A stretch of DNA of 64,000 nt from Psychroflexus gondwanensis ACAM 44 (GTDB lineage Bacteria; Bacteroidota; Bacteroidia; Flavobacteriales; Flavobacteriaceae). The DNA is taken from positions 186,001 to 250,000 of the forward strand of contig NZ_APLF01000009.1 of the NCBI RefSeq assembly GCF_000355905.1, written 5' to 3'. How positions within the stretch are numbered: position 1 is the stretch's first letter; each line of letters starts with the position of its first letter. A program made the position numbers and the translations under genes. The notes under the pieces are model-generated. The model ran no database searches, was not told where the DNA came from, and saw nothing but the letters and a program-made list of their open reading frames with translations. Shown piece after piece: positions 1-64,000 of the stretch.

Positions 1-1056
1 CCAACTATTTCTGAAATAAACCATTTAGCCAAGCATTTTGAAGTGATTTATCATTTAGCTTTTTTTTATAATGAACTTCCTAAAAAAAGCTCATTGCCTT
101 ATACAAGTGATAATATAATATTTGTAAGCCTACCTGTTTCTGGAGGAAAAACTATTTACGAAAAGCTTGGTATACTGAGAAATATGCCAGTGCTTTTGTC
201 AAAGGTTAATTACTTTTTGAAAAAAGTTGACGTTTATCAGTTTAGAACTCCTGTAGGGTTTGGTGTTTATTTAATTCCTTTTCTAACTCTCTTTACTAAT
301 AAGCAAGGCTGGTTTAAATATGCAGGTAATTGGAATCAAAAAAAACCTCCTATAGGTTATGCATTGCAGCGACTATTTTTAAAATGGCAAAAGAGAAAAG
401 TTACAATCAATGGAGAATGGCCTGAACAGCTAACACATTGCTACACATTTGAAAATCCTTGTTTAACAAATGAAGAACGTGAATTTGGTAAAACTTTAAT
501 TGCAAATAAGGATTATTCACCACCTTACAGCTTTTGTTTTGTAGGGAGACTAGAAGATGAGAAAGGGGTACGGCGTATTATTGATGCAGTAAAAAAAACA
601 GTTGATCATTCTTTTATAAAATGTATTCATCTTATAGGTGATGGAGAAAAAAAGAATGAGTATTTGAAAGACATAAAAGAAAATGATTTACCCATTTATA
701 TTCATGGGTTTTTAAAACGTGACCAGGTTTTCGAAATTTATAAAAAATCACATTTTTTATTATTACCCTCAACTGCTTCCGAAGGATTTCCTAAAGTGAT
801 AGCAGAAGGGATGAATTATGGTTGTATTCCTATTGTGTCTGCCGTATCAAGCATAGGACAATATGTTAATGAGGATAATGGGTTTATAGTTGAACCTACA
901 AACTATGAAAAATTAGCTCAGATATTTGAAGATTTAAAAGGTATTAAAGAAGAGGAATTGAAAAGTAAAGCTGATTTTTCTTATCATGTAGCCAAAAATT
1001 TCACATTTGAGCATTATATAAAACGAATTAAAGAAGATATACTTATAAATTATTAA
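1..1056 (+). CDS. Glycosyltransferase, GT4 family (5' end beyond window)
   Basis: The reading frame is open from base 1, so the true start lies to the left; an internal GTG at 43 is not convincing because in-frame coding sequence continues upstream. The C-terminal half is a clear GT-B retaining glycosyltransferase domain: FVGRLEDEKGV (start of the sugar-nucleotide binding lobe), then EGFPKVIAEGMNYG with the E-x7-E arrangement that binds the nucleotide sugar. It probably adds a sugar to a surface polysaccharide or LPS intermediate at the cytoplasmic face. It precedes an O-antigen ligase and another glycosyltransferase. The DNA is visibly more AT-rich than the next two genes, as is common for exchanged polysaccharide loci. 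Donor and acceptor cannot be predicted. Confidence 0.85.
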   Translation, partial: PTISEINHLAKHFEVIYHLAFFYNELPKKSSLPYTSDNIIFVSLPVSGGKTIYEKLGILRNMPVLLSKVNYFLKKVDVYQFRTPVGFGVYLIPFLTLFTNKQGWFKYAGNWNQKKPPIGYALQRLFLKWQKRKVTINGEWPEQLTHCYTFENPCLTNEEREFGKTLIANKDYSPPYSFCFVGRLEDEKGVRRIIDAVKKTVDHSFIKCIHLIGDGEKKNEYLKDIKENDLPIYIHGFLKRDQVFEIYKKSHFLLLPSTASEGFPKVIAEGMNYGCIPIVSAVSSIGQYVNEDNGFIVEPTNYEKLAQIFEDLKGIKEEELKSKADFSYHVAKNFTFEHYIKRIKEDILINY

Positions 1057-1391
1057 AAAAGTTTTTTTTCTTAATAACAGAAGGTCTTTTTAGTCTTCTG
1101 CTGTATTTTCAAATTTAAAAGTGATGTTCTATTTTAATCTAAAAATTTTAAAACACTTAAAATTTGTCAAAGTTCTTAATCAGATTTACTTATAACATTC
1201 AAGACAAAACAAATAGGGGGAATAATAAATTTATTTTAGTAATTCTATCTCATGGATTTTAGATATAAGTTTACTTAATTTAATCTAAGTATGTAAGATT
1301 TAATTTAAAAAGCTTAGGCTTAAAAATTATAACTTTGTCAATCGTTTTACTTATGAATATTATACCCAAGCGATAAACGAAAAAATTATCA
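1057..1391. other. AT-rich intergenic spacer with weak hairpin
   Basis: No coding sequence is visible. An inverted repeat CAGAAG/CTTCTG with an 11-base loop lies at 1078–1100, just after the first gene. It lacks a following T-run, so it is only a weak terminator candidate. The rest is AT-rich and contains the promoter-like box listed separately at 1330. Confidence 0.5.
1330..1337 (+). promoter_or_regulatory. Candidate −7 box, O-antigen ligase gene
   Basis: TAACTTTG matches the Bacteroidetes −7 consensus TAnnTTTG and lies 54 bases before the ATG at 1392. No clear −33 TTTG is seen upstream. Confidence 0.4.
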
Positions 1392-2783
1392 ATGTTCGGC
1401 TTAGACAAAGACACCACCTTATATCTCCAGCGCTTACTCCTTCACGTGGGGATAGGTATTTTGGTGAGTAAATTCCGAGTCTTAGCTCAGGTTTACTTAT
1501 TAGTGATTGTGGTGTATTTTGTGTTTCAAATCATAAAACGGACCGATAAAACCTATTATGCCTTAGGCGCTGCAGCTTATATCGCCGCTGCGGAGATCTT
1601 TTTAAGGATGACTAGTGCAATGCCATTTTGGGAACTGGGTAAATACTTGGTCATTTTTTTTATGCTTTTAGGGATGTTCTACGAAGGCTTTAAATTGAAA
1701 GCCTGGCCTGTGTTAGCCTTTTTATTCTTGCTATTACCTAGTGTTGTAGTCGGTTACCTTAACTTCGACTATTTTGAAGAAAGTTTTAGAAAAGCGGTCT
1801 TATTTAATCTTTCCGGACCCTTATCCTTATTTGCGACAGCTCTCTTTTGTTACCAGCGGGAAATCAAATTCAAAACCTTATTAAAGGTGGTTGATGTTAT
1901 GATGCTTCCAGTGCTAAGCATGGTGGTGTATATTATTTTATATTCGCCTCCATTGGAGCAAATTGTGTTTACCACAGAGTCCAATGAGGCAGCCTCTGGA
2001 GGGTATGGTGGAAACCAAGTGTCCACGATTCTAGGCTTAGGAATGTTTTTAGCCTACATCCGGTTTCTGATCCCTTATAAAAATAATCTATTAAACTTGA
2101 TCAATATCGGGCTTTTAGGATTGTTGACCTATCGGTGCTTGCTCACTTTTTCCCGAGGGGGTTTTATAACCGCCATCATCATGATGATTGTTTTTACGGT
2201 GCTTTTTATCAACTGGGCGCCCTTAGCTAAAAAAGCAAAAGCCACAGTGAAGCTGGTAGGTCTTGGTATAGGTGGTTTCCTACTTTGGGGAACTGCGATG
2301 GCGGTGACAGGAGGCCTTATTTATAACCGCTATGTTGGTAAAAATACTTTAGGAGAAGATCAAGATATCACCACTGGTCGAGGAGATATAATTAACGAAG
2401 AGTTATTAGCTTTTTTCGACAATCCCTTTTTAGGAGTTGGGGTTGGCATGGGGAAGTTCTTTAGAATTGAAGAAGAAGGTTCAAACCTAGCTACTCATAA
2501 CGAAGTTGCTAGAATGTTAGCCGAGCATGGTGTTTTAGGTATCCTCGCTCTGCTTATTCTTTTGTTGATTCCACTTGGCTTTTTATTATCGAAAAATAGA
2601 AATTTATTGATGTTACCCTTTGTTGCCTTCTGGTTTTTAACCATCAACCATTCTGCGATGCGAGTAGCCCTACCTGGCTTTATGTATGGCTTTGCCCTTT
2701 TATCTGTTCACTATGCGAAACAAAAACGACCCAAAACCAAACCCAAAACGACTGCTTTATCTCGGCAACAAGCTCTCCCGTAA
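1392..2783 (+). CDS. O-antigen ligase / polymerase family membrane protein
   Basis: A polytopic membrane protein of 463 residues with roughly eleven hydrophobic segments. The segment around residues 325–395 is the Wzy_C/WaaL-type domain: GRGDIINEELLAFFDNPFLG followed by THNEVARMLAEHGVLG, with the conserved His near position 369 in a periplasmic loop. Members either ligate O-antigen to lipid A-core or polymerise polysaccharide repeat units; sequence alone does not separate WaaL from Wzy. The ATG at 1392 is preceded by an A-rich stretch. The 3' end overlaps the next glycosyltransferase gene, which suggests one transcription unit. Composition is less AT-rich than the gene before it. Confidence 0.85.
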   Translation: MFGLDKDTTLYLQRLLLHVGIGILVSKFRVLAQVYLLVIVVYFVFQIIKRTDKTYYALGAAAYIAAAEIFLRMTSAMPFWELGKYLVIFFMLLGMFYEGFKLKAWPVLAFLFLLLPSVVVGYLNFDYFEESFRKAVLFNLSGPLSLFATALFCYQREIKFKTLLKVVDVMMLPVLSMVVYIILYSPPLEQIVFTTESNEAASGGYGGNQVSTILGLGMFLAYIRFLIPYKNNLLNLINIGLLGLLTYRCLLTFSRGGFITAIIMMIVFTVLFINWAPLAKKAKATVKLVGLGIGGFLLWGTAMAVTGGLIYNRYVGKNTLGEDQDITTGRGDIINEELLAFFDNPFLGVGVGMGKFFRIEEEGSNLATHNEVARMLAEHGVLGILALLILLLIPLGFLLSKNRNLLMLPFVAFWFLTINHSAMRVALPGFMYGFALLSVHYAKQKRPKTKPKTTALSRQQALP

Positions 2784-3762
2784 AGGGAAAAACACCTCTA
2801 CTGTAGAATATCTGTCAAATCAGTTTGAGGGAGAGGGCTATAAAGTCGTTTCAGCATCAAGTCAAACCAATCCCGTCTTGAGGTTGCTGGTGATGCTTGG
2901 TCAAGTGATAGTTCAAGCTTCAAAAACCGATGTTTTACTTATAGATACCTATAGCACGTCCGCTTTTTGGTACGCTTATGTCAGTAGTCGATTGGCTTTT
3001 TTTTTAAAGTTAGATTATATCCCCATTTTACACGGCGGTGATCTCCCTAAACGACTTAAAAGTCATCCCCAGCTTTGCCAAAGGCTATTTGGAAATGCTA
3101 AAGTCAATGTAGCGCCCTCTGCTTATTTGTTACAGGAGTTTAAAAACGCAGGTTACACCAACCTTACCTATATTCCAAACACCATTAAGCTGGACCAGTA
3201 TAAGTTTAAAAAACGCCAAGAGCTTCAACCTCACCTTTTATGGGTTCGGTCTTTTGCCCACTTATATAATCCCCTCTTAGCGCTTCAGGTTTTAAAAGAG
3301 TTGCGGTTCACTTATCCAAAGGTGAGGCTCAGTATGGTAGGCCCTTTTAAAGACGATTCCATAGAGGAGTGTAAAGCCTTCGCCAAAGAACATAAGTTAC
3401 CAGTGACTTTTACTGGAGGAATGAAAAAGAAAGACTGGCTCCAATACGCCCAAGATTTTGATGTGTTTATCAATACCACCAATGTCGACAACACTCCCGT
3501 AAGTGTGATCGAAGCCATGGCCTTAGGCTTACCTGTGGTCTCCACCAATGTGGGAGGACTGCCTTATCTCCTAGATCATGAAAAAGAGGCTTTGTTGGTA
3601 TCCCCTGGACATGTAGACGAATTCACCCAAGCGATTATCCGTCTGTTGGAAGATCCAAGTTTAGCTCAGCAGCTCTCTTTGCAAGGCCGTAAAAAAGTCG
3701 AGCACTTCGATTGGGAAGTGGTGAAACATCAGTGGTTTGAAGTCATTAGTGGTGAGAGGTGA
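2713..3762 (+). CDS. Glycosyltransferase, GT4 family
   Basis: About 349 residues if translation begins at the ATG at 2713, which overlaps the ligase gene by 71 bases. An upstream in-frame start would only add residues read out of frame from the ligase's last transmembrane segment. The N-terminal lobe has YLGNKLSRKGKNTSTVEYL, the usual opening of a GT-B glycosyltransferase that grips the acceptor. The C-terminal lobe has PVSVIEAMALGLPVVSTNVG, the E-x7-E nucleotide-sugar site. It probably builds the same polysaccharide as its neighbours. The last four residues (SGER) and the stop codon fall in AGTGGTGAGAGGTGA, which is already the beginning of the adjoining tandem repeat tract, so the natural C-terminus may have been altered by repeat growth. 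Confidence 0.85.
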   Translation: MRNKNDPKPNPKRLLYLGNKLSRKGKNTSTVEYLSNQFEGEGYKVVSASSQTNPVLRLLVMLGQVIVQASKTDVLLIDTYSTSAFWYAYVSSRLAFFLKLDYIPILHGGDLPKRLKSHPQLCQRLFGNAKVNVAPSAYLLQEFKNAGYTNLTYIPNTIKLDQYKFKKRQELQPHLLWVRSFAHLYNPLLALQVLKELRFTYPKVRLSMVGPFKDDSIEECKAFAKEHKLPVTFTGGMKKKDWLQYAQDFDVFINTTNVDNTPVSVIEAMALGLPVVSTNVGGLPYLLDHEKEALLVSPGHVDEFTQAIIRLLEDPSLAQQLSLQGRKKVEHFDWEVVKHQWFEVISGER

Positions 3763-3883
3763 GAGGTGAGTGGTGAGTAGTGGATTAGTATAGTGGTGTA
3801 GTTGTGTAGTAGTGAGTTGTGAGAGGTGAGTTGTGTGTTCTCCGTTGTCCGTTATCTGTTGTCAGTCTGTGGTGAGTGGTGAA

Positions 3884-3929
3884 CCGGTGGCTGAGTGATT
3901 TTTTTTTTGAAAAATTGTATCGAAGCCAC
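3884..3929 (+). repeat. Repeat family B, exemplar copy
   Basis: A roughly 45-base unit that folds as a two-part hairpin: outer GTGGCT/AGCCAC and inner ATTTTTC/GAAAAAT around a TTTT loop (best seen at 5633 and 9323). Copies start at about 3884, 5425, 5633, 9094, 9323, 10143 and 10570. Nearly all follow a GT-rich tract ending in GTGAACCG and are followed by family A or family C. Confidence 0.8.
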
Positions 3930-3937
3930 ATTTAAAT

Positions 3938-3992
3938 GTCAGTTCGAGTGATGGGTTTGTGGCGATAGACCAAAGCCATTGTATCGAGAACT
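3938..3992 (+). repeat. Repeat family A, exemplar copy
   Basis: A 55-base unit, nearly invariant in seven full copies: 3938, 4192, 4512, 4810, 5477, 9377 and 9486, with a 3'-half copy at about 10015–10043. It is an imperfect inverted repeat: GTTC…GAAC at the ends and GGTTT/AGACC inside, with the loop GTGGCGAT. The loop shares GGCGAT with the otherwise unrelated S-element hairpin. Similar short dispersed inverted repeats are known in flavobacterial intergenic regions; this exact unit is described from the sequence only. Confidence 0.8.
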
Positions 3993-4093
3993 AGACTAGG
4001 CCTAAGGCTGGTAATAGTTGTGAGTGGTGAGTGTTTTCTGTTGTCTGTTATCAGTCTGTCTGTCTGTGGTTAAGTAGTATAGTGGTGACTGTG

Positions 4094-4864
4094 GACTGTA
4101 GACTGATGACTGTGAACTGGTTGACTGGTAGACCGGTGAACTGGCAACTGATAACTGTGAACTGTGGACTGTCGACTAGTAAATAGTTCCTGTCAGTTCG
4201 AGTGATGGATTTGTGGCGATAGACCAAAGCCATTGTATCGAGAACTCGATTAAGCCTAAGGGAGCTTATTAGTGGTTAGTATAATGGTGTAATCGTATAG
4301 TGGTGTAGTAGTGTAATGGTTTAGTAGTGAGTGGTGAGAGGTGAGTTGTGTGTTTTCTGTTTTCTGTTGTCAGTCTGTGGTGAAGTAATATACTGGTTTA
4401 GTAGTATAGTGGTGACTGTAGACTGATGACTGTGAACTGGTTGACTGGTAGACCGGTGAACTGGCAACTGATAACTGTGAACTGTGGACTGTCGACTAGT
4501 AAATAGTTCCTGTCAGTTCGAGTGATGGGTTTGTGGCGATAGACCAAAGCCATTGTATCGAGAACTTGTTTAAGCCTAAGGGAGCTATTAGAGGTGAGTG
4601 GTGGGTTGTGAACTGGTGTAATAGTGTAATGGTGTAGTAGTGAGTGGTGAGTGGTGTGTTCTCCGTTGTCCGTTGTCTGTTGTCAGTCTGTGGTAGACTG
4701 GTTGACTGGCTACTGATAACTGTGGACTGGTAAACTGGTTGACTGGTAGACCGGTGAACTGTCAACTGATAACTGTGAACTGTGGACTGTCGACTAGTAA
4801 ATAGTTCCTGTCAGTTCGAGTGATGGGTTTGTGGCGATAGACCAAAGCCATTGTATCGAGAACT
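4094..4864 (+). repeat. Higher-order tandem array ending in family A
   Basis: A long unit made of a GT-rich tract plus TAAATAGTTCCT plus family A repeats three times. The stretch 4096–4246 recurs almost unchanged at 4416–4566 (offset 320) and its second half recurs ending at 4864 (offset 298). This points to unequal crossing-over or replication slippage at the scale of about 300 bases. Confidence 0.8.
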
Positions 4865-4909
4865 CGATTGAGCAGCTAACATTAGACCACCTCTCAACAG
4901 AAAGAAAAC

Positions 4910-5084
4910 GGCCTACGAAAAGAGGGCGTAAAAATTAAAGTGAAGGTGTCGCAAAATTTTAGACTGTTTGAGACCGACTTTAGGAGGTTGAGTTTCTAAA
5001 ATTTAGACATCAAACGTAAATTTTAGACTGAAGTTCGTAAGCCTAGTCTTTTTTGTTTCTTTTTTGGGCGATGCAAAAAAGAAA
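4910..5084 (+). repeat. S element, core type G, copy 1
   Basis: Starts GGCCTACGAA (4910) and its core ends TTCGTAAGCC (5043); these arms pair 9 of 10. Inside, AAATTTTAGA (4954 and again 5018) flanks its exact complement TCTAAAATTT (4995), allowing two alternative helices. After the core, a perfect 11-bp hairpin TTTCTTTTTTG/CAAAAAAGAAA (5056–5084) has the loop GGCGATG. A near-identical copy is at 6609. Function unknown. Confidence 0.75.
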
Positions 5085-5134
5085 GAGAATAGAAATTCTA
5101 TCTAAAACTTAAATAAGGAGATACACTTAAAAAG

Positions 5135-5202
5135 ATTCCGCATCGCGCTATCGCTTGCACGGAATGAAGAGATTCCGCATCTCGCTATCGCTTGCACGGA
5201 AT
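5135..5202 (+). repeat. Repeat family F, tandem pair
   Basis: Two 31-base copies (5135–5165 and 5172–5202) of a unit beginning ATTCCG and ending CGGAAT, separated by six bases. Other copies: 5994 (3' truncated), 7061–7091, 9280–9310 and 10492–10522. The terminal stem is 6–8 bp, longest in the copies at 9280 and 10492 (ATTCCGTA/TACGGAAT). The copy at 7061 sits just past the DUF4920 stop and could act as its terminator. Confidence 0.75.
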
Positions 5203-5253
5203 GAAGAGAATAGAAATGTTATAGAGGCATGGACTAAGCACCTAACATTAAAG

Positions 5254-5320
5254 CACTTCTCGATACAATTTTCTATCGAAAATCACCTGCCTTCCAAGGT
5301 GCGCAGGCAGGCTCGAAGTG
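5254..5320 (+). repeat. Repeat family E with nested palindrome
   Basis: The basic E unit (41 bases, clean at 5555–5595 and 9202–9242) has ends CACTTC/GAAGTG and an inner helix ATTTTC/GAAAAT around TATC. In this copy a palindrome CCTGCCT…AGGCAGG (about 5286–5311) is inserted after AAAATCAC. The same insertion, with changes, is in the copies at 6832 and 9820; the copies at 5555, 6458 and 9202 lack it. Confidence 0.75.
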
Positions 5321-5762
5321 ACAAGTGTCGTGAGTGGTTGGCTGGTAGACTGGTGGACAGGTGACTGTAGACTGTAGACTGATGACTGTGAACTGGTAGA
5401 CTGGTTGACTGGTTGACTGGTGAACCGGTGGCTGAGTGATTTTTTTTTGAAAATTGTATCGAAGCCACATTTAAACGTCAGTTCGAGTGATGGGTTTGTG
5501 TCGATAGACCAAAACCATTGTATCGAGAACTCGATTGAGTACCTAACATTAAAGCACTTCTCGATACAATTTTCTATCGAAAATCACTCGAAGTGACAAG
5601 TGTCGTGAGTGGTTGGCTGGTAAACTGGTGAACCGGTGGCTGAGTGATTTTTCTTTTGAAAAATTGTATCGAAGCCACATTAAGACACGTCATTTCATAT
5701 TTTAAATTTCAAAATTGACAATTCAAATTTTTATGAAAACGGTCACTTGATAGTTAGAAAAC

Positions 5763-5935
5763 GGCCTACTTTTTATGGAGGTTAGAAAACAAAAAAGTGG
5801 TGAAGAAAGGATAAAGGAGCAAAGCACTAGTGAAACGGTTTGCTTTGCGTGGGGGAACCGCTTTTGTAGTTTTCAAAGACATAAAAATAAGCCTAGTCCT
5901 TTTTGGTTACTTTTTACGGCGATGGTAAAAAGTAA
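5763..5935 (+). repeat. S element, core type D, copy 1 (candidate pseudoknot)
   Basis: Left arm GGCCTACTTTTTATG (5763) pairs with CATAAAAATAAGCC (5880–5893) apart from one mismatch and one bulge. The core holds GCAAAGCA (5819–5826)/TGCTTTGC (5841–5848), 8 bp, whose loop contains CGGTT (5836–5840) complementary to AACCG (5856–5860): a textbook H-type pseudoknot layout. The hairpin TTACTTTTTAC–GGCGATG–GTAAAAAGTAA follows at 5907–5935. An open frame of 60 codons runs through it but is probably incidental. Confidence 0.7.
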
Positions 5936-6224
5936 TGAAAGCATAAATTTTATCTAGAGTTTAAATAAGGTGATACACTTGAAGTCTAAACAGATTCCGT
6001 ATCGCGCTATCGCGTAGGGGGTGAACTTGTGTAATAGTATAATGGTGTATTAGTATAGTGGTGTAGTAGTATAATGGTGTAGTAGTGAGTGGTGAGTCTT
6101 GAGTGGTGTGTGGTTGGTTAGTATAGTGGTGTAGTAGTATAATGGAGGAACAGATTTCATATTTAAAATTTCAAAATTGACAATTCAAATTTTTATGAAA
6201 ACGGTCACTTGATAGTTAGAAAAC

Positions 6225-6407
6225 GGCCTACTTTTTATGGAGGTTAGAAAACAAAAAAGTGGTGAAGAAAGGATAAAGGAGCAAAGCACTAGTGAAACGG
6301 TTTGCTTTGCGTGGGGGAACCGCTTTTGTAGTTTTCAAAGACGTAAAAATAAGCCTAGTCTTTTTTGGTTCTCCCGACACCTCGGGATTCATCAATGGAA
6401 AAAATGA
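6225..6407 (+). repeat. S element, core type D, copy 2 (altered 3' hairpin)
   Basis: Core and pseudoknot arms are as in the copy at 5763. The right terminal arm reads CGTAAAAATAAGCC (6342–6355), turning one A–T pair into a G·T wobble so pairing is kept. The usual GGCGATG hairpin is replaced by a region with a perfect palindrome TCCCGA-CACC-TCGGGA (6372–6387). Confidence 0.65.
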
Positions 6408-6608
6408 ATGAAAATATAAATATTATGTAGACCTAGACTAATATCGTGACTTCAAATAACTTCTCGATACAATTTTCTATCGAAAATCACTCGAAGTGAC
6501 AAGTGAGTTGTGAGTCAAAATAATTATGAATTGATAATTAATAATTTTTAATTCAAAAAGTAGTTTTATTCAAGCTCAAAGTCTCAAGCTTCTCGATACA
6601 AAGAAAAC

Positions 6609-6783
6609 GGCCTACGAAAAGAGGGCGTAAAAATTAAAGTGAAGGTGTCGTAAAATTTTAGACTGTTTGAGACCGACTTTAGGAGGTTGAGTTTCTAAAA
6701 TTTAGACATCAAACGTAAATTTTAGACTGAAGTTCGTAAGCCTAGTCTTTTTTGTTTCTTTTTTGGGCGATGCAAAAAAGAAA
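6609..6783 (+). repeat. S element, core type G, copy 2
   Basis: Nearly identical to the copy at 4910 over its whole length: terminal arms 6609–6618 and 6733–6742, and hairpin with GGCGATG loop at 6755–6783. It is followed by the same ACTAAGCACCTAACATTAAA joining sequence and a family E copy. Confidence 0.75.
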
Positions 6784-7100
6784 GAGAACATAAATGTTAT
6801 AGAGACATGGACTAAGCACCTAACATTAAAGCTCTTCTCGATACAATTTTCTACCTAAAATCACCTCCCCTCCAAGGAACGAAGGCAGGCTCGAAGTGAC
6901 AAGTGTCGTGAGTGGTGAAGTAGTGTAATGGTGTAGTAGTATAGTAGTGAGTTGTTAGAGGTGAGTCGTGAACTGGTGACTGTAGACTGATGACTGAAGA
7001 CTGGTTGATAGGTAGACCGGTGAACTGGTAACTGTAGACCGATAACTGTGGACTGAAGAGATTCCGTATCGCGCTATCGCTTGCACGGAATTAAAATCAA

Positions 7101-7637
7101 CTATTTAACCGCTCTAGCGCCTTCAGCTATAAATCTATAATTCATCTCAGGGGAGGTGATGGCTGCAATATCTTCCTCACTTTCCCCAGCGTCTTCGGCA
7201 TAATGCTTTAGCGTTTCCACATCCGTTTCTTCAATAAACGCTCTTCCTTCTACAACCATCTCATGGCCTTTACTGTCTTTTGGAACAAAGAAACCATAAT
7301 CTTTAAAAGTCACATGCACATTCATGTCTTCGGGGAGATCCAATTTCATCCAACATCCTTTTTTAGCACAAACGCTTTGGACTTGAGATTGAAATTGAAC
7401 TTGAAGGGTATCTCCAAGAGATAAATCTTGGTAAATTTTCAACATATCCTCTGCTTTTTTAATCTCTTTATTTTGAAAAGACTCTCCAAATTGATCATCG
7501 GTTAGGATGCTCAACTCTTTTTCTTCTGAAGGGGATTCCGTGGATTGTTCAATAGGGTCTTTTTTTTCTTCAGTGGAATTTTGTTGTCCACAAGCCAAAA
7601 ACATTAATAAGATTGGTAATAAAAGAAGCTTTTTCAT
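7101..7637 (-). CDS. DUF4920 domain lipoprotein
   Basis: A 178-residue protein with a lipoprotein signal peptide: KK, a hydrophobic run, then the lipobox FLAC with Cys16 as the lipidated residue. An acidic, Ser/Thr-rich linker (about residues 20–45) follows, then the DUF4920 domain with VCAKKGCWMKL and YGFFVPKDS. The CxxxGCW motif suggests a metal or redox site, but the function of the family is not established. It probably sits in the cell envelope. It is divergent from ilvE, with its own −7 box at 7672–7679. Its stop codon is about 10 bases from a family F repeat, and it is enclosed between the two repeat arrays. Confidence 0.85.
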   Translation of the reverse strand: MKKLLLLPILLMFLACGQQNSTEEKKDPIEQSTESPSEEKELSILTDDQFGESFQNKEIKKAEDMLKIYQDLSLGDTLQVQFQSQVQSVCAKKGCWMKLDLPEDMNVHVTFKDYGFFVPKDSKGHEMVVEGRAFIEETDVETLKHYAEDAGESEEDIAAITSPEMNYRFIAEGARAVK

Positions 7638-7671
7638 GATAATAATTAAAAATTTATAATAAGAATAACAA

Positions 7672-7679
7672 CAAAGTTA
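7672..7679 (-). promoter_or_regulatory. Candidate −7 box, DUF4920 gene
   Basis: CAAAGTTA on the plus strand reads TAACTTTG on the minus strand, matching TAnnTTTG, 35 bases before the ATG at 7637. Confidence 0.5.
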
Positions 7680-7713
7680 GGAATCTTCCTGAATTAACCT
7701 TATTTAATTTTAG

Positions 7714-7721
7714 TATATTTG
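7714..7721 (+). promoter_or_regulatory. Candidate −7 box, ilvE
   Basis: TATATTTG, a full match to the Bacteroidetes −7 consensus, lies 18 bases upstream of the ilvE ATG. This predicts a very short leader. Confidence 0.55.
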
Positions 7722-7738
7722 TAAAAAACTTAAAAGTA

Positions 7739-8806
7739 ATGAATAGCACCGATATACGACTAGATATTACTAAAATCCCTCACACACGAATTGATGAAGT
7801 GGATTTTGAAAATCTCCAATTTGGGAAGCAGCACGCCGACCATATGATGTACTGCGACTACATCGATGGAGAATGGCAAACGCCAAAGATTGTTCCTTAT
7901 GGCCCAATGCAGTTTGAACCTTCGGCTAAGGTGTTTCATTACGGTCAGGCGGTATTTGAAGGTATGAAAGCCTTTAAAGATGAAGAGGATAAGGTTTGGT
8001 TATTTCGACCAGAGCAAAACTTTCAGCGGATCAATAAATCTTCCAAGCGGATGGCTATTCCAGAATTTCCTGAAAATCAGTTTTTCGCCTCTTTAGAAGC
8101 TTTATTGCAACTCGATAAGGACTGGGTGAAGAAAGGTGGAGGAAACTCCTTGTACATTCGCCCTTTTGTGATTGCTACAGAAAGTGGAGTATCAGCTTCT
8201 GAATCTAATCGGTACCGGTTTATGATCATTACCTGTCCTGCACAAGCGTATTATAACAAACCTATCAAAGTTATTTTTGCTCAAGACTATAGCCGCGCTG
8301 CCGATGGTGGTGTAGGTTTTGCAAAAGCTGCGGGGAATTATGGAGCGCAATTTTACCCTACTAAATTAGCCAAAGAGAAAGGCTTAGACCAAATTATTTG
8401 GACCGATGCGAGTTCTCATGAGTACTTAGAAGAAGCGGGGACGATGAACATCTTCTTTAGAGTAGGCGATAAACTTCTCACTGCACCAACCAATGATAGA
8501 ATTCTAGATGGGGTGACTCGTAAAAGTATCATCCAACTGGCCAAAGATAAAAACGTAGAAGTGGTTGTCGATAAAGTTTCTGTGAAACAAATCGTAAAGG
8601 CCGCTAAAAGTGGAGAATTAAAGGAGATTTTCGGAACAGGAACAGCAGCAACGGTCGTGAGAGTCGAAGGCTTTGAGCACGATGGCGTGTATTACGATCT
8701 TCCAGATATCGATGAGCCTTACGGCACCTTCTTTAAGAAAAACCTTCAGGACATTCAATATAACCGAGTAGAAGATCCTCACGGATGGACTCGTCAAGTG
8801 ATATAA
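7739..8806 (+). CDS. ilvE: Branched-chain amino acid aminotransferase
   Basis: A 355-residue PLP-dependent fold-type IV aminotransferase that transfers the amino group between glutamate and the keto acids of leucine, isoleucine and valine. Diagnostic segments are FHYGQAVFEGMKAF (about residues 66–79), FAKAAGNYGAQFYPT with the PLP-binding Lys196, and EYLEEAGTMNIFF (about 223–235). The arrangement is that of the larger BCAT group found in Bacteroidetes, and the length is normal. The gene is monocistronic: it has its own −7 box and is followed by a 10-bp perfect terminator stem. It sits alone between two repeat arrays, away from other branched-chain pathway genes. Confidence 0.93.
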   Translation: MNSTDIRLDITKIPHTRIDEVDFENLQFGKQHADHMMYCDYIDGEWQTPKIVPYGPMQFEPSAKVFHYGQAVFEGMKAFKDEEDKVWLFRPEQNFQRINKSSKRMAIPEFPENQFFASLEALLQLDKDWVKKGGGNSLYIRPFVIATESGVSASESNRYRFMIITCPAQAYYNKPIKVIFAQDYSRAADGGVGFAKAAGNYGAQFYPTKLAKEKGLDQIIWTDASSHEYLEEAGTMNIFFRVGDKLLTAPTNDRILDGVTRKSIIQLAKDKNVEVVVDKVSVKQIVKAAKSGELKEIFGTGTAATVVRVEGFEHDGVYYDLPDIDEPYGTFFKKNLQDIQYNRVEDPHGWTRQVI

Positions 8807-8825
8807 GACATTATTTTAACTCATT

Positions 8826-8858
8826 AAAGAAGCCCGATGTACCCCATTGGGCTTCTTT
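8826..8858 (+). terminator. Rho-independent terminator after ilvE
   Basis: AAAGAAGCCC (8826–8835) and GGGCTTCTTT (8849–8858) form a perfect 10-bp stem 20 bases after the ilvE stop. The arms themselves supply the A and T runs. Confidence 0.8.
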
Positions 8859-9595
8859 GATTTACATACTAATGGGGTAGTAGTATAGTAGTGAGAGGTG
8901 AGTGGAGAGTAGTGAGTGGTGAGTCGTGAGACGTGAGTGGTGGATTAGTATAGTGGTGTAGTTGTGTAGTAGTGAGTTGTGAGAGGTGAGAGGTGAGTCG
9001 AGAACTGGTGAACTGGTAGACTGGTGAACTGGTGACTGATGACTGTAGACTGATAACTGTGGACTGGTGAACTGGTAGACTGGTGACTGTGAACTGGTGG
9101 CTGAGTGATTTTTCTTTTGAAAAATTGTATCGAAGCCAGGTTAAGACTGGTCATTTCATATTTAAAATTTCAAAATTGATAATTCAAATTTTTATGAAAA
9201 GCACTTCTCGATACAATTTTCTATCGAAAATCACTCGAAGTGACATAACGTATTCAAGCTGAGTACACCACCTAAACAGATTCCGTATCACGCTATCGCT
9301 TGTACGGAATGACAAGCGTGAACCGGTGGCTGAGTGATTTTTCTTTTGAAAAATTGTATCGAAGCCACATTTAAATGTCAGTTCGAGTGATGGGTTTGTG
9401 GCGATAGACCAAAGCCATTGTATCGAGAACTCGACTAGGCCTAAGGCTGAAATTAGTTGTGAGTCGTGAGTGGTGAGTAGTTTCTGTCAGTTCGAGTGAT
9501 GGGTTTGTGGCGATAGACCAAAGCCATTGTATCGAGAACTCGATTGAGTACCTAACATTAGACCACCTCTCAACAGAAAGAAAACGGCCTACTTT

Positions 9596-9770
9596 TTATG
9601 GAGGTTAGAAAACAAAAAAGTGGTGAAGAAAGGATAAAGGAGCAAAGCACTAGTGAAACGGTTTGCTTTGCGTGGAGGAACCGCTTTTGTAGTTTTCAAA
9701 GACATAAAAATAAGCCTAGTCCCCAAGGCTTTGGGGATTGGTTACTTTTTACGGCGATGGTAAAAAGTAA
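9596..9770 (+). repeat. S element, core type D, copy 3 (with inserted palindrome)
   Basis: Terminal arms at 9596–9610 and 9703–9716, with pseudoknot arms conserved; one G-to-A change falls in the unpaired linker. Between the core and the GGCGATG hairpin (9742–9770) a perfect palindrome CCCCAA-GGCT-TTGGGG (9721–9736) has been inserted, absent from the copy at 5763. Confidence 0.7.
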
Positions 9771-10310
9771 TGAAAGCATAAATGTTACAGAGAAATCGAC
9801 CAATCTCATGGCTTAAAAGCACTTCTCGATACAATTTTCTTTCGAAAATCACCTGCCTTCCAAGGAACGCAAGCAGGCTCGAAGTGACAGGTATCGTGAG
9901 TGGTGAAGTAGTGTAATGGTTTAGTAGTGAGTGGTGAGACGTGAGTGGTGAGTCGTGAGTGGTAAAATAGTAGACTGGTGAACTGGTAGACCGGTGAACT
10001 GGCGACTGACGACTGATAGACCAAAACCATTGTATCGAGAACTTGATTAAGCCTAAAGGAGCTATTAGTGGTGAGTGGTGAGACGTGAGTGGTGTGTTCT
10101 CCGTTGTCCGTTATCTGTTGTCAGTCTGTGGTGAGTGGTGAACCGGTGGCTGAGTGATTTTTCTTTTGAAAAATTGTATCGAAGCCACATTTAGACTGGT
10201 CATTTCATATTTAAAATTTCAAAATTTCAAAATTGATAATTAAGAATTTTTAATTCAAAAAGTGGTTTTATTCAAGCTCAAGATGGAAAGCTTCTCAACA
10301 GAAAGAAAAC

Positions 10311-10410
10311 GGCCTACGAAAAGAGGTCGTAAAAATTAAATTGAAGTTCGTAAGCCTAGTCCCCAAGGCTTTGGGGATTGGTTCTCCCGACACCTCGGGA
10401 TTCATCAATG
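10311..10410 (+). repeat. S element, core type G, internally deleted copy
   Basis: The terminal arms GGCCTACGAA (10311) and TTCGTAAGCC (10347–10356) are kept, but most of the core is gone, leaving a 46-base stem-loop. It is followed by the CCCCAAGGCTTTGGGG palindrome (10361–10376) and then the TCCCGA/TCGGGA palindrome (about 10385–10400) that also replaces the hairpin at 6372. Confidence 0.65.
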
Positions 10411-10854
10411 GAAAAAATGAATGAAAACACTAATTCTTTCTAAATCCTAGATAAAAAATACATCTTCAAGCTGAGTACACCACCTAAACAGATTCCGTAT
10501 CACGCTATCGCTTGTACGGAATGAAGGGATCTCTCGTCACTGCGTTTCCCTCGAGATGACAAGGGTGAACCGGTGGCTGAGTGATTTTTCTTTTGAAAAA
10601 TTGTATCGAAGCCACATTTTAGACTGGTCATTTCATATTTAAAATTTCAAAATTGACAATTCAAATTTTTATGACAATGCCACATTAAGGTAACAACTAT
10701 TGAAGATCTCTTAAGCTACCACCGAAGCCTCGGGATTGTTTCAGCATCTAGTTGAAGTATAAAGTCTCATTTCAGCATCTAGTTAAAACCTTACTAAACC
10801 TTAGTTGAGGCTAAATTAATCTCGTTAAATTTAAGAAAAAACAAATTCAAGGGT

Positions 10855-11757
10855 ATGCGGGTTTTAATTACAGGAGCAACAGGATTAGTCGGGCAGGCTT
10901 TAGTGGAGCTATTCCACGAGAAAGGCATTGGGGTGAACTATCTAACCACAAGCCGATCCAAAATTAAAACTCAACCGAATTACCAAGGTTTTTATTGGGA
11001 TCCTTCCAAGTCCGAAATAGATACAGAGAGTTTAAAAGACGTCACCACCATCATCAACCTAGCTGGAGCAAGTGTGGCCAAAAAATGGACGTCTTCCTAC
11101 AAAAAAGAGATTTTAAATAGCAGACTCGATACTTTGATGACGCTCAAAAAGGCCTTGTCTTCCCAAGACCATCATATAGAGCAGCTTATTTCCGCCAGCG
11201 CAATTGGGCTATACAAAGATTCGTTAACCAAGTTCCATGAGGAAGAGCATTTCTCACAAGGCAATAATTTCTTGGCAGATGTCGTCTTAGAATGGGAAGC
11301 GGCTGCCGATGAGGTGGGTAAACTCGGTATAGACGTCGCCAAAATTCGAATAGGGGTGGTTTTAGCTAAAGACGGCGGTGCCCTTGAAAAAATAAAACAA
11401 CCCATCGAAAATTATATAGGGGCGCCTCTAGGAACCGGGAAACAATGGCAATCCTGGATCCATATCGAAGACCTAACCAGAATTTTTGTCTACGTCATGG
11501 AGCATAAACTAGAAGGTGTTTTTAATGCTGTAGCCCCCAATCCAGTGAACAATAAAGAATTAACGGAATGCATTGCTAAGCGACTTGAAAGGCCACTTAT
11601 TCTACCAAAGGTTCCTGCCTTTGTCTTGAAATTGATGCTAGGAGAAATGGCGACCATCGTTTTAGGGAGTCAGTTGGTGAGCTCCAAGAAAATGCTGTCT
11701 ACGGGATTTCAGTTCAATTACGCTCAACTCAAACCTGCTATTGCCGATTTGCTTTAG
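10855..11757 (+). CDS. TIGR01777-family NAD(P)-dependent epimerase/oxidoreductase
   Basis: A 300-residue extended SDR protein. The Rossmann motif is at the very N-terminus (VLITGATGLVGQAL). IINLAGASVAKKWT and SASAIGLY are typical of the TIGR01777 (YfcH/SulA-like) family, as is the C-terminal DUF1731-like segment (VPAFVLKLMLGEMATIVLGSQ). The substrate is unknown for most members. The protein is cytosolic and of normal family length. The ATG at 10855 starts exactly at the Rossmann strand. It stands alone after repeat array 2. Confidence 0.88.
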   Translation: MRVLITGATGLVGQALVELFHEKGIGVNYLTTSRSKIKTQPNYQGFYWDPSKSEIDTESLKDVTTIINLAGASVAKKWTSSYKKEILNSRLDTLMTLKKALSSQDHHIEQLISASAIGLYKDSLTKFHEEEHFSQGNNFLADVVLEWEAAADEVGKLGIDVAKIRIGVVLAKDGGALEKIKQPIENYIGAPLGTGKQWQSWIHIEDLTRIFVYVMEHKLEGVFNAVAPNPVNNKELTECIAKRLERPLILPKVPAFVLKLMLGEMATIVLGSQLVSSKKMLSTGFQFNYAQLKPAIADLL

Positions 11758-11884
11758 TCATGCTATAAGCCGATTATTTCTTATTTTTGAGTAAATTTAG
11801 ATGGATTAAAACCCTAAGTGTAACGCTATTAAATTCAAACTAAATTCATTATAAAAGAATAGAAATTCAACCTTATTTATTGAG

Positions 11885-12553
11885 ATGAAAATAATTATTG
11901 CCCTATTTTTATTAACAACTATGTCCTCCACTTTTGCACAAGACTCTCTTAGTTACTTAGCCTTAGGCGACTCCTACTCTATAGGAGAAAAGGTCTCCGA
12001 AGCGGAGTCTTGGCCTTTCCAATTGGCTAGCTTTCTTGATCAACAAGGATATCCTGTAGACAAGCCCGAAATCATAGCAGTCACAGGTTGGAGAACCGAC
12101 GAGCTTCGAGATTCTATCGCTTCACAAGATTATAAAGAAGAGTCTTTTGACTTGGTTTCTTTGCTTATTGGTGTCAATAATCAATATCAAAAAAAACCTT
12201 TTAAAAAGTTTAAATCTGAATTTGAAGATCTTTTGAAAACTGCAATTGCATTGAGTAGTCAACAAAACAAAGGTGTTTTTGTCGTGGGCATTCCAGATTA
12301 TAGTTTGTCTAAATTTGCTCAAGATGAAAAGCTAAAAAAAATATCATCACGATTGAAACGCTACAATAAATACATCCAGAAAATGAGTCAGCGCTATAAT
12401 GTAGCCTACTATCCCCTGCAACAGCTGAGCAAACCCTTGCATAAACATGAGCACATGCTAGCCGAAGATTTACTGCACCCCAGCGGTCTTCAATATAAGG
12501 CTTGGGTAGATAGTTTTAAGGATGAAGTCCTCTCCAAAGTAAAAACCTTTTAA
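11885..12553 (+). CDS. Secreted SGNH/GDSL-family hydrolase
   Basis: A 222-residue protein with a signal peptide (KIIIALFLLTTMSSTFA, cleavage near residue 18). The SGNH blocks are visible: YLALGDSYSIG with the nucleophile Ser30, a Gly in block II (VTGWRTDELRD), LLIGVNNQY (block III Asn), and EDLLHPSG supplying the catalytic Asp and His near the C-terminus. This predicts an extracytoplasmic esterase or lipase-like enzyme acting on an unknown ester, possibly a carbohydrate acetyl group or a lipid. The following DUF2851 gene begins one base after the stop codon, so the two are probably cotranscribed. Confidence 0.88.
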   Translation: MKIIIALFLLTTMSSTFAQDSLSYLALGDSYSIGEKVSEAESWPFQLASFLDQQGYPVDKPEIIAVTGWRTDELRDSIASQDYKEESFDLVSLLIGVNNQYQKKPFKKFKSEFEDLLKTAIALSSQQNKGVFVVGIPDYSLSKFAQDEKLKKISSRLKRYNKYIQKMSQRYNVAYYPLQQLSKPLHKHEHMLAEDLLHPSGLQYKAWVDSFKDEVLSKVKTF

Positions 12554-12554
12554 G

Positions 12555-13838
12555 ATGCAGGAAGCTTTTCTTCATAGCGTTTGGAAATATAAAAAATTGG
12601 ATACTAGCCAATTGAAAACGACGCGTGGAGAATCCCTCCAGATTTTGAATACGGGGTTTCATAACGAAACAGAATCTGGCCCCGATTTCTTTAAAGCTGA
12701 AATAGTCATCGATGGGCAACACTGGGTAGGAAATCTGGAAATACATATCCTATCCTCAGATTGGTATGCGCATAAGCACGAGGTGGATTCTGCCTACGAT
12801 AATGTTATTTTGCATGTGGTCTGGGAAGAGGATGTGAGCATTTTCAGGAAAGATGAATCGGTAATTCCTTGCTTGGAACTAAAACACTATATCTCTACAG
12901 AACAGGTTTCTGCTTACGAAGCTTTGCTAAGCAATACGTCTAAACAGTGGATCAATTGTGAAACCCATTTTAAAGACGTGGATACTTTTAAACTCAATAA
13001 CTGGCTAGAGCGACTCTATATTGAGCGTTTGGAAGATAAAAATGAATTAATTCTGAATTTATTGAAAGTATCCCATAACAGCTGGGATGAGGTGGGCTTT
13101 AAGCTTATGGCCAAAGCTTTTGGCTTGAATGTGAATGGAGAAGCCTTTCTACAAATGAGTAATGCTGCCGATTTTAAAGTTTTTCAAAAATGTTTTCAGC
13201 ATCCTCTTCAACTAGAGGCCTTGTGCTTTGGATTAGGTGGTTTGTTGAATTCAGATTCAGAAGATGTTTATTTTAAACAACTTCAGGATGAATACGGTTT
13301 TTTAGCTCAAAAATTTCAGTTACCCAAAAAGGTAAAGAGTCAAGTGAAATACTTTAGACTTCGCCCCGACAATTTCCCAACCATAAGGTTATCTCAATTC
13401 GCAGACGTATATCATAAAAAACCAAACTTATTTTCTGAGCTAATTCAATGTAAAACCAAACAAGAATTAAGCGATAGCTTAGAGGCAAAAGTATCTAGCT
13501 ATTGGAAAACCCACTATACCTTTGGGAAAGAAAGCAAATCCAAAACGAAAGCCTTAAGCCAATCGTTTAAAGATCTTTTAATTATAAATACCATTTTGCC
13601 TTTGAAGTTTGCTTACGCCAAATACAAAGGACAAACCGATTTTGAAACGAGTATTTATCCGATTATTACCGCCTTAAAACCAGAACAAAATAGCATTACC
13701 AAAGGATTTGATTCTTTAAAAACCAATGTGGTGGCTTCGGCCTTGGAAAGTCAAGCATTTATTCAATTAAAAACTAAGTATTGTGATCTTAATCGCTGCT
13801 TGAAATGCCAGATTGGCTTAGAACTTATACACTCATGA
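12555..13838 (+). CDS. DUF2851 family protein
   Basis: A 427-residue cytosolic protein of the DUF2851 family, which is widespread in Bacteroidetes. Recognisable segments are the N-terminal ESGPDFFKAEIVIDGQHWVG, VILHVVWEED, and the C-terminal cysteine cluster CDLNRCLKCQIG that may bind a metal. The early segment resembles a nuclease-like core (acidic residues around GPDFF and EIH), but no activity is established. It is coupled with the SGNH hydrolase upstream and overlaps the PspC gene downstream through ATGA. Confidence 0.85.
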   Translation: MQEAFLHSVWKYKKLDTSQLKTTRGESLQILNTGFHNETESGPDFFKAEIVIDGQHWVGNLEIHILSSDWYAHKHEVDSAYDNVILHVVWEEDVSIFRKDESVIPCLELKHYISTEQVSAYEALLSNTSKQWINCETHFKDVDTFKLNNWLERLYIERLEDKNELILNLLKVSHNSWDEVGFKLMAKAFGLNVNGEAFLQMSNAADFKVFQKCFQHPLQLEALCFGLGGLLNSDSEDVYFKQLQDEYGFLAQKFQLPKKVKSQVKYFRLRPDNFPTIRLSQFADVYHKKPNLFSELIQCKTKQELSDSLEAKVSSYWKTHYTFGKESKSKTKALSQSFKDLLIINTILPLKFAYAKYKGQTDFETSIYPIITALKPEQNSITKGFDSLKTNVVASALESQAFIQLKTKYCDLNRCLKCQIGLELIHS

Positions 13839-14065
13839 AAAATTTTATATACAATCTACGGACGTTTTTTGAAAAGCACGGATTTTATGTAAGCTCTCGC
13901 CTTGCCGACAAGCTGGGGATGAAAGCAAAATCAGTGCGAATTTTTTTCATCTACATTTCTTTTGCCACCTTCGGTTTTGGTTTTGGACTTTACTTGACTT
14001 TAGCATTTTGGTTGAAATTGAAAGACTTGGTCTATACTAAGCGCACATCGGTATTCGATTTATAA
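13835..14065 (+). CDS. PspC domain small membrane protein
   Basis: A 76-residue protein. I place the start at the ATG at 13835, which overlaps the upstream stop codon as ATGA, rather than at an ATG 30 bases earlier that lies inside the DUF2851 frame. It has the PspC fold: an amphipathic N-terminus (GFYVSSRLADKLGMKAKSVRIFF) and one hydrophobic hairpin (YISFATFGFGFGLYLTLAFWL). PspC proteins sense or respond to membrane stress in proteobacteria; the role of short flavobacterial members is not known. Translational coupling with DUF2851 is likely. Confidence 0.8.
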   Translation: MKNFIYNLRTFFEKHGFYVSSRLADKLGMKAKSVRIFFIYISFATFGFGFGLYLTLAFWLKLKDLVYTKRTSVFDL

Positions 14066-14074
14066 AAAGGATTT

Positions 14075-14755
14075 ATGAAGCGAAGTATCATTACCACAAA
14101 AGACGGTTCCAAAACGATAAGACTAGAAGACTGGGATGAGCATTATCACTCTACTCACGGGGCTATCCAAGAATCTAAGCACGTTTATATGGAAGCAGGT
14201 TTGGACTATTATAATGAGTTGTACCACCCTAAAAGCCTAAAGGTTCTGGAAGCTGGCTTTGGGACAGGTCTTAATGCTTTGCTGACTTATTTCTGGGCAG
14301 AACACCATGGAGTTTCTGTAGACTACAGCGGTTTGGAGGCCTATCCTATTTCTAGTGAGGAACATATAGCAATGGAGTATCACAGAGAACTTGACTCTGC
14401 TTCTGCTCAACAGGTCTATGAAGATTTACATCAGGCGAAATGGGAAGAATGGACACCGATTTCCAAGACCTTTCAACTGAAGAAAAATAAGATGTTTTTT
14501 TCCGATTTAAAGTTGAAACAAGAGGTGGATGTGGTCTTTTATGACGCTTTCGGGCCAGGTGTTCAACCTGAATTATGGGAAGCTCCACTATTCCAAAAGT
14601 TCTACGAGGCCTTGACCCCAGGAGGGGTTTTTGTTACCTATTGCGTAAAAGGAACCGCAAGAAGAGCTTTGCAAGCTATTGGTTTTGAGGTAGATATTAT
14701 AGAAGGTCCTCCCGGGAAAAGGCATATGATGAGAGCTCAGAAACCTTGCCAATAA
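14075..14755 (+). CDS. mnmD: tRNA U34 methyltransferase MnmD
   Basis: A 226-residue SAM-dependent methyltransferase. It matches the MnmD (DUF752) family: VLEAGFGTGLNALLTYFWA (SAM-binding motif I, about residues 55–73), VVFYDAFGPGVQPELWE (motif IV) and the C-terminal EGPPGKRHMMRA. It completes the 5-methylaminomethyl(-2-thio)uridine modification at tRNA position 34. In E. coli the activity is the N-terminal half of bifunctional MnmC; here only the methyltransferase half is present, as is usual in Bacteroidetes. It starts nine bases after the PspC gene and is probably in the same operon. Confidence 0.9.
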   Translation: MKRSIITTKDGSKTIRLEDWDEHYHSTHGAIQESKHVYMEAGLDYYNELYHPKSLKVLEAGFGTGLNALLTYFWAEHHGVSVDYSGLEAYPISSEEHIAMEYHRELDSASAQQVYEDLHQAKWEEWTPISKTFQLKKNKMFFSDLKLKQEVDVVFYDAFGPGVQPELWEAPLFQKFYEALTPGGVFVTYCVKGTARRALQAIGFEVDIIEGPPGKRHMMRAQKPCQ

Positions 14756-14905
14756 GTCTTAATAAATACAAAACTACTTCTTAAAGATTTTAGGGTTTTG
14801 AGTTTGAATGCAAAGCATATTTTTTGCATATTGCGGGATATTTTGAAATCCCTAAGATTTCGACATTGCTTTTTACACTGAAAATACTAAATTATAAACA
14901 ACCTT
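14756..14905. other. Intergenic spacer before AgcS gene
   Basis: 150 bases without a gene. A small inverted repeat GGGAT/ATCCC (14835–14852) is present but has no T-run. No confident promoter was recognised. Confidence 0.4.
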
Positions 14906-16978
14906 ATGGTAAGAAATATCAGTCTGATCGTTTTGCTAATGTTCACTGTTTCATTGACATTTGCTCAAGATTTACAAATTGAAGAAACCTTGATTAACCC
15001 TTCAGAACAAATTAATGATGGTCAAATAGAATTGAATGTATCTGGAGGAATTCCTCCTTACACTTACGAATGGAGTAATGATGAAACGCCATTAAGTTCA
15101 GCTAAATCTAGTGATCTTACAGAAGGGATAACTCATACTGTAAAAGTCACAGATGCCAACGGGAATTTTGCTGAAAAATCCTTCGAAATAAAAGCGGAAT
15201 CTATTGTAGAAAGTTTTAATGGTACCTTTAAGCCTATTGTAAACAGCATGGGGAGTGTTCTATTCTGGGATCCCTTTGCTGCAGTTGGTATATACGATCC
15301 AGTAGTCTACACCAAGGAAAAATTATTATTTGCCCCACGTTGGGAACCTAATACTCAAAATAAATTCTTGCTCAAGCAGTGGCTTGTTCAAGAAGAAGAA
15401 ACGGTTAAAAAAGGACAAGACATCGCCATTATAGAAGTTGATGGAGAAAGTGAAATTGTAAAGTCACCTGCCAACGGAAAGATAGAACACCTTGCAGAGG
15501 ATGGAGATTATATTTACGATCCTAGCAGCAAAGCAGATGTCATTAATCAAAATGCACATAAATTTGGTAAAATTACATTTGATGACCCAGTAGCTCTCAC
15601 CCATCCTAATGGGACTCCATTAACTAAGGATATACCCTTTATTGTGATTTGGCTGATCTTTGGAGCGGCATTCTTTACCTTTAGAATGGGCTTTATCAAC
15701 ATTAGAGGTTTTAAACACGCCTTACAACTCGCCAGAGGAAAATACGACGAACCCAATGCGCCTGGTAGAATTACGCATTTTCAAGCTTTAGCAACTGCAG
15801 TTTCTGCTACTGTTGGACTAGGGAATATTGCTGGTGTTGCGATTGCTGTTTCCTTAGGAGGAGCTGGAGCTACATTTTGGATGATTCTTGCTGGATTTTT
15901 AGGTATGTCTTCAAAGTTTGTAGAGTGTACCTTGGGGGTGAAATATAGATTTATCAATAAAGAAGGCAGAATCTTTGGGGGTCCTATGAACTACTTAAGA
16001 TATGGTCTTGAAAAACGAAATTTAGGTAAATTGGGTAAATTTTTAGCAGCCTTTTTTGCGGTCCTAGCAATTGGAGCGTCCTTCGGAGGTGGTAATATGT
16101 TCCAAGCCAATCAATCCTTCGATATTCTCTCTGGTCAGATCCCGTTTTTAGTGGGTAATGGCTTTTGGTTTGGAGTTTTCCTAGCCGTATTGGTAGGCGT
16201 CGTGATCATTGGAGGTATTAATAGTATTGCAAAAGTAACCGGCAAAGTAGTTCCAGTTATGGCTGGGGTTTATATTATAGGAGCTTTGGTGGTCATTGGG
16301 ATGAATATTGAAAATCTAGGCCCAGCTCTGAATGCCATATTCAGTGGAGCATTTACACCTACAGCGCTTAAAGGGGGCTTTATAGGAGTGTTGGTGGTTG
16401 GTTTCCAAAGAGCAGCTTTTTCAAACGAGGCTGGTGTAGGGTCTGCGGCTATCGCTCACTCTGCCGCCAAAACTAACCATCCACCCTCAGAAGGTTTTGT
16501 GGCTTTATTAGAACCCTTTATAGATACCGTTGTGGTCTGTACACTTACCGCTTTGGTATTGATCTTTACAGGGATGCATGAAGTAGAAGGAGTGTCTGGT
16601 GTGCAATTGACAACTGATGCCTTTGGAAGTGTGATCTCATGGTTTCCATACGTGCTCTCTGTTGCCGTTTTCTTATTTGCTTTCTCTACAATGATATCTT
16701 GGTCTTACTACGGAATGAGAGCTTGGACTTATATTTTTGGAAGAAGTAATCGATCAGAATTGATTTATAAAATCATATTTTTATTGTTTGTGGTCTTAGG
16801 AGCTTCTGTAAGTTTAGGAGCTGTATTAGATTTTTCAGATATGATGATATTAGCGATGTCTTTCCCTAACATTATTGGACTGTATATTATGTCTGGTGAA
16901 GTGAGAAAAGATTTAAAAGAATACATGGACAAACTAAAATCAGGACAAATCTTTAAAAAAGAGGTCTTGAAAAAATAA
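14906..16978 (+). CDS. Alanine/glycine:cation symporter (AgcS) with N-terminal extracytoplasmic-type extension
   Basis: A 690-residue protein, about 200 longer than a usual AgcS symporter. Residues 1–20 form a signal peptide. Residues about 30–95 resemble a SprB/PKD-like beta repeat (SGGIPPYTYEWSN, VTDANGN). Residues about 155–205 resemble a biotinyl/lipoyl hammerhead (IAIIEVDG, then VKSPANGKI), but the modified Lys of the motif is replaced by Gly180. From residue 243 on it is a polytopic sodium:alanine symporter with the family signature TVGLGNIAGVAIAVSLGGAG and FSNEAGVGSAAIAHSAA. It imports alanine or glycine with Na+. The extension should lie outside the cytoplasm, where lipoylation would not be expected. 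Confidence 0.88.
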   Translation: MVRNISLIVLLMFTVSLTFAQDLQIEETLINPSEQINDGQIELNVSGGIPPYTYEWSNDETPLSSAKSSDLTEGITHTVKVTDANGNFAEKSFEIKAESIVESFNGTFKPIVNSMGSVLFWDPFAAVGIYDPVVYTKEKLLFAPRWEPNTQNKFLLKQWLVQEEETVKKGQDIAIIEVDGESEIVKSPANGKIEHLAEDGDYIYDPSSKADVINQNAHKFGKITFDDPVALTHPNGTPLTKDIPFIVIWLIFGAAFFTFRMGFINIRGFKHALQLARGKYDEPNAPGRITHFQALATAVSATVGLGNIAGVAIAVSLGGAGATFWMILAGFLGMSSKFVECTLGVKYRFINKEGRIFGGPMNYLRYGLEKRNLGKLGKFLAAFFAVLAIGASFGGGNMFQANQSFDILSGQIPFLVGNGFWFGVFLAVLVGVVIIGGINSIAKVTGKVVPVMAGVYIIGALVVIGMNIENLGPALNAIFSGAFTPTALKGGFIGVLVVGFQRAAFSNEAGVGSAAIAHSAAKTNHPPSEGFVALLEPFIDTVVVCTLTALVLIFTGMHEVEGVSGVQLTTDAFGSVISWFPYVLSVAVFLFAFSTMISWSYYGMRAWTYIFGRSNRSELIYKIIFLLFVVLGASVSLGAVLDFSDMMILAMSFPNIIGLYIMSGEVRKDLKEYMDKLKSGQIFKKEVLKK

Positions 16979-16988
16979 AAATCCACTG

Positions 16989-17873
16989 ATGAAATCTTCA
17001 AGAAAATTCCGTTTTGGCTACACTAAAGGTGACCGAAACGGAATTTTCTTATTCTGCCTTATTTTGATTGCAGGGATAGCTATCAATTACTTTAGTTTGA
17101 ATACCTTATCTGAGGCCAACAAGCCGTTTGAATTTTCTAAAACCGCAGATTCTCTTCATCGCCTTGTAGATTCGTTAAAAAAACAACAAAGCCTTGAGGA
17201 TCAAAGAGTCATTTATCCTTTTAATCCTAATTTTGTGACTGATTATAAAGGGTATACTTTGGAAATGACTACCGAGCAAATTGATAGGCTTCTTGAGTTT
17301 AGAGCTAAAGACGAATGGATCAATTCCAAAGCTCAATTTCAGAAAGTGACTGGAGTTTCCGACCAATGGATGACAACTTACAGTACTTACTTTAAGTTTC
17401 CAGATTGGGTGATTGAGCGCCAAGAACAAGATTCTAAAAAACCGAAGCGCAAGTCATTAAAATATTCAGAAAAGAAAGACCTGAATACCGTTGATATTGA
17501 TGAATTGATCCTAGTAGATGGGATAGGAGAGGCCCTAGCCAATAGAATAGTGAGGCATAGAAGTCAACTAGGGGGCTTTGTCAATACAATTCAACTTAAA
17601 GATGTGTACGGGTTAAACTCAGAAGTGATAGAACGTTTGGAAGAGCAAATCGCTTTAAAAACACCTTTAGAAATAGAGAAGCAAGATATCAATACCATCA
17701 GTGTGCTTGGGCTGTCCGAGCTTCCTTATTTCGATTATGAAATGGCTAGAAGCATAGTCAACTTTATAAAATTGAGAGAAGGGATTAGTAATTTTGAAGA
17801 ATTATCAAAAATCGAAGGGTTTCCAAGTTATAAATTAGACAGAATTCAATTATATTTGGAAATTAGAGAATAA
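16989..17873 (+). CDS. Helix-hairpin-helix (ComEA-like) membrane-anchored protein
   Basis: A 294-residue protein with one N-terminal membrane anchor (about residues 17–35, FLFCLILIAGIAINYF) followed by at least two and probably three helix-hairpin-helix units. The best, about residues 165–225, contains LNTVDIDELILVDGIGEALA; another is SELPYFDYEMARSIVNFIKL near the C-terminus. Such units bind DNA without sequence specificity, as in ComEA-type uptake proteins, although many flavobacterial members have no proven role. It starts ten bases after the symporter stop and is followed 22 bases later by the acyl-CoA dehydrogenase gene. Confidence 0.85.
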   Translation: MKSSRKFRFGYTKGDRNGIFLFCLILIAGIAINYFSLNTLSEANKPFEFSKTADSLHRLVDSLKKQQSLEDQRVIYPFNPNFVTDYKGYTLEMTTEQIDRLLEFRAKDEWINSKAQFQKVTGVSDQWMTTYSTYFKFPDWVIERQEQDSKKPKRKSLKYSEKKDLNTVDIDELILVDGIGEALANRIVRHRSQLGGFVNTIQLKDVYGLNSEVIERLEEQIALKTPLEIEKQDINTISVLGLSELPYFDYEMARSIVNFIKLREGISNFEELSKIEGFPSYKLDRIQLYLEIRE

Positions 17874-17895
17874 TACTTAAAATAGACTTAGAGAT

Positions 17896-19062
17896 ATGGA
17901 TCACATGTATTTTAGTGAAGAACATGAAATGTTCAGAAAGAGTTTAAAGGAATTCCTTCAGAAGGAAGTCGTTCCTCACATAGATAAATGGGAGGAAGAA
18001 GGAAGCATAGAGCGTTTTATTTGGAAAAAGTTTGGTGATATGGGCTATTTCGGTCTAGCTTATCCGGAGAAATATGGTGGCTTAGATTTAGACTTATTTT
18101 ATACCATTATCCTTTTGGAGGAACTTCAGAAAATAAATTCTGGTGGTTTTGCTGCAGCGATATGGGCACATGCTTATCTAGCTATGACCCACATCAATAA
18201 AGAGGGAAGTGAGGAGATAAAAGAAAAGTATCTATCGGCTTCTATTTCTGGAGACATGATTGGTTGTCTTTGTATTACTGAACCTTTTGGAGGCTCAGAC
18301 GTCGCTGGAATGAAAACCACTGCAGTTGAAAAAGAAGACACTTTTGTCATTAACGGGTCCAAAACATTTATCACTAACGGAGTCTATTCCGATTACCTCA
18401 TTGTAGCTGCTAAAACAGCTCCAGAGAAGGGAGGAAAGGGCATGAGTATTTTTCTAGTAGATAGAGATACACCTGGCATTTCTGCGACCAAGTTGAATAA
18501 ATTGGGTTGGAGAGCTTCTGATACGGCTGAGCTGGCTTTCGATAATGTTGAGATTCCTAAGTCTCATTTGATGGGAGAGCGCAACCAGGGTTTTCCATAT
18601 ATCATGCAGCACTTTGCTCTTGAGCGTCTTATTATGGGGGTGAATGGCCATGCGAGAGCAGAATATGCATTAGAATATGCGCTAAAATATATGTCGGAGC
18701 GTGAAGCTTTTGGACAGACTATCGATAAGTTTCAAGCCTTAAGGCACAAAATTGCGGAGCGAAGTAGTGAAGTAGAAATGGCTAAAGCCTTCAATTATAC
18801 CACTGCAAAGCGTTTAGATGCTGGTGAATACGTTGTGAAAGAAGCCACCATGTCCAAGTTGCTTTCTACCAAAATTGCCGATGAGGTGATTTACGATTGC
18901 TTGCAGATGTTAGGGGGTTATGGCTATGTAGAAGACTATCCATTAGCTAGAATGTTTAGAGATAGTAGATTAGGACCCATCGGTGGTGGCACTTCTGAAA
19001 TTTTGAAAGAAATTATCGCCAAAATGGTGATTGATAACAAGGACTATAAGCCAGCTACTTAA
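17896..19062 (+). CDS. Acyl-CoA dehydrogenase
   Basis: A 388-residue FAD enzyme of the standard acyl-CoA dehydrogenase family, introducing the 2,3 double bond in acyl-CoA during fatty acid or branched-chain degradation. Visible signatures are CLCITEPFGGSDVAGMKTTA (FAD/substrate-binding block near residue 120), FITNGVYSDYLIVAAKT, and the C-terminal LQMLGGYGYVEDYPLARMFRD, GPIGGGTSEI. The glutamate of the GTSEI region is in the place of the usual FAD-contact segment. Chain-length specificity cannot be read from this. A decayed copy of its last 24 codons lies just downstream (19095–19166). Confidence 0.92.
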   Translation: MDHMYFSEEHEMFRKSLKEFLQKEVVPHIDKWEEEGSIERFIWKKFGDMGYFGLAYPEKYGGLDLDLFYTIILLEELQKINSGGFAAAIWAHAYLAMTHINKEGSEEIKEKYLSASISGDMIGCLCITEPFGGSDVAGMKTTAVEKEDTFVINGSKTFITNGVYSDYLIVAAKTAPEKGGKGMSIFLVDRDTPGISATKLNKLGWRASDTAELAFDNVEIPKSHLMGERNQGFPYIMQHFALERLIMGVNGHARAEYALEYALKYMSEREAFGQTIDKFQALRHKIAERSSEVEMAKAFNYTTAKRLDAGEYVVKEATMSKLLSTKIADEVIYDCLQMLGGYGYVEDYPLARMFRDSRLGPIGGGTSEILKEIIAKMVIDNKDYKPAT

Positions 19063-19094
19063 TTGATTGAGGGCTTAAAGTTTTGATAAAGATG

Positions 19095-19166
19095 TTTGGC
19101 GAAAATATCCTCAAAATTATCTTCAAAATGGTGATCGATAATAAGGATTATAAACCGACGATTTAG
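19095..19166 (+). pseudogene. Remnant of a second acyl-CoA dehydrogenase 3' end
   Basis: In frame, this stretch encodes ILKIIFKMVIDNKDYKP followed by two residues and a stop. That mirrors the end of the intact gene (ILKEIIAKMVIDNKDYKP plus two residues and stop) with several synonymous third-position differences (for example GATCGATAATAAGGATTAT). No upstream coding sequence remains. It is most simply the tail of a deleted paralogue or an old tandem duplication. Confidence 0.8.
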
Positions 19167-19180
19167 TTGATTTATAATTA

Positions 19181-19188
19181 TAAATTTG
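19181..19188 (+). promoter_or_regulatory. Candidate −7 box, xerC/D-type recombinase gene
   Basis: TAAATTTG matches TAnnTTTG. Initiation would be expected near 19195, inside the left arm of the overlapping terminator, giving a leader of about 25 bases. Confidence 0.45.
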
Positions 19189-19190
19189 TA

Positions 19191-19220
19191 ACCATGTTCT
19201 CCTAGGGACATGGTTTTTTT
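19191..19220 (+). terminator. Terminator of the acyl-CoA dehydrogenase unit
   Basis: ACCATGT (19191–19197) and ACATGGT (19208–19214) pair, with partial pairing continuing inside, followed by a seven-T run that ends immediately before the next ATG at 19221. Confidence 0.75.
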
Positions 19221-20111
19221 ATGATGTATACGGATGCCTTTTTAGATTATCTCCTGCTGGAAAAGAAGTATGCTAAGCTTACTATTGTTTCTTATGCCTC
19301 GGATCTGCATCAATTTCAAGTATTCATTTTAGAAACATACGATACTAAGGACATGTCTGAAGTCAATTATCCTATGATTCGGCAGTGGATTGTTGGTTTT
19401 ATAGAGTTAGGGTTAACTCATAAAACCATCAACAGAAAGCTATCTACCCTCAAGACTTTTTTTAAATTTCTCTTGAAGATACAAGCGATAGAGGTAAATC
19501 CTATGTCGCAGCATAAGTCTTTAAAATTGCCAAAACGCCAGCAAGAGGTATTCTCCGTTCTTGAATTGGAGAAAGTTTCCGATTATTTTGAAGATGCTAC
19601 TTTTGAAGGTCTTAGGGATCATCTTATCATTGAATTGCTGTATGCCACAGGGATGCGTAGACAGGAGTTAATAGACCTGCAGTTGAGTAGTCTCGATTTG
19701 AAGCAAGAACAGCTTAAAGTGCACGGGAAACGCAATAAGGAGCGACTTATACCCCTGCTTAACTCGACCTCTCTTTTAATTGAACGCTACTTGCAGGAAA
19801 GAAGTATTTTGCAGACTCAAGGGAGTGCACTTTTTGTCACTTCCAAAGGGAAAGCGATTTATCCAAATTTAGTGTATAGGGTCGTGCATTCTTATTTTGA
19901 AAAGGTGTCTACAAAGAAAAAATTAAGTCCGCATTTACTAAGGCATGCTTTTGCTACGCATCTGCTAGATAAAGGAGCCGATATTTCAGCCATTAAGGAT
20001 TTACTAGGACATAGCAGTTTAGCGTCAACCGAAGTCTATACCCATTCGAATTTTAAGGAGCTGAGCAAAGCTCATCAAGCCGCACATCCTCGCTCACAAG
20101 GCAAAGAGTAA
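19221..20111 (+). CDS. Tyrosine recombinase XerC/XerD family
   Basis: A 296-residue site-specific recombinase. The N-terminal SAM-like DNA-binding domain (FLDYLLLEKKYAKLTIVSYA) is followed by the catalytic domain with the complete active site: Arg146 (ATGMRRQEL), Lys170, His238 and Arg241 (SPHLLRHAFATH), His264 (LLGHSSLAS) and the nucleophile Tyr273 (EVYTH). Size and lack of extra domains fit the housekeeping chromosome-dimer resolvase rather than an integrase. In Flavobacteria this gene often lies upstream of the tRNA–tuf block, as here. ATGATG at 19221 directly follows a terminator T-run, so no ribosome binding site is visible. Confidence 0.88.
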   Translation: MMYTDAFLDYLLLEKKYAKLTIVSYASDLHQFQVFILETYDTKDMSEVNYPMIRQWIVGFIELGLTHKTINRKLSTLKTFFKFLLKIQAIEVNPMSQHKSLKLPKRQQEVFSVLELEKVSDYFEDATFEGLRDHLIIELLYATGMRRQELIDLQLSSLDLKQEQLKVHGKRNKERLIPLLNSTSLLIERYLQERSILQTQGSALFVTSKGKAIYPNLVYRVVHSYFEKVSTKKKLSPHLLRHAFATHLLDKGADISAIKDLLGHSSLASTEVYTHSNFKELSKAHQAAHPRSQGKE

Positions 20112-20193
20112 GCATCTATATTACTAGCTGGATTTATTTTCAATTTAATTAGAAAAAAAGTAAAAAATAATTTTCAGATACCAATAATCGTTT

Positions 20194-20201
20194 TATATTT
20201 G
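20194..20201 (+). promoter_or_regulatory. Candidate −7 box, tRNA–tuf operon
   Basis: TATATTTG lies 38 bases before tRNA-Thr(TGT), in the only spacer between the recombinase gene and the tRNA cluster. It probably drives the tRNA genes and, by readthrough, tuf. Confidence 0.55.
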
Positions 20202-20239
20202 CAACCCGTTACGAAAAGTAGCGTTTGACATACTAATAA

Positions 20240-20313
20240 GCCGATGTAGCTCAGCTGGCTAGAGCAGCTGATTTGTAATCAGCAGGTCGTGGGTTCGAGT
20301 CCCTCTATCGGCT
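20240..20313 (+). tRNA. tRNA-Thr (anticodon TGT)
   Basis: A cloverleaf can be drawn: acceptor GCCGATG/TATCGGC with a terminal G·T, D arm GCTC…GAGC, anticodon stem GCTGA/TCAGC around TTTGTAA (anticodon TGT), T arm GTGGG/CCCTC with TTCGAGT loop and one T·T mismatch. CCA is not encoded. First of four clustered tRNAs before tuf. Confidence 0.93.
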
Positions 20314-20524
20314 CAAAGTGTAGAATGGTGTTCATTTTATACTTTAATATTAAATGAGTTGAAGCGTTTAGGGCGAGAAGTTTATCCAGAACGAAGTTGA
20401 GGGGAGTCCCTCTATCGGCTCAAAGTGTAGAATGGTGTTCATTTTATACTTTAATATTAAATGAGTTGAAGCGTTTGGGACGAGAAGTTTATAGCGAAGT
20501 AGAGGTAAGTCCCTCTATCGGCTC
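20297..20524 (+). repeat. Tandem repeat carrying tRNA-Thr 3' ends
   Basis: The last 17 bases of tRNA-Thr plus about 90 downstream bases are repeated: the tRNA-end sequence AGTCCCTCTATCGGCTC occurs at 20298, 20405 and 20508 (periods 107 and 103). The spacers (AAAGTGTAGAATGGTGTTCA and onward) are nearly identical at first and diverge towards their ends. The second and third tRNA ends are not part of a complete tRNA. Confidence 0.85.
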
Positions 20525-20540
20525 TATTATCAGATTGTTT

Positions 20541-20622
<82 letters not shown>

Positions 20623-20672
20623 CAACCAAGTCGGATAACGTCAGACTTTGTATTGAAATATTGATTAAATAA

Positions 20673-20745
20673 GCGGAAGTAGCTCAGTTGGTAGAGCGTC
20701 AGCCTTCCAAGCTGAATGTCGCCGGTTCGAACCCGGTCTTCCGCT
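20673..20745 (+). tRNA. tRNA-Gly (anticodon TCC)
   Basis: 73 bases, with acceptor GCGGAAG/CTTCCGC and anticodon loop CTTCCAA giving TCC; T arm GCCGG/CCGGT region with TTCGAAC loop. Third tRNA of the cluster. Confidence 0.93.
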
Positions 20746-20775
20746 CTATTTTATTTCGATATCAAATATCTGAAT

Positions 20776-20847
20776 GCCGACGTAGCTCAGGGGTAGAGCG
20801 TTTCCTTGGTAAGGAAAAGGTCACGAGTTCAATTCTCGTCGTTGGCT
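20776..20847 (+). tRNA. tRNA-Thr (anticodon GGT)
   Basis: 72 bases, with acceptor GCCGACG/CGTTGGC, anticodon stem TTTCC/GGAAA around TTGGTAA giving GGT, and T arm ACGAG/CTCGT. It lies 93 bases before tuf and is probably cotranscribed with it. Confidence 0.93.
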
Positions 20848-20940
20848 CAATTTTAAAGTCTCAAAACTTGGTTTTGTTGGCTTTATACGTTGTTATTAAC
20901 ATTAACACTAATATATAACTAAGATTAAATAATTACTACT

Positions 20941-22128
20941 ATGGCAAAGAAGGAAAATTTTGATCGTTCCAAACCGCACCTTAATATAGGTACTATTGGT
21001 CACGTCGATCACGGAAAAACTACTCTTACAGCTGCTATTACTAAGGTTATGGCAGACGCTGGATATTCTGAAGCTAGTGCTTTTGATCAAATTGATAATG
21101 CACCTGAGGAAAAAGAGCGTGGTATTACCATCAACTCTTCTCACGTTGAATATCAAACAGCTAATCGTCACTATGCACACGTTGACTGTCCAGGTCACGC
21201 CGATTATGTGAAGAACATGGTTACAGGTGCTGCCCAAATGGACGGCGCTATTTTAGTAGTGGCTGCTACTGATGGTCCAATGCCACAAACTCGTGAGCAT
21301 ATCCTATTAGGACGTCAGGTGGGTATCCCTAGAATTGTTACTTTCTTAAACAAGGTTGACCTTGTTGATGATGAGGAGCTTTTGGAGCTTGTTGAAATGG
21401 AAGTGAGAGATTTGCTTTCTTTTTACGAATATGATGGAGATAATGCTCCTGTTATTTCAGGTTCAGCTCTTGGTGCTTTAGAAGGTGATGAGAAATGGAG
21501 CAAAACTGTTATAGATCTTATGGAAGCAGTTGATGACTACATTGAATTACCAGAAAGAGATGTTGAAAAAGATTTCTTAATGCCTATCGAAGATGTATTC
21601 TCAATCACAGGTCGTGGTACTGTTGCAACTGGTCGTATTGAAACTGGTGTTGCAAATACTGGTGATGCTGTAGAGATTAACGGTATGGGTGCTGAAAACT
21701 TAAAGTCAACAGTTACTGGAGTTGAAATGTTCCGTAAAATTCTTGATAGAGGTGAAGCAGGAGATAACGTTGGTATCTTGTTAAGAGGTATTGAGAAAAA
21801 CCAAATCTCTAGAGGTATGGTTATCGCAAAACCTGGTTCTGTTAAGCCACACGCTAAATTTAAAGCCGAGGTGTATATCCTAAAGAAAGAAGAAGGTGGA
21901 CGTCACACTCCATTCCACAATAACTACAGACCACAGTTCTACGTAAGAACAACAGATGTTACTGGTACAATCAACCTTCCTGAGGGAGTTGAAATGGTTA
22001 TGCCTGGTGATAACTTAACCATTACTGTAGACTTGATTCAAGCCATTGCCTTAAACGTAGGTTTAAGATTCGCTATCCGTGAGGGTGGACGTACAGTTGG
22101 TGCTGGTCAGGTTACTGAAATTATCTAA
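20941..22128 (+). CDS. tuf: Elongation factor Tu
   Basis: A 395-residue GTPase that delivers aminoacyl-tRNA to the ribosome. The G motifs are intact: GHVDHGKT (residues 20–27), [12 protein letters not shown] (about 81) and NKVDLVDD (about 137). Domains II and III are complete ([40 protein letters not shown], and the C-terminal [13 protein letters not shown]). It sits in the usual flavobacterial order between tRNA-Thr(GGT) and tRNA-Trp–secE. A strong hairpin follows. Codon choice is biased towards the frequent codons expected of a highly expressed gene. Confidence 0.98.
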
Positions 22129-22156
22129 TTCTTTTTTAAGAATAGATACAAATTTA

Positions 22157-22185
22157 GTTAAGGTGTCTCTTAGAGATACCTTAAC
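22157..22185 (+). terminator. Terminator after tuf
   Basis: GTTAAGGT…ACCTTAAC with an inner TCTC/GAGA helix, followed by TTTTT and a further T-rich stretch. It separates tuf from tRNA-Trp–secE. Confidence 0.75.
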
Positions 22186-22254
22186 TTTTTAAGTTTTCTT
22201 TTTTTAAGTGTATTTTATTTTGTTTCTTTGCACGCTTTAAAAAACGAATTATTT

Positions 22255-22327
22255 ACGGGTTTAGCTCAGTTGGTAGAGCACTGGTCTCCAAAACCAGGTG
22301 TCGGGAGTTCGAGCCTCTCAACCCGTG
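22255..22327 (+). tRNA. tRNA-Trp (anticodon CCA)
   Basis: 73 bases, with acceptor ACGGGTT/AACCCGT and discriminator G, anticodon stem CTGGT/ACCAG around CTCCAAA giving CCA, and T arm CGGGA…CTC with TTCGAGC. It precedes secE by 14 bases, as in other Bacteroidetes. Confidence 0.94.
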
Positions 22328-22341
22328 CAAATCTTAAGAAG

Positions 22342-22539
22342 ATGTCAAACTTTAAAAATTACGTAAGCGAGTCTTACGAGGAATTAAAAAATCATGTGAC
22401 TTGGCCAACATGGGCTGAGGGGCAAAAGCTCATGGTTATTGTTGCCGTGTTTTCAATCCTTTTTTCGCTCGCCATTTGGGGAGTTGATGAGGTTTTTAGC
22501 GCAGCTGTTAAGCAATATTTTAATTGGGTTAAATCATAA
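22342..22539 (+). CDS. secE: Preprotein translocase subunit SecE
   Basis: 65 residues. The start is the ATG at 22342, after tRNA-Trp; longer upstream frames would read through the tRNA. It has the SecE pattern: an amphipathic, cytoplasmic helix ending in HVTWPTWAE (the conserved TWP motif) and a single C-terminal membrane helix (VIVAVFSILFSLAIWGVDEVF). It clamps SecY in the SecYEG translocon. The minimal one-helix form is normal outside Enterobacteria. Followed by nusG after three bases, so cotranscribed. Confidence 0.94.
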   Translation: MSNFKNYVSESYEELKNHVTWPTWAEGQKLMVIVAVFSILFSLAIWGVDEVFSAAVKQYFNWVKS

Positions 22540-22542
22540 CAC

Positions 22543-23094
22543 ATGTCAGAAACAAGCTTAAAAAAATGGTATGTGGTCAGAGCCATTAGTGGTTCAGAGA
22601 ACAAGGTGAAAGATTATATTGAAAAAGAAATCTCACACCAAGGTCTTAGCGATTACGTCGATGATATTCTCGTTCCTACAGAAAATGTGGTTCAAATCCG
22701 TAATGGAAAGAAAATCACCAAGGAGAAAGTTTATTTTCCTGGTTACATTATGGTCAACGCTAATCTTGAAGGAGAAGTTGGGCACGTGATTAAGCAAGTT
22801 AATGGAGTGATTGGTTTTTTGGGTGAAACCAAAAGAGGTGATCCTGTTCCAATGCGTAAATCTGAAGTGAATAGAATGTTAGGTAAAGTCGATCAACTTT
22901 CTACACAGAAAGAAAATGTGGCTATACCTTTCAATATTGGCGAAGCTATTAAAGTAGTTGATGGTCCTTTCAACAGTTTTACGGGAACTATCGAGAAGAT
23001 AAATGAAGATAAACGCAAGCTCCAAGTTATGGTTAAGATCTTTGGTCGTAAAACACCAGTTGAACTTAGCTATATGCAAGTAGAGAAAATTTAA
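22543..23094 (+). CDS. nusG: Transcription termination/antitermination factor NusG
   Basis: 183 residues with an N-terminal NGN domain (KKWYVVRAISGSENKVKDYI, VYFPGYIMVNANL, VIGFLGETKRGDPVPM) and a C-terminal KOW domain (IGEAIKVVDGPFNSFTGTIE). It binds RNA polymerase and increases processivity, couples transcription to translation and recruits Rho. Position between secE and rplK is the conserved arrangement. Confidence 0.97.
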   Translation: MSETSLKKWYVVRAISGSENKVKDYIEKEISHQGLSDYVDDILVPTENVVQIRNGKKITKEKVYFPGYIMVNANLEGEVGHVIKQVNGVIGFLGETKRGDPVPMRKSEVNRMLGKVDQLSTQKENVAIPFNIGEAIKVVDGPFNSFTGTIEKINEDKRKLQVMVKIFGRKTPVELSYMQVEKI

Positions 23095-23168
23095 ATGTTA
23101 CATATAATACAGAGTTGTTTTTAATTATAATGCTTCCCACTGAAAACAATTCGACTAAATTTTGAAAA

Positions 23169-23606
23169 ATGGCAAAAGAAGTAAGTAAAGTAGTAAAACT
23201 CCAGGTAAAAGGTGGTGCAGCAAACCCATCCCCACCGGTTGGACCTGCTTTAGGTGCTGCTGGGGTAAACATCATGGAATTCTGTAAGCAATTCAATGGT
23301 AGAACTCAAGATAAAGGTGGGAAAATCCTTCCTGTAGAAATTACAGTTTACAAGGATAAATCCTTTGATTTTGTAATCAAAACACCACCTGCAGCAGTTC
23401 AATTGATGGAAGCATCAAAACTAAAGAAAGGATCTGGCGAGCCTAATAGTAAAAAAGTTGGTGTCGTAACATGGGATCAAGTGAAAGCTATAGCTGAAGA
23501 TAAAATGCAAGATTTGAATGCATTTACAACAGAATCTGCCATGAAAATGGTAGCTGGTACAGCAAGATCTATGGGAATAACCGTAAAAGGTAATGCACCA
23601 TTTTAA
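23169..23606 (+). CDS. rplK: 50S ribosomal protein L11
   Basis: 145 residues. The N-terminal domain [20 protein letters not shown] and the C-terminal 23S-binding domain ([31 protein letters not shown]) are typical and complete. L11 forms the GTPase-associated stalk base with L10 and L12. First gene of the rplK–rplA–rplJ–rplL run; the 74-base spacer before it is where a leader or regulatory structure could lie, but none was recognised with confidence. Confidence 0.97.
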
Positions 23607-23621
23607 CAAAACGAAATTAAC

Positions 23622-24320
23622 ATGGCAAAAATAACTAAAAAGCAAAAAGAAGCGCAAAGTAAAGTGGATGAGACTAGAACTTATTCCGTAGCTGATGCCT
23701 CTGCTTTATTGAAAGATATGGCTTACGCTAATTTCGACGAATCTGTTGATTTAGCTGTAAGACTGAATGTAGATCCTAGAAAAGCCAACCAAATGGTTCG
23801 TGGAGTAGTAACACTTCCTCACGGAACTGGTAAAGACGTAAAAGTTTTGGCTCTTGTTACTCCAGATAAAGAAAAAGAAGCTGAAGATGCTGGTGCTGAT
23901 TTTGTAGGATTGGATGAATACCTTGAAAAAATCAAAGGAGGATGGACCGATGTTGATGTCATCGTAACTATGCCTAGTGTGATGGGTAAATTAGGTCCCT
24001 TAGGACGAATATTAGGCCCTAGAGGTTTAATGCCTAACCCAAAGACTGGTACAGTAACTATGGACATCGCCAAAGCAGTTTCAGACGTGAAAGCTGGTAA
24101 AATCGACTTTAAAGTTGATAAAACTGGTATCGTTCATGCTGCTGTAGGTAAAGTATCCTTTGATGCAGAAAAAATTGCTGGAAATGCAAGAGAATTACTA
24201 ACTACGCTCGTCAAACTTAAACCTCAAGTAGTGAAAGGTACTTATATAAAAAGTATCTACATCGCTTCTACAATGAGTCCAAGTATAGAAATCGATACGA
24301 AACGATTTACCGAGCAATAA
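23622..24320 (+). CDS. rplA: 50S ribosomal protein L1
   Basis: 232 residues of the usual L1 length. Recognisable segments are [51 protein letters not shown] and [11 protein letters not shown]1 forms the mobile stalk near the E site and in many bacteria represses its own operon mRNA. It begins 15 bases after rplK. Confidence 0.97.
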
Positions 24321-24329
24321 TATTAAGTT

Positions 24330-24851
24330 ATGACAAGAGAAGAGAAATCTACAGTAATAAAAGATTTAACTACTAAGTTAGCAGATTCATCTAATGTATA
24401 CCTAGCAGACATTTCAGGATTGAACGCAACATTAACATCAGACTTAAGACGCGCTTGTTACAAAGCAGACGTTAAGTTGATGGTAGTTAAAAATACTCTC
24501 CTAGCTAAGGCTATGGAAAGTTCAGATAAGGAATTTGGGGAGCTTACAGGTATTTTGAAAGGAAGTACCTCAATTATGCTTTCTGAAACAGGAAATGCTC
24601 CTGCTAAAGTGATCAAAACCTTTAGAAAGAAAAATGATAAGCCAGTTTTAAAAGGCGCCTATGTTGCAGAGTCAGTTTATGTTGGCGATGACTACCTAGA
24701 TGCTCTTGTAGATATTAAATCTAAAGACGAAGTGATTGGCGAAATCATTGGATTGTTACAATCTCCAGCTAAAAACGTTATTTCAGCGCTTAAATCTAGT
24801 GGAGGTAAACTAGCAGGTATCCTAAAAACCCTTTCAGAAAAAGAAGAATAA
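24330..24851 (+). CDS. rplJ: 50S ribosomal protein L10
   Basis: 173 residues with the L10 N-terminus (MTREEKSTVIKDLTTKLADS, VYLADISGLN) and the C-terminal helix that anchors L7/L12 dimers. Only nine bases separate it from rplA, so there is no room for the long L10-binding leader found in E. coli; any autoregulation must act elsewhere. Confidence 0.96.
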   Translation: MTREEKSTVIKDLTTKLADSSNVYLADISGLNATLTSDLRRACYKADVKLMVVKNTLLAKAMESSDKEFGELTGILKGSTSIMLSETGNAPAKVIKTFRKKNDKPVLKGAYVAESVYVGDDYLDALVDIKSKDEVIGEIIGLLQSPAKNVISALKSSGGKLAGILKTLSEKEE

Positions 24852-24897
24852 ACACGCACTAATTACTAAATATTAAATTACACTAAAACGATAGAAA

Positions 24898-25275
24898 ATG
24901 GCAGAATTAAAAGATTTCGCAGAACAATTAGTTAATCTTACTGTAAAAGAAGTAAACGAATTAGCTGATATTTTAAAAGAAGAATATGGAATAGAGCCTG
25001 CTGCTGCTGCAGTAGCTGTTGCTGGTGGCGGTGCTGCTGGTGGTGGTGAAGAAGTTGAAGAGCAAACAGAATTTGATGTAATATTGAAAGCTGCAGGTGG
25101 ATCTAAATTAGCAGTAGTTAAACTTGTTAAAGAATTGACAGGTTTAGGTCTTAAAGATGCTAAAGGATTAGTAGATGGTGCACCAGCTCCAGTTAAAGAA
25201 GGTGTTTCTAAAGACGAAGCAGAAGCACTTAAAGCACAACTAGAAGAAGCAGGTGCTGAAGTTGAGCTTAAGTAA
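24898..25275 (+). CDS. rplL: 50S ribosomal protein L7/L12
   Basis: 125 residues: an N-terminal dimerisation helix ([20 protein letters not shown]), an Ala/Gly hinge ([17 protein letters not shown]) and the C-terminal factor-binding domain ([20 protein letters not shown]). It recruits translation GTPases. Followed by a long hairpin before rpoB. Confidence 0.97.
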
Positions 25276-25298
25276 GCTTAACAACAGTTTTAACAATA

Positions 25299-25336
25299 GG
25301 TTTAGACCACAAGATTTAGTCTTGAAGGTCTAAACC
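25299..25336 (+). terminator. Hairpin between rplL and rpoB (attenuator or processing site)
   Basis: GGTTTAGACC (25299–25308) pairs perfectly with GGTCTAAACC (25327–25336), with a further CAAGA/TCTTG helix inside. Only ATTTT follows, not a long T-run, so partial termination or RNase processing is more likely than full termination. A small GCGTA/TACGC hairpin follows at 25342–25355. E. coli has an attenuator at the equivalent place. Confidence 0.6.
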
Positions 25337-25433
25337 ATTTTGCGTATCTATACGCGACGTGTTTATTTTACTTTTTATAAGTTAATATTGCTGATGAATT
25401 TAATAAAATTCAAAGCATTAAAATCTTTCTTAG

Positions 25434-28400
25434 ATGTTAGCAATTCACAATGAACGAATTAGTTTTTCTTCCGTACAAAACAAGCCAGATTATCCAGATT
25501 TCCTGGATATCCAAGTAAAATCTTTCCAAGATTTTTTTCAGCTTGAAACCAAACCAGAAGAAAGATCCAACGAAGGTCTATACAATACCTTCAAAGAAAA
25601 TTTTCCAATTACAGATACGAGAAATCAATTTGTACTTGAATTTTTAGACTACTTTGTAGATCCCCCAAGATATTCTATCCAAGAATGTATTGAAAGAGGT
25701 CTAACTTACAGTGTGCCTTTAAAGGCAAGATTAAAACTTTACTGTACCGATCCAGAACATGAGGATTTTGAAACGATCGTACAGGACGTCTATTTAGGGA
25801 CTATTCCCTACATGACACCCAGCGGTACGTTTGTGATTAATGGAGCAGAACGGGTTGTTGTGTCTCAATTGCACAGATCACCAGGTGTATTTTTTGGTCA
25901 GTCTTTTCACGCTAACGGAACTAAACTTTATTCCGCTAGAGTTATTCCTTTTAAAGGATCGTGGATTGAATTTGCGACCGATATAAATTCTGTGATGTAT
26001 GCCTACATCGACAGGAAAAAGAAATTACCTGTCACTACACTTTTCAGAGCTATCGGTTTTGAAAGAGATAAAGATATTTTAGAAATTTTTGATCTTGCAG
26101 AAGAGGTCAAAGTTTCAAAAACAGGTCTTAAAAAATTCCTTGGTAGAAAACTAGCTGCAAGGGTTTTAAATACATGGTATGAAGATTTCGTAGATGAAGA
26201 TACAGGAGAGGTGGTGTCGATTGAAAGAAATGAAATCGTACTCGACCGTGATACCGTTTTAGAAAAAGACCATATTGAAGAGATTTTAGAAACGGGTTCA
26301 AAAACAATCTTACTTCACAAAGAAGAGAATTTGACCGGTGACTATGCTATCATATACAATACATTACAAAAAGATCCTACTAACTCTGAAAAAGAGGCAG
26401 TAGAGCATATTTATAGACAACTTCGTAATGCCGAGCCGCCTGATGAAGAAACGGCTAGAGGTATTATCGATAAGTTGTTCTTCTCAGATCAACGTTACAA
26501 TTTAGGTGAAGTTGGTCGTTATAGAATGAACAAAAAGCTAGGTCTTGATATCAGTATGGACAGTAAGGTTCTTACTAAATTAGATATCATTACCATTATC
26601 AAGTACTTAATAGAACTTGTAAATTCTAAAGCTGAAGTTGATGATATTGATCACCTTTCTAACCGTCGTGTAAGAACAGTTGGTGAGCAATTGTCTCAAC
26701 AATTTGGTGTTGGTCTAGCTAGAATGGCGAGAACCATAAGAGAGAGAATGAACGTTAGAGATAATGAAGTCTTTACACCAATCGACTTGATTAATGCGAA
26801 GACATTGTCTTCTGTGATCAATTCTTTCTTTGGAACCAACCAGTTGTCTCAGTTTATGGATCAAACCAATCCATTAGCTGAATTAACCAACAAACGTAGA
26901 CTTTCTGCTTTAGGACCTGGAGGTTTATCTAGAGAAAGAGCTGGGTTCGAGGTTCGTGATGTTCACTACACTCACTACGGAAGACTTTGCCCTATTGAAA
27001 CTCCTGAAGGACCAAACATTGGTCTGATTTCTTCTATGTCTGTTTATGGAAAAGTAAACAGCATGGGCTTTATCGAAACTCCATACCGTAAGGTTGAAAA
27101 TGGAAAAATCGATTTCAAATCAGATCCTTTATACCTTTCAGCAGAAGAGGAAGAAAATAAATTGATTGCACAAGCCAATATTCCTATTTCAGAAGATGGA
27201 ACGATGACTTCAGAACGTGTTATTGCACGTATGGAAGGTGATTTCCCTGTTGTAGATCCAAAAGATGTGGATTATATTGATGTTGCACCAAACCAAATTT
27301 CATCGATCTCTGCTTCATTAATTCCATTCTTGGAACACGATGATGCCAACAGAGCTTTGATGGGATCTAACATGATGCGTCAAGCACTTCCACTATTGAG
27401 AGTAGATGCTCCTATTGTAGGAACAGGACTTGAAAGAAGGGTTGCTCAAGATTCAAGAGTTTTGATCAACGCTGAAGGTGAAGGAACTGTCAAGTATGTA
27501 GATGCTAGAAAAATCATCATAGATTACGACAGAACTGAAAATGAAAGATTGGTTAGTTTTGACGATGATGACAAAACTTATGATCTGATCAAATTCAGAA
27601 AAACAAACCAAGGGTCTACCATTAACCTAAAACCTATCGTCCGTGTTGGAGATAGAGTTATTAAAGGACAAGTTCTTTGTGAAGGTTATGCAACAGATAA
27701 TGGTGAGCTAGCTTTAGGTAGAAATATGAAAGTGGCATTTATGCCATGGAAAGGATATAACTTCGAGGATGCTATCGTAATTTCTGAGCGTGTGGTTAAA
27801 GATGATCTCTTAACTTCAGTTCATATCGACGAGTATTCTCTAGAAGTAAGAGATACCAAGCTTGGTAATGAAGAGTTGACCAGCGATATTCCAAACGTTT
27901 CTGAAGAAGCGACTAAAGACTTGGATGAGCATGGTATGATAAGAATAGGTGCAGAAATTAAGCCTGGAGATATCCTTATCGGTAAGATCACCCCAAAAGG
28001 TGAAAGCGATCCTACTCCCGAAGAAAAATTATTGAGAGCTATATTTGGTGACAAAGCTGGAGATGTAAAAGATGCTTCTTTAAAAGCTTCTCCATCACTC
28101 AACGGTGTTGTTATCGATAAGAAATTGTTTACTAGAGCTGTTAAAGACAAGCGTAAGCGTGCTCAGGATAAACAAGAAATCGATGCTTTGGAAGGAAAAT
28201 TCCAAGTTAAGTTTGAAGAGCTAAGAAATCATTTGATTGAAAAGTTATTTGGAATCGTAGGAGGAAAAACTGCACAAGGTGTTCAAAATGATTTAGGGGA
28301 AGATACTCTACCAAAAGGTAAGAAGTACACTCTAAAGATGTTGAACTCTGTGGAAGATTTCAGCCACTTGACTAAAGGGACTTGGACGACAGATAAAGGG

Positions 28401-29246
28401 ACCAATGCTTTAGTAGCAGACTTACTGCATAACTATAAAATTAAGCAAAACGACCTTCAAGGAAACCTAAGAAGAGAGAAATTTACTATAACAGTAGGAG
28501 ATGAACTTCCATCGGGTATTTTAAAACTCGCTAAAATTTACGTGGCTAAGAAACGTAAATTGAAAGTAGGAGATAAGATGGCTGGTCGTCACGGAAACAA
28601 AGGTATTGTCGCTAAAATCGTAAGAGAAGAAGACATGCCGTTCTTGGAGGATGGAACTCCAGTAGATATCGTATTGAACCCATTGGGTGTACCATCGCGT
28701 ATGAACATTGGACAGATCTACGAAACTGTATTAGGTTGGGCTGGACAAAAATTAGGTAAGAAATTTGCGACTCCAATTTTTGATGGAGCCACTTTAGACC
28801 AAATTAATGAATTGACCGACGAAGCTGGAATTCCAAGATTTGGGCACACGTATCTTTTTGATGGTGGAACTGGTGAGCGTTTTGATCAACCTGCAACGGT
28901 AGGAGTGATTTATATGCTGAAACTAGGTCATATGATTGAAGATAAAATGCACGCTAGATCTATAGGACCTTACTCTCTAATCACACAGCAACCTCTTGGT
29001 GGTAAAGCACAATTTGGTGGACAGCGTTTTGGTGAAATGGAAGTTTGGGCTTTAGAAGCCTACGGAGCGTCTGCTACATTAAGAGAAATTTTAACAGTAA
29101 AATCTGATGATGTTATTGGTAGAGCCAAAACTTACGAAGCAATCGTAAAAGGTGAACCCATGCCAGAGCCAGGATTGCCAGAATCTTTCAATGTATTGAT
29201 GCACGAATTGAAAGGTTTAGGACTAGATATCAGATTAGAAGAGTAA
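25434..29246 (+). CDS. rpoB: DNA-directed RNA polymerase subunit beta
   Basis: 1270 residues, normal for Bacteroidetes. Recognisable regions include the N-terminal SFQDFFQ, the fork/rifampicin region ([40 protein letters not shown]), [17 protein letters not shown], the GFNFEDAI-equivalent ([17 protein letters not shown]), and the C-terminal [19 protein letters not shown] clamp. In the Rif region no obvious resistance substitution stands out (the [22 protein letters not shown] block is standard). Forms the catalytic core with beta'. Cotranscribed with rpoC after a short hairpin. Confidence 0.98.
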
Positions 29247-29250
29247 TAAC

Positions 29251-29272
29251 AATCCCACCTAAGGGTGGGGTT
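29251..29272 (+). promoter_or_regulatory. Hairpin between rpoB and rpoC
   Basis: AATCCCACC (29251–29259) pairs with GGTGGGGTT (29264–29272) around a TAAG loop, 9 bp with one G·T. It has no T-run, so it is more likely an mRNA stability or processing element than a terminator. Confidence 0.5.
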
Positions 29273-29314
29273 GATTATCACATTATATTTCAATAATTCT
29301 TTAGCACTTGTATT

Positions 29315-32300
29315 ATGACAAGAAATAATGATAAGAATACACAAAAGAGGTTTAATAAAATCTCTATAGGTTTATCTTCTCCAGAGAGAATTCTAGGTGA
29401 ATCTCGAGGTGAAGTTTTAAAACCTGAAACTATTAACTACAGAACACACAAGCCGGAAAGAGATGGATTGTTTTGTGAACGAATTTTTGGCCCCGTCAAA
29501 GATTATGAATGTGCTTGTGGAAAATACAAAAGAATACGTTACAAAGGAATTGTTTGTGACCGTTGCGGAGTAGAAGTTACCGAGAAGAAAGTAAGAAGAG
29601 ACCGTGTTGGACATATCAACTTAGTAGTTCCTGTTGCTCATATTTGGTACTTTAGATCCTTACCTAACAAAATAGGTTACCTTCTTGGAATTCCTTCCAA
29701 GAAACTGGACATGATTATTTACTACGAGCGTTATGTAGTTATTCAACCAGGGGATGCTAAGAATGAAGAAGGAGAGCCACTTAAAAAAATGGATTTCTTA
29801 ACCGAAGAAGAGTATCTGAATATACTTGAAGAAGTTCCACAAGAGAATCAATATCTAGACGATGACGATCCAAACAAATTCATTGCCAAAATGGGTGCTG
29901 AATGTCTTTTGGAAATTCTAAAGCGTTTAGATCTTAATCAACTGTCTTACGACCTAAGACACAAGGCTAACAATGAAACGTCTAAGCAAAGGAAAACTGA
30001 AGCTTTAAAACGTTTACAAGTTGTTGAAGCTTTAAGAGATTCTACAAAAACTAGAGAAAATAATCCTGAGTGGATGATCATGAAAGTGATCCCTGTAACT
30101 CCTCCAGAATTAAGACCTCTTGTGCCTCTTGATGGCGGACGTTTTGCGACTTCAGATTTAAATGACTTATACCGTAGAGTAATTATTAGAAACAATCGTT
30201 TAAAGCGATTGATGGAAATAAAGGCTCCTGAAGTTATCTTAAGAAATGAAAAACGTATGCTGCAGGAATCTGTAGATTCTTTGTTTGATAATACGAGAAA
30301 ATCTTCAGCGGTTAAAACGGATTCTAACAGACCTCTGAAATCGCTTTCCGATTCTTTAAAAGGTAAGCAAGGACGTTTCAGACAAAACTTACTTGGTAAG
30401 CGTGTGGATTATTCAGCACGTTCGGTAATCGTTGTTGGTCCTGAGATGAAAATGTTTGAATGTGGATTGCCTAAAGATATGGCAGCAGAACTCTACAAGC
30501 CTTTTGTTATCAGAAAACTGATCGAAAGAGGAATTGTTAAGACTGTAAAATCGGCTAAGAAAATAATAGACAAAAAAGAACCAGTCGTTTGGGATATTCT
30601 TGAAAATGTACTCAAGGGTCATCCTGTTTTGCTTAACCGTGCGCCAACGCTTCACAGACTTGGTATACAAGCCTTTCAACCTAAGTTGATTGAAGGTAAA
30701 GCGATACAATTACACCCATTGGTTTGTACTGCATTTAATGCCGATTTTGATGGTGATCAAATGGCAGTTCATTTACCTCTAGGTCCAGAAGCTATCTTGG
30801 AAGCTCAACTTTTAATGTTGGCCTCTCATAGTATTTTGAACCCTGCAAATGGTTCTCCTATTACCGTTCCTTCTCAGGATATGGTACTTGGATTATACTA
30901 TATGACTAAGCCAAGATCTTCTACTCCAGAACATAAAGTGAAAGGGGAAGGCCTTAGATTTTATTCAGCCGAAGAAGTTAACATTGCTTACAACGAAAAG
31001 CAAGTTGAATTAAACGCTTTAATCACAATTAGAACTAACGATGTTGACGAAAACGGAGATATCGTTAAGAAAAATATAGAAACGACAGTAGGACGGGTGT
31101 TGTTTAACCAAACTATTCCGGATAGTGTTGGTTTTATAAACGATGTAATGACTAAGAAAGCGCTTCGTGATGTTATCGCGAGAGTACTTAAGAAAACATC
31201 TGTTCCCGAAACTGCTGAATTCTTAGATGAAATTAAAACTCTAGGATACAATTTCGCCTTTAAAGGTGGATTGTCTTTCTCTCTTGGTGATATTATTATC
31301 CCAGCAGAAAAGCAATCTATGATTGACGATGCAAATGAGCAAGTAGAAGGCGTTATAGGAAACTATAACATGGGTCTTATCACAAACAATGAGCGTTACA
31401 ACCAAGTTATTGATATATGGACGGCTACCAATGCAAATCTTACAGAACTCGCTATGAAGCGTATTCGTGAAGATCAGCAAGGATTCAACTCTGTGTATAT
31501 GATGCTTGATTCTGGTGCAAGGGGTTCTAAGGAACAAATTCGCCAGTTAACAGGTATGCGTGGTTTGATGGCTAAGCCTAAAAAATCTACATCTGCAGGT
31601 GGAGAAATTATTGAAAATCCTATTTTATCTAACTTTAAAGAAGGTCTTTCAATTTTAGAATACTTTATCTCTACTCACGGTGCTCGTAAAGGTCTTGCCG
31701 ATACGGCTCTTAAAACTGCCGATGCTGGTTACTTAACTCGTAGACTGGTAGATGTTTCTCAAGATGTAATTGTAAGAGAAGAAGACTGTGGAACTTTAAG
31801 AGGTATTGAAGTTTCTGCACTGAAGAAAAATGATGAAGTTGTAGAAAGTTTAGGAGAACGTATCGTTGGTAGAACAGCGCTTAACGATATTATAGATCCT
31901 ATTTCTCAAGATTTACTTGTAGAGTCTGGAGATGAAATTAATGAAGATGCTGCAGATAAAATCGAAGCTTCTGCTTTAAACTCAGTTGAAGTTCGTTCTC
32001 CATTAACTTGTGAAGCTAAACAAGGAATTTGTGTGAAATGTTATGGTAGAAACCTTTCTACTAATAAGACAGTTCAACGAGGTGAAGCTGTAGGTGTTGT
32101 TGCTGCCCAATCTATTGGTGAGCCAGGTACTCAGTTAACCTTAAGAACTTTCCACGTTGGAGGTATTGCGGGTAACATTTCTGAAGAAAACAAATTGGAA
32201 GCTAAATTTGATGGTGTTGCAGAAATTGAAGACTTAAAAACTGTTGAAGGAAAAAATAGCGATGGCAAGAAAACTGACATTGTTATTTCAAGAACTTCAG

Positions 32301-33622
32301 AAATAAAAGTCATCGATAAAAAATCTGGAATTGCTTTGAGCACAAATGTTATCCCTTATGGTTCTGAACTTCTGGTAAGTCCTGGAGATAAAATCAAAAA
32401 AGGAGATGTCATTTGTAAATGGGATCCTTATAATGGTGTAATTATTTCAGAATTCTCTGGTAAAATTGAATTTGAAAATATTACTCAAGGTCAGACTTTC
32501 GATGTTGAAAGTGATGAGCAAACGGGTTTCCAAGAGAAAGTGATTATTGAATCTAAGAATAAGCGTAAGATTCCTACACTTCACATCAAAAATAACGATG
32601 ATGAAATTATGAGATCTTATAACTTACCTGTTGGAGCTCACTTGATGGTAGATGATGATGAGGAAATCAAAATCGGTAAGATCTTGGTTAAAATTCCTAG
32701 AAAATCATCAAAAACTGGTGATATTACAGGAGGTCTTCCAAGATTAACAGAATTGTTTGAAGCAAGAAATCCTTCAAACCCTGCTGTTGTAAGTGAAATT
32801 GATGGTGTTGTTTCTTTTGGAAAAATTAAAAGAGGTAACCGTGAAATTATCATAGAGTCTAAACTTGGTGAGATTAAAAAATACTTGGTTAAATTATCTA
32901 ATCAGATCTTAGTACAAGAAAATGATTATGTAAAAGCAGGTATGCCATTGTCTGATGGTTCTGTTACTCCAGAAGATATCTTAAACATCAAAGGGCCTAG
33001 TGCTGTGCAACAATACTTAGTGAACGAGGTGCAAGAGGTCTATAGATTACAAGGAGTACAAATCAATGACAAACACTTTGAAGTTGTTGTAAGACAAATG
33101 ATGAGAAAAGTTAAGATTCAGGACTCTGGAGATACGATATTCTTAGAAAACCAATTGGTGCATAAAGAAGACTTTATCGAAGAAAACGATAATATTTTTG
33201 GTAAGAAAATCGTAGAAGAGGCTGGTGACAGTGTGAACTTAAAACCTGGTCAAATTGTCACGATTCGTGAATTGAGAGACGAAAATTCTATCTTAAAACG
33301 CGAGGATAAGCAATTAGTTACGGCTCGGGATGCTGAGTCTGCGACTGCTGCTCCAATCTTGCAAGGGATTACAAGAGCATCTCTTCAAACCAAATCTTTC
33401 ATCTCGGCCGCTTCTTTCCAAGAAACGACCAAAGTATTAAACGAAGCTGCGGTAAGCGGAAAAGTGGATTACTTAGAAGGATTGAAAGAGAATGTAATTG
33501 TAGGACACAGAATTCCTGCAGGAACTGGTTTAAGAGAGTTTGACGATATCATAGTAGGGTCTAAAGAAGAATTGGCCAATATGATGGAGAAAAAACAAGA
33601 AGTCAATGTAAACTTTAATTAA
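29315..33622 (+). CDS. rpoC: DNA-directed RNA polymerase subunit beta'
   Basis: 1435 residues. The N-terminal zinc finger is present ([20 protein letters not shown], about residues 66–85). The active-site loop NADFDGDQM that coordinates Mg2+ lies near residue 475. The bridge/trigger helix region contains [26 protein letters not shown] and the C-terminal [19 protein letters not shown]. Length and content match flavobacterial RpoC. The following DUF3467 gene begins two bases after the stop codon. Confidence 0.98.
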
Positions 33623-33624
33623 TC

Positions 33625-33942
33625 ATGAGTGATCAAAACGATAAGAAACAACAGAAGCTCAATATACAGATAGACGACGATGTCGCTCAAGGTATATATA
33701 GCAACTTGGCGATCATCAATCATTCTCAAACTGAGTTTGTACTGGATTTTGTAAACATAATGCCTGGAGCTCCTAAGAATAAAGTGAGATCGAGAATTAT
33801 ACTTACACCACAACATGCTAAGCGTTTGATGAGGGCATTGAGTGATAACATTAGTCGTTTTGAAAAAAGTCAGGGTTCTATTAAAGAACAAGATAAAACC
33901 AATATTCCTTTGAATTTTGGTGGACCTACCGGTGAAGCTTAA
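33625..33942 (+). CDS. DUF3467 domain protein
   Basis: 105 residues, a short cytosolic protein of the DUF3467 family, which in Bacteroidetes is commonly found directly behind rpoC. Core segments are QGIYSNLAIINHSQTEFVLD, FVNIMPG and RIILTPQHAKRLMRALSDNI. Function is unknown; the constant position suggests a link with transcription, but this is inference. Translation is probably coupled to rpoC. It closes the ribosomal protein–polymerase run. Confidence 0.88.
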   Translation: MSDQNDKKQQKLNIQIDDDVAQGIYSNLAIINHSQTEFVLDFVNIMPGAPKNKVRSRIILTPQHAKRLMRALSDNISRFEKSQGSIKEQDKTNIPLNFGGPTGEA

Positions 33943-33964
33943 TTTTCATTGTAGATCTATAAAG

Positions 33965-33998
33965 AAAATCCCCTCAAACTGACGTTTGAGGGGATTTT
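33965..33998. terminator. Bidirectional terminator, rpoBC unit and YceI gene
   Basis: A perfect 15-bp stem: AAAATCCCCTCAAAC (33965–33979), loop TGAC, GTTTGAGGGGATTTT (33984–33998) plus an extra T. The A-rich left and T-rich right ends make it work in both directions between two converging genes. Confidence 0.92.
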
Positions 33999-34024
33999 TA
34001 TTTTGAATCAAAACTGACTCGTTA

Positions 34025-34699
34025 TTATTCAGCTTTATAAGCTTTCAAATCAAAAGCAATTTTCATTTGATCGTCAATAAATTTATCTCCTAAATTCTCA
34101 ACAAAAGATTTAGACATAAATTTGATACCCCACTCTGTTCTATCTAAGACAATGTCCTTTGAGGTTAAAATCAATGAATCGTCAGCTTCGTTCATAGAGA
34201 CCTGAACAGGAAAAGTGATGTTTTTAGAGGTTTCCTTTAAAGTTAGATTTCCAGATAGCAAAGTCTGTCCTTCTTTATGTTCTACACCAGTAATTTCAAA
34301 ATTCGCTTCAGGATACTTATTCACGTTAAAGAAATGATCTTCTTTACCGTTGGCATACCCTTTTAAATGATTTTCGAGGTCTTCCTTTTCTTGACCTTCA
34401 AGATCTAATACATTTATAGTCTTCATGTCAATAGTGATATCTCCTCCCTGAAGTTCTCCTTCATTTACAGACAATCTGCTTTCAGATAAAGAAATCTGAC
34501 CCTTGTGTTGTTCAGCGGGCTTAGAACCTATCCAATTGATTTTAGATTGTTCTAAATTGACATTATAAGTTGAAGCTAAACTTGAAGTCTCTCTGGTTTC
34601 TTTAACATCAGAAGTTTCAGTTTTTTTATCGCTTTTACAGCTTGCTGCTGTTGCGATTAATGATAATACCAAAAGAGAATTAATTACTTTTCTTTTCAT
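34025..34699 (-). CDS. YceI family lipid-binding protein, predicted lipoprotein
   Basis: 224 residues with a lipoprotein signal peptide (KRKVINSLLVLSLIATAASC, lipobox ending at Cys21), a Lys/Thr/Glu-rich linker and a YceI domain: YNVNLEQSKINWIGSKPAEQ, SGNLTLKETSKNITFPVQVS and LDRTEWGIKF. YceI proteins form a lipocalin-like barrel that binds polyisoprenoids. Flavobacteria carry several copies, often linked to stress. It converges on the rpoBC terminator and diverges from grpE. Confidence 0.9.
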   Translation of the reverse strand: MKRKVINSLLVLSLIATAASCKSDKKTETSDVKETRETSSLASTYNVNLEQSKINWIGSKPAEQHKGQISLSESRLSVNEGELQGGDITIDMKTINVLDLEGQEKEDLENHLKGYANGKEDHFFNVNKYPEANFEITGVEHKEGQTLLSGNLTLKETSKNITFPVQVSMNEADDSLILTSKDIVLDRTEWGIKFMSKSFVENLGDKFIDDQMKIAFDLKAYKAE

Positions 34700-34779
34700 T
34701 TTTGTTTTTTTAAGTTTAAGAAGTCATATCCAAAAACATTCCACAGTAGAACACTGTCATTATGGCATTAGAACACAAT

Positions 34780-34796
34780 TGGCAATACATTTGCCA
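34780..34796 (+). promoter_or_regulatory. Candidate operator over the grpE −7 box
   Basis: TGGCAA-TACAT-TTGCCA is a perfect 6-5-6 inverted repeat. The −7 box TACATTTG (34786–34793) lies inside it, so a bound repressor would block the grpE–dnaJ promoter. No CIRCE or HAIR consensus is present. Confidence 0.45.
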
Positions 34797-34819
34797 TACC
34801 ATACGTAAATTTACAAGCG

Positions 34820-35404
34820 ATGAGTGAAAATAAATCAAATAAAGACGATATAGAATCAACACAAAATGATGTTGAAGTCAATTCAGAAGAGGAAACTTCA
34901 GAAGTTCATGATCTAGAAAGTGACGAAGTAGTGGATACTCCAGAAGTTGAGCTGTCTACAGAGGAAAGACTTCAGCAAGAGTTAGGTGCTAAAGATGATA
35001 AGTATCTAAGACTTTTTGCTGAATTTGAAAATTATAAGCGCCGAACTTCAAAGGAAAGAATGGAGTTGTTCAAAACAGCTAGCCAAGAAGTGATGCAAGC
35101 TATGCTACCCGTTCTTGATGATTTTGATCGTGCCCTCCTTCAAATTAAAAAATCTGATGATGAATCTCTAGTAGAAGGTATTGAACTGATCAATACTAAA
35201 CTAAGAGAAACTCTTATTCACAAGGGGCTTGAAGTAATGTTAGTAAAAGCAGGTGATGCTTTTGATTCTGAATTACACGAAGCTATTACCCAAGTGCCTT
35301 CACCAAGTGAAGACATGAAAGGTAAAATTATTGACGTAGTTGAAAAAGGTTATACATTGGGCGATAAAATTATAAGATACCCTAAAGTAGTGACAGGAAA
35401 ATAA
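34820..35404 (+). CDS. grpE: Nucleotide exchange factor GrpE
   Basis: 194 residues. The acidic, disordered N-terminus (about residues 1–55) precedes the long coiled-coil helix (RLQQELGAKDDKYLRLFAEF, ENYKRRTSKERMELFKTASQ) and the C-terminal beta domain (HEAITQVPSPSEDMKGKIID, VVEKGYTLGDKIIRYPKV). It releases ADP from DnaK. The gene is followed six bases later by dnaJ; dnaK is not in the window. Confidence 0.96.
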   Translation: MSENKSNKDDIESTQNDVEVNSEEETSEVHDLESDEVVDTPEVELSTEERLQQELGAKDDKYLRLFAEFENYKRRTSKERMELFKTASQEVMQAMLPVLDDFDRALLQIKKSDDESLVEGIELINTKLRETLIHKGLEVMLVKAGDAFDSELHEAITQVPSPSEDMKGKIIDVVEKGYTLGDKIIRYPKVVTGK

Positions 35405-35410
35405 AATTTT

Positions 35411-36535
35411 ATGAAAGAAGATTATTACGACATATTAGGATTATCTAAAGGAGCTTCACAAGTTGAAATTAAAAAAGCCTATCGAAAGATGGCCATTAAG
35501 TTTCATCCAGATAAAAACCCAGATGATAACGAAGCTGAAGCTAAATTTAAAAAAGCAGCAGAGGCTTACGAGGTTCTTGGAAATGAAGAAAAAAGGCAAA
35601 AGTACGACCAATTTGGTCATGGTGCTTTCGATGGTTCCCAAGGCTTTGGCGGAGGTGGAATGAACATGGATGACATCTTCAGCCAATTTGGCGATATTTT
35701 CGGTGGAGGATTTGGAGGAAGATCTCAAGGATTCTCTGGTTTTGGAGGCGGTTTCGGCGGCAGACAACGTGCTAAAGGTGGAAACCTTAGAATACGCGTT
35801 AGTCTTACACTAGAAGAAGTCGCTAAAGGGGTTGATAAGAAGATGAAAGTCTCTAGAAAGAAAAAGCCAGAAGACACTACTTTTAAAACCTGCTCAACTT
35901 GCGGGGGTTCCGGTCAGGTCACCAGAGTGACAAATACCATTCTAGGAAGAATGCAAACGGCATCTGCTTGTACAGCTTGTGCAGGTTCGGGACAAATTAT
36001 CGATAAAAAAGGTCAAGGCACAGATGCTCATGGTCTCAAAATGGTCGAAGAAACGGTGTCCATTAAAATTCCATCGGGAGTTGAAGATGGTATGCAACTA
36101 AAAGTTTCCAATAAAGGAAATGAGCCTGTTGGCGATGGTATCCCTGGTGATCTTATTGTCCTTATAGAGGTTAAGGAGCACGAAAATTTACAGCGTGATG
36201 GAGAAAATTTGCATTACGATCTCTATATCAGTTATCCTGAAGCTGCTCTTGGGGCTAGCAAAGAAATTCAAACCGTTAATAGTAAAGTTAGAATTAAGGT
36301 GGAACCAGGCGTGCAGAGTGGTAAAATTTTAAGATTAAGAAATAAAGGTTTGCCCAACTTAAATGGGTATAGTGTTGGGGATTTACTTGTGCACATTAAT
36401 GTGTGGACACCACAAACCTTATCTAAAGAACAAAAAGACTATTTTGAAGAAAATTTAGGAGATTCAAATTTTGAACCTAATCCAGATCGAATGGATAAAT
36501 CTTTCTTTGAAAAGGTAAAAGATATGTTCTCATAA
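35411..36535 (+). CDS. dnaJ: Chaperone DnaJ
   Basis: 374 residues: J domain with the HPD motif (KFHPDKNPD, about residues 31–39), a Gly/Phe-rich linker (residues about 75–120), a zinc region and the C-terminal substrate-binding domain ([20 protein letters not shown]). The zinc region has only two CxxCxGxG-type motifs (CSTCGGSG and CTACAGSG) instead of the four of classical DnaJ, so at most one zinc centre is expected. It stimulates DnaK ATP hydrolysis. In operon with grpE and closed by two hairpins. Confidence 0.95.
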
Positions 36536-36564
36536 GTCAGTTAACATTTAATTATATATATTTG

Positions 36565-36595
36565 AACATCGCTATTTTTTAGCGGTGTTTTTTCT
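36565..36595 (+). terminator. Terminator after dnaJ
   Basis: AACATCGCTA pairs with TAGCGGTGTT (one G·T) around a T-rich loop and is followed by a run of T. It lies 30 bases after the dnaJ stop. Confidence 0.8.
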
Positions 36596-36615
36596 TTTTC
36601 ATAGCAATTTTTTTT

Positions 36616-36649
36616 CCCATCCTACATTAGTGTAGGGTGGGTTTTGTTT
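36616..36649 (+). terminator. Second terminator-like hairpin after dnaJ
   Basis: CCCATCCTACA (36616–36626) pairs with TGTAGGGTGGG (36631–36641) around TTAG, followed by TTTTGTTTTTTT. Possibly a back-up terminator. Confidence 0.7.
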
Positions 36650-36748
36650 TTTTAGAAGAACGAAGTTTAAAATTCTAAAAAAAAGAAGATGGGTTTTTCT
36701 AAACCATAAGATATGGGTTATATTTAATTTTTATAAATACGATAAGTG

Positions 36749-37921
36749 ATGCCTAAAATTTTGATTATTGAAGATGAAGATGCAATAAGACGTGTTCTCA
36801 AAAAAATATTACTTGAAGAAGAACAAAACTATACTGTTGAAGAAGCTGAGGATGGTTTGTTAGGCATTGAGCTCATTAAAAAGAACAAGTATGATCTTAT
36901 TCTTTGTGATATAAAAATGCCAAAAATGGATGGTTTGGAAGTTTTGTCAGCTTGTCAGAAACTAAACCCAGATCTTCCTGTAGTCATGATTTCTGGACAT
37001 GGGGACCTAGAAACTGCTGTAGAAACCATGCGTATGGGAGCTTTTGATTATATTTCTAAACCCCCCGACCTTAACCGCTTATTGAATACTGTAAGAATAG
37101 CCTTGGACCATACTCAATTGGCACAAGAAAACAAGCAGCTGAAAAAAAAGGTGTCCAAGCAATTTGAAATGATAGGTAAGTCTGAGGAGTTGGAGCAGAT
37201 AAAATCCATGATTGATAAAGTAGCCCCGACAGAAGCTAGAGTTTTAATTACTGGCGAAAATGGTACCGGGAAAGAACTTGTCGCTCATTGGCTTCACGAA
37301 AAAAGTGAACGAAACAAAGGACCGTTTATAGAGGTAAATTGCGCCGCTATACCGTCAGAATTAATTGAAAGTGAACTTTTTGGTCACGTCAAAGGAGCTT
37401 TTACTTCTGCCAACAAGGACAGGGCTGGAAAGTTTGAAGCTGCCAATGGAGGAACTATTTTTCTTGATGAAATTGGCGATATGAGTTTGTCTGCTCAGGC
37501 AAAAGTCTTGAGGGCTTTACAGGAAAATAGAGTGCAACGTGTAGGAAGTGATAAAGACATTAAAGTTGATGTGAGAGTGGTTGCAGCGACTAATAAAAAC
37601 TTAAAGGATGAAATTACCGACAAGCGATTCAGAGAAGACCTTTACCATAGACTTGCCGTAATTCTTATTCACGTTCCTTCTCTAAAGGAAAGGCGAAGGG
37701 ATATTCCAGAATTGATACAACATTTTACAGAAAAAATAGCCAGAGAGCAAGGGACCAAGCCTAAAAGCTTTGACGATAAAGCCATTTCAATTTTAGAACA
37801 ACTGGACTGGACTGGTAATATACGAGAGCTTAGGAATGTTGTTGAGCGCCTCATCATTTTAGGCGATCAACAAATTTCAGATAAAGATGTGGAGCAATTC
37901 GTGCAACTCAAGTCGACCTAA
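36749..37921 (+). CDS. Sigma-54-type response regulator lacking a DNA-binding domain
   Basis: 390 residues from the ATG at 36749 (a GTG one codon earlier is less likely). Receiver domain about 1–120 with phospho-acceptor Asp54 (LILCDIKMPKMDG); AAA+ domain about 140–375 with Walker A GENGTGKE (169–176), Walker B TIFLDEIGD (236–244) and the sigma-54 contact loop as GAFTSA (216–221) instead of GAFTGA. The protein ends about 15 residues after the AAA+ lid, without the Fis-type helix-turn-helix. It might act from solution, as reported for H. pylori FlgR, or as a partner protein. No histidine kinase gene is adjacent. Its stop overlaps the opposing gene by three bases. Confidence 0.88.
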   Translation: MPKILIIEDEDAIRRVLKKILLEEEQNYTVEEAEDGLLGIELIKKNKYDLILCDIKMPKMDGLEVLSACQKLNPDLPVVMISGHGDLETAVETMRMGAFDYISKPPDLNRLLNTVRIALDHTQLAQENKQLKKKVSKQFEMIGKSEELEQIKSMIDKVAPTEARVLITGENGTGKELVAHWLHEKSERNKGPFIEVNCAAIPSELIESELFGHVKGAFTSANKDRAGKFEAANGGTIFLDEIGDMSLSAQAKVLRALQENRVQRVGSDKDIKVDVRVVAATNKNLKDEITDKRFREDLYHRLAVILIHVPSLKERRRDIPELIQHFTEKIAREQGTKPKSFDDKAISILEQLDWTGNIRELRNVVERLIILGDQQISDKDVEQFVQLKST

Positions 37922-38520
37922 TCGTCTAGCGTAGGAGGGACGTATCTTAAAAAATACATGGTATCGCCACTTGGGTGTTCCCATTCTTTAAGCATCTCAA
38001 ACCCATACCTCCTATAAGCAATACTCACCTTTCTAACTCGAGTCTCCGCGTAAATAGGCAATTGAAGTGACTTAGAAATGCGAAACATTTCGTCTTTCAT
38101 CTTGTAAGGGGTTTTGTCGCTGCTATTACCTCTAGCATCTGGTAAAATTCCCCAGAACCAGCAGTAGAGAAATTCCCCTTCAGTTGGGCGTTGCTGCCTT
38201 ACAAATTTTTGAGATTTTAAGGCTTTAAGTCCTTTTGTTAATCCTGTGACGTTGATGGCAAGTTTTAAGTCGCTTACCAATTCTGCCCAAAAACCATCGC
38301 TTTTCCCATCCATTTTAAAGAAAATAGCGATGCCTCTCCCATTATCAGAAATTAAGAGGGCATCTTTCTTTATGGCTTTCTCAACCATGTGCTTAGCTAA
38401 ATATCTAAATCTTTCTTTCTTCTTGGAATCGTCTTTGACGATCTCTAGAGAAGTTGGGATTTCTTCTAGAAGAGTGGCGACATGGCCAATGATTTCATCT
38501 TTATCAAAATCTTGCTTCAA
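37918..38520 (-). CDS. GNAT-like acetyltransferase domain protein
   Basis: 200 residues with a predicted TTG start at 38520; no ATG is available before residue 45, and a −7 box at 38547–38554 fits this start. The pattern is GNAT-like: an N-terminal helical part, a central beta region (ALLISDNGRGIAIFFKMDG, LYCWFWGILPDARGNSSDKT in the place of the acetyl-CoA loop) and a C-terminal VRKVSIAYRRYGFEMLKEW, which resembles the last helix and strand of the fold. The acetyl-CoA motif is weak, so catalysis is uncertain. Convergent with the response regulator. Confidence 0.6.
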   Translation of the reverse strand: MKQDFDKDEIIGHVATLLEEIPTSLEIVKDDSKKKERFRYLAKHMVEKAIKKDALLISDNGRGIAIFFKMDGKSDGFWAELVSDLKLAINVTGLTKGLKALKSQKFVRQQRPTEGEFLYCWFWGILPDARGNSSDKTPYKMKDEMFRISKSLQLPIYAETRVRKVSIAYRRYGFEMLKEWEHPSGDTMYFLRYVPPTLDD

Positions 38521-38546
38521 ATCTGTTGGTTTTCAAGTTTAAAATT

Positions 38547-38554
38547 CAAATATA
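38547..38554 (-). promoter_or_regulatory. Candidate −7 box, GNAT-like gene
   Basis: CAAATATA on the plus strand reads TATATTTG on the minus strand, 27 bases before the TTG start. Confidence 0.5.
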
Positions 38555-38611
38555 ATTTAAAAATATTATCCATTACCTGTATTGGAAGAGCAAGTTTAGG
38601 TCCGAAGGATT

Positions 38612-38792
38612 AATACCAATTTAAACCTATAATGTCGCAATAAATCGTTTTTTCCCCCTGCTTTTTATCAAAAATAATCACCGTAACTAAGGCTATGCTT
38701 ATTATTTTTAATCAATCAAAAAACTTGTGCTGAGCTACGTCGTAATATAATTCAATTTATGTCTACGACATTATCAATTTAATTTGGTATAA
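38612..38792. mobile_element. MITE-like element with imperfect terminal inverted repeats
   Basis: About 181 bases without a gene. The left end (AATACCAATTTAAA, then ATAATGTCG) matches the inverted right end (TATACCAAATTAAA, then ATAATGTCG) over about 27 bases. The inside is AT-rich with a CCCCCTG patch and a GCTACGTCGTAA motif echoing the end sequence CTACGACA. No open frame, so it would need a transposase elsewhere. It lies between the GNAT-like gene and the MATE gene. Confidence 0.6.
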
Positions 38793-38868
38793 GTCGTAAA
38801 TGATTTTAAACTTTTTGAGTTTTGAAGATTTTACAACACACGATCTGCCTTATTTAAATCCCAAAGCG

Positions 38869-38876
38869 TACTTTTG
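38869..38876 (+). promoter_or_regulatory. Candidate −7 box, MATE gene
   Basis: TACTTTTG matches TAnnTTTG and lies 20 bases before the proposed TTG start. It falls inside the longer open frame, which argues against starts further upstream. Confidence 0.5.
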
Positions 38877-38895
38877 CACATCAAAAAAAACAGCC

Positions 38896-40260
38896 TTGAA
38901 TTTATCAACTTACACCAAAGAATTTCCTAAAAACTTCAGTCTTGCTTTACCTATTATGATGGGACAGCTGGGCCATGTTTTAGTTGGTTTTGTAGATAAT
39001 TTAATGATAGGTAAATTAGGAGCAGCACCGTTGGCAGCTGTTTCCTTGGGCAATACCCTTATTTTTTTAGCCCTTTTTCTGGGTATAGGTTTCAGCTTTG
39101 CCATTACTCCCTTTATCGCAGAAGCAGATGGTGAGGGAGACACTCAAAAAGGGCGTGTGTTTTTTCAACATGGCTTAGTGATGTGTACCGTTAATGGAGT
39201 TGTTTTATTCCTCCTCCTATTATTAGCTAAACCTATTTTATATCACCTCGATCAACCTAAAGATGTTGTGGATTTGGCCTTGCCTTATTTGGATATCGTA
39301 GCTTTTTCTTTGATTCCGCTAATGATATTCCAGGGATTCAAGCAATTCGCAGATGGTCTTTCCATGACCAAATACGCCATGTACGCTACGCTTTTAGCAA
39401 ATGTGGTCAACGTTATTTTCAATTATTTATTGATCTACGGGATTTGGTTTTTTCCTAGATTGGAATTAGAAGGGGCTGCAATAGGGACTCTTATCTCTCG
39501 AGTTTTTATGCTTGTTCTTCTGTATTTAATTTTAAGTAAGCGCCCTAAGCTAAAGCCGTATTTCGTCTTGATGAAAAAGTCTTTGGATAAGAAAATATTT
39601 AAACGTTTGATAGATCTTGGTTTTCCTACGGCCTTACAAATGTTATTTGAGGGAGGTATTTTTACAGCCACTGTCTTATTAGCAGGAACTTTAGGAACCA
39701 ATGCTCAGGCTGCCAATCAAATTGCCTTAAACTTGGCTTCTATGACTTTTATGATAGCTGTTGGTCTGGGAGTCACTGCTACTATTCGTGTGTCCAATCA
39801 AAAGGGTAAAAAACAGTTTAAGACGTTAAGGGATGTAGCGTATTCTATATTCTTACAGGTATTTATCATAGAAGGCTTTTTTGCGCTTGGGTTTATTCTG
39901 CTTAAAGGATTTTTACCTACTCTTTATATCGATGATGCAGAAGTCCTCATGCTAGCTTCGCAACTACTTGTTATTGCAGCACTTTTTCAATTGAGTGATG
40001 GCTTGCAAGTTGCAATTTTAGGAGCCCTACGTGGTCTTCAAGATGTAAAGGTTCCGACCTTGATATGTTTTGTGGCTTATTGGCTAATTGGATTTCCCGT
40101 GTCTTATTTCGCCGGTAAAGCTGAGGCTTTAGGAAGTATGGGTATTTGGCTTGGTCTACTCATTGGTTTAACGGCATCAGCTATTATGTTATATATTCGA
40201 TTTAATATGCTCTCCAAAAAACAAATTCTTACTTTTGAAGAAATAAAATCTACTGCATAA
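38896..40260 (+). CDS. MATE family efflux transporter
   Basis: 454 residues from a proposed TTG at 38896, which gives the usual MATE N-terminus (NLSTYTKEFPKNFSLALPIM). The frame is open back to an ATG at 38800, but the extra 32 residues do not look like a MATE protein and contain a promoter box. Twelve membrane segments in two halves are visible; the first half begins PIMMGQLGHVLVGFVDNLMI, the second DLGFPTALQMLFEGGIFTAT. It exports organic cations or drugs using Na+ or H+. The stop overlaps the next start as TAATG. Confidence 0.88.
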   Translation: MNLSTYTKEFPKNFSLALPIMMGQLGHVLVGFVDNLMIGKLGAAPLAAVSLGNTLIFLALFLGIGFSFAITPFIAEADGEGDTQKGRVFFQHGLVMCTVNGVVLFLLLLLAKPILYHLDQPKDVVDLALPYLDIVAFSLIPLMIFQGFKQFADGLSMTKYAMYATLLANVVNVIFNYLLIYGIWFFPRLELEGAAIGTLISRVFMLVLLYLILSKRPKLKPYFVLMKKSLDKKIFKRLIDLGFPTALQMLFEGGIFTATVLLAGTLGTNAQAANQIALNLASMTFMIAVGLGVTATIRVSNQKGKKQFKTLRDVAYSIFLQVFIIEGFFALGFILLKGFLPTLYIDDAEVLMLASQLLVIAALFQLSDGLQVAILGALRGLQDVKVPTLICFVAYWLIGFPVSYFAGKAEALGSMGIWLGLLIGLTASAIMLYIRFNMLSKKQILTFEEIKSTA

Positions 40261-40484
40261 TGAAATTACCCCGGTTTATATTAGGTGATAATACAGATGT
40301 TCCAGACTCTATATTTATTATTCATACAGAATTCCCAAGATTTATCATCGACCTAAAAACAGATGATATTGAGTGGTTTGAAAATTTTGATGTTGAAAAT
40401 GAAGAAGAATTTCTTGAGGAAACCAATAACCTAGTAAAAGAAGCTAGCGAATTTTACGATAGAGAAGTAGATCGTTATCAATAA
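40260..40484 (+). CDS. Conserved small acidic protein of unknown function
   Basis: 74 residues, acidic, no signal peptide or membrane segment. I recognise it only as a conserved hypothetical type found in Flavobacteria. Visible segments: FILGDNTDVPDSIFIIHTEF, DDIEWFENFD and a C-terminal predicted helix rich in Glu. It overlaps both neighbours by one base (TAATG at each end), so it is translated with the MATE and PAP2 genes. Confidence 0.75.
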   Translation: MKLPRFILGDNTDVPDSIFIIHTEFPRFIIDLKTDDIEWFENFDVENEEEFLEETNNLVKEASEFYDREVDRYQ

Positions 40485-41047
40485 TGTTGGAAACTTTAGA
40501 ACAAATAGATCGTGAACTTTTTCTTTATCTCAATAATCTTGGAATTAAAGAATGGGATTGGTTTTGGGTATTTCTGACCGAAAAGGAAACCTCCATACCG
40601 CTTTATGCGATTCTTTTATTTTTGATTTTCAAAAAAATACGATTACGAGGTTTATTAATTACAGTTGTTATTGTGGCGGTAATGATCACCTTTACAGATC
40701 AGCTGGCCAATTTCTTTAAAGACAGTTTTCAAAGACTACGACCTTGTAACGAATCCTTTATAGAATACGGAAGATTTTTGGCTAAGCGTTGTGGTAAATA
40801 TGGTTACTTCTCTGGGCATGCCATCAGTTCTTTTGCGGTTGCAACGTTGGTGTCCAATATTTTGAAACCCTACTATAAATATGTGTTTTATTGGCTCTTT
40901 TTCTGGGCTTTTATGGTGACTTATAGCCGTATTTACGTTGGAGTCCATTATCCAGGAGATATTTTTACTGGAGCAGTTTTTGGAATAGCAACAGGGTTTA
41001 TGTTTTACAAATTATATAAGTACCTAAGATTCAGGTTTGATAAATAA
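40484..41047 (+). CDS. PAP2 family phosphatase
   Basis: 187 residues with about five membrane helices. The three PAP2 motifs are present: KDSFQRLRP (motif 1, K-x6-RP), GYFSGHA (motif 2) and SRIYVGVHYPGD (motif 3, SR-x5-H-x3-D). It removes phosphate from a lipid phosphate such as undecaprenyl diphosphate or phosphatidic acid on the outer side of the membrane. Translation is coupled to the small acidic protein upstream. Confidence 0.9.
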   Translation: MLETLEQIDRELFLYLNNLGIKEWDWFWVFLTEKETSIPLYAILLFLIFKKIRLRGLLITVVIVAVMITFTDQLANFFKDSFQRLRPCNESFIEYGRFLAKRCGKYGYFSGHAISSFAVATLVSNILKPYYKYVFYWLFFWAFMVTYSRIYVGVHYPGDIFTGAVFGIATGFMFYKLYKYLRFRFDK

Positions 41048-41061
41048 TTTGAAAAAAAGAT

Positions 41062-42141
41062 TTACGATTTAGCTTTCTTCAAAAGATAATCTGCAGCTTC
41101 AAATGGGCTTATTTGTTGTGATTGAATTTTCTTGAGGACTTCAGGAAATTCAGCTTTAACGGTTTCATTCTGGTAGAATTCCCTTTTCAATGAATCTTCG
41201 ATGGTTTGTGTTAGCCAAAATTGATTTTGATTGGCCCGTTTGTCCTCAAAGAAACCATTAGATTTCACTATCTCAGCATACTTTGAAATCATAGTCCAGA
41301 CGTCCTCAATTCCTACATTATTAAGAGCGCTGGCTAATTTAACTTTAGGAAACCAACCGTTTTGTTTGGCTGGGTACATGTGTAATGCACGATTGAATTC
41401 AACTTTTGCTCTTTTAGCTGCTTTAACATTTTCACCATCCGATTTGTTGATGATAATAGCGTCTGCCATTTCTATAATGCCGCGTTTGATACCTTGTAAT
41501 TCATCTCCAGCTCCTGCCAACTTCAGTAATAAAAAGAAGTCGGTCATACTATGTACTGTAGTTTCACTCTGTCCTACGCCAACAGTCTCAATAAGTAAGA
41601 TGTCAAATCCAGCAGCTTCGCATAGTAGTATACTTTCTCTTGTTTTTCTGGCAACTCCACCCAGAGATTCACCAGATGCCGTTGGTCTAATGAAGGCATT
41701 GGGGTCTTGAACCAATTCTTCCATTCTTGTTTTATCTCCAAGAATACTTCCTTGAGACACAGAGCTTGTAGGATCCACTGCCAATACGGCTACCTTGTGA
41801 CCTTTATGAGTAAGAAGAAGACCCAACTGCTCAATAAAAGTGCTTTTTCCAACGCCAGGGACTCCTGTAATACCAATTCTTAGAGATTTATTGGCATGAG
41901 GCAAACACGATGTAATGACTGTTTTTATATCATCCGTATGTCTTTTACTTCGGCTTTCAATTAGAGTGATAGCTTGACTTAAAGCTGTTTTGTTACCTTT
42001 TAAAACACCTTGTATAAGCTCGTTAATATCTTTTTTCTCTCGCCTCAAAGATTTAATCCTTTCAGCAGAAATAGCGCTCAAATTGGAATGAGAATCGCTT
42101 TCTTTCTCCTGAAGTGCTGATTTATTTTTTGAAGAAGGCAT
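41062..42141 (-). CDS. meaB: Methylmalonyl-CoA mutase-associated GTPase MeaB (ArgK family)
   Basis: 359 residues. G1 motif GVPGVGKSTFIE (about residues 93–104), VLAVDPTSSVSQGSILGDKT (switch region), LLIETVGVGQSE and NKSDGEN are all family signatures. MeaB guards and reloads adenosylcobalamin-dependent mutases, mainly methylmalonyl-CoA mutase. The mutase genes are not adjacent. Transcribed opposite to its neighbours, with a −7 box at 42158–42165. Confidence 0.92.
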   Translation of the reverse strand: MPSSKNKSALQEKESDSHSNLSAISAERIKSLRREKKDINELIQGVLKGNKTALSQAITLIESRSKRHTDDIKTVITSCLPHANKSLRIGITGVPGVGKSTFIEQLGLLLTHKGHKVAVLAVDPTSSVSQGSILGDKTRMEELVQDPNAFIRPTASGESLGGVARKTRESILLCEAAGFDILLIETVGVGQSETTVHSMTDFFLLLKLAGAGDELQGIKRGIIEMADAIIINKSDGENVKAAKRAKVEFNRALHMYPAKQNGWFPKVKLASALNNVGIEDVWTMISKYAEIVKSNGFFEDKRANQNQFWLTQTIEDSLKREFYQNETVKAEFPEVLKKIQSQQISPFEAADYLLKKAKS

Positions 42142-42157
42142 AGGTTTATATTTAGTA

Positions 42158-42165
42158 CAAATTTA
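42158..42165 (-). promoter_or_regulatory. Candidate −7 box, meaB
   Basis: CAAATTTA on the plus strand reads TAAATTTG on the minus strand, 17 bases before the meaB ATG. Confidence 0.5.
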
Positions 42166-42228
42166 TGAATTCATTTTTTTAATGCGCTATTGTGATTAGT
42201 ATATTCGATTGAATTAAAATTCTAAACA

Positions 42229-42657
42229 ATGAAAACACTTTATACAGCGAAAGCTACAGCAAAAGGAGGAAGAAAAGGACGTGTAAAAACAGAAGATGGT
42301 CCAATAGATTTACCCCTAAGCATGCCTAAAGGACTTGGAGGAGATGGTGGTGACGGAGTGAATCCTGAACAGCTTTTTGGATCTGCGTATTCTGCTTGTT
42401 TTGGAGGTGCCTTAGGTCTTGTTGCTGAAAAGCATAAAGTTGATTTAGGAGATTTTAGCGTATCAGCTCATGTGAGTATTGGAAAAGTTGAAGATGGAAA
42501 TCTCCAAATATCCGTAATTTTAGATTGCTACTTACCTGGTGTAGAAGACATCAAGACTGGAGAAACTTTAGTAAATGAAGCTCATGAGGTGTGTCCATAC
42601 TCAAGAGCGACAAGAGATAATATAGATGTCACTCTCAATCTCTTAAGAGACGAGTAA
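42229..42657 (+). CDS. Organic hydroperoxide resistance protein, Ohr family
   Basis: 142 residues of the Ohr/OsmC fold. The two redox cysteines are present in their usual contexts: SAYSACFGGAL (about Cys63) and EVCPYSRATRDN (about Cys126). DGPIDLPLSMPKGLGG is typical of Ohr rather than OsmC. It reduces organic peroxides using lipoyl-linked thiols. It is monocistronic, with a terminator directly after it; no OhrR-type regulator is adjacent. Confidence 0.92.
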   Translation: MKTLYTAKATAKGGRKGRVKTEDGPIDLPLSMPKGLGGDGGDGVNPEQLFGSAYSACFGGALGLVAEKHKVDLGDFSVSAHVSIGKVEDGNLQISVILDCYLPGVEDIKTGETLVNEAHEVCPYSRATRDNIDVTLNLLRDE

Positions 42658-42679
42658 TTAATCACTAGTAAAATAGTTT

Positions 42680-42704
42680 AAAACCCCAATAACATTGGGG
42701 TTTT
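42680..42704 (+). terminator. Terminator after Ohr gene
   Basis: AAAACCCCAAT (42680–42690), loop AAC, ATTGGGGTTTT (42694–42704): a perfect 11-bp stem. Confidence 0.85.
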
Positions 42705-42733
42705 GTTAGTTTATAGCTTTAATACTTACTTAT

Positions 42734-43417
42734 ATGTTGAGTTTATTAAAAGACCACTTATCAGAAGAGTTCTTTTCAATATTAGGTCCCGACTTTTCTG
42801 AAAAGGATTACACCCACTTAGATTTGTCTTCCCAAAAAACATCTGAAGTTGACTTAGATTTATCGACAGAATTTGCCCTAGAAAACTATATCCATTCTTA
42901 TTTGAACCAGAAAAAGGCTAAGGCCGCCTTTGGGGGTTATCTAGAACAAAGAAATCTTTACTCTAGAAGCTCTTATTTTGGTATGGAAACTACAGGAAAC
43001 AAAAGGGACATACATTTAGGTCTTGATATCTGGGCACCTTCAGGCACTCTTATATATGCACCCACAGATGGAATAGTGCATAGTCTAAAGAATAATACAA
43101 ATCATGGAGACTATGGGCCAACACTTGTTTTGGAGCACCACACTCATAAACTCCGCTGGTATTCCCTATATGGACACCTCGCTCTAGATACTTTATCTAA
43201 ATTTAATAGTGGAGAAAGAATCACTAAAGGAGAAGCTTTTGCTAGTCTAGGGTCCAATGAAGTCAATGGAAATTATCCCCCGCATTTGCATTACCAATTG
43301 ATCTTCGATTTGGAAGGTTATATTGGCGATTATCCTGGAGTGACTTCAGAAGGAAAACTTAATTATTACAGCAATAATTGTCCTGATCCCAACCTTGTCT
43401 TAAATTTTGGTATCTAA
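42734..43417 (+). CDS. M23 family metallopeptidase
   Basis: 227 residues. The LytM/M23 zinc site is visible: HLGLDIWAPSGT (first His and Asp) and PPHLHYQLIF (H-x-H). SLYGHLAL adds the expected central His. These enzymes cleave peptidoglycan cross-links, or are catalytically related regulators. No signal peptide is visible at the N-terminus (LSLLKDHLSEEFFSILGPD), so location is uncertain. An ATG at 42734 gives the usual length for this short flavobacterial type. Confidence 0.85.
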   Translation: MLSLLKDHLSEEFFSILGPDFSEKDYTHLDLSSQKTSEVDLDLSTEFALENYIHSYLNQKKAKAAFGGYLEQRNLYSRSSYFGMETTGNKRDIHLGLDIWAPSGTLIYAPTDGIVHSLKNNTNHGDYGPTLVLEHHTHKLRWYSLYGHLALDTLSKFNSGERITKGEAFASLGSNEVNGNYPPHLHYQLIFDLEGYIGDYPGVTSEGKLNYYSNNCPDPNLVLNFGI

Positions 43418-43451
43418 CTTTTTAACAATAGTTTACCCATAGCCTTTTAGT

Positions 43452-43459
43452 TATATTTG
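43452..43459 (+). promoter_or_regulatory. Candidate −7 box, guanidino hydrolase operon
   Basis: TATATTTG is followed after 19 bases of mainly A residues by the proposed TTG start at 43479, giving a very short, A-rich leader. Confidence 0.55.
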
Positions 43460-43478
43460 CAAAAAAAAAAAGAAAAAA

Positions 43479-44390
43479 TTGAAACTACACATAACAAATG
43501 AGACCTCTAGACTTAAATCTGTAGTTCTAGGTGTTGCCAATTCTAATGGAGGTGAGCCTGATCTTGAAGAAGCTTACGATCCAAAATCAATTAAACACAT
43601 CAAGGAAGGGACTTACCCTAAAGAAAAAGATATGGTAGAAGAGATGGATGCTGTTGCGTCTATTCTAAAAAAATACAATGTTGAAGTTTTTAGACCTCAG
43701 ATTATTAAAGATTACAACCAAATATTTTCTAGAGATATTGGTTTTGTGATAGATGATAAATTTGTCTTTGCCAATATCCTACCAGATCGTGAAAAAGAAA
43801 TAAAAGCAATTGATTTTGTAATAAAGACTTTGGATGATGACAACAAAATAAGGCTCCCAGAACATTGCCATATTGAAGGTGGAGATGTCATGCCACATGG
43901 AGATTATATCCTTGTAGGAACCTATAGGGGAGAGGATTATTCCGATTTTATTACTGCCAGAACCAATGTAGAAGCTGTAGATGAGCTTCAGAAATTATTT
44001 CCTCATAAAACTGTAAAATCCTTTAATCTTAGGAAGTCCAATACAGATCCGAAAGCGAATGCGTTGCATTTGGACTGCTGTTTTCAACCTGTTGGGGATA
44101 AGTTTGCCATTATTCATAAAAACGGATTTTTAGAGGAAGAGGAGTATAATTGGTTAGTCGACCTTTATGGAAAAGATCAAGTCTTTGAAATTGATGCTCA
44201 AGACATGTATGATATGAATAGCAATATTTTTTCAATTTCTGAAAAAGTGGTTATTTCTGATGCCTATTTTAAGCGATTAAATGCTTGGCTGACTTCAAAG
44301 GGAATACTAGTAGAAACTGTAGATTATAGAGAAATTGCTAAACAAGAAGGTTTGTTGAGATGTTCAACATTGCCTTTAATAAGAGAATAA
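43479..44390 (+). CDS. Arginine deiminase / dimethylargininase family protein
   Basis: 303 residues with a TTG start at 43479; no ATG is suitably placed, and the promoter box is directly upstream. It has the pentein-fold guanidino-modifying site: SRDIGFV near residue 88, HIEGGDVM (Glu and Asp contacts), the catalytic His in ALHLDCCF and the nucleophile Cys in GLLRCSTLPL close to the C-terminus. Possible substrates are arginine, methylarginines or citrulline-like compounds. The next gene, in the same superfamily, begins directly after its stop codon, so the two probably work in one degradation step or pathway. Confidence 0.85.
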   Translation: MKLHITNETSRLKSVVLGVANSNGGEPDLEEAYDPKSIKHIKEGTYPKEKDMVEEMDAVASILKKYNVEVFRPQIIKDYNQIFSRDIGFVIDDKFVFANILPDREKEIKAIDFVIKTLDDDNKIRLPEHCHIEGGDVMPHGDYILVGTYRGEDYSDFITARTNVEAVDELQKLFPHKTVKSFNLRKSNTDPKANALHLDCCFQPVGDKFAIIHKNGFLEEEEYNWLVDLYGKDQVFEIDAQDMYDMNSNIFSISEKVVISDAYFKRLNAWLTSKGILVETVDYREIAKQEGLLRCSTLPLIRE

Positions 44391-45323
44391 ATGAAACAAA
44401 TTACAGATACACTAGTGATGATTCGCCCTGTTAACTTCAGAATGAATGAAGAAACAGCAGTGAATAATTACTTTCAACACACCACGGAAGACTTGCAGGA
44501 AACGGTCAATGCTAAAGCACAGAAGGAATTTGATGCGTTTGCAGATAAGTTGAAAGCTGTTGGGGTTAACCTTATAGTAATCGACGATATTGCTTCTCAA
44601 GATACTCCAGATTCTATTTTTCCAAATAACTGGGTTTCCTTTCATGAAAATGGAGATGTAGCCCTTTATCCCATGTTTGCTAAAAATAGGCGAAAAGAGA
44701 GACGTGAGGATATTTTTAAAACCATCGAAGCTGAAGGTCGATTCATCAGAAACTTTATAGATTATACCTCTGCGGAGCAAGAGGATGTTTTTCTAGAAGG
44801 GACAGGAAGCTTGATTTTGGATCGGGCAAATAGTAAAGCCTATTGTGCGTTATCACCAAGAGCAGACGAAGATTTAGTTATCGAGTTTTGCGAAGATTTT
44901 GAGTACACTCCAATTATATTCAATGCTTACCAAAGTTTCAAAGGAGAAAGACTTCCCATCTATCACACCAATGTTATGATGTGTGTAGCCGAAGAATTTG
45001 CAGTGATCTGCTTAGACACTATCGACGATAAAAAGGAAAAGAAATTAGTTGCCGATAGTCTTATGCAAGATGGAAAAGAAATTATTTCTATTTCTGAAGA
45101 ACAGATGAATAATTTTGCAGGAAATATGCTTCAAGTACAAGGCAAAGCTGATAAGTTCTTGGTAATGAGCCAAACTGCTCATCAGGCACTAACTCAAAAC
45201 CAGATTAAAACTATAGAAAAGTATTGTAAAATTTTAAGCAGTGATTTAGAGACTATAGAAACGCATGGCGGTGGAAGTGCAAGGTGCATGCTGGCAGAAG
45301 TATTTATACCTAAAGCAGTTTAA
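44391..45323 (+). CDS. ctlX: Citrulline utilization hydrolase CtlX family
   Basis: 310 residues matching the CtlX group of the amidinotransferase/pentein superfamily: VMIRPVNFRMNEETAVNNYF at the N-terminus, DSIFPNNWVSFHENGDVALY, EGTGSLILDRANSKAYCALS, the catalytic His region (YHTNVMMCVAEEFAVIC) and the nucleophile Cys in GGGSARCMLAEVF. Members hydrolyse citrulline or related guanidino/ureido compounds. It is coupled with the preceding family member and ends in a terminator shared with recQ. Confidence 0.88.
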   Translation: MKQITDTLVMIRPVNFRMNEETAVNNYFQHTTEDLQETVNAKAQKEFDAFADKLKAVGVNLIVIDDIASQDTPDSIFPNNWVSFHENGDVALYPMFAKNRRKERREDIFKTIEAEGRFIRNFIDYTSAEQEDVFLEGTGSLILDRANSKAYCALSPRADEDLVIEFCEDFEYTPIIFNAYQSFKGERLPIYHTNVMMCVAEEFAVICLDTIDDKKEKKLVADSLMQDGKEIISISEEQMNNFAGNMLQVQGKADKFLVMSQTAHQALTQNQIKTIEKYCKILSSDLETIETHGGGSARCMLAEVFIPKAV

Positions 45324-45342
45324 AAAAAGACGCATATAATCT

Positions 45343-45372
45343 AAAAAGCCAGCTTCTAGAAGCTGGCTTTTT
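45343..45372. terminator. Bidirectional terminator between ctlX and recQ
   Basis: A perfect 30-base palindrome: AAAAAGCCAGCTTCTAGAAG continuing to CTGGCTTTTT. Both convergent genes can use it; it begins 20 bases after the ctlX stop and ends three bases before the recQ stop codon. Confidence 0.9.
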
Positions 45373-45375
45373 AAT

Positions 45376-47562
45376 TTAATTAGCTTCTTCGCTAATAAAT
45401 TTTATTCGATATAATCTCAGTTCTTCTTCATCGTAATCACCATCAAACTCTTCAATAGCTTCGTTAATACTGTCTGAATTGGCTTCCAAGAAATAATCGT
45501 GAATTTCTTCTTGTTGGTCTTCGTCTAAAATATCGTCTAGCCAGTAATTGATGTTTAATTTAGTTCCGCTAAATACAATAGCTTCCATTTCTTTAATAAA
45601 TTGCTTCATTTCAAAACCTTTGCCATCAGCAATGTCCGTTAATGGTAGTTTCCTGTCTATGTTTTGAATAATATATAGCTTGTTAGCACTATTGGCACCA
45701 GTACTTTTTACTACCAAATCGTCTGGTCTTAAAATATCGTTTTCTTCAACATAATCTTGAATCAACTGTATAAACTCTTTTCCAAACTTTTTAGCCTTGC
45801 CTTCACCAACACCATGAATGTTGACCATTTCTTCTGAGCTGATGGGATATTTTAAAGCCATGTCTTCTAAAGAAGGATCTTGAAACACCACAAATGGGGG
45901 GATTTCCTTTCTTTTGGCTACTTTTTTTCTAAGATCTTTTAGCATCTTTAGTAGCCTTTCGTCGGTTCCTCCAGAAGGTTTGGCGGATGTGTTGATAGAC
46001 GATAGGTTGCTAAAGTCATTATCTTCTGTCATCATGAAAGAAGTATTGTTCTTTAAAAACTCTTCTCCTTTAGGTTGTAATTTGACAACTCCATAAGACT
46101 CCAATTCTTTTTTAAGGAATCCTGAAATGATCACTTGGCGCAATAAAGCTGTCCAGTAGCTTGCAGGTTTACCTTTGCCAGCTCCAAAAATCTTAAGCTT
46201 TTCAGCTTTATTAGATTTTATGAGGACATTGGTCTTTCCGCAAATGGTGTGAACTATTTCTTTAGATTTAAATAATTGTCCGGTTTCTATTACCGCTTTT
46301 AGTATTAAATCCACGTCATCTTTAGCTTCTTTTTTCTTTTTAGGATAGCGTACATTATCATCCATGTCACCACCTTCACCGGTTTCATTATCAAATTCTT
46401 CACCGAAATAATGTAAAATATACTTTCTCCGTGAAATAGAACTTTCAGCAAAAGCAACCACATCTTGTAGTAAAGCATGACCTATTTCTTGTTCAGCAAT
46501 AGGCTTTCCGCTCATGAATTTCTCAAGCTTCTCTATGTCTTTATGATTATAGTAGGCAACACAATGGCCTTCACCACCATCTCTTCCTGCTCTTCCAGTT
46601 TCTTGATAATAACTTTCTATACTTTTTGGAATGTCATTATGAACCACAAATCGAACATCGGGTTTATCGATGCCCATCCCAAAAGCAATAGTTGCCACTA
46701 CGACATCTATATCTTCCATCAAAAACATATCTTGATGCCTGCTTCTTGTTTTAGCATCCAGTCCAGCGTGATAGGGAACGGCTTTAACACCATTGACTTG
46801 AAGAGCTTGTGACAATTGCTCTACTCGCTTTCTGCTTAGGCAATAGATAATGCCGCTTTTACCCGAGTTCTTCTTAACAAATTTTATAATGTCAGAATCT
46901 ACATCATCTGTTTTTGGACGAATCTCGTAGTATAAGTTTGGTCTGTTAAAAGAAGCCTTGAAGGTTGTAGCATCTGGAATCCTTAGGTTTTTAAGGATGT
47001 CTTCTTGAACTTTAGGAGTCGCAGTAGCTGTAAGACCAATTATAGGAATATTCTCTCCTATGCGTTCAATAATATTTTTTAAGTTTCGATATTCAGGTCT
47101 AAAATCATGCCCCCATTCCGAGATACAATGGGCTTCATCTATGGCTAAAAAAGAAATAGTTTCGCCTTTTAGAAACTCGATGTATTCAGTTTTAGTAAGA
47201 GATTCTGGAGCAACATAGACCAGCTTGGTAATGCCGCTAGAAATATCTTCCTTGACCTGCTTGACTTGTGTTTTATTCAAAGATGAATTCAAAACATGGG
47301 CAACCCCGTGGTGATCAGAAATATTTCTCATCGCATCCACTTGGTTTTTCATAAGGGCTATAAGTGGAGAGACGACTATGGCTGTTCCCTCCTTAATTAA
47401 TGCGGGTAGTTGATAACATAAAGATTTGCCTCCACCAGTTGGCATGATGACAAATGTATCTTTATTCGCAATAATGCTTTTTATAACCTGTTCCTGAAGA
47501 CCTTTGAACTCGTTAAAACCAAAGTATTTCTTTAATTCTTGATGTAAATTGATTTGTTCCAA
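45376..47562 (-). CDS. recQ: ATP-dependent DNA helicase RecQ
   Basis: 728 residues with a TTG start at 47562 (MEQINLHQELKKYFGFNEFK in translation); the first available ATG would remove conserved sequence. Helicase motifs are intact: GFNEFKGLQEQVI (motif 0), MPTGGGKSLCYQLPA (Walker A), AIDEAHCISEWGHDFR (DEAH box), QETGRAGRDG (motif VI). An RQC region follows and an HRDC-like domain is near residues 530–610 (FVVFQDPSLEDMALKYPISS, VHGVGEGKAKKFG). It restarts and repairs stalled forks. Divergent from the KpsF-type gene. Confidence 0.93.
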   Translation of the reverse strand: MEQINLHQELKKYFGFNEFKGLQEQVIKSIIANKDTFVIMPTGGGKSLCYQLPALIKEGTAIVVSPLIALMKNQVDAMRNISDHHGVAHVLNSSLNKTQVKQVKEDISSGITKLVYVAPESLTKTEYIEFLKGETISFLAIDEAHCISEWGHDFRPEYRNLKNIIERIGENIPIIGLTATATPKVQEDILKNLRIPDATTFKASFNRPNLYYEIRPKTDDVDSDIIKFVKKNSGKSGIIYCLSRKRVEQLSQALQVNGVKAVPYHAGLDAKTRSRHQDMFLMEDIDVVVATIAFGMGIDKPDVRFVVHNDIPKSIESYYQETGRAGRDGGEGHCVAYYNHKDIEKLEKFMSGKPIAEQEIGHALLQDVVAFAESSISRRKYILHYFGEEFDNETGEGGDMDDNVRYPKKKKEAKDDVDLILKAVIETGQLFKSKEIVHTICGKTNVLIKSNKAEKLKIFGAGKGKPASYWTALLRQVIISGFLKKELESYGVVKLQPKGEEFLKNNTSFMMTEDNDFSNLSSINTSAKPSGGTDERLLKMLKDLRKKVAKRKEIPPFVVFQDPSLEDMALKYPISSEEMVNIHGVGEGKAKKFGKEFIQLIQDYVEENDILRPDDLVVKSTGANSANKLYIIQNIDRKLPLTDIADGKGFEMKQFIKEMEAIVFSGTKLNINYWLDDILDEDQQEEIHDYFLEANSDSINEAIEEFDGDYDEEELRLYRIKFISEEAN

Positions 47563-47588
47563 TTGAAATATTACTATTTAGTTTTATT

Positions 47589-47596
47589 TACCTTTG
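47589..47596 (+). promoter_or_regulatory. Candidate −7 box, KpsF-type isomerase gene
   Basis: TACCTTTG matches TAnnTTTG, 55 bases before the ATG at 47652. It abuts the opposing −7 box for recQ. Confidence 0.5.
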
Positions 47597-47604
47597 CAAA
47601 ATTA
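47597..47604 (-). promoter_or_regulatory. Candidate −7 box, recQ
   Basis: CAAAATTA on the plus strand reads TAATTTTG on the minus strand, 34 bases before the recQ TTG. Directly adjacent to the opposing box, so the two promoters probably compete. Confidence 0.5.
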
Positions 47605-47651
47605 AATATACGCATTCTTTACAAGCGTGCAATTATTAAATATAGCAAATT

Positions 47652-48614
47652 ATGGAAGATGTAGCGATACAATCTTACGCCAAAGATATAATACTAATGG
47701 AGTCCAAGGCAATACAAAACCTTGAAGCTTCAATCGATAAGTCTTTTTCTGACGCTGTGAAGTCTATTTTTGACTCTAAAGGACGGGTAATTATTACCGG
47801 CATTGGTAAAAGTGCAATTATTGCTACTAAAATTGTAGCGACTTTAAATTCAACGGGAACCCCTGCTGTTTTTATGCATGCTGCAGATGCCATTCACGGC
47901 GATCTTGGAACTATTTTAAAAGACGATATTGTAATTTGTATTTCAAAAAGCGGGAATACGCCAGAAATAAAGGTCCTTGCACCGCTTATCAAAAATTTCA
48001 AAAATACATTAATCGCGATTACAGGAAACAAAGATTCTTTTTTGGGTAAGCAAGCTGATTTTGTACTCAATACATTTGTTGAAAAAGAAGCCTGTCCTAA
48101 TAATCTGGCCCCTACCACTAGCACAACAGCTCAATTAGTGATGGGAGATGCATTAGCGGTATGTTTATTGAAATTACGCGGATTTTCAAGTGATGATTTT
48201 GCGAAATTCCACCCAGGCGGAGCTTTAGGTAAAACGCTTTACTTGAGAGTAAGCGATATCACCTCACAAAATATGAAACCACAGGTGAACCCAGAAACGC
48301 CTCTTAAGGATGTTATTGTTGAGATTTCAAGAAATATGCTTGGGGTGACTGCAGTTATAGAAAATGAAGAAGTTGTTGGCATTATTACAGATGGAGATTT
48401 GAGGCGGATGTTAAGTACTACTGATAACTTCACCAAACTGAAAGCTAAAGATATAATGACCAAAAGCCCTAAAACTATTGCCAACTCTGCGATGGCTATT
48501 GATGCCCTAGATCTTTTGGAAACCTATGATATTACGCAACTCGTCTCTCATGAAAATGGAAAATATGCTGGAGTGGTCCACCTTCATAATCTCGTAAAAG
48601 AAGGCATTATATAA
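47652..48614 (+). CDS. D-arabinose 5-phosphate isomerase, KpsF/GutQ family
   Basis: 320 residues: an N-terminal SIS sugar isomerase domain (GRVIITGIGKSAIIATKIVA, CISKSGNTPEIK, HPGGALGKTLYLRV) and two C-terminal CBS domains (about residues 205–320). It converts ribulose 5-phosphate to arabinose 5-phosphate, the first step to KDO for LPS. KDO synthesis genes are not nearby. It is followed after one base by tatC. Confidence 0.93.
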   Translation: MEDVAIQSYAKDIILMESKAIQNLEASIDKSFSDAVKSIFDSKGRVIITGIGKSAIIATKIVATLNSTGTPAVFMHAADAIHGDLGTILKDDIVICISKSGNTPEIKVLAPLIKNFKNTLIAITGNKDSFLGKQADFVLNTFVEKEACPNNLAPTTSTTAQLVMGDALAVCLLKLRGFSSDDFAKFHPGGALGKTLYLRVSDITSQNMKPQVNPETPLKDVIVEISRNMLGVTAVIENEEVVGIITDGDLRRMLSTTDNFTKLKAKDIMTKSPKTIANSAMAIDALDLLETYDITQLVSHENGKYAGVVHLHNLVKEGII

Positions 48615-48615
48615 T

Positions 48616-49458
48616 ATGGCTAAATCCAAGCAAAAGAAAAACCCAAACGAAATGTCTTTTTTAGATCATCTTGAAGATCTAAGATGGCATTTATTGAGAG
48701 CAACAATCGCCATCCTTATTGGGGGTGCCATTGCTTTTGGGTTGAAGTCTTTCATTTTTGATGTGATTATATTTGGACCAAAGCGGGCAGATTTTTATAC
48801 CTATAGTGTGTTGTGTAATATTTCCGAGTACTTTGGAATGCAAGAAAGTTTTTGTTTCGATGAGCTTCCTTTCAGAATACAAAGTAGGACCATGGCTGGG
48901 CAATTTAGTGCTCACATTTGGACTTCTATTACCGCTGGTTTTATAATAGCTTTTCCTTATGTTATCTATCAATTTTGGGCTTTTATAGCCCCTGGATTAG
49001 CCTCTTCAGAGAAGAAAAATGCAAGGTGGTTTATCATTGTCACCTCATTCTTGTTTTTCTTAGGGGTCTTCTTTGGATATTATGTCATCACTCCTTTATC
49101 GGTTAATTTCTTAGGGAGTTATACCGTGAGTCAAGAAGTCTTCAACGATTTCGATTTAAGCAGCTATATAGGTTTGGTAAGAGCCTCTGTACTCGCTAGT
49201 GGATTAATTTTCGAACTGCCTGTTATCATATATTTTTTAACCAAAGTAGGCTTGGTAACCCCAGAATTTTTAAGGAAAAACCGAAAGTACTCTTTGGTGT
49301 TTATATTGATTATTTCAGCATTAATAACTCCTCCAGATATCGCCAGCCAAGTGATTGTTGCAATACCGGTTTTGGTTTTATATGAAGTGAGCATTTTCAT
49401 TTCCAAATTGGTTTTAAGAAAGCAACGTAAAGAAGAAAAAAGAAAAAAAAATAAATAA
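48616..49458 (+). CDS. tatC: Sec-independent protein translocase TatC
   Basis: 280 residues with six predicted membrane helices. The cytoplasmic N-terminal signature MSFLDHLEDLRWHLLRA is the twin-arginine signal contact site; FAFPYVIYQFWAFIAPGL-like segment (AFPYVIYQFWAFIAPGLASS) follows. It recognises twin-arginine signal peptides. A large loop after the first helix (about residues 45–85) is a feature of Bacteroidetes TatC. Other tat genes are not in the window. The C-terminus is Lys/Glu-rich. Confidence 0.94.
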   Translation: MAKSKQKKNPNEMSFLDHLEDLRWHLLRATIAILIGGAIAFGLKSFIFDVIIFGPKRADFYTYSVLCNISEYFGMQESFCFDELPFRIQSRTMAGQFSAHIWTSITAGFIIAFPYVIYQFWAFIAPGLASSEKKNARWFIIVTSFLFFLGVFFGYYVITPLSVNFLGSYTVSQEVFNDFDLSSYIGLVRASVLASGLIFELPVIIYFLTKVGLVTPEFLRKNRKYSLVFILIISALITPPDIASQVIVAIPVLVLYEVSIFISKLVLRKQRKEEKRKKNK

Positions 49459-49460
49459 TT

Positions 49461-49820
49461 ATGATGGATTTAGTAGATGAATTTGAGGCGTATAGAGCCA
49501 AAATGAATGGAAAGATTTTAGATGAAAACAATAAAGTTCTTAAACGAATTTTTAACTTAGATACCAATTCCTTTACAGAAGGAGCTTTGGACGTAAAGAC
49601 CAAAGAATTATTAGGTCTAGTTTCTTCTCTGGTCTTGAGATGTGATGATTGTGTGAAATATCACCTAGAGTCCTCTTATAAAGAAGGCCTGAAAAGAGCT
49701 CAAGTTGTTGAGGCTCTAAGTATTGGTATTTTGGTAGGGGGGACGATAGTTATTCCTCACCTAAGAAGGGCTTTTGAATATTGGGAAGCTTTAGAACAGA
49801 AGTTTGGAAAAACAGAATAA
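49461..49820 (+). CDS. Carboxymuconolactone decarboxylase (CMD) family protein
   Basis: 119 residues of the AhpD/CMD fold, with the CxxC redox-like motif in LRCDDCVKYHLESSYKEG (about residues 57–74) and the conserved His. Two ATG codons lie in tandem (49461 and 49464). Such proteins are often peroxidase-like; the exact substrate is unknown. It starts two bases after tatC and is likely in the same operon. Confidence 0.87.
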   Translation: MMDLVDEFEAYRAKMNGKILDENNKVLKRIFNLDTNSFTEGALDVKTKELLGLVSSLVLRCDDCVKYHLESSYKEGLKRAQVVEALSIGILVGGTIVIPHLRRAFEYWEALEQKFGKTE

Positions 49821-49838
49821 AACAACTAATTTTTGGGT

Positions 49839-50504
49839 ATGAAACCACTATTACCAACCATAGTTAGACTTTTTGCATATGCAGGCCTCATGTTTATTAT
49901 GGCTTTAGTCATTCAATTTGACTTTGCTGAAGGTGAAGTGAAAGAAGATTCTCTTATTGAAATCACACAAGAAATTTTGCTTTTTGTGAGCTCCATTCTT
50001 TTAATTGTGTTTAGCTCGAAGGCTAAAGACTTTAAAATCTTTAACTTGACATTGGCAGGGTTTCTTGGGGTTCATTTCGTTAGAGAATTTGATTTTTGGC
50101 TAAATACACAGTTATTTGATAAAGCTTGGCAGGTTCTAGCCCTCATCATTCTAGTGTTGATTGTCGTTATGGTCATCAGAAATTGGAAAAAATTCATTCT
50201 TGAATTTGTAGCAATATCAAAAACCTATGGGTTTGCCTTTTTCTTTTCAGGACTTATTATCCTTCATGTTTTTTCAAGACTCTATGGGCGTAAACTGATA
50301 TGGATAGACTTGTTAAGGGATACCCATGACAAGTATGTTATTGAAGAGAATGGAGAAAAGGTTATTGCTTTAAGAGATTTTATGCGACCGGTTAAAGATG
50401 CTTCTGAAGAAAGTATTGAGCTATTAGCCTACTCGATTATTTTAATTGGTGTAGTTGAGATGATTATGTTTGGTGTAAAATCTTCTAAAAATATACAGTC
50501 ATGA
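49839..50504 (+). CDS. Membrane protein of unknown function, about six helices
   Basis: 221 residues from the ATG at 49839; a TTG two codons earlier is possible but less likely. I do not recognise a family. It has about six hydrophobic segments (IVRLFAYAGLMFIMALVIQF, LLFVSSILLIVFSSKA, VLALIILVLIVVMVIRNW, FAFFFSGLIILHVF, LLAYSIILIGVVEMIMFGV) and a charged loop (DTHDKYVIEENGEKVIALRD). It lies between the CMD gene and lptB, and its stop overlaps the lptB ATG (ATGA), suggesting coupled translation and perhaps an envelope role. Confidence 0.75.
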   Translation: MKPLLPTIVRLFAYAGLMFIMALVIQFDFAEGEVKEDSLIEITQEILLFVSSILLIVFSSKAKDFKIFNLTLAGFLGVHFVREFDFWLNTQLFDKAWQVLALIILVLIVVMVIRNWKKFILEFVAISKTYGFAFFFSGLIILHVFSRLYGRKLIWIDLLRDTHDKYVIEENGEKVIALRDFMRPVKDASEESIELLAYSIILIGVVEMIMFGVKSSKNIQS

Positions 50505-51256
50505 ATCCAAACCGTTCCACATTAAGAGCTGAAAACTTAATTAAAGCCTACAAAGGCGTTAAGGTCGTTAAAGGTATAAGTGTTGAAGTCACTCAGGGAG
50601 AAATCGTTGGACTTCTGGGTCCTAACGGTGCAGGAAAGACGACCTCTTTTTATATGATCGTGGGTTTGATAAAACCCAATGCGGGTCATATCTACCTTGA
50701 TAAGACGAACATCACGAAATTTCCAATGTATAAGAGGGCTCAAAATGGTATTGGTTATCTTGCTCAAGAGGCGTCAATATTTAGGAAATTGAGTATTGAA
50801 GATAATATCATGAGTGTCTTGGAGCTCACAGACCTTAATAAGAAAGAAAGAGAAGAAAAAATGGAATCTCTTATTAGTGAATTTGGTTTGAATCATATTC
50901 GAACAAATAGGGGTGACCTTTTGTCTGGTGGAGAAAGACGTCGGACCGAGATTGCCAGGGCTTTAGCCACAGACCCTAAATTTATTCTCCTAGATGAACC
51001 TTTTGCTGGTGTAGATCCTGTAGCCGTGGAGGATATTCAAAAAATTGTTGCCCAGCTTAAAAATAAAAACATTGGTATCTTAATTACAGATCACAATGTT
51101 CAGGAAACATTGGCGATTACAGATAGAACTTACCTCATGTTTGAGGGTGGAATTCTAAAGCATGGTGAGCCTGAAGAATTGGCTAACGATGAAATGGTTA
51201 GAAAAGTTTATTTAGGTCAGAATTTTGAGCTGCGTAAGAAAAAAATCTTTGAATAA
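50501..51256 (+). CDS. lptB: LPS export ABC transporter ATP-binding protein LptB
   Basis: 251 residues: Walker A GPNGAGKTT (about 38–46), Q-loop GYLAQEASIFRKLS, signature LSGGERRRTEIARAL, Walker B LLDEPFAGVDP and H-loop ITDHNVQET. Sequence is typical of LptB, the ATPase that powers LPS extraction from the inner membrane by LptFG. An lptF/G-type permease is encoded at 55268–56344 on the other strand. It overlaps the preceding membrane protein gene by four bases. Confidence 0.95.
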   Translation: MNPNRSTLRAENLIKAYKGVKVVKGISVEVTQGEIVGLLGPNGAGKTTSFYMIVGLIKPNAGHIYLDKTNITKFPMYKRAQNGIGYLAQEASIFRKLSIEDNIMSVLELTDLNKKEREEKMESLISEFGLNHIRTNRGDLLSGGERRRTEIARALATDPKFILLDEPFAGVDPVAVEDIQKIVAQLKNKNIGILITDHNVQETLAITDRTYLMFEGGILKHGEPEELANDEMVRKVYLGQNFELRKKKIFE

Positions 51257-51262
51257 AGTCTC

Positions 51263-52519
51263 CTAGGTTTTCTGCTTTTTCTTTTCAGCAGCAGGAAACA
51301 AAATATTATTGAGTATAAGTCTATAGCCAGGTGACTTGGGATGTAATTCCAATTCTGTTCTTGGATCGCCTACTCTGTGTTGATAATCCTCTGGATCGTG
51401 TCCACCGTAAAAGGTGAAAAAACCTTTTCCCTTTATGCCGTGAATGTATCTTGCTTCGTCATTGAGCTTATTTTTACCCATTACAAGAACATTAGATTTA
51501 ATATGATTAGGCTTAAAGGCTGTGGTTTGCCCCATAAAACCTTTTACCACTGCAGTATGATTTTGACAGAGCATTGTAGGAATGGGATCCCATTTTGCTG
51601 AATAATCCATTAAAGTGAAATAATCTTTAGCCTTCGGGATATTTCTGGTACTGGTCATATCTATGGACGAGTATTCATAAACCATAGGATCCTTTTCTAG
51701 GATATAATCGGTGAAAGCCATAGTTTTAGAATAGTCAATTTTATTTTGGTAACCAGAATCTGAAGGATCGCCGTCAAACATAGGCTCGCAGATATCGGTG
51801 CCTTCAGCAGAAAGAGCAATATCAAAAGAATCGGTCGCACTGCACATGGCGAACATAAAGCCTCCACCAATCACATACGCATTGATCTTTTTGGCAACAG
51901 CTAATTTGGCTTCAGACACTTTAGTATACCCTAGCGACTCTGCTAAAGCTTCAGCATCTTTTTTCTCCTGAATATACCAAGGAGCAGAGCGGTAAGCCCT
52001 ATAGAATTTCCCGTATTGGCCCGTAAAGTCTTCGTGGTGGAGGTGGAGCCAATCGTACAATAGCAATTCATCATTCAAAACACCTTCATCGTAGATGGTT
52101 TCGTAGGGGATTTCTGCAAATTCCAGAACCATAGTCACAGCATCATCCCATGGCACATTACCTTGTGGAGAATAGACTGCGATTTTTGGTGCTTTTTCGA
52201 GAAGAACCGCTTCCATGTTTTGAGAAGGACTGTTGATGGTTTCTAAAATTTTTTTTGTCTCAGCATCGGACTTAATTTCAAAAGATACGCCTCTAATGGT
52301 GCATTCGCGTTCTAAATCTTCAGAATAAGGAGATAAAAAAGAACCGCCTCTATAGTTAAGTAGCCATTGTATTTTTTGCTCTTTTTCCAACAACCAATAC
52401 GAAATGCCGTAAGCTTTTAGGTGATTGTCTTGGGTTTCAAAATCCATAGGAATTAGGATGAACTTGGAATACCCCGTAAAGCTCATCAGAAATACTAGAC
52501 TAAAAAGCAAACTCTTCAT
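51263..52519 (-). CDS. Secreted protein of the Bacteroidetes 'asparagine synthetase B'-named family
   Basis: 418 residues with a signal peptide (KSLLFSLVFLMSFTGYS). Homologues in Flavobacteria are often named asparagine synthetase B, but I see neither a class II glutamine amidotransferase Cys2 nor an SGGxDS ATP-pyrophosphatase motif; a signal peptide also argues against that role. Visible segments: AVYSPQGNVPWDDAVTMVLE, YVIGGGFMFAMCSATDSFDI, GKGFFTFYGGHDPEDYQHRV. The middle recalls type 1 amidotransferase-like or DUF4159-type folds. Function unknown. Downstream of dnaB by 12 bases; convergent with lptB with a six-base gap. Confidence 0.75.
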   Translation of the reverse strand: MKSLLFSLVFLMSFTGYSKFILIPMDFETQDNHLKAYGISYWLLEKEQKIQWLLNYRGGSFLSPYSEDLERECTIRGVSFEIKSDAETKKILETINSPSQNMEAVLLEKAPKIAVYSPQGNVPWDDAVTMVLEFAEIPYETIYDEGVLNDELLLYDWLHLHHEDFTGQYGKFYRAYRSAPWYIQEKKDAEALAESLGYTKVSEAKLAVAKKINAYVIGGGFMFAMCSATDSFDIALSAEGTDICEPMFDGDPSDSGYQNKIDYSKTMAFTDYILEKDPMVYEYSSIDMTSTRNIPKAKDYFTLMDYSAKWDPIPTMLCQNHTAVVKGFMGQTTAFKPNHIKSNVLVMGKNKLNDEARYIHGIKGKGFFTFYGGHDPEDYQHRVGDPRTELELHPKSPGYRLILNNILFPAAEKKKQKT

Positions 52520-52531
52520 AGGTGAGTAGTT

Positions 52532-54073
52532 TTAAAAAGGGACTTCATCGTCGTTGCTATCCATATTTTGACCTGGTGACGGTGTACCAAAGACATCTTC
52601 AGCATTTGGGAAAGAAGGGGTTTCCGATTTCGCTGCATTCATGCTAGAATTGATTTCAAAAGGAGAATCAAAATTATCTAAGTTTTCAAATTTACCGAGC
52701 TGACCGATAAATTTCAAACGAATATTGTCCAAGCCACCATTCCTGTGTTTTGCAATAATAAATTCAGCTTGACCTTTGGTAGGAGATTGATCGTCATCAT
52801 CCCACTCGTCAATATCATAATATTCAGGACGATAAATAAAAGAGACAATATCGGCATCTTGTTCGATAGCTCCAGATTCTCTAAGGTCACTTAGCAATGG
52901 TCGCTTACTGCCACCTCTTGTTTCTACAGCTCTAGAGAGTTGAGATAATGCCAAAACAGGAATGCTTAATTCTTTTGCTAGGGCTTTTAAGTTTCTGGAG
53001 ATGCTAGAAATTTCTTGTTCACGATTTCCTCCTTTTTGAGATCCGCCACCAGTCATCAACTGCAAGTAATCCACTACTATCAATTTGATACCATGTTGAG
53101 AAGAAAGTCGTCGTGCTTTTGCTCTCAAGTCAAAAATAGATAAAGAGGGGGTGTCATCGATAAAGAGAGGAGCTTGTTCTAGCGATTTTACTTTTACATT
53201 CAATTGTTCCCATTCGTGAGGCTCTAGATTTCCGGTTCTAAGCTTTTCTGAACTCAATCCAGTTTCAGAAGAAATAAGACGTGTAATTAACTGAACGGAA
53301 GACATCTCTAAAGAAAAGAAGGCTACGGGGATATTTTGGCCAACGGCAATATTTCTTGCCATGGTAAGTGTAAGTGCCGTTTTACCCATACCAGGACGAG
53401 CAGCAATAATCACAAGATCACTAGGTTGCCATCCTGAAGTTAACTTGTCTAAATCTGTAAATCCTGAAGGCACACCACTCAATCCCTCTTTATTGGAGAT
53501 TTCTTCTATTCGTTTTTTGGCCTGCATGACCAAGTTTTGAGCAGTCTCCGAAGATCGCTTGATGTTTCCTTGGGTGACCTCATACAATTTGGATTCTGCA
53601 TGATCCAAAAGATCAAAAACATCGGTGCCTTCATCGTAAGATTCTTCTATAATTTCATTAGAAATCTTAATCAGGCATCTTTGAATGTACTTTTGCAGAA
53701 CAATTCTAGAATGATACTCAATATGCGCCGATGAAGATACCTTTTGAGTGAGTTGGATGAGGTAATATTCACCACCTGAGGCTTGTAGCTTTTTTTGTTT
53801 TTTTAATTCTGTGGAAACCGTTAATAAGTCAATCGGGTCTCCTTTCTCGAACAAGAGTATAATGGCTTCATAAATATTTTTATGGGCTTCCTTGTAGAAA
53901 ACGTCGGGATGTAAGATATCTATTACTTCATCAACCCCTTTTTTATCAATCATCATCGCTCCAAGTATAACCTCCTCAAGGTCAGTAGCTTGTGGAGGTA
54001 TTTTACCTTTTTGTAAACTGATAACATCTCCTTTTGGAGAATCCTTGAATGAAGATTGGGTTGCGTTTTCCAT
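52532..54073 (-). CDS. dnaB: Replicative DNA helicase DnaB
   Basis: 513 residues. N-terminal primase-interaction domain (PPQATDLEEVILGAMMIDKK) and C-terminal RecA-like domain with Walker A ARPGMGKTALTL (about residues 229–240), DYLQLMTGGG (Walker B), SRNLKALAKELSIPVLALSQ, and KHRNGGLDNIRLKF (arginine-finger region). No intein is present. It unwinds DNA at the fork. A Ser/Asn-rich tail ends DDEVPF. Probably cotranscribed with the secreted protein behind it. Confidence 0.96.
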   Translation of the reverse strand: MENATQSSFKDSPKGDVISLQKGKIPPQATDLEEVILGAMMIDKKGVDEVIDILHPDVFYKEAHKNIYEAIILLFEKGDPIDLLTVSTELKKQKKLQASGGEYYLIQLTQKVSSSAHIEYHSRIVLQKYIQRCLIKISNEIIEESYDEGTDVFDLLDHAESKLYEVTQGNIKRSSETAQNLVMQAKKRIEEISNKEGLSGVPSGFTDLDKLTSGWQPSDLVIIAARPGMGKTALTLTMARNIAVGQNIPVAFFSLEMSSVQLITRLISSETGLSSEKLRTGNLEPHEWEQLNVKVKSLEQAPLFIDDTPSLSIFDLRAKARRLSSQHGIKLIVVDYLQLMTGGGSQKGGNREQEISSISRNLKALAKELSIPVLALSQLSRAVETRGGSKRPLLSDLRESGAIEQDADIVSFIYRPEYYDIDEWDDDDQSPTKGQAEFIIAKHRNGGLDNIRLKFIGQLGKFENLDNFDSPFEINSSMNAAKSETPSFPNAEDVFGTPSPGQNMDSNDDEVPF

Positions 54074-54184
54074 AATACGAATGTAAATAAAAGGTTACGA
54101 AGAACGTGTAAAAAGTATCAGCTTAACACTCAACTTTTTCCACAGCAACCTGTTGATAACTAAAAATTTATGTGGATAACTAAA

Positions 54185-54213
54185 AAAATCCAGATAAATA
54201 GTATCTGGATTTT
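54185..54213 (-). terminator. Terminator after accA
   Basis: AAAATCCAGATA (54185–54196) pairs with TATCTGGATTTT (54202–54213). On the minus strand the right-hand side is followed by a T-run (plus-strand TAAAAAAA), 26 bases past the accA stop. Confidence 0.8.
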
Positions 54214-54238
54214 GGTATAAATTGAGCTATGTTAGGAT

Positions 54239-55192
54239 TTACTCATGGTAAACACCTATATCAACAAATTTTTGCATCCGTTTCTGCACTAATTCTTCTG
54301 GGGATAACTTTTTCAATTCTTCCAATTCTGCCAGAATAGATTTCGTGACAATTTCGAAAGTTTTCTCTCTATTACTATGTGCACCTCCAAGAGGTTCTTT
54401 AATAATTTTATCGATAATCTTCAATTTTTTCATATCGGTCGCTGTAAGCTTCAACGCTTCTGCGGCTGTTTGCTTATGTTCCCAGCTTCTCCATAAGATA
54501 GAAGAACAAGATTCTGGAGAAATTACAGAATACCAAGTGTTTTCTAGCATCATCACAGTGTCTCCAACAGCTATTCCTAAAGCTCCGCCACTAGCGCCTT
54601 CTCCAATGATGATGACGATAACAGGAACCTTAAGTTGGCTCATTTCCATGATGTTTCTGGCAATAGCTTCACCTTGTCCTCGTTCTTCTGCTTCAAGCCC
54701 GGGGAATGCTCCAGGAGTATCTACAAAACAGACAATTGGTAAATTGAACTTTTCTGCTTTTTTCATCAGGCGTAAGGCCTTTCGATACCCTTCTGGATTG
54801 GCCATTCCAAAGTTTCGGTACTGGCGGGTTTTTGTGTTGTAACCCTTTTGTTGACCAATAAACATAAAACTTTGTTCATTGATTTTACCAAGTCCGCCAA
54901 TCATAGCTTTATCGTCGCCAAAGTTTCTATCGCCGTGCAGCTCCATAAAGGTAGAACCACAAATAGCGTTGATGTAATCCAAGGTGTAGGGTCTATTAGG
55001 ATGCCTAGATAATTGAACTCTTTGCCAAGCATTGAGGTTGGAATAGATTTCTTTCTTTTTATTATCTAGTTTAAGCTTGATCTGCTTGCAAGTATCTGTG
55101 ACGTCTACCTCACTATCTTCACCTATTTCGCAGGCCTTTTCGAATTGCTCTTGAAGGGCTTTAATCGGTAATTCAAAATCTAAATATTCCAT
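54239..55192 (-). CDS. accA: Acetyl-CoA carboxylase carboxyltransferase subunit alpha
   Basis: 317 residues, a complete Acc[80 protein letters not shown] and ARNIMEM(S), [15 protein letters not shown]. With AccD it transfers carboxyl from biotin to acetyl-CoA in fatty acid synthesis. accD is not in the window. The gene has its own −7 box and a terminator, so it may be a separate unit from lptG. Confidence 0.96.
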
Positions 55193-55224
55193 GAATACAG
55201 TGTGTTTCTTTAAAAGTCAGTTCG

Positions 55225-55232
55225 CAAATATA
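55225..55232 (-). promoter_or_regulatory. Candidate −7 box, accA
   Basis: CAAATATA on the plus strand reads TATATTTG on the minus strand, 32 bases before the accA ATG. Confidence 0.5.
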
Positions 55233-55267
55233 TAAAAGATATGTCTGTTTAAATGATAAATTTGAGA

Positions 55268-56344
55268 TTAGCGTTTCGCTTTGATAAGTAAATAAATAGC
55301 CAAAACACCAAACAAAATATTGGAGAACCAAACCGCGATCAATGGAGAGAATGTCGATTTTTCTGCAATAGTTCCAAAAACTTTATCCAAAAAGATATAG
55401 GCGAAAGCAATAACAATTCCTATCGCTAGATTAGCGCCCATACCTCCTCGTCTTTTCATCGCCGATACAGAGACTGCAATGATGGTGAGAATAAAGGCAG
55501 AGACTGGAACACTCCACCGCTTATAGGCTACAATCTGATAACTGCTAATATTGGCAGATCCTCTTCGCTTTTCAGTTGCTATAAAGTCTTTTAATTCGCC
55601 ATAATCTAGAGTTTCGGCGATATATTCAACTGGAGTTAATTCACCAAATTCAAAAGGTAAAATGGTATCTAAAGAAGACTGTCTCCGTATAAGATCTTCC
55701 CTCTCATTTATGATTCTCTTTTCAAAATTATTTAAAGTATAAGTGGAATCTTTAGCATTGAATTTTAATCGAGATGCTGAGATTTTAAAAGTCATTTCTT
55801 GGCCTTCAAAATGTTCTAGGGTAAAGTTTCTAGCGGTACCTGTACTGGGTTGAAAGTTGGTAGCAAAAATAAACTCGTTATCATTGACTTGCCGATAAAC
55901 ATTTTGTGTCTCTTGCGATTGTTTGCCTTTTTTGAAATACTGATATTTAAATTCGTTAAACCCTTGACTTGCATTGGGCACCAAATACATAGTAAACATA
56001 AGGGCAATGCCACAAACTAAAGTAGCACCGATAAGATAGGGTCTTAAAAACCTCGAAAATGAAATACCAGAGCTTAAAATGGCAATGATTTCTGTATTAT
56101 TCGCTAATTTGGAGGTAAACCATATGATGGATAAGAACAGGAAAATAGGGAACAATAAGTTAGCAAAGTATATGGTGAAGTTGCCATAAAACACCAGAAC
56201 TTCTTCAAGGGGCACCTCGTTTTCTTTGATGTCATCTATCTTTTCAGAAAGATTGACGATGATACCTATAGGTATAAACATCAAAAGCAAAGCAACGAAT
56301 GTTGTTAAGTAGCGTTTTAGTATGTACCAATCTATAATTTTCAA
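55268..56344 (-). CDS. LptF/LptG family LPS export permease
   Basis: 358 residues with a TTG start at 56344; translation begins KIIDWYILKRYLTTFVALLL, the usual LptG-like N-terminus. Six membrane helices flank a large periplasmic beta-jellyroll (about residues 125–270), the LptF/G layout. FSRFLRPYLIGATLVCGIAL and VSAFILTIIAVSVSAMKRRG are typical. It extracts LPS from the inner membrane together with LptB (encoded at 50501). It starts 10 bases after tgt in the same direction. Confidence 0.92.
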   Translation of the reverse strand: MKIIDWYILKRYLTTFVALLLMFIPIGIIVNLSEKIDDIKENEVPLEEVLVFYGNFTIYFANLLFPIFLFLSIIWFTSKLANNTEIIAILSSGISFSRFLRPYLIGATLVCGIALMFTMYLVPNASQGFNEFKYQYFKKGKQSQETQNVYRQVNDNEFIFATNFQPSTGTARNFTLEHFEGQEMTFKISASRLKFNAKDSTYTLNNFEKRIINEREDLIRRQSSLDTILPFEFGELTPVEYIAETLDYGELKDFIATEKRRGSANISSYQIVAYKRWSVPVSAFILTIIAVSVSAMKRRGGMGANLAIGIVIAFAYIFLDKVFGTIAEKSTFSPLIAVWFSNILFGVLAIYLLIKAKR

Positions 56345-56354
56345 TGTTCTAGTA

Positions 56355-57485
56355 TTAGAGTCTTATCGATAATTTTTTAACCATAATATCTTTCCAAGTT
56401 CTAAAAGTCCCCGCTTGGATTTGTCGCCTAGCCTCTCTTACTAACCATAAATAAAACCCCAAATTGTGTATGGTAGCAATTTGCTTTCCTAACAATTCTT
56501 TGACGGAGAAAAGATGTTTTAAATATGCTTTAGAATATTCTGTATCTACCCAAGTGTAACCTGCTGGATCCAAAGGTGAAAAATCATCTTCCCATTTTTT
56601 ATTCTTGATGTTAATGGTACCTTCGGAAGTAAATAGCATTCCGTTTCTGGCATTTCGGGTAGGCATAACACAATCGAACATATCCACCCCTAAAGCTATA
56701 TTTTCCAATAAATTAGAAGGGGTTCCTACCCCCATCAAGTAGCGCGGCTTGTCTTCAGGTAAAATGGCATTTACAACTTCGGTCATCGCATACATTTCAT
56801 CATCAGGTTCACCAACCGAAAGTCCTCCAATGGCGTTGCCCTCTGCCCCAACATTAGCAATGTATTCTGCAGACTGCTGTCTTAGGTCTTTATATGTGCT
56901 TCCTTGTACGATGGGAAAAAGCGTTTGTTGGTGTCCATAAAGTGGTGAGGTACTCTTCATGTGAGTCATGCAGCGGTCTAGCCATCTATGGGTCATGTGC
57001 ATAGATCTTTGCGCATATTTATAATCGCAAGGATAAGGTGTGCATTCATCAAAAGCCATGATAATATCTGCACCAATTTCCCTTTGAATATCTACGGCAC
57101 TTTCGGGGGTGAATAGGTGGGTTGAGCCATCAATATGAGATTTAAACTTTACCCCGATTTCTTTAATTTTTCTATTTGCTGAAAGGGAATAGACTTGATA
57201 ACCGCCACTATCGGTAAGGATATTTCTATCCCAGTTCATGAATTTATGAAGTCCTCCAGCTTTCTTAAGGATTTCTGTTCCTGGTCTTAAATAAAGATGA
57301 TAGGTGTTTCCTAAAATAATATCAGGATTAATTTCTTCTTTGAGTTCTCTTTGGTGAACTCCCTTGACAGTGCCAATAGTGCCAACTGGCATAAATATGG
57401 GAGTTTCAATAACGCCATGGTCTGTGGTTAGTTTCCCAGCTCTAGCCTTGGAATTGGGGTCTTTACTTAGTAATTCGAATGTCAT
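56355..57485 (-). CDS. tgt: tRNA-guanine transglycosylase
   Basis: 376 residues from the ATG at 57485 (MTFELLSKDPNSKARAG); a TTG seven codons earlier is less likely. Queuine-family signatures are present: ETPIFMPVGTIGTVKGV, ILTDSGGYQVYS (catalytic Asp) and FDCVMPTRNARNGMLF (nucleophile Asp). It exchanges guanine 34 for preQ1 in GUN tRNAs. The zinc-binding CxCxxC block expected after LDP near residue 305 is replaced by AGYTWVD; the later His (TIHNLGFY) is kept. The gene is probably cotranscribed with lptG. Confidence 0.93.
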   Translation of the reverse strand: MTFELLSKDPNSKARAGKLTTDHGVIETPIFMPVGTIGTVKGVHQRELKEEINPDIILGNTYHLYLRPGTEILKKAGGLHKFMNWDRNILTDSGGYQVYSLSANRKIKEIGVKFKSHIDGSTHLFTPESAVDIQREIGADIIMAFDECTPYPCDYKYAQRSMHMTHRWLDRCMTHMKSTSPLYGHQQTLFPIVQGSTYKDLRQQSAEYIANVGAEGNAIGGLSVGEPDDEMYAMTEVVNAILPEDKPRYLMGVGTPSNLLENIALGVDMFDCVMPTRNARNGMLFTSEGTINIKNKKWEDDFSPLDPAGYTWVDTEYSKAYLKHLFSVKELLGKQIATIHNLGFYLWLVREARRQIQAGTFRTWKDIMVKKLSIRL

Positions 57486-57593
57486 ATAGATTTCAATAGC
57501 CTGCAAAGATACTCAACTCTATTAAAACTATTTTCAACAGATGCAGATAATAGGAAGTCAGAATATGAGGGACTCTGTTTTATAATAAATCCT

Positions 57594-57601
57594 TACTTTT
57601 G
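57594..57601 (+). promoter_or_regulatory. Candidate −7 box, transketolase operon
   Basis: TACTTTTG matches TAnnTTTG, 28 bases before the ATG at 57630. Confidence 0.5.
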
Positions 57602-57629
57602 AGCAACTTATAAAATTCTTATTTATCTC

Positions 57630-58475
57630 ATGTCAACAACACAACATTTACAAGATTTTGTCACGCAAGTAAGGAGAGATATTCTTCGTCAAGTCCATCA
57701 AGTAAATTCTGGTCATCCTGGGGGTTCTCTTGGATGTGCAGAATACTTTTCTGTCCTTTATCAAGACGTTATGGAATATTCCAAGAACTTCGATATGGAT
57801 GGAAAAAACGAAGATTTATTCTTTTTATCCAATGGACATATTTCTCCAGTTTTCTATAGCGTTTTATCTCGATCTGGATTTTTCCCTGTAGAGGAGCTTA
57901 AAACCTTTAGGAAAATTGATTCTAGATTACAAGGTCACCCAACAACTCATGAAGGTTTGCCGGGAATAAGAATTGCTTCTGGATCTCTAGGGCAGGGAAT
58001 GTCTGTCGCCATAGGAGCAGCACTGACCAAAAAACTGAATAAAGATTCTCATCTTATTTATAGTCTTCATGGTGATGGAGAACTACAAGAGGGTCAGAAC
58101 TGGGAAGCGATACTCTATGCGGGATCAAAAGGCGTAGATAACCTTATTGCGACTATAGATTATAATAAAAAGCAGATTGACGGGGCTACAGACGATGTGC
58201 TGCCTCTTGGAAATCTTAAGAAGAAATTTGAAGCTTTCGACTGGAAGGTTATAGAATTAAAAGCAGGAAACGATATCGCCGCCATAAAAGGAGCTCTAGA
58301 AGAGGCCAAAGGATTAACTGGAAAAAAACAACCTGTTGTTATCCTGATGGAAACTGAGATGGGAAATGGGGTAGACTTTATGATGGGAACTCATGCTTGG
58401 CATGGTAAAGCTCCTAATGATGAGCAACTCGAAAAAGCACTTTCTCAAAACCCAGAAACTCTTGGTGATTACTAA
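57630..58475 (+). CDS. Transketolase, N-terminal subunit
   Basis: 281 residues equal to the thiamine diphosphate-binding half of transketolase. Visible are VNSGHPGGSLGCAEYFSVL, FLSNGHISPVFYSVL, GIRIASGSLGQGMSVAIGAA and the GDG motif (LHGDGELQEGQNWEA) ending in N for metal/ThDP binding. It works with the C-terminal subunit encoded 49 bases downstream to shuttle two-carbon units in the non-oxidative pentose phosphate path. The split form is common in Bacteroidetes and archaea. Confidence 0.94.
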   Translation: MSTTQHLQDFVTQVRRDILRQVHQVNSGHPGGSLGCAEYFSVLYQDVMEYSKNFDMDGKNEDLFFLSNGHISPVFYSVLSRSGFFPVEELKTFRKIDSRLQGHPTTHEGLPGIRIASGSLGQGMSVAIGAALTKKLNKDSHLIYSLHGDGELQEGQNWEAILYAGSKGVDNLIATIDYNKKQIDGATDDVLPLGNLKKKFEAFDWKVIELKAGNDIAAIKGALEEAKGLTGKKQPVVILMETEMGNGVDFMMGTHAWHGKAPNDEQLEKALSQNPETLGDY

Positions 58476-58524
58476 GGAGTCGTTTAGAACAACATTAATT
58501 TTTACACATTAGATTATAAAGACC

Positions 58525-59481
58525 ATGAAAATATATAAAAATACAGGAAATATAGATACTCGATCTGGATTTGGAGCTGGCTTAGCTGAACTTGGCAAAA
58601 GCAATCCTGATGTCGTAGCTCTTTGTGCAGACCTAACAGGATCTTTAAAAATGGATGAATTTAAGGACAATCATCCAGAGCGTTTTTTCCAAATAGGAAT
58701 TGCAGAAGCCAATATGATTGGTATTGCTGCTGGAATGACTATAGGAGGCAAAATTCCATTTACAGGTACTTTCGCCAATTTTTCTACCGGTAGAGTCTAC
58801 GATCAGATTAGACAATCGGTAGCTTATTCTGGTAAAAATGTCAAAATTTGTGCTTCCCATGCGGGTTTAACTTTAGGAGAAGATGGTGCCACTCACCAAA
58901 TCCTTGAAGACTTGGGCTTGATGAAAATGTTGCCGGGAATGACTGTGATAAACACCTGTGATTATAATCAAACCAAAGCGGCTACTCTTGCGATTGCAGA
59001 ATATGAAGGGCCGGTTTACTTGAGGTTTGGTCGTCCTAAAGTGGCTAACTTCACCCCAGAGGATCAAAAATTTGAAATTGGGAAAGCTGTTCATTTAACT
59101 GAAGGCAATGATGTGACTATTATTGCTACGGGGCATTTGGTTTGGGAAGCTTTAGAAGCCGCCAAAATCTTAGATGAGAAAGGAATTTCTGCTGAGGTGA
59201 TTAATATCCACACGATAAAGCCTTTAGATGAAACTGCTATTTTAAAGTCTATACGAAAAACAAAATGTGTAGTGACGGCAGAAGAGCATAACTTTTTAGG
59301 AGGTCTTGGTGAAAGCGTAGCTAGAACACTTACTCTCAATCACCCAGCGCCCCAAGAATTTGTTGCGACTAACGATACCTTTGGAGAAAGCGGAGAGCCG
59401 CTTATGCTTCTCGATAAATATGGCCTAAACGCAAAAGCCATTACCGAAAAAGCGGAAGCTGTGATTTTAAGAAAAGAATAG
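58525..59481 (+). CDS. Transketolase, C-terminal subunit
   Basis: 318 residues: pyrimidine-binding domain (DVVALCADLTGSLKMDEFKD, RFFQIGIAEANMIGIAAGMT, where the Glu activates ThDP) and the C-terminal domain (DVTIIATGHLVWEALEAAKI, VVTAEEHNFLGGLGESVA). Completes the split transketolase. It ends in a strong bidirectional terminator. Confidence 0.94.
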   Translation: MKIYKNTGNIDTRSGFGAGLAELGKSNPDVVALCADLTGSLKMDEFKDNHPERFFQIGIAEANMIGIAAGMTIGGKIPFTGTFANFSTGRVYDQIRQSVAYSGKNVKICASHAGLTLGEDGATHQILEDLGLMKMLPGMTVINTCDYNQTKAATLAIAEYEGPVYLRFGRPKVANFTPEDQKFEIGKAVHLTEGNDVTIIATGHLVWEALEAAKILDEKGISAEVINIHTIKPLDETAILKSIRKTKCVVTAEEHNFLGGLGESVARTLTLNHPAPQEFVATNDTFGESGEPLMLLDKYGLNAKAITEKAEAVILRKE

Positions 59482-59498
59482 TTTATTTTAAATTTTAA

Positions 59499-59532
59499 GA
59501 AAAAGCCTTTAGGAAATTTCCTAAAGGCTTTT
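59499..59532. terminator. Bidirectional terminator between transketolase and BLUF gene
   Basis: AAAAAGCCTTTAGGAAA pairs with TTTCCTAAAGGCTTTTT as a perfect 34-base palindrome with flanking A and T runs, lying between two converging genes. Confidence 0.92.
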
Positions 59533-59534
59533 TT

Positions 59535-59963
59535 TTAGCTGGAAAGAGTTTTTACAAAGTCATAGAGGACCTTAAGCACTGGATGATTTTTGGTGGACGT
59601 ATTTCCTAAAAATATATCTTCAAGATTTAAATTTTCTTGGCCTACTATTTCTTTTATATGTTTGTCTTGTACCTCCTTATAGGCCATAGACCAATCTTTA
59701 AACTGGCGTTCACTCAAGTCTCCAGAATCTAAAAGAATCAAGTCTTTATGTCTCTTGTCCTTACTGATGGATTCATACACTTTGTCGATTTCTTGAGCAG
59801 GACCTTCTATATATTGTACAAATTTCCCCTGAATAAGAAGCAATACCCCAGTGATCGTTAATTGTTTATTTTTCTCTCTTACTTGAAATAAAAAATCTTC
59901 AATACTTTTTCTGGACATCACTCTGGATTGGGCGCTCATGTAGGATACAAATTTCAACGACAT
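59535..59963 (-). CDS. BLUF domain blue-light photoreceptor
   Basis: 142 residues; the BLUF domain (about residues 1–95) makes up most of the protein. Key flavin residues are in place: Tyr8 (KFVSYMS), Asn32 (REKNKQLTITGVL), Gln50 in FVQYIEGP, and Trp91/Met93 in FKDWSMAY. Short BLUF proteins bind FAD, change hydrogen bonding in blue light and signal through a partner. The last about 45 residues form predicted helices without a known output domain. No cyclase, EAL or regulator gene is adjacent, so the partner is unknown. ATG at 59963. Confidence 0.9.
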   Translation of the reverse strand: MSLKFVSYMSAQSRVMSRKSIEDFLFQVREKNKQLTITGVLLLIQGKFVQYIEGPAQEIDKVYESISKDKRHKDLILLDSGDLSERQFKDWSMAYKEVQDKHIKEIVGQENLNLEDIFLGNTSTKNHPVLKVLYDFVKTLSS

Positions 59964-60084
59964 TTGATTTTTTTAGAGAAACCTAATTTAAGCTTTTTTT
60001 TGAAATTTTTAGGTCTATAACAGAGGCCTTTCATAAAAACATCTCAATTTCTTAAGATTTGAAGATTTCCTTAATTTCAAATCA

Positions 60085-60092
60085 TAACTTTG
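60085..60092 (+). promoter_or_regulatory. Candidate −7 box, exonuclease operon
   Basis: TAACTTTG, a TAnnTTTG match, lies 15 bases before the ATG at 60108. Confidence 0.5.
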
Positions 60093-60107
60093 TAAAAAAG
60101 ATTCACC

Positions 60108-60878
60108 ATGGAATTAAAATTAACCCGGCCCATTTGTTTTTTTGATTTAGAAACTACTGGGACTAATATTTCAAAAGATAGAATTGTTGAGATTTCGATC
60201 TTAAAAGTTTTTGAAAACAACAATAAAGAGAGTTATACCTGGAAAGTGAATCCAGGAATTCCTATTCCAAAAGAAACCACTGCAATTCATGGAATAAGTG
60301 ATGAAGATGTGGCGAATGAGCCAAAGTTTGGTGAACTCGCCCCGAAAATCAACGCTATGATAAAAGGTTGTGATCTTGGGGGGTACAATAGCAATAGATT
60401 TGATATTCCGTTATTAGCTGAAGAAATGTTGAGAACGGGAATTGATTTTGATCTTAAGAAAGTAAATGCTGTAGATGTTCAAACTATTTTTCATAAAAAG
60501 GAAAAGCGAACCTTGGGAGCAGCTTACAAATTCTATTGTGATAAAGATCTCACAGACGCCCATAGTGCAGAGGCAGACACCAACGCTACTTATGAGGTTT
60601 TGAAATCTCAACTCGATCGTTATCCAGATTTAGAAAATGATACCAAATGGTTATCTACCTACAGTGCACATAAGAAATTCGCCGATCTCGCTGGGTTTCT
60701 CGTTATGAATAAAAATGATGAAGAGGTTTTTGGGTTTGGAAAATTTAAGGGTAAAAAAGTTGAAGATGTCTTAGAGAAAGAACCTGGCTATTTTGGTTGG
60801 ATTCAAAATTCGGATTTCCCACTTTATACCAAAAAAGTACTTACAGCCATTAAATTGAGAAAACTGGCTACTAAATAA
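60108..60878 (+). CDS. DEDDh 3'-5' exonuclease (DnaQ-like)
   Basis: 256 residues. Exonuclease motifs are FFDLETTG (Exo I, Asp and Glu), YNSNRFDIPLLAEEM (Exo II), and the Exo III region DAHSAEADTNA with the catalytic His and Asp. The C-terminal EVFGFGKFKGKKVEDVLEKE, GYFGWIQNSDFP resembles the small C-terminal module of ExoX-type nucleases. It trims 3' ends of DNA or RNA; not the polymerase III epsilon subunit by context. First gene of a run with FAH hydrolase and cinA. Confidence 0.9.
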   Translation: MELKLTRPICFFDLETTGTNISKDRIVEISILKVFENNNKESYTWKVNPGIPIPKETTAIHGISDEDVANEPKFGELAPKINAMIKGCDLGGYNSNRFDIPLLAEEMLRTGIDFDLKKVNAVDVQTIFHKKEKRTLGAAYKFYCDKDLTDAHSAEADTNATYEVLKSQLDRYPDLENDTKWLSTYSAHKKFADLAGFLVMNKNDEEVFGFGKFKGKKVEDVLEKEPGYFGWIQNSDFPLYTKKVLTAIKLRKLATK

Positions 60879-60890
60879 TATCCTCTCACT

Positions 60891-61505
60891 ATGAAGCTAA
60901 TTTGTATTGGTAGAAATTATGCCAAACATATTTCTGAACTAAAAAACGAAAAGCCTGAACATCCAGTGGTTTTTCTAAAGCCAGATTCTTCGGTATTATT
61001 AAAAAATAATCCGTTCATTATTCCTGCATTCACAAAAGATGTGCATCATGAAGTTGAAATACTGGTGAAAATCAATAAAGTAGGAAAGCATATTCAGACG
61101 AAATTCGCTCATAAATATTACGACGAAATAGGTTTGGGTATAGATTTTACAGCAAGAGATATTCAAAATCAATTAAAAGAGCAGGGGTTACCCTGGGAAA
61201 AGGCAAAGGGTTTTGATGGGGCTGCAGTTATAGGAGAGAGGTGGTTGCCTAAGGACAGTTTTCAAGATCTCAATAGCATTGATTTTAGATTAGAAAAAAA
61301 CAAAACTGCAGTTCAATCAGGAACTACTTCAGAAATGCTTTGGAAAATCGATGAGCTTATTGCTTATGTTTCAGAATATTTTACGCTTAAAATTGGAGAT
61401 GTTATTTTTACAGGAACTCCAGCTGGAGTCGGAAGAGTCGAAGAAGGAGATCATTTAGAGGGTTTTATCGAAGACACATTATGCTTTTCAATACAAGTAA
61501 AATAA
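60891..61505 (+). CDS. Fumarylacetoacetate hydrolase family protein
   Basis: 204 residues with the FAH fold: [54 protein letters not shown] (metal-binding Glu residues), [20 protein letters not shown], and [20 protein letters not shown] with [13 protein letters not shown]. Members include acylpyruvases and 2-hydroxyhepta-diene isomerases; the short form may be an acylpyruvate or oxaloacetate-type hydrolase. It is spaced by 12 bases from the exonuclease and four from cinA. Confidence 0.88.
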
Positions 61506-61509
61506 CACT

Positions 61510-62757
61510 ATGCAGGCAGAGATAATCACTATAGGAGATGAAATTCTCATCGGTCAAATTATAGATACAAATTCAGCTTATATCGCCAAACAGCTCAATA
61601 AAATAGGGGTAGAGGTGTATCAAATTTCGTCGATTCAGGATGAGAAGTCCCATATTTTAAGAGCTTTTGAAGAAGCGTCCAAACGCTCAAATATTGTTAT
61701 TATAACAGGAGGTCTAGGCCCCACGAAAGATGATATTACTAAACATACGTTTTGTGAGTATTTCAATGACGAATTAGTCTTAGATAAAAAGGTTTTGGCA
61801 CACGTCGAGGACATCTTTCAAAAATATGTGAATACGCCTATTTTGGAAGCCAATAAATCTCAGGCTTGGATTCCTTCTCAAGCTATCACCTTACACAATG
61901 AATACGGGACTGCTCCAGGAATGTGGTTTGAAAAAAAGGGCGTCGTTTATATTTCTATGCCAGGAGTTCCTTATGAAATGAAATCCATATTGGCCGTGCA
62001 GGTTATACCTAGACTTAAAGATCGATTTAGAACACCATATATCATTCATAAAACGGTTCTCACCTATGGGCTAGGAGAAAGTGCTATTGCAGAGCGTATC
62101 GAAGACTGGGAAAATCAGTTGCCTAAATTTATAAAATTAGCATACTTGCCAAGCTTAGGACGAGTAAGGTTAAGATTGAGCGCCAGAGGAGAGGATGAGC
62201 AGCTGCTTAAAGAGGGTTTAAATACCGCTGTTGAGCGTCTAAACAGAGTTATAGGCGATATTATAAAAGGATATGAAGATGAGCAAACTCTTGAAGAGCG
62301 CATCGCTCAAGCCTTTGTGGATCGTGGACAGTCACTAATTACAGCAGAAAGTTGTACAGGAGGACGATTAGCATCAAAATTTACTGAAATACCTGGTGCT
62401 TCTGCTTATTTTAAAGGATCGATTGTCAGCTATGCAACCTCTGCCAAAAATGATGTCCTACATATTTCAAAGGATCTTATTTCTAAGTACTCCGTAGTGA
62501 GTTTAGAAATTACCGAAGCAATGGCCAACAAAGCCAAAGCGATGTTTAAAGCTGATTATGCTATTGCAACAACTGGAAACGCGGGTCCTTCTAAAGGAGA
62601 TAGTGATGCAGAGATTGGAACGGTGTTTATTGCTATTGCTTCACCAGAAAAAACAGAAGTTCACGAATATCAATTTGGAAAACACCGAGAGAGAGTGACT
62701 CAAAAAGCAGTGAATAAAGCGCTAGAGCTGATTTATGAAGCTATTTTAAAAAATTAA
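61510..62757 (+). CDS. cinA: CinA family protein (nicotinamide-nucleotide amidohydrolase)
   Basis: 415 residues in two parts: the N-terminal MoaB/MogA-like domain ([47 protein letters not shown]) and the C-terminal PncC amidohydrolase domain ([60 protein letters not shown]). It recycles NMN to nicotinic acid mononucleotide, and was first noted as competence-linked. Full length. The ATG is four bases past the FAH stop. Confidence 0.94.
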
Positions 62758-62841
62758 AAAACTCTGAAATTTATTTTTTCTAATTGAGAAAAATGTCGTT
62801 AATTTGCATCCTGTTTTTAATAACACATAAAAGTATATATA

Positions 62842-63081
62842 ATGTCAAGAGTTTGTGAGCTTACTGGAAAAAGAGCAATGTCCGGAAATAATGTTTCCAA
62901 AGCATTAAATAGAACTAGACGTAAATTTAGCGTCAACTTGGTTAAGAAAAGATTTTATATCCCAGGTGAGGATAAATGGATAACTTTAAAAGTATCCACT
63001 TCTATTTTGAAAACCATCAATAAAAAAGGAATTCACGCTGTTTTGAAAGATGCACGTGCTAAAGGATTCTTGACAAAATAG
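62842..63081 (+). CDS. rpmB: 50S ribosomal protein L28
   Basis: 79 residues: RVCELTGKRAMSGNNVSKAL and RKFSVNLVKKRFYIP are typical. It has one Cys and is therefore not the zinc-binding four-Cys type. Heads the rpmB–rpmG–DUF4295 run; a promoter resembling TTAATTTG lies about 40 bases upstream, not a perfect match. Confidence 0.96.
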   Translation: MSRVCELTGKRAMSGNNVSKALNRTRRKFSVNLVKKRFYIPGEDKWITLKVSTSILKTINKKGIHAVLKDARAKGFLTK

Positions 63082-63102
63082 AGATTATAAAGCATTTATA
63101 TT

Positions 63103-63285
63103 ATGGCAAAGAAAGGGAATAGAGTTCAAGTAATTATGGAATGTACAGAGCACAAAGAATCTGGCCTTCCAGGGACATCAAGATATATTACAACAAAGAA
63201 CAAAAGAAATACTCCAGATAGATTAGAGCTTAAAAAGTTCAATCCTATAATGAAGAAAATGACTGTTCACAAAGAAATTAAATAA
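63103..63285 (+). CDS. rpmG: 50S ribosomal protein L33
   Basis: 60 residues with the L33 core ([35 protein letters not shown]). It has a single Cys, so it is the zinc-free (C−) form. Located 21 bases after rpmB. Confidence 0.95.
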
Positions 63286-63288
63286 GAT

Positions 63289-63441
63289 ATGGCAAAGAAA
63301 TCGGTTGGTACAATACAGACAGGAACAAAAAGACTTACCAAAGCTATTAAAATGGTAAAATCACCAAAATCTGGTGCTTATGTTTATGTAGAAAAAATTA
63401 TGACTCCAGAAGAAGTCAATGACTTCATAAAGAGCAATTAA
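63289..63441 (+). CDS. DUF4295 small protein
   Basis: A 50-residue basic protein starting ATG at 63289, three bases after the rpmG stop. Sequence begins AKKSVGTIQTGTKRLTKAIK and ends TPEEVNDFIKSN. This position, directly behind rpmB–rpmG and before ftsY, is where Bacteroidetes carry the DUF4295 family. Its size and Lys content suggest a ribosome-associated protein, but that is inference. Confidence 0.87.
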   Translation: MAKKSVGTIQTGTKRLTKAIKMVKSPKSGAYVYVEKIMTPEEVNDFIKSN

Positions 63442-63463
63442 ATTTAAGACTTTATTATACGAG

Positions 63464-63494
63464 AAGCCGTTGCATTTTATGTAATGGCTTTTTT
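63464..63494 (+). terminator. Terminator after DUF4295 gene
   Basis: AAGCCGTTGCAT pairs with ATGTAATGGCTT (two G·T pairs) around TTT, followed by a T-run. It lies 22 bases after the stop. Confidence 0.8.
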
Positions 63495-63503
63495 GTTTTT
63501 AAC

Positions 63504-63511
63504 TATCTTTG
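63504..63511 (+). promoter_or_regulatory. Candidate −7 box, ftsY
   Basis: TATCTTTG matches TAnnTTTG, 48 bases before the ftsY ATG and just after the upstream terminator. Confidence 0.5.
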
Positions 63512-63559
63512 TGGTCATAATCAACTATAGGTTGAGGTAAATAGAATTATAACATAGAA

Positions 63560-64000
63560 ATGAGTTTTTTCAAAAAAATATTTTCCAAAGAAAAAAAAGA
63601 TAAATTAGATGAAGGTCTCGAGAAATCTAAATCAGATTTCTTTGGTAAGCTGGGTAAAGCGGTAGCTGGAAAATCCAAGGTAGACGAGAGTGTGCTTGAT
63701 GACTTAGAAGAAATTTTAGTCTCTAGTGATGTAGGGGTTTCAACCACCATTAAAATTATTGAAAGAATAGAGGCGAGAGTAGCTAGAGATAAGTACCTAG
63801 GTACAGACGAGCTTAATTTAATTTTAAGGGAAGAAATTGCTGGGCTATTGAGTGAATCTGAAAATGGAGAACTCGAGAGTTTGGAATTGCCAGAAGGTAA
63901 AAAACCTTATGTTATTATGGTTGTGGGTGTGAATGGTGTAGGTAAAACAACCACTATTGGTAAACTGGCGAAACAATACAAGATGAAGGGTAAAAAAGTA
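63560..64000 (+). CDS. ftsY: Signal recognition particle receptor FtsY (3' end beyond window)
   Basis: The first 147 codons are present. It begins [20 protein letters not shown], contains the NG-domain helices ([20 protein letters not shown]) and the G1 motif [16 protein letters not shown] near residues 125–139. The A domain is short, as in Bacteroidetes. It receives SRP-bound ribosomes at the membrane. The rest of the G domain lies beyond base 64000. Confidence 0.95.

Follow-up and report, generated by a model that had tools for sequence, protein, structure and literature searches.

On our best reading, the repeat that we call S element type D (type D below) is a non-autonomous, structure-dependent mobile repeat that acts as RNA or as single-stranded DNA. 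Three of its copies lie in the stretch analysed here, 64,000 nucleotides of the genome of Psychroflexus gondwanensis ACAM 44 (hereafter the window). We lean towards a more specific form of this reading: type D would be one core family within a dispersed non-autonomous repeat, and selection would act on the + strand as a single strand that folds, RNA being likelier than DNA. The covariation of its copies supports a core that forms one long nested imperfect hairpin with five helices, followed by a folded tail.

The D unit has a core of 131 bases and, behind it, a tail of roughly 40 bases; its features in the window are collected in Table 1. Fourteen copies of its 30-base hairpin stretch were found in the whole assembly (3.31 Mb, 62 contigs) with at most 3 mismatches allowed, and none in the reversed control. 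The surroundings, at 3750-7100 and 8880-10700, are a dense repeat mosaic of GTGAGTGG-type blocks, GACTGGTGAACTGG blocks, CTTCTCGATACAATTTTC...CACTCGAAGTGACA and GATTCCGTATCGCGCTATCGCTTGCACGGAATGA repeats.

At gathering thresholds, Rfam 15 recovers five tRNAs only from the whole window; their genes lie within about 2.1 kb at 20240-22327. Under laxer settings, Rfam 15 was searched with four relatives, ten further loci and window 3700-7100; the three matches obtained scored far below their thresholds, and no known Rfam family scored above its gathering threshold in the stretches searched. A phage collection queried with window 5740-5960 returned no match.

Table 1. Positions of the repeat cores and of their parts in the window.
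Feature	Position	Strand	Basis or remark
Type D core, copy 1	5763-5893	+	Fold, covariation
Helices of copy 1	5763-5765/5891-5893; 5770-5777/5880-5887; 5785-5790/5869-5874; 5793-5801/5857-5865; 5819-5826/5841-5848	+	Fold, covariation
Apical loop CTAGTGAAACGGTT	5827-5840	+	Strongly conserved in Psychroflexus; holds the 5' arm of the H-type pseudoknot proposed earlier
Spacer CTAGTC	5893-5898	+	Its first base is also the final base of the closing stem; weak pairing of 5896-5898 (GTC) with the tail loop is possible (3 bp, one G.U)
Tail hairpin TTACTTTTTAC/GTAAAAAGTAA	5907-5935	+	Loop GGCGATG at 5918-5924
Type D core, copy 2	6225-6355	+	Tail palindrome CCCGACACCTCGGG at 6373-6386; tail loop ATCAATG at 6391-6397
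Type D core, copy 3	9586-9716	+	Tail palindrome CCCCAAGGCTTTGGGG at 9721-9736; tail loop GGCGATG at 9753-9759
Type E core	4910-5043	+	Closing stem as in D (GGC/GCC), then the same kind of tail hairpin
Type E core, copy 2	6609-6742	+	Closing stem and tail in common with D, core different
Short copy, same ends, little core	10311-10356	+	Its tail holds two small palindromes

Nested fold and strand polarity of the type D core

Minimum-energy folding and the alignment consensus give the same five helices, from the outermost to the innermost: GGC/GCC, TTTTTATG/CATAAAAA, GAAAAC/GTTTTC, AAAAGTGGT/ACCGCTTTT and GCAAAGCA/TGCTTTGC. An asymmetric, purine-rich internal loop of 17/8 bases precedes the innermost helix. 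The closing stem of the D core is of the form G-N-C/G-N-C, and across relatives it is found as GGC/GCC, GTC/GAC, GAC/GTC and GCC/GGC.

For the covariation analysis, 50 distinct D cores were kept among hits of at least 60 bits, with 29 skipped because they were duplicates, belonged to other core types or were D copies cut short or interrupted; L076:892-1058 was left out for its aberrant 3' half, which leaves 49 distinct Psychroflexus cores in alignment A2. Under the nested fold, 97.5% of the 1567 cells of this MAFFT alignment are paired, a value favoured by the derivation of the tested structure from the same sequences; the two-sided changes, present in 14 of 32 pairs (75 cells), are the stronger evidence. 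Helix 4 (AAAAGTGGT/ACCGCTTTT) carries them in six of its nine pairs. None of 500 shuffles scored as high, and with the partner slid by 1-3 columns at most 55.5% of cells were paired. Compensatory changes beyond both the shuffled and the slid controls are what a structured single-strand element should display. Across genera, alignment A3 (39 distinct rows, fitted to the covariance model) has two-sided changes in 25 of 32 pairs, over 247 cells.

A preliminary description of the window had proposed an H-type pseudoknot in copy 1. Its complementarities are exact: GCAAAGCA at 5819-5826 and TGCTTTGC at 5841-5848 are reverse complements, as are CGGTT at 5836-5840 and AACCG at 5856-5860, and the two helices abut, with connecting loops of 9 and 7 bases. 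The arms are also intact in the other two window copies, the third of which starts at 9586 and not at 9596 as had been written, and the G-to-A difference among the copies does fall in an unpaired stretch. Dinucleotide shuffling of the 131-base core reproduced the arrangement of 8-bp and 5-bp arms in 3 of 2000 cases. With the 8-bp hairpin given, a 5-bp abutting arm arose in about 1.9% of 20000 shuffles of the loop and downstream bases, so the CGGTT:AACCG helix alone is only mildly unusual.

The two halves of this proposal fare differently among the 49 Psychroflexus cores. The 8-bp helix covaries, with two-sided changes in five of its eight pairs and 98.0% of cells paired. The CGGTT:AACCG helix has no two-sided changes, and its 85.7% of paired cells equals the shuffled mean (85.4%, 146 of 500 shuffles as high). 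CGGTT is nearly invariant and AACCG drifts, for instance to AGCCA, ATTCA or AAACA; the first pair (columns 75/100) is broken in 19 of the 49 copies and that of columns 77/98 in 13. Mutations in one arm unmatched in the other are the very observation that the preliminary description had named as contradicting it. Furthermore, four of the five AACCG bases belong to the 3' strand of the covarying helix 4, so AACCG is unable to serve both helices. The H-type pseudoknot is perfect in the three window copies, and each pair of its CGGTT:AACCG helix is retained, G.U counted, in 30 to 49 of 49 copies, but as the conserved fold it is very improbable. The wider idea behind it, that of a structured single strand and not junk, is upheld by the covarying nested fold.

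The consensus fold of the 49 cores differs between strands: it has 34 pairs and -23.9 kcal/mol on the + strand, but 10 pairs and -2.9 kcal/mol on the - strand. Taken singly, a copy can fold on both strands: -48.8 kcal/mol on the + strand (z -2.08, 7/200 shuffles as good) and -38.9 kcal/mol on the - strand (z -3.61, 0/200 as good). The one-strand consensus fold found for D is weaker in type E (-27.6 on the + strand versus -15.5 on the - strand, n=28) and not seen in type F (-38.1 versus -34.0, n=3 sequences). Among non-Watson-Crick cells, G.U outnumbers A.C by 94 to 5 in A2 and by 47 to 3 in A3, in a count that used the + strand structure under RNA rules, which favours G.U. These sequence comparisons favour the single-stranded + strand as the selected form, probably as RNA rather than one-strand DNA.

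Tail contact and the cores on similar ends

Downstream of the closing stem follow, in order, a spacer, a T run and the tail hairpin. Spacer and hairpin loop make complementary pairs in many relatives, where spacers CTTGAT, CTTGAC and CTTGAA go with loops ATCAAG, GTCAAG and TTCAAG. We could parse 56 of 85 tails; many of the 29 unparsed ones hold palindromes, and in two of them (L212, L227) spacer and loop are complementary by eye.

Spacer position 6 is complementary to loop position 1 in 50 of the 56 parsed tails (shuffled mean 24.8, 0/2000 as high). The same holds for 25 of 29 when one tail per genus and type is taken (mean 12.0, 0/2000 as high). Spacer position 5 and loop position 2 form 31 Watson-Crick and 12 G.U pairs in the 56 tails, against a shuffled mean of 20.3, and position 4 of the spacer hardly varies. 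The six spacer-loop failures are five tails with CTAGCG and GGC loops, and L219.

This covariation supports a pseudoknot other than the one first drawn and 3' of its span: in the wider family, spacer and tail loop would form a kissing pseudoknot. In the Psychroflexus and window copies the contact amounts to at most 3 pairs, CTAGTC with GGCGATG, one of them G.U, and the tail pseudoknot is therefore weak or partly lost in the window.

Small palindromes, namely CCCCAAGGCTTTGGGG, CCCGACACCTCGGG/CCCGATAGCTATCGGG and CCTGCC...GGCAGG, lie in the tail T run or the tail hairpin in copies of several species. They are found in the window at 6373-6386, 9721-9736 and 10360-10400, and in many tails of loci L054-L093. 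Some copies (L059, L063, L077, L085, L086, L091, L092) have a module of about 54 bases (AAATCGAGGTACGAGATTCATGAACACTTAA...GGGTGAACTAAA) within the loop of the tail hairpin; in L081/L083 this module is located inside the outer stem.

Inspection and search reveal that similar closing stems and tails carry differing cores: D, E, F and one in Persicobacter. Type E, present twice in the window, and type F have the closing stem and tail in common with D, but not the core. The type E alignment (n=28) contains two-sided changes in 20 of 35 pairs. Type E is also numerous in genus g164, some copies standing in head-to-tail series (L155:1156-1335, L165 and other loci). On three plasmids of Persicobacter sp. 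JZB09 (Cytophagales), the tail follows another sequence that, by eye, starts with GGCC and ends with GCC; the core of L233 folds as a long nested hairpin, and the minimum-energy fold of L234 differs.

A tail pattern that requires spacer-loop complementarity and no stem was found in 30 of 395 genomes of the phylum, from 23 of 170 genera, with 0 in the reversed control among the matches listed; some single matches (e.g. G802, G810, G854) resemble chance. A stem of at least 9 bp, not demanded by the pattern, flanks the loop in 17 of 18 tail-selected loci, two of the 20 having been left out (L246, an already known D copy, and L242, a match in a long open frame). An upstream fold with a closing stem of the G-N-C type can be drawn for 15 of the 20 loci, which serves as illustration and not as a test because the start was chosen for best energy. 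From these sequences, the D element looks like one core of a larger chassis family in Bacteroidota.

Distribution, surroundings and mode of spread

An exact 23-base piece of the element occurs in nine stretches of named genomes, all of them Psychroflexus, and BLAST detects D copies in 10 of 27 Psychroflexus genomes, that of ACAM 44 included. A first covariance model (R1) matched 14 of 397 Flavobacteriaceae genomes, 11 of these in seven other genera. A rebuilt model (R2) matched 12 of 395 genomes of the order and added six genera and two families. By covariance model, relatives thus exist in 13 genera beyond Psychroflexus, from three Flavobacteriales families. The match counts for family and order are lower bounds, since filtering was made stricter in both scans and no more than 8 candidates per genome were scored. 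With strict filters as well, the core model matched only 4 of 395 genomes in the phylum sample, all Flavobacteriaceae. In some D copies of genus g164 (L139:1900-2059, L158:1501-1659, L226), the last helix has about 28 additional bases at its 5' arm.

Copies sit beside unrelated genes, with differing flanks. Outside Psychroflexus we scanned 115 of 119 neighbouring ORFs, the remaining four being those at L242 and L246. Among the families listed by Pfam and PADLOC (25 of 136 and 25 of 88), no neighbour gene recurs, and the largest of the 25 of 136 has 5 members; a lone transposase or reverse transcriptase may be hidden among the other families. The 97 ORFs near Psychroflexus copies fall, by BLAST clustering, into groups of at most 4. 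In four Psychroflexus genomes, D copies lie near one and the same gene, probably branched-chain-aminotransferase-like (window 7739-8806, L059, L086, L111, L113). Overlap with an open frame of at least 110 aa is found for 5 of 79 copies. In genus g164, several copies have about 20-25 bases of left flank in common, so the unit may sometimes be longer.

In the genome pair G453/G452, whose flanks are about 94-95% identical, we found no clean empty site; the whole repeat block after one conserved gene is rearranged. A target site duplication, which a MITE of a DDE transposon would have alongside terminal inverted repeats, could not be defined. In L190 compared with L202, from two genomes with flanks about 94-95% identical, the repeat block past the conserved gene is reordered and the D copy inverted. 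Movement is consequently inferred from dispersal.

For a non-autonomous mobile repeat of this kind, the spread would be the work of a trans-acting enzyme that grips the constant ends as a handle, in line with proposals for BOX or REP repeats. A second recognition part or a passenger would be the role of the variable core, and the gripped form might be RNA or an RNA-derived copy. We regard as rather improbable, at this stage, the boldest version of such a scheme, a widespread bacterial counterpart of SINEs. This non-coding RNA would combine a constant chassis, made of the closing stem and the 3' pseudoknot tail, with cores that can be exchanged, and a reverse transcriptase or another RNA-reading enzyme would copy it in trans through RNA.

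Instead, a Y1 (HUH) transposase that reads hairpins on one DNA strand might move the element in single-stranded DNA form, as proposed for REPs and RAYTs. This deserves serious attention, even if we judge it unlikely. The consensus hairpins are on one strand, the tails contain small palindromes, and Y1_Tnp exceeds its cut-off in 24 of 27 Psychroflexus genomes, comprising 10/10 of those with D versus 14/17 of those without. However, none of the five Y1_Tnp loci of the ACAM 44 genome (one below cut-off) has a D element within 1.5 kb, and in genome G003, with 8 element matches, the only Y1 match scores 41.7 bits and lies within an open frame of 1207 aa. By eye, the left flanks contain no strict target word, and the G.U excess is easier explained by RNA.

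A structured RNA serving the host, be it a 3' UTR stabiliser, a terminator or a small RNA, would account for a fold conserved across genera, for the T run behind the stem and for the orientation of copies between tandem genes: 17 are co-directed versus 4 outside Psychroflexus, with a smaller bias at D loci in Psychroflexus (17 versus 9). Yet the tail-selected loci exhibit no orientation bias (4 versus 4), and neighbour genes do not recur among the families listed. The element is multi-copy and clustered in repeat blocks, at median distances of 728.5 and 796 bases from the nearest frames of at least 110 aa in Psychroflexus, and 17 of the 27 Psychroflexus genomes, some incomplete, have no BLAST match. 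In our estimation a host-serving RNA, as opposed to a selfish repeat, is improbable.

A decayed or short protein-coding gene is scarcely credible: frame +0 is stop-free in 23 of 49 cores, but core lengths modulo 3 leave remainders 2, 1 and 0 in 31, 14 and 4 copies, the changes track the base pairing, a 38-residue frame of the minus strand had no tblastn match among plasmids at E up to 1, and inspection and search found no reading frame conserved inside the element.

Significance and comparison with known systems

One covariance model links copies in 14 Flavobacteriales genera to a single fold. Through its closing stem and tail, the D family appears to be connected with further families in other parts of Bacteroidota. 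Read as RNA, the fold would represent a sizeable class of dispersed structured RNA without a match in the Rfam searches made, and hunting for the tail-recognising enzyme would become a concrete experiment. Among the literature matches listed, no title or abstract start describes the repeat.

Guide RNAs of HEARO/IscB or TnpB are mobile-element RNAs that can occur without their own gene. The D element is similar to them in size; unlike them, it has no Rfam match in the stretches searched, and no such gene appears among the 25 of 136 neighbour families listed.

Bacteroidetes structured RNA motifs in Rfam include Flavo-1, 6S-flavo and others, and the GUCCY-hairpin is listed beside them without an Rfam number (PMC2864571). 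As a structured RNA candidate of the same phylum, the D element resembles Flavo-1 and 6S-flavo as they are outlined there; unlike these Rfam motifs, it gave no above-threshold match in the stretches searched. Flavobacterium psychrophilum has small RNAs, Rfp18 among them, that are described as folded and conserved in Flavobacteriaceae (PMC9723704), and by that description only, the D element, likewise folded and conserved within the same family, is comparable.

GTAG/CGTC REPs, in the outline given by their source, are 20-40 bp long, bear a tag at one end and are associated with RAYT transposases (PMC3733652). The D element has in common with them that both are dispersed palindromic intergenic repeats thought to be mobile. 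A unit of 131 bases with a tail of about 40 bases is, however, not a 20-40 bp palindrome tagged with GTAG/CGTC, as that outline defines them.

BOX, RUP and SPRITE of Streptococcus pneumoniae are small interspersed repeats whose transcripts are predicted to fold extensively (PMC3049150). BOX is modular (boxA, boxB, boxC), its middle is variable, and it is regarded as non-autonomous and parasitic (PMC3049150). The D element is likewise a small interspersed folded repeat, a likeness by description only. BOX, RUP and SPRITE are described in a few streptococci (PMC3049150); in contrast, hits of the D model come from 14 genera within a single order, and spacer and tail loop make a covarying contact.
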